Source: a virus. Taken from it: 24,952 nucleotides of DNA. Numbering within the stretch: the stretch's first letter is position 1; each line of letters starts with the position of its first letter. Shown in pieces: positions 1 to 24,952 of the stretch. Under the pieces are notes generated by a model, which was not told the DNA's origin, searched no databases, and was given only the letters and a program-made list of their open reading frames with translations. Position numbers and translations under genes: made by a program. The DNA is taken from positions 1 to 24,952 of IMG/VR virus record IMGVR_UViG_3300022920_000035. One strand, written 5' to 3'.

Positions 1-29
1 TTTCTATGTGCATAAAGTACTTTTGCCAT
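1..29 (-). CDS. Start of an unidentified gene, cut by the left edge
   Basis: Only the first nine codons are in the window; they read MAKVLYAHR. The ATG lies six bases after the stop codon of the preceding 60-codon gene and is preceded by an A-rich stretch (CTAAAAACA), as at other starts here. It continues the late block on the same strand. The product cannot be named from this little sequence. Confidence 0.45.
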
Positions 30-34
30 TGTTT

Positions 35-217
35 TTAGTTTTGTATGTCTTGTAATCCTATTCTGTGAATTGTATCAGCTAAACACTTAACTGCTTCAAC
101 TTCTTGCCTATCTTCCATATTGATTTGCCCTTGTATCATCTCTGTTGATGTACCAATAGAAGATGCAGTATCAATCGTATTACCAAACCAAGTACTATCG
201 TATATTTCGTTTGCCAT
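35..217 (-). CDS. Small hypothetical protein of the late block (60 aa)
   Basis: A 60-residue acidic protein (MANEIYDSTWFGNTID at the N-terminus) with no recognisable domain, no membrane segment and no cysteine pair. It lies at the distal end of the late block after the portal and head-tail connector genes, so a minor structural or head-completion role is possible but is inference from position only. The ATG at 217 follows an A-rich run typical of starts in this genome. Its beginning overlaps the end of a 30-codon frame (195-287) that is coupled to the connector gene. Confidence 0.6.
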   Translation of the reverse strand: MANEIYDSTWFGNTIDTASSIGTSTEMIQGQINMEDRQEVEAVKCLADTIHRIGLQDIQN

Positions 218-287
218 CTTTTTCTTTTTTAGTTAAATACTTTTCCAATTTAACAATGTTTATTTGTTTCGGTTTATATCCTTTCAT
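195..287 (-). CDS. Very small basic hypothetical protein (30 aa)
   Basis: A 30-codon frame starting MKGYKPKQINIVKLEKYLT, rich in lysine. Its ATG shares a base with the TAA stop of the connector gene (TAATG), an arrangement seen repeatedly in this genome and typical of translational coupling. It overlaps the next gene by 23 bp. Support is limited to this junction, the filled gap and the coding-like composition; it could be chance. Confidence 0.4.
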   Translation of the reverse strand: MKGYKPKQINIVKLEKYLTKKEKDGKRNIR

Positions 288-787
288 TATAGTACCCAAT
301 TTGAACCGCTTACATTTTTATCTGGATATACATCAGAATCTTGATTGTCTAAATACTCTGGGAACTTTGAACTATCAAAACAAATGTAATCTACAAATCG
401 TCTTGTGTAATATTCTGCAAAATCTCTTTCTTTTTGAACTAAATAATCAACCTCATCTTTTGAAACTGTTTCTGCGTTTTCAGAACGATGTTTGAAAATA
501 CCCCCAGATTTAACTTGATAAGCTGCAAATGGTAAGAAATCAACCATAGCGTAGTGTATCAACATCGGTTGAATATAATCATTAACCAAAGTCAAATAAT
601 CGCCAGTTAATGTATCTGCTATAATATCATCAGAAATTCTATTATATAGTTTAGTACCTAAATAGTTTTGTATGTGTATTTCTTGTGCAATCTTAATGAA
701 CTGAATAAAAGAATCTGTATCTGTGTTCCCATCAATTACAGAATTCTTTACTAAATCTGTTCTACTTATAAATAATGCTGTTGCCAT
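287..787 (-). CDS. Head-tail connector/adaptor-like protein (166 aa)
   Basis: A soluble, mostly helical protein of 166 residues. The N-terminal part (ISRTDLVKNS..., then FIQFIKIAQEIHIQNYLGT) and the helical middle (YIQPMLIHYAMVDFLPFAAY) match the DUF6712-type proteins found next to the portal in Bacteroidetes phages, which are read as gp6-like adaptors that sit between portal and tail. The start lies six bases after the portal stop, consistent with a head-completion role. The family assignment is from remembered sequence pattern; the exact position in the neck is inference. Confidence 0.65.
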   Translation of the reverse strand: MATALFISRTDLVKNSVIDGNTDTDSFIQFIKIAQEIHIQNYLGTKLYNRISDDIIADTLTGDYLTLVNDYIQPMLIHYAMVDFLPFAAYQVKSGGIFKHRSENAETVSKDEVDYLVQKERDFAEYYTRRFVDYICFDSSKFPEYLDNQDSDVYPDKNVSGSNWVL

Positions 788-792
788 ATATC

Positions 793-2613
793 TTATTTGT
801 TTACGAATCCATTGTTTGGCATATCAGTTGGTCGCATTGCAACCTCTTTTGCGTTTACTTCTGGTTTAAAACCTTCTTTCTTTGCCTTGTTTACACTTAC
901 TTCTGCATTTGGATTACCTACATTTGGCTTTAGTTTTGCACCTTTTGCCATATATGTTTTACGCATCCAAAAATGATGACAATCTCCACCGCCTTTATAT
1001 AGCCAGATATCGTAAGTATCAGCACCATTTAAACCCCATCCAGCATTTACTGCTTTCTGACTCATCTGTTGAATATCTTCTTTGCGATATATCTTCTTTG
1101 CAGATACCATTTTCTTACAAAAAGACCTACTATTGTCAGATGCTTTTAAAGGTGCGTATTGATAACGTACTTTAAATTGAACACCTTCCTCGTTTTTACC
1201 ATCTTGGTCGCTTTTTGCGTTTGGTCTTGCAGTTCCAGTTGTTGCAAAGTTCCATATCTTGGAGAGTAAACTTGGATTCTTTTCGTTTAATTCTTTTATT
1301 TGTTCGTCTAACTCATCTTCTGAACCGTAATCAACCTTTCTTTCGTCAATTAATTCCCATTCCTCCAAGTCCTCATCTTCTCCAAAGTCCTCTAATGCGT
1401 TAAAAACCTTACTCATTTTAACACCAGTTTCCTCTTCTCTTGTTTCTTCATCCTTCACGTTCTCTAAATCCATAAATTGTAGAGGTTGTAAGGTCTTAAA
1501 GTATAGGTTTAAAGAGATATTGTTGTATGCAAGTATTTTATCAAAGGCATCAGTTAAAAGTTCTTGAAAAGGTACTATAACTGTGTTATGCATTAATATG
1601 GATGCAGTTTGTAATTCTTCTGCATTGTTACCTAATCCACTTGAATCTTTAATTCCTAATAACATAGGGGATACAACCCTATGGGAAACCATAACTTTCT
1701 TTTGTGATTCATCTGATAAGAATTGGTATTGGTTGTGAGCATCCGATAATTGTACTGGTGTAATATCTGCTTGTGCATCTTTATTGTCGTTAAAAGCAAG
1801 AATAAATTTACCAGCGTTTGAACTACCAGAGAATTTTTGTTGAATCTTGTTTTCAATTAAAGATTGTGCTTCTTCGTCTGGCACTCCGTTGTTAAAATTG
1901 ATTAACATTGATGGAGCAAGTCCATTCATTATATTATTCAAGTGATAGTTAGAAATCTCTTCTTCCAACTCCGCATACTGTAAACCACCTTGATAATCTG
2001 GAGTACTATAATAATACATTCCAGCTTTGTAAGGTTTTACATATAATATCTCAATTGGTTGTGGATTATTTGAAACACCAAATGCTGGTAATCTCAAAGG
2101 TTTATCACTTGGCTTTATATTTGCCCAATCTGGATGATAGTAATACGCTTGTACTTGTTTATCATCTTCAGAACACTTTTCTGCTCTTAAAGTTTCAATT
2201 GGTAAATGCTCAACCTTTTGAATTGTTTTTTTATCCTTTGAGTAAATCACTTGAATAGCACATTGACCAGCTAATTTCAAATCGTAAGATAATCTTCTAA
2301 CAACATCTTTTTTAAACAAAGAAATCATTCTTGCATACGCTTCTGGCTTTTTTGAACTATCTGTTGCATCCAAACCTTTTCCGTATATCATTTGTGATAT
2401 TCCGTTGATAACTGCATTATTTGTTGCAGAACCATTGTATCTGTCAATTAAGAATTGAAAGTAGTTATTATCCGAACCAAATTCAACCCATTCTTTTGTC
2501 TTTGATTCAACAATTTCTGGAGATGTGTAAGTTGATAAATTAACAAAACTAACTTTAGAATTGTTTGGTTTAGCAACCGTTGGTTTTCTGTACTTATTTA
2601 TGTGTTTACTCAT
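793..2613 (-). CDS. Portal protein with C-terminal extra domain
   Basis: At 606 residues this is the size of a dodecameric portal, the ring through which DNA enters and leaves the head. The N-terminal third (WVEFGSDNNYFQFLIDRYNGS, then NAVINGISQMIYGKGLD) and the middle (IENKIQQKFSGSSNAGKFIL, later MVSHRVVSPMLLGIKD) are typical of portals in Bacteroidetes phages. Residues about 420-460 are strongly acidic, and residues 481-554 form a separate module with conserved-looking RSFCKKM, GADTYDIWLYKGGG and CHHFW motifs. The gene overlaps the preceding gene by an ATGA junction. Unusually, it lies downstream of the capsid and tail tube genes rather than beside the terminase. Confidence 0.85.
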   Translation of the reverse strand: MSKHINKYRKPTVAKPNNSKVSFVNLSTYTSPEIVESKTKEWVEFGSDNNYFQFLIDRYNGSATNNAVINGISQMIYGKGLDATDSSKKPEAYARMISLFKKDVVRRLSYDLKLAGQCAIQVIYSKDKKTIQKVEHLPIETLRAEKCSEDDKQVQAYYYHPDWANIKPSDKPLRLPAFGVSNNPQPIEILYVKPYKAGMYYYSTPDYQGGLQYAELEEEISNYHLNNIMNGLAPSMLINFNNGVPDEEAQSLIENKIQQKFSGSSNAGKFILAFNDNKDAQADITPVQLSDAHNQYQFLSDESQKKVMVSHRVVSPMLLGIKDSSGLGNNAEELQTASILMHNTVIVPFQELLTDAFDKILAYNNISLNLYFKTLQPLQFMDLENVKDEETREEETGVKMSKVFNALEDFGEDEDLEEWELIDERKVDYGSEDELDEQIKELNEKNPSLLSKIWNFATTGTARPNAKSDQDGKNEEGVQFKVRYQYAPLKASDNSRSFCKKMVSAKKIYRKEDIQQMSQKAVNAGWGLNGADTYDIWLYKGGGDCHHFWMRKTYMAKGAKLKPNVGNPNAEVSVNKAKKEGFKPEVNAKEVAMRPTDMPNNGFVNK

Positions 2614-2960
2614 AATATTATAAAATCGTTATTACCACTCTTTGACTTGTATTCGTCTTTATTGACTGAATAGCTTTCGTTGTTAGTTTGGTCTGTTGAT
2701 TGTGATGTGCAAAATATCTTATCTCTGTAAATGATGTTTTGAGTACTTGTTTCAATTACTTTTAAATCGTAAAATCTACCCTCTTTTAAATCAAAAACAT
2801 TTGATAATTGTATGTAATTACCAACCTTTGTTGCCGTTGGTGTTATTGAAACAGTTGTATTTGTACTGTCATCTCTTAAATCCATCGTTACAGACGTAGA
2901 ATATACTCTTGGTATAATCTTTATATTTTGTATATCTGTTGTTGGCAATAAATGTTTCAT
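2610..2960 (-). CDS. Small structural-type hypothetical protein (116 aa)
   Basis: A 116-residue protein with a beta-rich pattern (alternating polar and hydrophobic residues through VTMDLRDDSTNTTVSITPT and GRFYDLKVIE) and a Ser/Asn/Lys-rich tail ending NNDFIIL. The composition suggests a small Ig-like or decoration-type domain, but no family is certain. It sits between the tail tube gene and the portal, and its stop overlaps the portal start (TTATGAG), implying coupled translation. An intrinsic terminator precedes it, and a hairpin and a TATTATATATATATG start block lie directly before its ATG, so it may have its own control. Confidence 0.65.
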   Translation of the reverse strand: MKHLLPTTDIQNIKIIPRVYSTSVTMDLRDDSTNTTVSITPTATKVGNYIQLSNVFDLKEGRFYDLKVIETSTQNIIYRDKIFCTSQSTDQTNNESYSVNKDEYKSKSGNNDFIIL

Positions 2961-2968
2961 ATATATAT

Positions 2969-2987
2969 AATACTAAATAATAGTATT
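2969..2987. repeat. 7-bp inverted repeat before the 116-aa gene
   Basis: AATACTA and TAGTATT are perfect inverted arms around a 5-base loop, in the short leader between the terminator at 3004-3031 and the start codon at 2960. It could be an RNA hairpin in the leader or a small operator. In such A/T-rich DNA chance is possible. Confidence 0.35.
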
Positions 2988-3003
2988 TTTATTTATTTAA
3001 GCC

Positions 3004-3031
3004 AAAAAAAGGCAACCGATTAAGATTGCCT
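3004..3031 (-). terminator. Rho-independent terminator after the tail tube gene
   Basis: Read on the minus strand, GGCAATC pairs with GGTTGCC (one G-T pair) around a 6-base loop, extended by an A-T pair and followed by seven T. It lies 28 bases beyond the stop of the tail tube gene and would end or reduce transcription before the 116-aa gene and portal. Confidence 0.85.
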
Positions 3032-3058
3032 AATTTTTAATAAAAACCAAAGTACTTA

Positions 3059-3586
3059 TTATGCGTTTGGGTCTATTTGAGATGAACTCTCGTTTGCAGT
3101 AACAACAGTTGAAACTGTAAAGTTAGCTGGAGATGTTTCCATTCCTTCTAATGTTAAAGTAAATCCAGATAAATCTCCCATTGCAGCACCAGATACAATT
3201 GTACCTCCAGTTACCTCTGCTCCGTGTTCTAATCCAACCATAAAGAAGTTTCCATTATAGTCCTCAATCGCAACGTGCGGTCTTGATGCAGCCAATAATT
3301 TAATCTCTTCTTGTGTCGCTTTGTCCAATGTGGTCAAAGTTAAGTTCAATGTTTGTGTGTAAAAAGTAGTTCCGTTTTCTCTTGAACTGGTAATCGCAGT
3401 TTCTAAAGATGAAGAACCTTTGATATCGTATTTGAAAAAATCTGGAGTTCCAGCAACCGCAGTAATCTCTCCAGCTACTATTGTAACATCTCCTAATGTA
3501 CCGTAATCAGCGAAATAAACCGCTTTTAAGCCACCAACAGAACTTTTACAAGGTAACGCTCTACCAGATGTAAGTAAACAAGCCAT
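3059..3586 (-). CDS. Major tail tube protein
   Basis: A 175-residue protein beginning MACLLTSGRALPCKSSVGGLK, a start I associate with the tail tube family of Bacteroidetes siphophages, whose subunits stack as rings around the tape measure. The rest is beta-rich (TFYTQTLNLTLTTLDKATQEE, later GFTLTLEGME) as expected for the gpV/Hcp-like tube fold. The gene is isolated between two intrinsic terminators, one after the capsid gene (3612-3649) and one after itself (3004-3031). This fits a protein needed in many copies and made from its own transcript. Start supported by the A/T-rich block TATATACACT before ATG. Confidence 0.75.
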   Translation of the reverse strand: MACLLTSGRALPCKSSVGGLKAVYFADYGTLGDVTIVAGEITAVAGTPDFFKYDIKGSSSLETAITSSRENGTTFYTQTLNLTLTTLDKATQEEIKLLAASRPHVAIEDYNGNFFMVGLEHGAEVTGGTIVSGAAMGDLSGFTLTLEGMETSPANFTVSTVVTANESSSQIDPNA

Positions 3587-3611
3587 AGTGTATATATTTT
3601 TTTAAGGTTAT

Positions 3612-3649
3612 AAAAAAAGGGGCGAGTAGATTAACCACCACCCCTTTTT
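3612..3649 (-). terminator. Rho-independent terminator after the major capsid gene
   Basis: On the minus strand AAAAGGGG pairs with CCCCTTTT, extended by a few weaker pairs around a loop of up to 18 bases, and the 3' arm runs into a T tract of seven. It lies 20 bases beyond the capsid stop codon and before the tail tube gene. With the terminator at 3004-3031 it brackets the tail tube gene. Confidence 0.85.
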
Positions 3650-3668
3650 AATTGTTATTTATTTAATA

Positions 3669-4589
3669 TTAAGAGTAGAAAACTACATCTTCCAATACTG
3701 CAATCTGAACTCCAGCAGTATAACGTGCGATAAATCTTACATTTTTAGACCCATCTAAATCGCTCATATCTAAAACCTTGATTTCGTTGTGGTCAGATAA
3801 TAAACCAGTTCCAAAGAATAAGTTAGATTTCAAAGTAGCAACCATTGTGTTATCAGCTAATCCGTTTGCACATACAACTTTCATTCCATCGAAATACTGG
3901 ATGTCGATATCTTGGTTTGTTCCTTGTGCCATAAATCCGTTTGCACCAACTCCATCAGCAGCAAATCCACCTAATGCTCTCTTGTATGCTCTCCATACGT
4001 TTTGAGATACATAGATAAATAAATCTTCGTTTCCGTATAAAGCAGATGGTACTGCATCAGCAACTTTTCCTAATTCAGCAATAACGTTTGCAGCAGTTAC
4101 AGTTCCAGCAGTAATGTCTTGTCCAGCTGGTAAAGTAGCAGCAGTCAACAATGTAGCAAAACCATCAAATGTTCCAGCTCCAGCAGTTCCACTCCAGATG
4201 TCTTGTTCTGTTTGTTGTGCAATCTCTCCAGCCATTAATCCGATAAAGTAATCAGAAAAAGTTGCTGGTAAATTGTCGTGTGCAGAATATCCCATTGAGA
4301 TAGCTTCCCAATCTGATTGGAATGGAGTTTTACACAACTCTAAATTTACTTGTAATTCTTTTGGTTCGATGATTCTTTCAGTTAAAACAACTGCTCCAGC
4401 ATCAGTAAAATCACAACTTGCGTTTGCGATAGCACCAGATAAACTTACTCTTTTTAAAACCTCTTTGTGTTTTACATTTGGCTTAACTTCGATTAATCCG
4501 TTTGCGATAGTGTTACCAGACAAAAGTGCAGCAGAAACATATTTCCCAGCAAATTCCCCAGCGTAAGTACTTGTAATTGATAAACTCAT
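3669..4589 (-). CDS. Major capsid protein
   Basis: A 306-residue protein with the length, Ala/Gly-rich composition and order of an HK97-fold capsid subunit. There is an N-terminal arm (MSLSITSTYAGEFAGKYVSA), a long central helix region (WEAISMGYSAHDNLPATF, GLMAGEIAQQTEQDIWSG), and a C-terminal P/A-domain strand set (FFGTGLLSDHNEIKVLDMSD, ARYTAGVQIAVLEDVVFY). It follows the scaffold-like gene by four bases and the prohead protease lies further upstream, the usual head-assembly trio. A strong terminator follows. The start at 4589 is preceded by an A-rich block (AAATAAAAAA). The family is inferred by pattern and context, with good confidence. Confidence 0.85.
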   Translation of the reverse strand: MSLSITSTYAGEFAGKYVSAALLSGNTIANGLIEVKPNVKHKEVLKRVSLSGAIANASCDFTDAGAVVLTERIIEPKELQVNLELCKTPFQSDWEAISMGYSAHDNLPATFSDYFIGLMAGEIAQQTEQDIWSGTAGAGTFDGFATLLTAATLPAGQDITAGTVTAANVIAELGKVADAVPSALYGNEDLFIYVSQNVWRAYKRALGGFAADGVGANGFMAQGTNQDIDIQYFDGMKVVCANGLADNTMVATLKSNLFFGTGLLSDHNEIKVLDMSDLDGSKNVRFIARYTAGVQIAVLEDVVFYS

Positions 4590-4593
4590 TTTT

Positions 4594-5187
4594 TTATTTG
4601 TTTAGTTTGTTAAAAATTCTACTCATTGTGTTATTCTTACCTTTTTGAGAGTAAAGGTTTAACTCTTTTTTTTCAGAAACATTTTCTGGATTGTGAGAAA
4701 TTCCCTCAACCTCATCAGAAGATAATTCAACAGATACTTCTTCAACTTCTTTTACTTCAACATTTGAAAGTTTTAGTTCGTTGATTTCAGTTCTTAATTT
4801 TTCAATTTCAGAAAAGAACATTTCTTCAGTAATTGATTTTACAACCTTTTTTGGAGATGCAGTTTCAGTTGATAATTCTTCTTCTTCTACTTCTTCAGAT
4901 TTAGCTTCTTCTTCAACTACTTCTTCAGCTGGTGCTTCTTCTTCTGCTTCAGCTTCTTTGATTGCTCCAATAATACCTTCTTCTTCGATAACGATTACCA
5001 TTCCTTCAGATTCGTATTCTCCGACTGGTACTGCTACTCTTTCTTCGTCTGCAACGACAAAGATTTCTGCACCAACTTCAAATGCTTCAGCTTCTAAAAC
5101 TGCACCATTATCAAGTTTCATTTGTTCTAACTTCACTTCGATACCGAGCAAAGTGCGAACTTTGTTTAATGTTTGATTTGTGTTCAT
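4594..5187 (-). CDS. Scaffold-like head protein, acidic (197 aa)
   Basis: A 197-residue, very acidic protein. Residues 1-75 look like a small beta-rich domain (TLNKVRTLLGIEVKLEQMKL, then VPVGEYESEGMVIVIEEEG). Residues about 76-115 are almost pure Glu/Ala/Val low complexity, and about 119-140 form a coiled-coil-like helix (ITEEMFFSEIEKLRTEINEL). A short basic tail ends MSRIFNKLNK. This layout, and its position directly before the capsid gene, matches the scaffold-like proteins of Bacteroidetes phages. It would be expected to help shell assembly and be lost or cut by the protease, which is inference. Confidence 0.65.
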   Translation of the reverse strand: MNTNQTLNKVRTLLGIEVKLEQMKLDNGAVLEAEAFEVGAEIFVVADEERVAVPVGEYESEGMVIVIEEEGIIGAIKEAEAEEEAPAEEVVEEEAKSEEVEEEELSTETASPKKVVKSITEEMFFSEIEKLRTEINELKLSNVEVKEVEEVSVELSSDEVEGISHNPENVSEKKELNLYSQKGKNNTMSRIFNKLNK

Positions 5188-5233
5188 AGTTATATAATAA
5201 AATTTAGTTATTATTTTGTATTTTGGTTTTTAA

Positions 5234-5635
5234 TTAACCTATTTTTGTTTCTAATTTTTTTGCATACTTAAATTCATCTTTAACATCTCCACTTGTGTTT
5301 ATTAGTGCTTTAGCTTCTTTATAGTTAGGTATTGAACTTTCAGAAACTCCTAACTCTTTAGCCATTGATTCAGCTTCTTTTGTGTATTTTTTTAAATCAT
5401 CAACAGAAGCATTAAACTGTTTATATTCATTTTCTATTTTTGAAAACTTATCTCTAACTTTAAAAAGTTCATTGTACCAAGAAGTTAAACTATTGTCAAT
5501 ACTTGCTCTTTGATTTTTATGTTTGTCATAAGATTTTTCAAGGTCTTTCATTATTCCCAACTCAACTTTCTGCGTTGACAATTCAGTTTTCTCTTCCTTG
5601 AATAATTTGTTAAATACTTCTTTTTGTGTGTTCAT
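5234..5635 (-). CDS. Coiled-coil hypothetical protein in head cluster (133 aa)
   Basis: A charged, almost wholly helical protein of 133 residues with heptad-like spacing (VFNKLFKEEKTELSTQKVEL, FSKIENEYKQFNASVDDLKK). There is no known catalytic motif, membrane segment or signal. It lies between the prohead protease and the scaffold-like gene, so a role in head assembly, for example as a second scaffold or core protein, is possible from position and shape only. The ATG is preceded by an AATATATATATA block, one of the clearest examples of the A/T start block in the window. Confidence 0.65.
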   Translation of the reverse strand: MNTQKEVFNKLFKEEKTELSTQKVELGIMKDLEKSYDKHKNQRASIDNSLTSWYNELFKVRDKFSKIENEYKQFNASVDDLKKYTKEAESMAKELGVSESSIPNYKEAKALINTSGDVKDEFKYAKKLETKIG

Positions 5636-5651
5636 TATATATATATTAATT

Positions 5652-5786
5652 TTAGTTTTCTTCTTCTATGGCATTTATTCTGCCGATTCCTTGCTTCCAA
5701 TAATCTGGTGCATTGCAATCTTTACCTTGATTTTGCTTACACTCAATAGAGTATGTGTTCTTGCACTTACAATAAACCGCCCTCAT
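5652..5786 (-). CDS. Small Cys-rich protein (44 aa), possible zinc knuckle
   Basis: A 44-codon gene whose ATG overlaps the prohead protease stop (TAATG), implying coupled translation. Cysteines at residues 6, 8, 16 and 24 (YCKCKN, SIECKQ, KDCNAP) could bind one zinc ion. The C-terminus is acidic (AIEEEN). The function is unknown. Confidence 0.6.
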   Translation of the reverse strand: MRAVYCKCKNTYSIECKQNQGKDCNAPDYWKQGIGRINAIEEEN

Positions 5787-6667
5787 TATGATAATAGTTT
5801 TTTAAGTTCTGAAAGTTCTTCTAATTGTTTTAGCTTTCTTGATGCCCAATTAACACCAGCAGAACCACCCCAAGCATCCCACATTAAACCACCGCACCCT
5901 TCTGAATATGCTACATCTTTGTGTTGCTGATGTCTTTTAAAAGATGCCATTCTTGCAATAGTATCTTTGCTTATTGGTTCTCTTTTCGCTAATTGGTTTG
6001 CTCTATTTTTTCCAGTTGCCTCTCCGCAAGAACCCCATCCGTTTTCTTCAACCCATTTCAACGCTCTTTTTGCATTGTTTGTTGCACCTTGTGGATAATC
6101 AGTATATGATTCTAATTCTTCTTTTGCTAAATCTTCTTTTAGTTCTTCGTTTGGTCTTTCTAACTTATCAGCAAAATAACCTTCGATTGAGAAACCTTTT
6201 ACTTTACCAGTTTTCACATAGTCATTCCAGATTTCATCATTATCAACTTTAACAGAACCCATCCAAGTTCCAACTGGTACATCCAAACCATATAAAGCAG
6301 TTTTATCTTTTGCCTTATCTTCAACAATCCAGCTTTCAACTAATGTCAAATCTTTTAATTGTGCATCGTGTTCTAATGTTGAGTTTGATTGGTTGCCATT
6401 CTGTAAATACATTTGAGATGCCTTTGCAACTGTCTTTTCAGAAAAGAATATATAATACTCATCTTCTCCGTTTCTTCTGTATATTGGCTTCTTTGGGATT
6501 AATAAAGCACCCATTAATAAACGCTTCTCTTTGTCTATCTCCGCAAGTTTAATTTCTTGCTTGTTAAGTGCTATAAAATCAGATTCAATTGCTGGATTTT
6601 CAACAACGCTTATTGCCTCAACTCCAATCGCTTCATCATCATCTAAAATTAGTTCAATCATTTTCAT
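5786..6667 (-). CDS. Prohead serine protease, XkdF-like, with C-terminal module
   Basis: Residues 1-170 resemble the XkdF-like phage serine protease that trims capsid and scaffold during head maturation. They include the opening IELILDDDEAIGVEAISVVE, the candidate catalytic His100 in LEHD and the candidate nucleophile Ser160 in KGFSIEGYF. Residues about 189-282 form a second domain with YPQGATNNAKRALKW, SCGEATGKNRANQLAKRE and SEGCGGLMWDAWGG. I recognise it as a recurring C-terminal module in Bacteroidetes phage head proteins, with no known function. The full length of 293 exceeds a lone protease because of this fusion. It heads the protease, scaffold, capsid order. Confidence 0.75.
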   Translation of the reverse strand: MKMIELILDDDEAIGVEAISVVENPAIESDFIALNKQEIKLAEIDKEKRLLMGALLIPKKPIYRRNGEDEYYIFFSEKTVAKASQMYLQNGNQSNSTLEHDAQLKDLTLVESWIVEDKAKDKTALYGLDVPVGTWMGSVKVDNDEIWNDYVKTGKVKGFSIEGYFADKLERPNEELKEDLAKEELESYTDYPQGATNNAKRALKWVEENGWGSCGEATGKNRANQLAKREPISKDTIARMASFKRHQQHKDVAYSEGCGGLMWDAWGGSAGVNWASRKLKQLEELSELKKLLS

Positions 6668-6712
6668 ATTTATATAATAGTTTTTAGTTAGTATTTTGCT
6701 TTTTTAATTAAA

Positions 6713-8521
6713 TTATATTGAAGCACCTTCAATTGTGTTTCTATCCATCTCTTGAGATGTTGTAACATCCGCAGAAACCACATACGCTCTTGTTGGTTCT
6801 TGTGATTGTGAACCAATTGCATCTGCTAATTGACTTGTATTACTTGCTCCAACCACATTAAACGCTGGTGGTAAAGATGGTGGTGTTGCAGAAACTGATG
6901 CAGAACCTCCTCCGCTACCTTGTGCAAATGATGGTGCTGCTGGTTCTTTCGTACCAACTATTTGTTTAACGTTTGCAAATCCAGATGCTATAACTCCAGC
7001 GGCTGCAACTGCTCCCCAAATACCACCTTGTGCAATAGCTTTATTTGCTCCAGTATATGTATCTCTAATCGCACTTGTAATTGCTAATGCTTTTCCAAAC
7101 TTACTGTTTTGACCTAACACTCCAGCAATAGCACCAAGAGAATCCAAAGCGATTTTTTCTTTTGCCTTACCAATCTGTTTATCTATTTGAGTTTGTTTTT
7201 GTCCGTTTGCTTGTTGGTATGCAGTCAGTTCGTTTTGTGCTTCTTGATAAGCAATTGTTCCTTCTTTGTATAAATTTCTTTTAGTTTCTAAACGCTCTGT
7301 TTCTAAAGTTAATTCTTGTTCGTTTAATAGTTTTTGTCTTTCTAATCTTGCAAGTTCATTTTCTATTTGCTCCGCTTCAAATGCGTTCTTGTTTGCATTC
7401 AATTCAGCTTCTGCATCAATCTTTGAATTTGTTAATTCTAAATCTTCTCTATCTAAAGCTAAAGCATTTGATTTTTGCTCTGAACGAATACCTTCAATCT
7501 GTGCTTCAACCGCTGCAAGTTCTTTTATTGCCTCTATTTGTGCAACTTTAAATTCTACATTTTCTTTGTCCTTTTTAAGATTTGCATTTGCAATTGCAAG
7601 TTGTTGTTGTGCTTGTGAAAGCATAGCACCCTCTGCTGCACTTATTTTTAAAAGTAATTCATCGTTTGCCTTTTTACGCTCATCAATAGATTTAGTTTCA
7701 TCATCTCTTATTTGTCTTAACTTCTCCGCTTGTCTGTCAAATTTTTCAAATATTAAACCTTGTCTTGCAGCAGCTAATTCAGCAGATTTCTGTAACTCAA
7801 CATTTGCCTTCGCAGTATCAATCGCTGCCGATACACTAACCTTTCCAAGTTCTTTAATAACTGTTGAACCAATTGCACCTACTTCTGAAACTGCTTCTCC
7901 AAAATTATTATATACACTTTTAGCTGCTCCAATTGCCCCAACAACAACTTCTTTCATATTGTCTTTGGTTTCTAAAATAGCAGCATTTAATCTTTTTATT
8001 GTTTGTGGGTCTTTATCTCCAAAGAATGATTCTTCCCAAGCTAATTGTGCTGCTTGTAATCCTAATTTAATAGCGTAAAATTGAAGTTTAAAAGGTGCTA
8101 AAACATAAGTTATAATACCGCTCATAACTTTACCAAGTGCATCGAAGTTTTCTCTTGATGAAGATACCGCATCATAAATATCCGTAAACGCATTTATTAC
8201 TTGACCAACAACAATTGATGTAGTTTCAAAAACAGTATTAAATAAATCAACCGCTTTCTGGTTTTGAGAAAATAATTCTTTTATAGTTCCAAAAGCTACA
8301 ATTAACAAACCTAATCCAGCTGCCTTTATTGATGCACCTATTTTTTTAATTCCACCAGAAACAGATTTAGTTGCACCTTCAACACCCTTTAATGCTTTTG
8401 CAGTATCTTTATTTGAACTAACAACTTCTTTGTTTAAGTCCTCAACACTCTTTGCAACTTGGTCAATTCCCTTTACCGCCTTATCTGTTTTTGCTTGTAA
8501 TTCAACAACTATTTTTTCCAT
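6713..8521 (-). CDS. Tape measure protein
   Basis: At 602 residues this is the tail length ruler and is threaded through the tube. It opens with a helical repeat-like region (VVELQAKTDKAVKGIDQVAK) and has a short hydrophobic stretch near residues 66-81 (IKAAGLGLLIVAFGTI). A long Ala/Glu/Lys coiled-coil region covers about residues 240-455, followed by a hydrophobic Gly/Ala region (IWGAVAAAGVIASGFANV) and a Gly/Ser/Pro-rich linker near the end. At about 0.15 nm per residue the tail would be near 90 nm (family rule, not measured). It is short for a tape measure but typical in these phages. Its start overlaps the preceding 47-codon gene by 13 bp. Confidence 0.85.
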   Translation of the reverse strand: MEKIVVELQAKTDKAVKGIDQVAKSVEDLNKEVVSSNKDTAKALKGVEGATKSVSGGIKKIGASIKAAGLGLLIVAFGTIKELFSQNQKAVDLFNTVFETTSIVVGQVINAFTDIYDAVSSSRENFDALGKVMSGIITYVLAPFKLQFYAIKLGLQAAQLAWEESFFGDKDPQTIKRLNAAILETKDNMKEVVVGAIGAAKSVYNNFGEAVSEVGAIGSTVIKELGKVSVSAAIDTAKANVELQKSAELAAARQGLIFEKFDRQAEKLRQIRDDETKSIDERKKANDELLLKISAAEGAMLSQAQQQLAIANANLKKDKENVEFKVAQIEAIKELAAVEAQIEGIRSEQKSNALALDREDLELTNSKIDAEAELNANKNAFEAEQIENELARLERQKLLNEQELTLETERLETKRNLYKEGTIAYQEAQNELTAYQQANGQKQTQIDKQIGKAKEKIALDSLGAIAGVLGQNSKFGKALAITSAIRDTYTGANKAIAQGGIWGAVAAAGVIASGFANVKQIVGTKEPAAPSFAQGSGGGSASVSATPPSLPPAFNVVGASNTSQLADAIGSQSQEPTRAYVVSADVTTSQEMDRNTIEGASI

Positions 8522-8652
8522 TCTATATCTTGTTTTTGTCTTTTAAATACTTCTCTAAAACTATCTGGGAACTTATTTTTTCCCTTTGCTAACTGCACTA
8601 CATATGAGTTGCTTTTTGTGTCCTTTAATAAATCTAATATTTCTTTTATCAT
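8509..8652 (-). CDS. Small hypothetical protein before the tape measure (47 aa)
   Basis: A 47-codon gene (MIKEILDLLKDTKSNSYVVQ at the start) filling what would otherwise be a 127-base gap. Its ATG overlaps the stop of the large upstream tail gene (TTATGAT), and its own end overlaps the tape measure start, so all three are probably translated in a coupled series. It is basic at the C-terminus (VFKRQKQDIEWKK). The position is that of a tail assembly helper, but no family is recognised. Confidence 0.6.
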   Translation of the reverse strand: MIKEILDLLKDTKSNSYVVQLAKGKNKFPDSFREVFKRQKQDIEWKK

Positions 8653-10676
8653 AAGTCATTTAATAATTCAATTTCAGATTTACCATTCTTGAAATTTGTT
8701 GTTATAGAATTTATTTTATATTGATGGTCTCCAATTATAAACCTATCCGCTAAACTATAATTTAATAATATTTTCATTGGTAAGTAAGCACTTACTTTTG
8801 TAATTCTGTTTTTTGGATTGAATACGCTTGTTATATAGTTTTTATAAAACACTTCAAATAAAGTATCTGTGAAATCATTTAAACCAGTATATTCATTTAC
8901 TTCCGCATAAAAGTTTATGTTTTGTGTTCCGCTCATTCTACTTAAATAAACACTATTTGATGGTATATTATAAATAGTTTGTTGAACGTGTGTTGTTTCA
9001 TCTGTTAAAAAAGAAATAGTTGTAGTATTTGTTGACTGCCTAATAGGATAAAATATTAATGGTTTACCAAAATAACTTTCTTGATTATCATCTACATAAT
9101 AACCAACTTGAACAGTTGTATTTAAATTATTATTTTCATTTACTAAACGCTCATATTTTAATTGTGAAAATGGTGTTTTAATATTATAGATTCCACCATC
9201 TAATTTTTCGCCACCTACATAAGATTCTTTTCCCCAAGTTTTACCAAATTTTTGAGAATGGTTTGCTGCTAAAAATGTTTTTGTGTCTTCGTGTTCAAAA
9301 TTTATTTCTCTATATGGCAAAGATATATTAACAGAACTTTTACTATTGTCAACGTATTTTGTAATGTCATAAGAACCGCCATCGCTATAAAAATCATCTA
9401 AAGTTTTTACAATTATATCTCCACTATTTTTATCAATATAAGCAGTCAAATTAAACGTTTTAAATATTCCAGTTAAGAAATCAATAGTTTTCATTTCTGG
9501 TATTTGTTGACTAATAATAAATTCAAATAAACTAACGTGATTATATGTTCCAGTTGGATAAACTGCATTTTCATCAGCACCGCCATATGGTCTGTATGTT
9601 ATATCCCATTCAATTTCAGAAAAAGTTATATCCGTTGAAGATTCTATAAAAACAGTATAATCTCCTCTTTGAATATCAAAATCTGATTCATCAATTAAAA
9701 CCCCTTGAGTTATACTACCAGTATTGTAAACCTCAACCCCATCTTTTTGCAAAGAAACTTTATAAGTATCTGTTGTTGTTGATGTAAAGGTTAAGCTATA
9801 TGATAAGTACCTTGTTGGGTCTCCACTTACTCTCATTGTAGTTGAACTAACCATTTCTGTTGCTGCAACTGGTTGAGATATTGTACCAAGCCAACCATCA
9901 ACAATTGATTGATTAACACCAGTTAGATTTTCAACATTCCCTTTCTTTCTGTGTAACCAAAGAAATAAATTATAGTAATGCTCATTTGAACTATTGAAAA
10001 AGTCATCACTAAAAGTAAGACCATATTTTGTTGCAATTGCTTCTACTATTTTAGAAACTCTAATAGCGTATTTTAAATCACTCCAAAGAACTCCGTGATT
10101 GTGACCACTACCAGTTTCATAATATAAATTGCCACTTAACAAATCATCGTGTGCGTGTCCAGAAGTACTATCGTAAAACAACCTCTTTGTGTGCGTAATC
10201 AAAGGAACAATTACATCGTTTGTAGTAGGGTCAAATGTTAAAGCACTCCTAACGGCAGTATTACTATACTCTTTGTCGTATGTAGTTAAGTCCAAAGATT
10301 GTAGTTTATCATCGCCTAATAGGTCTTTTAAGGTAACTGTACTACCAAAGAATGTTATCCTATATGTATGTGGTTTATTGTCCTTTAAATCAACTCCCTC
10401 AAGTTTAATTTTACCATCTTTAAAAGGTAAACTATTTAGTTCGATATAAGAATCCTTTTTAATTCTTGCATCAAAACCATCAACTATATCAAAATTATAA
10501 TAATGCTTAAATATCTTATTATTTGTTTTACTTGCTGGTAAACTAAACGTTCTTGAAAATGCTGTGAATATCTTACCAATATCTTTAACGTTCTGAATGG
10601 TATCTGTTATTGAAACAGTTTCATCCTTGAACATATCAACTCTTTCTCCCTCAATATATAGTTGTATATTTTGCAT
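8649..10676 (-). CDS. Large tail-tip/baseplate hub-like protein (675 aa)
   Basis: A 675-residue protein opening MQNIQLYIEGERVDMF and TFSLPASKTNNKIFKHYYNF, a start shared by a large tail protein of Bacteroidetes phages. The later part (about residues 380-500: SLFEFIISQQIPEMKTIDFL, GIFKTFNLTAYIDKNSGDII, SVNISLPYREINFEHEDTKT) fits hub proteins of the gp27/Tal type that close the tail tube. It lies directly after the other large tail gene and before the tape measure. A role in the tail tip is well supported by context. The exact identity as hub, receptor binder or both is uncertain. Confidence 0.65.
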   Translation of the reverse strand: MQNIQLYIEGERVDMFKDETVSITDTIQNVKDIGKIFTAFSRTFSLPASKTNNKIFKHYYNFDIVDGFDARIKKDSYIELNSLPFKDGKIKLEGVDLKDNKPHTYRITFFGSTVTLKDLLGDDKLQSLDLTTYDKEYSNTAVRSALTFDPTTNDVIVPLITHTKRLFYDSTSGHAHDDLLSGNLYYETGSGHNHGVLWSDLKYAIRVSKIVEAIATKYGLTFSDDFFNSSNEHYYNLFLWLHRKKGNVENLTGVNQSIVDGWLGTISQPVAATEMVSSTTMRVSGDPTRYLSYSLTFTSTTTDTYKVSLQKDGVEVYNTGSITQGVLIDESDFDIQRGDYTVFIESSTDITFSEIEWDITYRPYGGADENAVYPTGTYNHVSLFEFIISQQIPEMKTIDFLTGIFKTFNLTAYIDKNSGDIIVKTLDDFYSDGGSYDITKYVDNSKSSVNISLPYREINFEHEDTKTFLAANHSQKFGKTWGKESYVGGEKLDGGIYNIKTPFSQLKYERLVNENNNLNTTVQVGYYVDDNQESYFGKPLIFYPIRQSTNTTTISFLTDETTHVQQTIYNIPSNSVYLSRMSGTQNINFYAEVNEYTGLNDFTDTLFEVFYKNYITSVFNPKNRITKVSAYLPMKILLNYSLADRFIIGDHQYKINSITTNFKNGKSEIELLNDL

Positions 10677-11801
10677 CTATCGAATGTTGTTTATAGCATC
10701 AAAAGAATAAGATAGTTCTATTGTGTAATCAACTAACTTATCATTTACACTTGTTTTAAATTTTAAGTTTTTACTTTCTACATTCATTGGTATGTTCTTT
10801 CCATCAACACGCATCCAAACCAATTCAGATTGCAACAACTCTTGCATTGGTGCATTATACTCTTCGCTTACATAACCAGTATTAAGTGTTATTTTCTTTG
10901 TTGATTTTACATTGAAAGCTACATTCTGATGTTCATTTGTTTGATAAAAACCATCTGTATTTGATTTCTTAAATTGCTCTCTTGTTGTACCTAAAGTTTC
11001 ATCTGATTTTTTAAAGAACCATAAATCTTGAAAAGCACCCCATCGATTAATAAACACAACTTTTTTTGGTTCGTATTTACATTCGTCAACAGTAATAACT
11101 TTTATTGTTTCTAATCCTTCAGTTGTTCCAATTCTTACTTCATCAACTTCATACAATTCGTATTCATCTAAAAATTGTTTTACACATTCATTTTCTTCGT
11201 AAACCGCTTTTGGATAACTAACCGATGATGCACTTTCAATCCTATCTTTAAAACTTTGAGAAGTGTAACCAGTATTACTAACATAATCAACACCACTAAA
11301 TTTAACCATACCGCCAACTTGAGAATGCACTATCTCTCCTTTATAAAGAAAAGCAACGCTTGTTGTATTCTCTGTTGCGTAAGGAATTGATATTTCTGAA
11401 TCAGCAAGTTTATAGATAACTTTATTTGAAAGTAAACAACCCTTTGTAACTTCTGGATTTCTACCATCTTCAAAGTAGCCATAGCCATCAAGACCAATTT
11501 TATCAACCGAAGTTGTTGAAACAACAGTACCAGTTCCATTTACACCAGTATAAGATGTACCAACTAATTCAAATTCAACATTGTCAACAAGTTTTTCATT
11601 ATTGTCGTAAAGGTAAATATCAACGTAATCTCTTACCAATTCTGAATACTCAAAATTTATAAAAGAGTTGGTTCTTCTGTTTTTTATAATTTCATATAAA
11701 ACAAATCCATTTGAATTTTTTATCTCAAGTTTTACAGAACCTCCAACTGGTGCTGATTTAGTGAAATACGCTGGACTTCTTAATAGTACATAATCTGCCA
11801 T
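10677..11801 (-). CDS. Tail-tip structural protein, distal-tail-like (374 aa)
   Basis: A beta-rich 374-residue protein (MADYVLLRSPAYFTKSAPVG at the start; later VVFINRWGAFQDLWFFKKSD). The C-terminal half has the pattern of a conserved tail protein in Bacteroidetes phages (TLNTGYVSEEYNAPMQELLQ, VDYTIELSYSFDAINN). Its stop abuts the next start (TAG then ATG), tying it to the hub-like protein. A distal-tail or baseplate wedge role is inferred from size, order and beta content. There is no catalytic motif. Confidence 0.6.
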   Translation of the reverse strand: MADYVLLRSPAYFTKSAPVGGSVKLEIKNSNGFVLYEIIKNRRTNSFINFEYSELVRDYVDIYLYDNNEKLVDNVEFELVGTSYTGVNGTGTVVSTTSVDKIGLDGYGYFEDGRNPEVTKGCLLSNKVIYKLADSEISIPYATENTTSVAFLYKGEIVHSQVGGMVKFSGVDYVSNTGYTSQSFKDRIESASSVSYPKAVYEENECVKQFLDEYELYEVDEVRIGTTEGLETIKVITVDECKYEPKKVVFINRWGAFQDLWFFKKSDETLGTTREQFKKSNTDGFYQTNEHQNVAFNVKSTKKITLNTGYVSEEYNAPMQELLQSELVWMRVDGKNIPMNVESKNLKFKTSVNDKLVDYTIELSYSFDAINNIR

Positions 11802-11802
11802 C

Positions 11803-12306
11803 TTATTTGTTGTTTATTGTATTCTTCATTAATTGTTCTACATCTAATTTGTATGCTTCTATCAAATCTTTACTTAATCCTTTGAATGCTTTTTCAAATG
11901 GTTTTGTAAAGAATAAACTTGGTTTAATACCATTGTTATAAATACTTCTTGCAATCATAAACTGCAATGATTTTCTACTGATGAATTTACCATCTTTATC
12001 TCTTGGTGCAATACCTTTCTTTACAATCCACTTATCCATTTTTGATGGAGGAGGCATTTTTCTTGTATATGAATATGGTGTGTTATATTTTTTCTTTACA
12101 CCACTTACACCTTTGTCTTGAAATAATCCATAATCTTCCATCAAGAAAGATAACTCAAAACTGTTTTTAGAAACCTTTACTTCGGAATCTAAACTATTAT
12201 ATAAATCTTTTGAACTATTCTTTTTACCCCTTGTTAGATTCGCCCTTGATTGGCTTATAACATATTTGGCAAACCGATTTAGTTCGTCTTTTACATTGGC
12301 TAACAT
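11803..12306 (-). CDS. HK97 gp10-like tail completion protein (167 aa)
   Basis: A basic 167-residue protein with the pattern of the HK97 gp10 family: an N-terminal helix (VKDELNRFAKYVISQSRANL), a central DYGLFQDKGVSG turn and the C-terminal PSLFFTKPFEKAFKGL. Members act at the head-tail joint or tail top. Its start overlaps the end of the preceding gene by 7 bp. Context between the tail terminator-like gene and the tail-tip genes agrees. Confidence rests on motif pattern rather than a search. Confidence 0.7.
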   Translation of the reverse strand: MLANVKDELNRFAKYVISQSRANLTRGKKNSSKDLYNSLDSEVKVSKNSFELSFLMEDYGLFQDKGVSGVKKKYNTPYSYTRKMPPPSKMDKWIVKKGIAPRDKDGKFISRKSLQFMIARSIYNNGIKPSLFFTKPFEKAFKGLSKDLIEAYKLDVEQLMKNTINNK

Positions 12307-12755
12307 ATCTCAATATCATTTGGAACAAGTACATCAAACGTTAATGCCCATCCAGCCATTTCATTTTCAAACCTATCGTAAAAAGGTTCAAGGTTTGGTG
12401 TGCCATCTAACTGATATAAATCTTGGTGTAATGTACCACCTCTTAAAACTTGTACCAGCTTATTAAGAACTGCCAACTGTGTGTTCAATATATCTTGCTC
12501 GTTGTTATTCCCTCTGAATATATCAATCACTTCTTCTTTTGAAAAGTCAACAACATCCATCGACAAAACAGATAAACTAAAACGTAATACACTATCTTCA
12601 TTTCCTACATTATTAACAATGATGTGAGATAATGGAAACATCGTCTGCTTTGATAAATCTATTCTTGTAATATCCCCACTTGTAACTGTGTTTACATTTA
12701 CATCTGCCAATAGCTGGTTCTTTATTGTTTCCGTTACTTGATAAAATCCTTTCAT
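12300..12755 (-). CDS. Tail terminator/completion-like protein (151 aa)
   Basis: A 151-residue protein with an N-terminal helix (FYQVTETIKNQLLADVNVNT), a central helix pair (NTQLAVLNKLVQVLRGGTLH) and the ending FENEMAGWALTFDVLVPN. This matches a small neck/tail terminator family that caps the tail tube so it can join the head. The start codon is fixed by the stop of the -1 frame of the chaperone gene: TAA at 12758-12756 is followed immediately by ATG at 12755. Identity is by pattern and gene order. Confidence 0.6.
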   Translation of the reverse strand: MKGFYQVTETIKNQLLADVNVNTVTSGDITRIDLSKQTMFPLSHIIVNNVGNEDSVLRFSLSVLSMDVVDFSKEEVIDIFRGNNNEQDILNTQLAVLNKLVQVLRGGTLHQDLYQLDGTPNLEPFYDRFENEMAGWALTFDVLVPNDIEIC

Positions 12756-13492
12756 TTAAAACTTATTTTTTATTTGTTGTGCTTCTATCTCTGATTTCTC
12801 TTTCATAAAAGAAAGCATTGTAAAGCATTGATGCACGTTTAATTTAGTGATATCTTCAAACCTTGTAACATCTCCGTTAGCGAGTCCATAAATTGATTGA
12901 TACCATCCCCATTTTGCTGCGAAGTTAGCTGCCCTTGAATAGCTTCCATCTCCGCTGGAGTTACTGAATAAGCTATCGTATGATTCGCTAATTCCATTCC
13001 TAAATTGTAGAAAAAAAAAAGTGAACCAATAGCTGCATCCAAAGGCATATCTTTCATAACCTCTGGAAACTTTACATCGTATTCTTCAATATTGTATTTA
13101 CCAACCTTACTTGTTTTGATTGGTCTGTATAATACATTCATAGCAACGTGCATCTTTTCCCAATCAGATGCGTTGTTGTCTAAATCAATATATTCCCCTA
13201 AACTCATTTCATCTAAATCTGGAATGAAGCCATATTCAACACCATTCATTTTAAACCTTTCAACGTGCTTTGGTGTTTGTGATAACATCTCATTTAAGAT
13301 ATCAAGTATTGCAGTAACACTACTCATCTTTAATTTGTAACTATCTGATAAAGGTATTCCACAGAATATCTCAATCATTTTAGCATCAAGAAAATTACCC
13401 TCTTGGTTGTTTTCAGCTATTTTAAGGAACTTTTGATATTGCCCTAATGTGATTTCACTTAATGAAGATGGTACGTTGATTTCGATGTTCAT
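12756..13492 (-). CDS. Tail assembly chaperone, -1 frameshift fusion (245 aa)
   Basis: If the ribosome or polymerase slips by -1 on the T run at 13020-13011, the first 161 residues continue into an 84-residue extension beginning LQFRNGISES. The extension includes FAAKWGWYQSIYGLANGDV, TRFEDITKLNVHQCFTML and ends EIEAQQIKNKF. It is open to the TAA at 12758-12756, which touches the ATG of the next gene, leaving no gap. Its Trp/Tyr-rich core and charged helical end are typical of real protein and of the C-terminus of a conserved Bacteroidetes phage protein. It would be the gpGT-like long form. That the shift occurs is inference. Confidence 0.7.
12839..13492 (-). CDS. Tail assembly chaperone, zero-frame product (217 aa)
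   Basis: A 217-residue protein (MNIEINVPSSLSEITLGQYQ at the start), consistent with the short gpG-like member of the tail assembly chaperone pair that binds tape measure and tube protein. Residues 158-161 are L-F-F-F, encoded across ten T. The last 56 residues (YNLGMELANHTIAYSVTPAE, then NGDGINQFMDSLTEMLQGLK) look protein-like, with a helical end. The start is well supported: ATG follows AGTATTATATATATATG, the same block used before the 116-aa gene. It follows the terminase and a 50-codon gene. The chaperone identity rests largely on the frameshift architecture. Confidence 0.75.
   Translation of the reverse strand: MNIEINVPSSLSEITLGQYQKFLKIAENNQEGNFLDAKMIEIFCGIPLSDSYKLKMSSVTAILDILNEMLSQTPKHVERFKMNGVEYGFIPDLDEMSLGEYIDLDNNASDWEKMHVAMNVLYRPIKTSKVGKYNIEEYDVKFPEVMKDMPLDAAIGSLFFFYNLGMELANHTIAYSVTPAEMEAIQGQLTSQQNGDGINQFMDSLTEMLQGLKISLN
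13011..13020 (-). other. Slippery run of ten T (-1 frameshift site)
   Basis: The coding strand reads TCA CTT TTT TTT TTC TAC, so ten consecutive T lie in the chaperone gene. This can support -1 tandem slippage by the ribosome on T TTT TTT, or polymerase slippage giving mRNAs with a changed number of U. A possible hairpin with a 7-pair stem and one mismatch lies downstream at 12994-12966, further away than usual for a stimulatory structure. Confidence 0.65.
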
Positions 13493-13512
13493 ATATATAT
13501 AATACTTTAAAG

Positions 13513-13665
13513 TTAATGTTTTATGAAAAAGCCCTTACAATTTTCGTATGCTTTGGTTAATAAGAAAAACTGATTACTGTTTCTTGGTCTTGCTATTCTT
13601 ATTTCTTTATCTGTTCTGTGATGTATGTAGCATTCAACAATAGCTATCATCTCTTCGTTTCTCAT
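13513..13665 (-). CDS. Small hypothetical protein after terminase (50 aa)
   Basis: A 50-codon gene (MRNEEMIAIVECYIHHRTDK at the start) whose ATG overlaps the stop of the large terminase gene (TAATG), suggesting coupling. It fills the gap between terminase and the tail assembly chaperone. It is basic, with two His, two Cys and an aromatic end (CKGFFIKH). No family is recognised. Confidence 0.55.
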   Translation of the reverse strand: MRNEEMIAIVECYIHHRTDKEIRIARPRNSNQFFLLTKAYENCKGFFIKH

Positions 13666-14828
13666 TACCTAATATTGTATTTGCCTTTGTTTGGTGTTTG
13701 TAATTGAGATGTAATTGCGTATCTGGCTGCATCAATACAATGGTTAAAAGCATCAATTGGTTTGTTGATTGTGTTTCCCTCTCTGTCTTTCATCCAAGTA
13801 TATGATTGCAATTCTTTGATGAGGTTTTTGCTTCTGCTTGTAACGTATATTTTGTTCTGGTTGATTAAGTTGATACCATACACAATTGAATCCTTTCCTT
13901 TTGTACAAGGCAACACCTTATGCCCAAGTGTTCTTAATTCAGCAATTGATTTCGGTTCTGCTGAATCAGCATACACAACTGCGTTTATATCGTTTGCTTT
14001 AAATAGGTTTGAAGTATCACTATTCAATAGTTTCTTTTGGTATATAACCTCATCAAATATGTACGCATCGTTGTACTTGTATAATCCAATCAAAGTTGTT
14101 GGGTCATTTGAGTAACCAAAATCCATCCCATAGCATAGCAACCTCGCTTCTAATGGCAGCTTAATTTCTTGCCATTCTTTTATACACACACCTTCCAAAG
14201 AACCTACTTGACCAAGTCCATATACCTTCCACCAGTTAGCCCAATATTCAGATGTCTTTGCTTTATGCTTTGCTCGTTCTATATCGTCTACAATCGTCTG
14301 TGGCAACGCTTCGTTGTCTAAATAGGTAAGTGTAATAAAATCTGCATCTGGTTGATTAGCGACCTCCTTATGCGCCCAAAAGTTTGCAGTTGGATTAAAG
14401 TCAATCCATATATCTCCAGAAGTTCTAATTGATAATTGTGTATATGCTTCAAATGGTACATTGTTTGCCTCATTCACATACAATACATTTCTTCTTGCTC
14501 CTCTTAATTTATCTGGTTGCTCAACTGAAAAGAATTCAATATAACTGCCGTTTGTAAAAGTATATTTTAATGCTGACCTATTCCATTGTGCATCTCTGTA
14601 CCTACCAATCTCAATCATTATTTTAAGGAAGTCCTTCATTGCTCCCCTTCTTAAATGTGGTATTGATTCAGATACTACACTTGTTTCTAAATAAGGTGTT
14701 CTTATACATCTATCAATAAGAATAGGCAGTATACCAAATGTTTTACCAGCTGATGTACCACCTTGAATTACTTTCTTACGCTTTTTAAGAGCGTGTAACT
14801 TTCTTATCGCAGTTGTTGTTTGAAACAT
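13665..14828 (-). CDS. terL: Terminase large subunit
   Basis: This 387-residue protein is the packaging motor ATPase and nuclease. Walker A is GGTSAGKT at residues 23-30, and Walker B is the VLYVNEAN stretch near 115-122 with the catalytic acid at 120. The C-terminal RNase H-like nuclease has Asp236 in YGMDFGYS, Asp288 in VVYADSAEP and Asp366 in HCIDAARYA. Length and order match the Terminase_3/XtmB type. It follows the small subunit with a one-base gap and is followed by a coupled 50-codon gene. All catalytic residues are intact. Confidence 0.93.
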   Translation of the reverse strand: MFQTTTAIRKLHALKKRKKVIQGGTSAGKTFGILPILIDRCIRTPYLETSVVSESIPHLRRGAMKDFLKIMIEIGRYRDAQWNRSALKYTFTNGSYIEFFSVEQPDKLRGARRNVLYVNEANNVPFEAYTQLSIRTSGDIWIDFNPTANFWAHKEVANQPDADFITLTYLDNEALPQTIVDDIERAKHKAKTSEYWANWWKVYGLGQVGSLEGVCIKEWQEIKLPLEARLLCYGMDFGYSNDPTTLIGLYKYNDAYIFDEVIYQKKLLNSDTSNLFKANDINAVVYADSAEPKSIAELRTLGHKVLPCTKGKDSIVYGINLINQNKIYVTSRSKNLIKELQSYTWMKDREGNTINKPIDAFNHCIDAARYAITSQLQTPNKGKYNIR

Positions 14829-14829
14829 T

Positions 14830-15075
14830 CTATAAATCGAATAGCGGCTGTTCTGATGTTATTGAAATGTCTTTTGTTTCTTTTGGCTTACCATACATAT
14901 AATTCATATACAATTGAATCGCTTTGAAGTTGCCTTCATCAATCATTAATTTTAGTTTCTTGATTGCTTCGTCTTTATCAATATGTGCATTTAACATTTC
15001 TATTAATTGCATTTCTTCTGCCTTTGATTTTCTACCAGCAGTTTTGTGACCTCCGTTATTTTTTCTTCCATCCAT
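14830..15075 (-). CDS. Terminase small subunit-like protein (81 aa)
   Basis: An 81-residue protein with a basic N-terminus (GGHKTAGRKSKAEEMQ) and two helices (EMQLIEMLNAHIDKDEAIKK, AIQLYMNYMYGKPKETKD). It is placed one base before the large terminase gene. This is the position and shape of the small subunits of Bacteroidetes phages, which select viral DNA for packaging. It is shorter than classic small terminases (about 140-180 residues), so it could be a minimal version or a partner protein. It ends acidic (SEQPLFDL). Confidence 0.65.
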   Translation of the reverse strand: MDGRKNNGGHKTAGRKSKAEEMQLIEMLNAHIDKDEAIKKLKLMIDEGNFKAIQLYMNYMYGKPKETKDISITSEQPLFDL

Positions 15076-15135
15076 AATTAAAAAAGATTATTATTAAATT
15101 TGTATCTACTTATATAATACCATTAAATCAATAAT

Positions 15136-15324
15136 TTATATCAGCTTATCATTTAATTGTTCAATCCATTGTCTTAATCTTTTTTTATTGCAAGTACAAG
15201 GTTGATGATATTTATGATTAAAGTGTTTTGCGTGTAATCTACACATTGTTTTAAAATCTTCGTTACTCATCTTGGAAGTAATTCTTTGTTTTACTCCGTT
15301 CCAGATTAATCTATCTTCTACCAT
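15136..15324 (-). CDS. Small His/Cys hypothetical protein (62 aa)
   Basis: A basic 62-residue protein with Cys and His clustered in the middle (MCRLHAKHFNHKYHQPCTCNKK), which could hold a zinc ion, and a helical end (RLRQWIEQLNDKLI). Its ATG overlaps the stop of the preceding 43-codon gene (TTATGGTAG), so translation is probably coupled. It lies between the sigma-like gene and the terminase. No family was recognised. Confidence 0.6.
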   Translation of the reverse strand: MVEDRLIWNGVKQRITSKMSNEDFKTMCRLHAKHFNHKYHQPCTCNKKRLRQWIEQLNDKLI

Positions 15325-15449
15325 AATTCAATATCGTTTAAGTTTTCTTGTCTTTTTTTACAACCACATTTGTCTCCCCATATCTTTTTGACTATCCATT
15401 TGATACCAGTATAATATGTAATGCGTTCAATTAAATCTCCTAACTTCAT
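15318..15449 (-). CDS. Small CGC-motif phage protein (43 aa)
   Basis: A 43-codon gene (MKLGDLIERITYYTGIKWIV at the start) with GDKCGCKKRQENLN near the end. Small proteins with a K-GD-I-E start and a CGC-x-x-R-x-x-x-LN end recur in Bacteroidetes phages near the terminase. This is remembered pattern, and the role is unknown. It is fixed in place by overlaps at both ends: ATGA with the sigma-like gene and ATGGTAG with the following gene. Confidence 0.65.
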   Translation of the reverse strand: MKLGDLIERITYYTGIKWIVKKIWGDKCGCKKRQENLNDIELW

Positions 15450-15922
15450 TGTTCTAAAATCTTTTTAGTTAATTTTTCTTTTGTTTTTCTGTAAGTGTTA
15501 TATAAAGAATGGTATGTAATGCTGGTTTTGTTTGATAGTTCTGTAATACTATATTCGTTCTGAATAAGATTAAATACTTTTTTATCGTACCAATGCAAAT
15601 CTTCTAATTCTTTTGTTAGTGTTTCATCTGCTAAATCATAATCAATATATTCTTGTGATTCTAAATCTAAAACCAAATCTAAAGATACTTTGTTTTCTTT
15701 TTTCTTCTTGTTATACATTTGTAAGAATGAAGTTCGTAATGTTAAATATATGTAGTAATAGTTTACATCATCTCCGTATGATATATTCAATCCCTTTTTC
15801 AGCATCTTTCCAATTATAAGATACATATTGCCAACAATATCTTCAGCTTCATCTTTGGTGCATCCAAACTTAATAACTGTATTTATCCACTTGTTGTGTG
15901 ATTCAAAAACCTTTTCTAACAT
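15446..15922 (-). CDS. Sigma-70-like transcription factor (158 aa)
   Basis: The start chosen is the ATG at 15922 after a TTTATATAT block, giving 158 residues. A farther ATG at 15949 would lie inside a palindrome. Residues about 7-70 resemble region 2 of an ECF-type sigma factor (DEAEDIVGNMYLIIGKMLKK), and residues about 105-152 resemble region 4, with a helix-turn-helix (DKKVFNLIQNEYSITELSNK, then SITYHSLYNTYRKTKEKL). It would direct host RNA polymerase to phage promoters. As the first gene of the late block it is a candidate late activator. The match is moderate, and another helix-turn-helix regulator is possible. Confidence 0.6.
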   Translation of the reverse strand: MLEKVFESHNKWINTVIKFGCTKDEAEDIVGNMYLIIGKMLKKGLNISYGDDVNYYYIYLTLRTSFLQMYNKKKKENKVSLDLVLDLESQEYIDYDLADETLTKELEDLHWYDKKVFNLIQNEYSITELSNKTSITYHSLYNTYRKTKEKLTKKILEQ

Positions 15923-15933
15923 ATATAAAATTA

Positions 15934-15949
15934 TTGTATAAATATACAA
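15934..15949. promoter_or_regulatory. Perfect 16-bp palindrome before the sigma-like gene
   Basis: TTGTATAAATATACAA is made of 7-bp perfect arms around AA, centred about 20 bases before the start codon at 15922. A TTTG lies 17 bases upstream of TATTATTTG on the minus strand (15976-15950), a near match to the Bacteroidetes -33/-7 promoter with one extra base in the -7 box. The palindrome would then lie at the transcription start, where a dimeric regulator could bind. Inference. Confidence 0.45.
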
Positions 15950-15971
15950 ATAATAGTAAAAAAAGTTATAA

Positions 15972-16021
15972 ACAAAAAAGAAAGTGATTTCAGAGTATAG
16001 CTACCCCAAAACCACTTTATA
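15972..16021 (-). terminator. Strong rho-independent terminator before the late block
   Basis: On the minus strand AAAGTGGTTT pairs with AAATCACTTT (10 pairs, one G-T), with an inner GTA-TAC pairing in the loop, followed by CTTTTTT. It separates the early block from the sigma-like gene and late block. Confidence 0.8.
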
Positions 16022-16167
16022 TTATTAAATTTATACTATATGTTTTTGATTATGTTTGTAGATGAATATTTTTGTTTTTATGTATAATATTTCATCATAT
16101 ATATAATAAGTTTTTATGCCAAATTTACAAGATATACTATATTATTTTCTTATAGTTAAATCAATTA
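16022..16167 (-). other. Gene-free stretch with -7-like box and leader-like features
   Basis: No gene is seen here. A TAAATTTG box on the minus strand (16127-16120) matches TANNTTTG, without a clear TTG at -33. Below it is TTATTATATATATG (ATG at 16100-16098), the block used before real genes, but this frame ends after six codons (MMKYYT). The terminator at 16021-15972 follows. A short transcript of roughly 140 bases or a leader is possible. Confidence 0.3.
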
Positions 16168-16174
16168 CTATAAG
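16149..16174. repeat. 8-bp inverted repeat at the end of the 52-aa gene
   Basis: CTTATAGT and ACTATAAG are perfect arms around ten bases; the stop TAG of the 52-aa gene lies in one arm. A T-rich tract follows only on the plus strand, where no gene is seen, so a terminator role is doubtful. It may be an operator or a 3' end structure. Confidence 0.35.
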
Positions 16175-16326
16175 TTTTTCTTATACTTGTATCTGATGTA
16201 ACCATTCTCTAAATGATTTGAATCAATCCAACCAGTAACTGGATTCATTTTATAGTTGTTCTTTCTTTGTTGAACTTCTTTGTGCTGCATTCTTTTGAAT
16301 TCTTCAAGTGTTTGTTTTGATTCCAT
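16168..16326 (-). CDS. Small basic hypothetical protein (52 aa)
   Basis: A 52-codon gene starting three bases after the stop of the DnaA-like gene, so probably on the same transcript. It is helical and charged at the start (MESKQTLEEFKRMQHKEVQQ), then has NPVTGWIDSNHLENGYIRYK and a basic end. It is the last gene of the early block. The stop lies inside an inverted repeat. No family was recognised. Confidence 0.6.
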   Translation of the reverse strand: MESKQTLEEFKRMQHKEVQQRKNNYKMNPVTGWIDSNHLENGYIRYKYKKNL

Positions 16327-16329
16327 ATC

Positions 16330-16881
16330 TTACCAAGTGTTTGTTAAACTTCCAGAACATTCAATTACTTCATATTCATTTTTTGCTTTCCATTCCCAAG
16401 ATTTAACTCGTAGTTTAACCAACTCCAATATCTCTGGTCTTCTTTCAAACTCTATGTTGCTAATAAACACTTCTAAAGCATCCATTCCTATTTTCCTTTG
16501 CCTTGTATCAATATCTTTTATCTTTTCCTTAAAAGCTATCTTTTTACGCTTATCTCTTTTAATACCCAATTCTTTTTGGTCTAAAAAATACACATCGTAA
16601 AACTGTCTGAATCTTTTGAAACTTGCATAGTATGTTTCAACCTTTGTTACTGCGTGATAGATTGATGCCCTATTTGTCTTTCTTCCTTTTGATTCAAGAA
16701 ATTCTGCAATCATTCTATCATTCATTACGTTTAGTTCTTTTAATATCTTATAAAACAAACATCTTACATAAGCATCTTCTGGTCTTCTCTTTCTACTGTG
16801 TAAATCAAAATCAGTTAGCTTAATATAGTTGTCTAATAATTCATTTGCTATTTCTTCGTTGTAGTGTAATTTGTGCTTCAT
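16330..16881 (-). CDS. DnaA domain IV-like DNA-binding protein (183 aa)
   Basis: The start is the ATG at 16881, one base after the stop of the preceding gene; a longer frame would overlap it. Residues about 29-85 resemble the DNA-binding domain IV of DnaA: SRKRRPEDAYVRCLFYKIL, then NDRMIAEFLESKGRK, then NRASIYHAVTKVETY. The last part mirrors the DnaA signature with the conserved His and aliphatic positions. The ATPase domain of DnaA is absent. The C-terminal half is a charged helix set (KRDKRKKIAFKEKIKDIDTR). It could bind DnaA-box-like sites at the phage origin or regulate host DnaA binding. The fold is inferred by pattern. Confidence 0.6.
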   Translation of the reverse strand: MKHKLHYNEEIANELLDNYIKLTDFDLHSRKRRPEDAYVRCLFYKILKELNVMNDRMIAEFLESKGRKTNRASIYHAVTKVETYYASFKRFRQFYDVYFLDQKELGIKRDKRKKIAFKEKIKDIDTRQRKIGMDALEVFISNIEFERRPEILELVKLRVKSWEWKAKNEYEVIECSGSLTNTW

Positions 16882-16882
16882 A

Positions 16883-17257
16883 TTATTCAATCGTTTCTGC
16901 TCCATTTTCTGTTAGTATTTTATCTGATGTTTTAATCAGTTGTTCTTTATCTTGTGAGTAAGCTATACAAACTTCTTGAATTTTTGTGAAGTCATTGAAA
17001 TCAAACTTTGTTAATATCCATTTCACAAACTCTAATTTATTTGCAACCAGCTTATCCCCTAAATCTTTTTCATCAACCTCTTCAACTTTGGCAAAGTAGT
17101 TTGTTTCTATTTCAATCAAATCTTTTATCACTCTGTTAACGTGATTCTTTGTTTGATGTCTAAATAATCCAGATGCTTTTGCTTCCTCTAAAAAGTGTAG
17201 GTTTACAAATGATGTTATTATTGCTCCGCTTACTTGTTCTATTTGTTTATTCGTCAT
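16883..17257 (-). CDS. Helical hypothetical protein (124 aa)
   Basis: A 124-residue acidic, mostly helical protein (QVSGAIITSFVNLHFLEEAK, then HVNRVIKDLIEIETNYFAKV). No known motif was found. It lies between the methyltransferase and the DnaA-like gene with gaps of two and one bases, so all three are very probably on one transcript. A DNA metabolism accessory role is possible from context alone. Confidence 0.65.
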   Translation of the reverse strand: MTNKQIEQVSGAIITSFVNLHFLEEAKASGLFRHQTKNHVNRVIKDLIEIETNYFAKVEEVDEKDLGDKLVANKLEFVKWILTKFDFNDFTKIQEVCIAYSQDKEQLIKTSDKILTENGAETIE

Positions 17258-17259
17258 AA

Positions 17260-17904
17260 TTAAAACATTGTTAATTGTTGTTGGTGTTCTTTTAATCTTT
17301 TCATTGCTGCTTCGTAATACTCTTTATCTAATTCACAAGCGGTTAAATCATATTTAAGGTTATGACAAGCTAAAGCAATTGAGCCAGAACCTAAATGTGT
17401 GTCTAATATTTTATCGCCCTCTTTAGCGTAGTTCATTAGTAGCCATTCATATAATTTAACTGGTTTTTGTGTTGGATGTATTCTAACCTCTTTGTTTTTC
17501 ATATCTTGTTGAAGCATACCACTCCATTTCCAACTAATTTTTCTAACTGCTGATTTAAATGATGTGTAAGCAAGTTCACAATCTGCAAAATCAGTATAAC
17601 CATTCACTTTATCCCATACAATCCAACAAGGACTACCGAAGGGTATTTTATTTATAAAGTGATTAGCACCCCATATAATTTGATTTTTAGAAACTCTTAT
17701 TAACTCATTAAAATAATCTTTATTTGGTGCGAATTTATCCCAATCTTTTACAGTATAATTTATTTTTTTAGCAACACCGCCACCTTTTCCTTGTGATTGG
17801 TTACCAATATCAATACCATAAGGTGGGTCTACTATTGCAAGGTCAAAGTAATTATCTTCATACCTTGCCATAAGTTCCATATTATCTTCGTTTGTTATAT
17901 TCAT
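17260..17904 (-). CDS. DNA N6-adenine/N4-cytosine methyltransferase
   Basis: A 214-residue amino-methyltransferase with DPPYGI at residues 26-31 (catalytic motif IV) and HPTQKP at 143-148. The S-adenosylmethionine-binding motif I follows as LDTHLGSGS near 167-175. Order IV then I is the beta class, which includes many phage enzymes. No restriction partner of recognisable type is next to it, so it is probably an orphan that marks phage DNA, for example against host restriction. The target sequence cannot be read from the protein. All core motifs are intact. Confidence 0.9.
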   Translation of the reverse strand: MNITNEDNMELMARYEDNYFDLAIVDPPYGIDIGNQSQGKGGGVAKKINYTVKDWDKFAPNKDYFNELIRVSKNQIIWGANHFINKIPFGSPCWIVWDKVNGYTDFADCELAYTSFKSAVRKISWKWSGMLQQDMKNKEVRIHPTQKPVKLYEWLLMNYAKEGDKILDTHLGSGSIALACHNLKYDLTACELDKEYYEAAMKRLKEHQQQLTMF

Positions 17905-17907
17905 AAT

Positions 17908-18213
17908 TTAATATCTGTTTTGTTCGTATTTCTCTTCGTTGTAATATCTCTTTGTTAATTCAATTTCATTATCAAGCAAATTGTTTAGATGCTTATAAAT
18001 AAAATTAGCATCTTCTTCTGTTAGTTGATACTCTTCTTCGCCAATCCAAATGTTGGTGTGTAGCACATCATCTTTTAAATGTAAATCAATTAGATGTTCA
18101 TCAGTATCTAAATATAAAGTTACTTCATTTGGCAGTTGCTCATTGTACCAGCTATCTTCTGATTCAAATTCTGGTTGTATTATTTTAATAATGTTTTTTA
18201 GTTTAGTATCCAT
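17908..18213 (-). CDS. Acidic hypothetical protein (101 aa)
   Basis: A strongly acidic 101-residue protein with an alternating beta-like section (EVTLYLDTDEHLIDLHLKDD, then NIWIGEEEYQLTEEDANFIY) and a helical end. No family was recognised. It overlaps the preceding 43-codon gene by 11 bp and precedes the methyltransferase by three bases. Small acidic phage proteins can act as DNA mimics or inhibitors, but nothing here shows that. Confidence 0.65.
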   Translation of the reverse strand: MDTKLKNIIKIIQPEFESEDSWYNEQLPNEVTLYLDTDEHLIDLHLKDDVLHTNIWIGEEEYQLTEEDANFIYKHLNNLLDNEIELTKRYYNEEKYEQNRY

Positions 18214-18334
18214 AACTTTTTGATTTTTGTATTTCTAATTCTATATCGAACTTTAATAGTTTTAATTCGTTTTTTAAATAGGCATTGTTCGTTCTACCAA
18301 TTAAATACTGTATTCTGTCAAATCTTTCTTCCAT
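18203..18334 (-). CDS. Small helical hypothetical protein (43 aa)
   Basis: A 43-codon gene whose ATG shares a base with the stop of the preceding membrane protein gene (TAATG). It is predicted as one charged helix (NAYLKNELKLLKFDIELEIQ). It overlaps the next gene by 11 bp. Support comes from the tight junctions and coding-like composition. Unknown function. Confidence 0.55.
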   Translation of the reverse strand: MEERFDRIQYLIGRTNNAYLKNELKLLKFDIELEIQKSKSYGY

Positions 18335-18450
18335 TATCTAAACATTACTATTATCATAACTGCTAACCAGAATGCGAAAAACATCCCCAACAATATCATC
18401 ATAAAATTAAAAAACAATTCAATACCCTTTCTTAATATTTTATTTATCAT
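18334..18450 (-). CDS. Small membrane protein (38 aa)
   Basis: A 38-codon gene with a basic start (MINKILRKGIELFF) and one long hydrophobic segment (MMILLGMFFAFWLAVMIIVM). It would span the membrane once. It begins three bases after another small membrane protein gene and overlaps the next gene by TAATG. Such pairs in phage early regions may affect the host envelope or superinfection; this is inference. Confidence 0.55.
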   Translation of the reverse strand: MINKILRKGIELFFNFMMILLGMFFAFWLAVMIIVMFR

Positions 18451-18453
18451 ATC

Positions 18454-18579
18454 TTAAATATTAAAAATTAAACTTACAACTGTTCTTGTAGTAAAATAAC
18501 CTACAATAATAATTAATGATACTAAACAAATCTTTTCTGTTTGCTTTCCTATTCTTGCTGCTCTACTTAAATTTTTCAT
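18454..18579 (-). CDS. Small membrane protein (41 aa), first gene of its unit
   Basis: A 41-codon gene with a basic start (MKNLSRAARIGKQTEK) and a hydrophobic segment (ICLVSLIIIVGYFTT), so probably a single-pass membrane protein. It is the first gene after the terminator at 18669-18698 and a promoter-like region, so it probably opens a transcript running through the methyltransferase and DnaA-like genes. ATG follows an A-rich leader (AAAAACAAACACAAA). Confidence 0.55.
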   Translation of the reverse strand: MKNLSRAARIGKQTEKICLVSLIIIVGYFTTRTVVSLIFNI

Positions 18580-18609
18580 TTTGTGTTTGTTTTTAAAATT
18601 ATCGTTAAG

Positions 18610-18650
18610 CAAATCTAATACTTATTTACTTATAAAAAAAACTTATTTAC
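18610..18650 (-). promoter_or_regulatory. Promoter-like region with two 10-bp direct repeats
   Basis: TAGATTTG on the minus strand (18617-18610) fits the Bacteroidetes -7 consensus TANNTTTG and lies about 30 bases before the start at 18579. No TTG is seen at the -33 distance. Two perfect copies of ACTTATTTAC (plus strand 18620-18629 and 18641-18650) are spaced 21 bp, two helical turns, in the spacer and just upstream, where a regulator could replace -33 contacts. Confidence 0.45.
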
Positions 18651-18668
18651 ATTTATTTTTATTTAAGC

Positions 18669-18698
18669 AAAAAAAAGAGAAGCTAATTTGCTTCCCTT
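18669..18698 (-). terminator. Rho-independent terminator overlapping the end of the DUF3310 gene
   Basis: On the minus strand AAGGGAAGC pairs with GCTTCTCTT (one G-T pair) around a 6-base loop, and eight T follow. The last sense codons form the 5' arm and the TAG stop codon spans the loop and 3' arm, so the gene and terminator share sequence. Confidence 0.75.
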
Positions 18699-18919
18699 AA
18701 TCTTTCAATTTCTAACTTCTGTAAATGTTCTTCGTGTTCTATTTCTCTTTGTAGATAATCTAACGCTTTTCGAAGTTCTCTTAAATTTTCATCTTTCTTC
18801 CCTAATCTGGCACAATATTTTACAACGTTGCCAATGTTAAAATTTAGTTTGTAATCCTTAATAAAATCTATAACATCATAGTTTTTACCGCTTTCATAAT
18901 GTGTTTGTGTTGCTCTCAT
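18683..18919 (-). CDS. DUF3310 family protein
   Basis: A 78-residue protein matching DUF3310, small phage proteins sometimes described as nucleotide-kinase-like: HYESGKNYDVIDFIKDYKL, then NFNIGNVVKYCARLGKKDEN and LRKALDYLQREIE. Spacing of the I-DF-I, N-GN-KY-R-GKK and L-KA-YL-REI motifs is complete. The biochemical role is not firmly known; it usually sits with phage nucleotide or replication genes, as here. It ends one transcript, with a terminator over its last codons. The start follows AATATATAAT. Confidence 0.85.
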   Translation of the reverse strand: MRATQTHYESGKNYDVIDFIKDYKLNFNIGNVVKYCARLGKKDENLRELRKALDYLQREIEHEEHLQKLEIERLREAN

Positions 18920-18920
18920 A

Positions 18921-19310
18921 TTATATATTTATTATTGTTGCATAAGATTTTTTAAGAACCCAAAATTCTTTATCTATTCTTTCCTTATTATTAAAGTCAG
19001 TTGTTGCTGGTACGTTATAGAATCTCTTTGGTATTGCATCTAAATCAAGTTTACTTATATTGAATACATAAACACCAGTTCCATCTGCTTGGATATAAAG
19101 ATAATCTTTATTCTGGTCTTTTGCTTTCTTCATATTGATAACAGTTTTATTAACCTCCAGAAATGGGTCTTTGTGGTTTGCTCTTCTGTTTTTTATCTCA
19201 ACAATATAATTATCATCAAATGCATCATACGAACTAAATTCGTCTGTGTGTTCAATTAGTTTAGTGCCAGAAGTTTTATTTATAAAATTAACTGTTTGTT
19301 GTTGATTCAT
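18921..19310 (-). CDS. PD-(D/E)XK-like small protein, paralogue B (129 aa)
   Basis: The start chosen is the ATG at 19310 (MNQQQTVNFINKTSG), giving 129 residues and a 23-bp overlap with the preceding gene. Residue Asp29, Glu38 and Lys40 (SSYDAFDDNYIVEIKNRR) form a D-x8-E-x-K pattern like nuclease cores. Later come YLYI, GVYVFNIS, VPATTDFNN and FWVLKK. The same motifs in the same order are in the gene at 20510-20902, so the two are paralogues. Nuclease activity is inference; the fold and target are unknown. Confidence 0.65.
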   Translation of the reverse strand: MNQQQTVNFINKTSGTKLIEHTDEFSSYDAFDDNYIVEIKNRRANHKDPFLEVNKTVINMKKAKDQNKDYLYIQADGTGVYVFNISKLDLDAIPKRFYNVPATTDFNNKERIDKEFWVLKKSYATIINI

Positions 19311-19554
19311 TTTCTTTTTGTTTATCGTAGTTATAAATTTTAGTGTATAAATCCCATATTGATTGATATGCTTCTTGCAAATCAAATTCCTTTCCTTTCA
19401 TATAATATTGACCGCTATGCCCTCTTTGGTACTTTACCTTATAGTTTGCACCAGATGGTTCTAAAGTTATTACAAACCCCTTATTAAAGCAGTATGATTG
19501 TGCTTTATGGTCGCAGTTCTTAAAAGGTTTTAGTTTCTTCTTAATCTTCGCCAT
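19288..19554 (-). CDS. Small basic hypothetical protein (88 aa)
   Basis: An 88-residue protein with a very basic start (MAKIKKKLKPFKNCDHKAQS), a small beta-rich centre (GFVITLEPSGANYKVKYQRG) and a helical acidic end. Cys and His near the start (CDHKAQSYC) are suggestive of metal binding but not conclusive. It overlaps both neighbours, which is common in this block. No family was recognised. Confidence 0.65.
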   Translation of the reverse strand: MAKIKKKLKPFKNCDHKAQSYCFNKGFVITLEPSGANYKVKYQRGHSGQYYMKGKEFDLQEAYQSIWDLYTKIYNYDKQKENESTTNS

Positions 19555-19744
19555 CTATATTTTCCCAAAGTTCAATAAATTCCAATGCCTTTTGAACACC
19601 CAACGCTTCACAAGTTCTTTTTGATTCAACTAATTGTAACCAGTATTCGTAAATGTCATTTCTATCTCCAGTTGTAAAGTAATTATCCAAGCAACTTCTG
19701 TACGCTATTCGATGCATTTGATTGCATTGTTGTTCATCGTGCAT
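19541..19744 (-). CDS. Small helical hypothetical protein (67 aa)
   Basis: A 67-residue helical protein (CNQMHRIAYRSCLDNYFTTG, then IYEYWLQLVESKRTCEALGV). It follows the RecE-like exonuclease gene by two bases and overlaps the next by 14 bp, so it is on the same transcript. No known motif was found. A partner role for the nuclease is possible but unsupported. Confidence 0.6.
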   Translation of the reverse strand: MHDEQQCNQMHRIAYRSCLDNYFTTGDRNDIYEYWLQLVESKRTCEALGVQKALEFIELWENIDGED

Positions 19745-19746
19745 AA

Positions 19747-20508
19747 TTATATGTTTAAATCGTAAAATTCTTTGTTCTCTAAATACTTGTAATAATTCTC
19801 TGTGGCTAAATCCAGCTTTGCATATCCACCTTGTATAAAGTCATCATCAAATTGAAAGAATCCAACTTCTTTTGTTTTCTTATCTACCACCGCATACTTG
19901 AACTCAAAACATTCAAACAGTTCTAAATACAATGCAGCTTGTAAATCATATCCGTATAATAAAGCAGCTTCTTCAAAACTATCAATGTCGCTTGTTGTTT
20001 TTAAATCACATACAACACCAGCAAGTAACATATCTGCTTTTCCTCTGAATGGTAATCCGTTGTAATTAGATATGGCTGGAATCTCAAACTGTGCATTTGA
20101 AACAAGTTCTTTGTACTCTTCGTTCTGTAATACTGCTTCAGCTATTTCTTGGCATCTGTTTAGTTCTGCTCTTGTGTAGACCGATTGTGCTGGTTTCTCT
20201 TCAACTGCCAACTTGTATAGCTTACTTCCTTTTGTGCTATCAATAATTGTTAGTTCTTCTATTCTGTGCGGTTCTAAAGCCAATAGGTGTATCAACCTTC
20301 CATCTCTGAATGGTTGCGGTTCTTTTGCCTTTGGCGGTTCTTTTAGTTTGTTTGCGTATGCTTGTGGACTATCAAGTAAACTTTTACACATTGAACTGCT
20401 CAAAGCGTGTTTGCCAAGATACCCATAGTAGAATGAATCATCATCCATTTTAGTTAGTATATCTTTCACTTTAAATTCTTCTCCGTTTAATAGTTTAATT
20501 GTTTCCAT
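19747..20508 (-). CDS. RecE/YqaJ-like PD-(D/E)XK exonuclease
   Basis: A 253-residue nuclease of the DUF3799/exodeoxyribonuclease VIII type. Features in order: HALSSSMCKSLLDSPQAYAN, FRDGRLIHLLALEP, the core FRGKADMLLAGVVCDLKTT (Asp in GKAD, then DLK), and the helix YGYDLQAALYLELF with the conserved Gln. Such enzymes resect double-stranded ends to leave single strands. The ERF annealing protein and SSB-like protein in the same block would complete a Red-like recombination set. All core residues appear present. Confidence 0.85.
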   Translation of the reverse strand: METIKLLNGEEFKVKDILTKMDDDSFYYGYLGKHALSSSMCKSLLDSPQAYANKLKEPPKAKEPQPFRDGRLIHLLALEPHRIEELTIIDSTKGSKLYKLAVEEKPAQSVYTRAELNRCQEIAEAVLQNEEYKELVSNAQFEIPAISNYNGLPFRGKADMLLAGVVCDLKTTSDIDSFEEAALLYGYDLQAALYLELFECFEFKYAVVDKKTKEVGFFQFDDDFIQGGYAKLDLATENYYKYLENKEFYDLNI

Positions 20509-20509
20509 C

Positions 20510-20902
20510 TTATTTTAGTTTTTTTGCTTTGTTTATGTTTAGTTCTGTAATTTCTTTTTTTACCCAAAAACGTTTCTTAAATTCTGTTGTTGCTGGAAGT
20601 GATTTAGTAAACCAATTCTGTTCAATGTCATTTAGGTTAAATAAATAGATTCCTTCTGGTGTACTATTTATGTAAATTGGAATATCAAAATTTTTATCTG
20701 ATTCTTTTATAATTGCATCGTACTTTGATTTCTCCAGTATTAATGTATTGTAATGTTTTCTTCTGCACTTTAGTTCAATTCTACTTTGCGTTTCAATATC
20801 GTAACAATCCCATCTTGATATTGGATTTTTACTATTTACTAATGTTTTGTAATGGTTTTGCGATAGCCATTCAAATAAATCTTTTTCTTTCCAGTTGGTC
20901 AT
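20510..20902 (-). CDS. PD-(D/E)XK-like small protein, paralogue A (130 aa)
   Basis: The start chosen is the ATG at 20902 (MTNWKEKDLFEWLSQ); one at 20920 is also possible. Asp35, Glu43 and Lys45 (WDCYDIETQSRIELKCRR) give a D-x7-E-x-K pattern. It then shares PIYI, GIYLFNLN, LPATTEFKK and FWVKK with the gene at 18921-19310. The shared pattern shows an old duplication within this phage block or separate acquisition of two family members. It lies between the RepA-like ATPase and the exonuclease. Nuclease function is inferred only from the motif. Confidence 0.65.
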   Translation of the reverse strand: MTNWKEKDLFEWLSQNHYKTLVNSKNPISRWDCYDIETQSRIELKCRRKHYNTLILEKSKYDAIIKESDKNFDIPIYINSTPEGIYLFNLNDIEQNWFTKSLPATTEFKKRFWVKKEITELNINKAKKLK

Positions 20903-20925
20903 ATTTTGTAAATATAACACATTTG

Positions 20926-21780
20926 TTAAAAAGTATAATCGTTGTTTATAAACTCTGGTAATTCGTTATCATTTATCTGGAAGCTGAAAGTTTCAAATGG
21001 TCTGTTTCTACTTCGTTTGCATTCAACAGTTACCCAACCTTTGTTGGCATTATTCTTTTCTAATTTTATTTGTGATTCCGCCTTTTTTTCAAGTGCTGAA
21101 CCTAAATTTCCGCTTGGTTTGTCGCTCCCAAAGTTTTGGTGTATTATGGTTGTTAAATGACAGTTTAATTTTCCAGACCATTGCAATAGCTTTTCTGCAA
21201 CATTATTTGCTTGTTCCATATTATTTACATCAGAACATAAATCTGCACACCCATCAATGATAACTAAACCGATTTTTTCGTTTTCAAATTTATCAAATAA
21301 GATGTGTTCAATAAAATCAATTTTACTTTTCCAACCAAACTCTCGCATTGCATAAATATGATAATCTTTATCGTTTTGCAATTGATTCATTACTAAAGGT
21401 CTTCTTGCTAATTTACTAACGTGAAATCTTCCTTGCTCTGTATCAAAATGAATTATCTTTCTTCCTCTTCGATGTCCTTTTATTTTACCAGTATAACCAT
21501 TTGAACCACTTTGGTAAGCTGATACAAGTAAACTCATAAAGAAACTCTTTCCAACCTTTGGGAATGCTTGTACAAAAGAAAAGTTGCCATCTGTTCCAAT
21601 TGGAACTGGATACTCTGTATAACTACCATCAAAGTTTCTATCTTGATAAATACCACAACTGATTGCAACTGGCGGATATTTAATAACCTCTTCAACATCA
21701 ATACTCGCATCTTCTTCAAGTTGCTCCATCAACATTCTTTTTACTTCATCATCTTCCGTTGTGTTTATTCCGTTCTTCAT
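20926..21780 (-). CDS. RepA/DnaB-like ATPase (AAA_25 type)
   Basis: A 284-residue RecA-fold ATPase with a Walker A-like loop AFPKVGKS at residues 72-79, an acid motif HFDTEQG near 111-117 and Walker B in GLVIIDGCADL near 171-181. A sensor-like TIIHQN sits near 211-216. It resembles the plasmid RepA (RSF1010-type) and KaiC/DnaB family, so it may be the replicative helicase or a helicase loader. No separate primase or polymerase is seen, so host enzymes are probably used. It overlaps the end of the GIY-YIG gene by 32 bp. Confidence 0.8.
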   Translation of the reverse strand: MKNGINTTEDDEVKRMLMEQLEEDASIDVEEVIKYPPVAISCGIYQDRNFDGSYTEYPVPIGTDGNFSFVQAFPKVGKSFFMSLLVSAYQSGSNGYTGKIKGHRRGRKIIHFDTEQGRFHVSKLARRPLVMNQLQNDKDYHIYAMREFGWKSKIDFIEHILFDKFENEKIGLVIIDGCADLCSDVNNMEQANNVAEKLLQWSGKLNCHLTTIIHQNFGSDKPSGNLGSALEKKAESQIKLEKNNANKGWVTVECKRSRNRPFETFSFQINDNELPEFINNDYTF

Positions 21781-22183
21781 CTATATATTTCTGTATTTTT
21801 GTTTTGTAAAATTTTCCAAGTACATTATCGTTTAGGAATTTATCACTTTCTAAAACGTTTTCTTTGAACTGTAACATAGTTTCGTAGTATGTCATCATTG
21901 TTCGATTGTAGCAAATGTACATTATTTCTCGGTAACAATCTTCAACACCCCAAATTTTTGTGTGTATGTTGCTTCCAGTATATCTCAACCAATTACTTTC
22001 AACGTATTGAATACGCTTTCTTTTATATCCTTTTAACGGTGGTTTAGTACGTTTATTAAGGAGTATCTTTTTACCAATGTACAATTTGTTTGTTTTTAGA
22101 TTTCGTATCTTATAAACGAACCCAATTGCTTCTACTGGTAAATCAGTTCTACTTGTAATTTCTTTGCCTTTGTATATCCACAT
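21749..22183 (-). CDS. GIY-YIG nuclease-like protein (144 aa)
   Basis: The start is the ATG at 22183; a longer frame from 22210 would begin inside the terminator stem. The GIY-YIG core is visible as GFVYKIRNLKTNKLYIGKK (FVY at 22-24, YIG at 35-37), followed by ESNWLRYTGSN near 62-72. The candidate metal-binding Glu101 is in YYETMLQF. Proteins of this type in phages are homing or repair endonucleases. It has no clear DNA-binding tail and is short. It lies directly after a terminator, at the head of the RepA-like and exonuclease genes, and could be a later insertion. Confidence 0.7.
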   Translation of the reverse strand: MWIYKGKEITSRTDLPVEAIGFVYKIRNLKTNKLYIGKKILLNKRTKPPLKGYKRKRIQYVESNWLRYTGSNIHTKIWGVEDCYREIMYICYNRTMMTYYETMLQFKENVLESDKFLNDNVLGKFYKTKIQKYIDEERNKHNGR

Positions 22184-22187
22184 AAGT

Positions 22188-22215
22188 AAAAAAAGGGATG
22201 CTATTAACACCCCTT
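22188..22215 (-). terminator. Rho-independent terminator after the SSB-like gene
   Basis: On the minus strand AAGGGGTG pairs with CATCCCTT (8 pairs, one G-T) around a 7-base loop, then a run of seven T. It lies between the SSB-like stop (22227) and the GIY-YIG start (22183), so it would split the early block or act as a leaky attenuator. Confidence 0.85.
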
Positions 22216-22226
22216 ATTTTATTTAA

Positions 22227-22526
22227 TTAAAATGGTAAATCATTTGATTGAACCGCTTGTTGTGGTTGTGCTTCTTCTTGTCGCTCTGCTTTTACGCAAG
22301 TTCCATCAGTCCAAACAACTTGACCGTTTCCGATGTATTTCTTTGGTTCTTTTGCTTCTCTTTGCTCTTTGCTTTGAGAATCAAATGCTGAAGCGTTTTG
22401 CCCATAGGCATTTGTATCATCGTTTACAGATAATGTAAAGTTGTAATACGTTCCTTTTTTTCCTTTTACAAATTTCTCTTTTGGTAAATTGTCAAGGTTA
22501 ATTGATAAATTGATTAATGCACTCAT
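22227..22526 (-). CDS. Single-stranded DNA-binding protein-like (99 aa)
   Basis: A 99-residue protein with a beta-rich first part (ALINLSINLDNLPKEKFVKG, then YYNFTLSVNDDTNAYGQNAS) consistent with an OB-fold, an Asn/Gln-rich linker and the end SNDLPF. The final LPF with a nearby acid is the tip by which SSB proteins call in partner enzymes. It is shorter than bacterial SSB (about 170) but in the range of small phage forms. It lies beside the ERF gene and is followed by a terminator, so it may be made in high amounts. Confidence 0.7.
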   Translation of the reverse strand: MSALINLSINLDNLPKEKFVKGKKGTYYNFTLSVNDDTNAYGQNASAFDSQSKEQREAKEPKKYIGNGQVVWTDGTCVKAERQEEAQPQQAVQSNDLPF

Positions 22527-22553
22527 AGTTTCTATTGGTTTTAATTATTAATA

Positions 22554-22691
22554 TTAGTTATCGATACCATTGTCAATGGTTTGTATTATGTGTCTAAACA
22601 CGCTTCTTTCTTGTTCGCCAGTTACATCAACTCCATTTAGTAGTAATCTGTAATGGTCTTTTTTTGTTTCTATTAATTGTATATCATTCAT
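22554..22691 (-). CDS. Small hypothetical protein (45 aa) in recombination cluster
   Basis: A 45-codon gene (MNDIQLIETKKDHYRLLLNG at the start) filling the gap between the ERF and SSB-like genes; its ATG is two bases after the ERF stop. Acidic and basic residues alternate, with a helical end (ERSVFRHIIQTIDNG). No family is recognised. Confidence 0.55.
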   Translation of the reverse strand: MNDIQLIETKKDHYRLLLNGVDVTGEQERSVFRHIIQTIDNGIDN

Positions 22692-22693
22692 AT

Positions 22694-23236
22694 TTATTTA
22701 TTTAGTAGTTCTTTTGTTTCTTTTGATATTCTGTATTTAGCTTCTACTTTGTCAAGTTTACCACCGCCTTTAATGTACGCTTGTACTTTCTTAAATTCAT
22801 CAGTTCCTTTGTTTAGCCATTGCTTATCTGATGTTGGTTGAGTTTTAGATGCTTTTCCGTGTGTGTTTGTTGAATCAGCATCTTTTGTATCGTCAATTAA
22901 AAATAATCCGTTTAAAGAGTATTTACGAGCATAAGAAGATGAACTACCAAATGATTGTGCAATGTCCATTCCTTTTCTGTTTGGGTCTATTCCAGCTTGT
23001 GCTTTAACGTGTACTTGATTCTCGCCATCAGATATGATTGAAACTGCTTCAACAAATAAGATTCCACCAAGTTCTTTGATTTCGTCTGATATTGTTAAGG
23101 TACATCCGTACTTACTTAATAATGGTTTAACTGCTTCCAGTATATCTTCGCAACTTCTGTAATTGTACTTTCCAAAGTTATTTCTTTGGTTCTTTGGTGC
23201 TTTTAATTCGGCTTGAATTTGTTGTAATTTTTCCAT
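22694..23236 (-). CDS. erf: ERF-family single-strand annealing recombinase
   Basis: A 180-residue protein with ERF hallmarks: an N-terminal helix (QQIQAELKAPKNQ), YNYRSCEDILEAVKPLLSKY, then the signature QSFGSSSSYARKYSLNGLF and IDDTKDAD. The C-terminal part (about 130-180) is a Gln/Lys-rich linker and helix. ERF proteins anneal complementary strands, often circularising phage DNA. With the RecE-like exonuclease and SSB-like protein it forms a recombination set. The length is close to the usual 170-220. Confidence 0.9.
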   Translation of the reverse strand: MEKLQQIQAELKAPKNQRNNFGKYNYRSCEDILEAVKPLLSKYGCTLTISDEIKELGGILFVEAVSIISDGENQVHVKAQAGIDPNRKGMDIAQSFGSSSSYARKYSLNGLFLIDDTKDADSTNTHGKASKTQPTSDKQWLNKGTDEFKKVQAYIKGGGKLDKVEAKYRISKETKELLNK

Positions 23237-23248
23237 TTTGTTTTGGTT

Positions 23249-23452
23249 TTAGAATTGTAAATATAGTAAAATTATTGGTAATGACGCTTTTAAATTTAAA
23301 AAGTTTCTTGTTCCATAGGTAGGAACTTTTAATTGATAGTTGATTTTTACATCTGTTAAGTTTGGGTCTTGCTCCATATGATATTCTATTTGTAGCTTTA
23401 ATTTATCCCAAGCTGCTTGATTTATCTTTTTATCACTTTGCATTGCTTCCAT
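23249..23452 (-). CDS. Small hypothetical protein (67 aa)
   Basis: The start is placed at the ATG at 23452 (MEAMQSDKKINQAAWDKLKL), with another ATG at 23443 also possible. Upstream sequence in this frame is Arg/Lys-rich and overlaps the coding part of the preceding gene, so it is not taken. A helical first half leads to a hydrophobic end (LKASLPIILLYLQF). It overlaps the preceding gene by about 30 bp. No family was recognised. Confidence 0.55.
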   Translation of the reverse strand: MEAMQSDKKINQAAWDKLKLQIEYHMEQDPNLTDVKINYQLKVPTYGTRNFLNLKASLPIILLYLQF

Positions 23453-23628
23453 AGTTCTTTGATTTTTTCTTTTGTGTAATGTATTCCAGTATTTCCGTTT
23501 TGACCGATTATTTTCATTCGCTCGTTTGCTTCTTCTTCCCAATCGGAGAAGTCAGCGTGTTCTTTACATTGGCTGCATATATCGGCTTCTAACCATCTAT
23601 CAGCACCGCAACAGTTTGATTGTTCCAT
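23422..23628 (-). CDS. Small Cys-containing protein (68 aa), zinc-ribbon-like
   Basis: Residues 6-22 carry two cysteine pairs (NCCGADRWLEADICSQCKEH), a zinc-ribbon arrangement often seen in small phage proteins. The rest is an acidic stretch (DFSDWEEEANERM) and a basic helical tail. It follows the 61-aa gene by two bases. The role is unknown; DNA or RNA contact is possible from the metal-site type. Confidence 0.65.
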   Translation of the reverse strand: MEQSNCCGADRWLEADICSQCKEHADFSDWEEEANERMKIIGQNGNTGIHYTKEKIKELWKQCKVIKR

Positions 23629-23630
23629 AT

Positions 23631-23816
23631 CTATTTATTTAATTTATTTATGCATTTTTGGCAAGTAACTTCATTTTTGTTAAATGTTATGTTTTGAAGA
23701 TTTGAATTAATATTACCGCATTTAGGTGTACCAACAGTATTTATTAAATCCAATCCTCTTTCGTTAAAAAACCTTGTTGTGCTATTATGTGCAAAATGTG
23801 TTTTGTAAGTATTCAT
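23631..23816 (-). CDS. Small Cys-containing protein (61 aa)
   Basis: A 61-residue protein with one Cys near the middle (GTPKCGN) and a CQKC pair near the end (VTCQKCINKLNK), so a single zinc site is plausible. The first half is TRFFNERGLDLINTV. Short phage proteins with this layout recur in Bacteroidetes phage early blocks, but their function is not known. The start follows AAACAAATATT, the same block as the preceding 49-codon gene. Confidence 0.65.
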   Translation of the reverse strand: MNTYKTHFAHNSTTRFFNERGLDLINTVGTPKCGNINSNLQNITFNKNEVTCQKCINKLNK

Positions 23817-23827
23817 AATATTTGTTT

Positions 23828-23977
23828 TTAGTTTCTTTGAGATAATACTTTTTCAGCAACCATTGTTCCTTGTGCTTCTGATACACAGTTTTCGAAGATA
23901 AACTTAACAACCCAAGATGCTGATGCTCCATTTGATTGTTTGTTTGATGCGATGTTGTAAAGAGTAGTAGTTTTCAT
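23828..23977 (-). CDS. First gene of the early block, hypothetical (49 aa)
   Basis: A 49-codon gene (MKTTTLYNIASNKQSNGASA at the start, VVKFIFENCVSEAQGTMVAE after) placed first after the repeat-bearing promoter region. First genes of phage early units often act against host functions, but no such motif can be seen. The ATG is preceded by CTAAAACAAATATT, nearly identical to the block before the next gene. Neutral composition, no membrane segment. Confidence 0.55.
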   Translation of the reverse strand: MKTTTLYNIASNKQSNGASASWVVKFIFENCVSEAQGTMVAEKVLSQRN

Positions 23978-24006
23978 AATATTTGTTTTAGTTATTAATT
24001 ACCCTA

Positions 24007-24065
24007 CAAATGTACAAAGGCATTTTAAATAAAACTGTTAAAGAAATGTTAAAGTTTTGTTAAAG
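24007..24065 (-). promoter_or_regulatory. Early promoter candidate with three 11-bp-spaced repeats
   Basis: TACATTTG on the minus strand (24014-24007) matches TANNTTTG and lies about 30 bases before the first early gene. No TTG is present at the usual -33 distance. Instead three perfect copies of TGTTAAAG (plus strand 24036-24043, 24047-24054, 24058-24065) repeat every 11 bp, covering the -33 region and upstream. This looks like a binding array for an activator or repressor, or origin iterons. Confidence 0.55.
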
Positions 24066-24067
24066 GC

Positions 24068-24102
24068 AAAAAAAAGGATTCAACATATAGCTGAACCCTT
24101 TT
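24068..24102 (-). terminator. Rho-independent terminator upstream of the early block
   Basis: On the minus strand AAGGGTTCA pairs with TGAATCCTT (9 pairs, one G-T) around a 9-base loop, then eight T. It stops transcripts coming from the holin side just before the early promoter candidate. Confidence 0.85.
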
Positions 24103-24404
24103 AATGATAGTAATCTAAAAACAAAATAAGATGAAAAGAAAAACAGTTAAGATATTTCCTTGTTCAAATATACAAATAAATATGTGTTTAAATATTTAAC
24201 TTATAAACAAAAACAAAAATATTTAGCTATAAAGTTGAAGATATATATCTTTTTTTTTAGATAACACTCCGAACACTTATATTTATTTTATTATAGCTAT
24301 ATTTCTTTATTTTTTTTTATATTAATATTTTACTATAAAACAGTAACTAATTAATAAATTACAAAGTTATATATTTTTTTTTGAAATAAAAAACAAAAAG
24401 TTAA
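24103..24404. other. Gene-free, very A/T-rich region
   Basis: No supportable gene lies here. The region is almost entirely A/T, with long A or T runs. Two minus-strand boxes match TANNTTTG: TAACTTTG (24369-24362), with a TTTTTG about 24 bases upstream, and TATATTTG (24172-24165). Transcripts from them would end at the terminator at 24102-24068, giving short RNAs of roughly 290 or 90 bases. AAATATACAAATAA (24166-24179) and TTATAAACAAAAA (24201-24213) recur at 15940-15953 and 15966-15978. It could be an origin or a regulatory region. Confidence 0.4.
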
Positions 24405-24797
24405 TTATTTTTTAAATGTGATATTACCAGCTATCTTTTCAGCACTTCTACCAACTACATAACCACCAATACCTAATTGTAGTAAGTTCCAAAATTCATT
24501 CTCTAAAACTGGAATAGGTAAACCAAATAATGGTGCAACAAACTTTACATAGATAACTATAAAACCAAATGCTAACATAAGTATTGGTCTCCAACTTCTT
24601 TGTAACCAATTACCATTTGCTTCAGCTAATACAATTTCTGTTTGTAGTTTCTGTAATTCTAACTGTTGTTCTTGTAGCACCTTAAACACCTCGTTCTTCG
24701 CTTTTAAACGCTCTTCTTCTGATGTAAATAGTTTATCAATTACATTACCTACTTCTTTAACAACACCACCAGTAAACCATCCTAATATCTTATTCAT
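24405..24797 (-). CDS. Holin, GTA-type three-helix family
   Basis: The start is placed at the ATG at 24797 (MNKILGWFTGGVVKEVGNVI), which overlaps the stop of the preceding gene (ATGAATAA), giving 130 residues. Residues about 24-60 are a charged helix. WLQRSWRP at 64-71 leads into a membrane segment (ILMLAFGFIVIYVKFVAPLF), and a second segment is near 102-117 (FWNLLQLGIGGYVVG). The W-x-x-R-x-WRP motif before the first segment is typical of the GTA_holin_3TM family, which opens the inner membrane at lysis. No endolysin is in the window; it may lie beyond the right edge. Confidence 0.75.
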   Translation of the reverse strand: MNKILGWFTGGVVKEVGNVIDKLFTSEEERLKAKNEVFKVLQEQQLELQKLQTEIVLAEANGNWLQRSWRPILMLAFGFIVIYVKFVAPLFGLPIPVLENEFWNLLQLGIGGYVVGRSAEKIAGNITFKK

Positions 24798-24951
24798 TGC
24801 TTGTCCATTTAAGTTGTATTTGACCAAAGAATAGGTATAAGTTTACCTCTGAATAGTTAAAGTTATCATCTGGTCTGTAATATTGCCATCCAACCATCAT
24901 AGCATCTGGCACTAATAAAATTAAGTTTATCTCCATTACCAACGTGCTTTT
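24790..24951 (-). CDS. Small hypothetical protein before the holin, possibly partial
   Basis: An in-frame ATG at 24936 gives 48 codons (MEINLILLVPDAMMVGWQYY at the start), but the frame stays open to the right edge, so the gene may begin outside the window. It ends within the holin start (ATGAATAA), implying coupled translation. It has many aromatic residues (VNLYLFFGQIQLKW) and no clear membrane helix. No family is assigned. Confidence 0.55.
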   Translation of the reverse strand, partial: KSTLVMEINLILLVPDAMMVGWQYYRPDDNFNYSEVNLYLFFGQIQLKWTSNE

Positions 24952-24952
24952 G

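Follow-up and report, generated by a model that had tools for sequence, protein, structure and literature searches.

An uninterrupted run of nine or more T at the frame transition of a putative tail chaperone gene in a family of flavobacterial phages

Results

Genes and features at the locus

The window, by which we mean the whole 24,952-base IMG/VR virus record analysed here (31% GC), carries on its minus strand a small gene whose coding sequence is crossed by a long run of T (Table 1). As had been predicted from the letters alone, the run consists of ten T on that strand; the zero frame runs on for 56 codons beyond it and ends at 12839, and in the -1 frame 84 codons are open up to a stop at 12758-12756, which directly precedes the next gene, whose ATG lies at 12755. 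Within the -1-frame extension lies the conserved motif KWGWYQSIY, and the peptide WGWYQSIYGLANGDVTR belongs to this C-terminal end of the long product. No homopolymer in the window is longer than the T10 run, the next longest being three non-coding T9 runs (24250-24258, 24310-24318 and 24374-24382) spaced by about 60 bases within AT-rich intergenic DNA.

Table 1. Features at the locus, in window coordinates
Feature	Position	Strand	Observation
Zero-frame ORF, short product of 217 aa	12839..13492 (incl. stop)	-	Kept in 346 distinct relatives; AlphaFold2 mean pLDDT 86.8
T10 slippage run, zero frame CTT TTT TTT TTC	13011..13020	-	All relatives have T9, T10 or T12
-1-frame extension, 84 codons plus stop, C-terminus of long product	12756..13010	-	dN/dS 0.12 past the zero-frame stop; helical model, pLDDT 81
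Overlap read in both frames	12839..13010	-	Zero-frame constraint at the first and last ~13 codons; -1-frame constraint throughout
Next gene, PHROG 30964 (function not assigned)	12300..12755	-	Start codon directly follows the -1 stop; homolog found in 315 of the 317 loci that have room
Terminase large subunit, neighbouring gene upstream	13665..14828	-	Homolog found in 286 of the 321 loci that have room
Tape measure candidate, four genes further downstream	6713..8521	-	Weak PHROG 1686 match, E 0.0055

The gene sits beside the terminase gene and is not directly upstream of the tape measure candidate, in agreement with the original prediction that several genes would separate the two. The order of terminase, the gene under study and the PHROG 30964 gene is kept across relatives, and in most relatives the -1 stop and the start of the next gene abut or overlap, as they do at 12758-12753 in the window: among representative loci they form ATGA in 42 of 87 and overlap by one base in 20 of 87. 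Since the -1 stop meets the next ATG, it is the -1 product alone whose translation terminates at the start of the next gene, and the expression of that gene may be coupled to slippage. The order of the structural genes in the window is unusual, with a major capsid candidate and a major-tail-like protein (3059-4589) situated beyond the tape measure candidate.

Conservation of the frame transition

Several hundred loci were collected by searches with the zero-frame product, with the -1 extension and with alignments of both. Profile searches of these loci, using the N-terminal part and the extension, yielded 346 distinct sequences, which fall into 62 clusters when grouped at 60% identity; one more relative (L246), which a distance filter had set aside, brings the total to 347. 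The family is diverse, with a median pairwise identity of 0.41 in the first set of 62 representatives. All 346 distinct sequences have the same plan, a short ORF followed at a slippery site by an extension in another frame, and in 346 of 346 this frame is -1 with respect to the first ORF. The run is T9 in 237 of them, T10 in 103 and T12 in 6, and L246 has T9 as well; an in-frame fusion, a run of T7-T8 or another slippery motif was found in none of the 347. The predicted programmed -1 extension is thus kept in every relative.

Among these relatives are the isolated Nonlabens phage P12024L (L082), with T9, the same -1 relation and 31% identity, and two cultured Flavobacteriaceae genomes, of Flagellimonas and Galbibacter (L319 and L325). 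One relative (L323) comes from a metagenome bin labelled Epsilonproteobacteria, which is probably a binning error because the other named hosts are Bacteroidota. A search of isolate phages with the extension alone (tblastn) gave no match. Flavobacterium phage 6H possesses a remote homolog (L417 10352-10927, minus strand) that ends in CFFYSTR-stop on a T6C run and is followed by about 100 codons of unannotated open frame; its frames are unclear, and it was set aside as an outgroup.

Such a run is not expected by chance. In 275,124 nt of coding sequence outside the gene, taken from 87 representative loci, the coding strand holds no T9 or longer run and a single T8, and from the encoded residues and codon usage a run of at least nine would be expected at the site in a fraction of 0.21 per lineage, whereas it was observed in 62 of 62 lineages. 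It is practically certain that the -1 transition is programmed.

Selection on the two frames and models of the products

Substitution rates were obtained from 32 disjoint pairs of close relatives. In the zero frame the synonymous rate is 0.156 upstream and drops to 0.06-0.08 within the overlap, which indicates that the -1 frame is constrained throughout. Conversely, the synonymous rate of the -1 frame, which is 0.105 past the zero-frame stop and 0.123 halfway through the overlap, is only 0.029 in the first 13 codons of the overlap and 0.039 in the last 14, so that the zero frame must be constrained at these two ends too. In the approximately 30 middle codons the zero frame has a dN/dS of 1.07 and shows no purifying selection. 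Codon-phase entropies agree with this pattern. The original prediction that both frames code for protein therefore holds at both ends of the overlap, while uniform dual coding is rejected for its middle.

For the short product, AlphaFold2 gave a model of good confidence up to about residue 170 and of low confidence in the last 40 residues. The T run encodes approximately residues 158-161, inside a helix that spans residues 151-176, and the extension modelled alone consists of helices. In these models the two frames appear to provide alternative second halves of one helix, which appears to be followed by a loose tail in the short form and by a helical domain in the long form.

Length of the run and search for stimulatory elements

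An uninterrupted run of at least nine T is found at the frame transition of all relatives, and this floor of nine is selected. The flanking codons covary in a way that preserves it: 5' codons that contribute one T (GAT, AGT and GGT, in three lineages) and are followed by two TTT codons pair with a 3' TTG, and wherever the 3' codon begins with C, the 5' codon is TTT. When the 5' and 3' contributions were permuted, a mean of 4.2 runs fell below nine, and the probability that none would do so was 1.75e-5 (2.5e-6 with clusters at 70%); these P values should be read as guides, because the clusters are not fully independent. Nor is the run ever shortened by TTC, which accounts for 24% of Phe codon usage. 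In the relatives of the LFFFY type the last base of the third Phe codon (13010 in the window) is nearly always C (TTC TAC). The run-closing C outnumbers T, which would be synonymous in both frames, by 48 to 6 (the T12 runs), in counts that ignore kinship, and this suggests an upper bound on run length too.

The heptamer T_TTT_TTT is present in the zero-frame phase in every relative. Downstream RNA structure gave no signal in 87 representatives (mean z 0.05 to 0.17, with pseudoknots outside the model), and a stimulator resembling a Shine-Dalgarno (SD) sequence was not in excess, being found in 3 of 87 representatives and in 7 of 87 controls.

Discussion

The observations are best explained, with a probability that we put at about 0.6, by one gene that makes two products through polymerase slippage; the two probably form a tail-chaperone pair. 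The short product of 217 aa and a long product of about 245 aa would share the N-terminal domain, and in the latter the helical domain encoded in the -1 frame would take the place of the C-terminus and of the final part of the last helix. The host RNA polymerase would slip on the run of nine or more T to give a fraction of mRNAs with one extra U, from which ordinary translation would yield the long product. The most likely role of both products would be that of chaperones in tail assembly, as with lambda gpG/gpGT or P2 gpE/gpE+E'.

Homopolymers are prone to error in both sequencing and replication, and the run might be suspected to be a sequencing or assembly error, part of a pseudogene or a phase-variable tract with only one of the two frames of any importance. 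We consider the probability of this negligible: all 347 relatives, P12024L and the two cultured bacterial genomes among them, keep the -1 relation at T9, T10 or T12 and none is in frame, which rules out sequencing error, pseudogene and phase variation, and purifying selection acts on both frames. It is also very improbable that the -1 ORF forms a small gene of its own, initiated within the overlap, as the annotation of P12024L gp41 from an ATG in the -1 frame might suggest. An ATG between the run and the conserved WGWY was found in just 5 of 87 representatives, and a start codon of any kind in 15 of 87, so that separate initiation was rejected; the T run, moreover, would then be without a role.

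How the -1 frame is entered is a matter of two mechanisms, and the original prediction had allowed both ribosomal and polymerase slippage. Because every run contains T_TTT_TTT in phase, programmed ribosomal frameshifting by tandem slippage of tRNA-Phe, as for P2 gpE+E', could also produce the long product. The P2-type tail chaperones do shift on T6G, T7G or T7C, and the direction is -1 in every relative, a uniformity among orthologs that has been considered a mark of ribosomal shifting, since the direction of polymerase slippage need not be conserved (Antonov et al., PMC3711429); the long overlap, however, would fix the -1 direction whatever the mechanism. Furthermore, given the heptamer and the encoded residues, most runs would reach nine anyway (0.94 per lineage), which counts against the polymerase. 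Yet the ribosomal reading appears rather unlikely to us. The heptamer would survive in runs of seven or eight, and T_TTT_TTC and T_TTT_TTG, like runs of T7-T8, suffice for ribosomes and serve P2-type phages, but none of them occurs alone here; the covariation keeps the run at nine or above, and neither a stimulatory structure, in a model without pseudoknots, nor an excess of SD-like elements was found. The run-length floor of nine favours RNA polymerase slippage and narrows the choice. Bacterial slippage on runs of nine has been reported (PMC5009743), as has slippage on Tn with n above 8 (PMC3711429), and the floor matches the RNA:DNA hybrid of the elongating polymerase, which measures 9-10 bp (PMC5009743) or 9 bp (PMC5574713). 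A hard floor at nine is not demanded by the polymerase, because the E. coli enzyme slips already on T7-T8 (PMC6260861). From the sequence evidence we infer that slippage by the polymerase rather than the ribosome is probably the main mechanism, and a mixture of the two is possible.

With regard to function, the predicted role as a tail assembly chaperone is suggested by the plan of the gene and its place in the late operon, with one weak fold match; named chaperone families gave no match, and the gene does not directly precede the tape measure candidate. Searches of Pfam, NCBIfam and the PDB gave no match that would relate the sequence to a named chaperone family; the PDB fold search returned nothing significant (best Z 3.3), and the extension alone had no match with Z of at least 2 among the four chains compared. 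Matches to viral folds comprise relatives without names and, weakly, one BFVD entry named tail assembly chaperone. It is conceivable, though doubtful, that the gene is programmed as described and that its products are a head-tail connector or a terminase-associated pair. The location directly after the terminase large subunit, away from the tape measure candidate, and the missing chaperone family matches would fit such a pair. On the other hand, tail chaperones are usually organized as one small late gene that gives a short and a frameshifted long form, the fold match named above points in the same direction, and no other chaperone candidate lies beside the tape measure. We infer from this comparison that a tail-chaperone function is quite probable.

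Tail chaperones are a textbook example of ribosomal recoding by frameshifting. If the polymerase slips instead, the ratio of the two chaperones would be set during transcription, and polymerase slippage serving the same logic would represent a natural exchange of one mechanism for another in the service of a single function, as is known for dnaX. Frameshifted tail chaperones and polymerase slippage on T9 or longer runs are each already known separately; no report of the two combined in the obligate gene plan of such a large phage family was found in the open-access literature. We give slightly less than an even chance to the proposal that, throughout a very widespread family of flavobacterial tailed phages, the tail-chaperone pair arises by programmed slippage of RNA polymerase, for which a run of at least nine T is obligate, with the two frames of the long overlap encoding alternative ends of the same helix. 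Such a family would allow tests of what determines the chaperone ratio and of how a run of nine or more stays stable in a fast-evolving phage genome.

Comparison with known systems

Among the closest known systems is P12024L (Inhavirus), whose gp40/gp41 pair (L082 3001-3695) shares with the gene under study its homologous sequence, the T9 run, the -1 extension with WGWY and the terminase upstream. Unlike here, the zero frame of P12024L ends 24 codons past the run, and the pair was deposited as two separate hypothetical proteins, the fused long product having been missed by annotation.

Lambda gpG/gpGT, with its heptamer GGGAAAG, lacks a long T run and has a short overlap, and no sequence relation to the gene under study was found. 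Its likeness consists in a short and a -1-extended product made from one gene (PMC5009743). P2 gpE/gpE+E' likewise gives a short and a long product, here by shifting to the -1 frame on a T run that lies towards the end of a short gene and is followed by an extension of 50-62 codons; no sequence similarity to it was found. Because a scan of viral contigs with P2 gpE gave near-identical copies only, 13 records of P2-type phages served as the control. Ten of their chaperone genes have T6, one has T7 and two have no T run, and a published comparison of P2-type chaperones lists T6G, T7G and T7C (PMC3931495). The P2-type runs are T6-T7 ending in G or C, lie 6-63 nt before the zero-frame stop and belong to genes beside the tape measure, whereas those of the present family are T9 or longer, lie about 46-77 codons before the zero-frame stop and belong to a gene beside the terminase.

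The counterparts for the proposed mechanism are Thermus dnaX (A9), Shigella mxiE and spa13, and IS transposases. These are not phage structural genes, and the direction of slippage need not be conserved among their orthologs; as is proposed here, however, they use about nine A or T to obtain mRNAs with extra bases and from them a second product (PMC5009743, PMC3711429).
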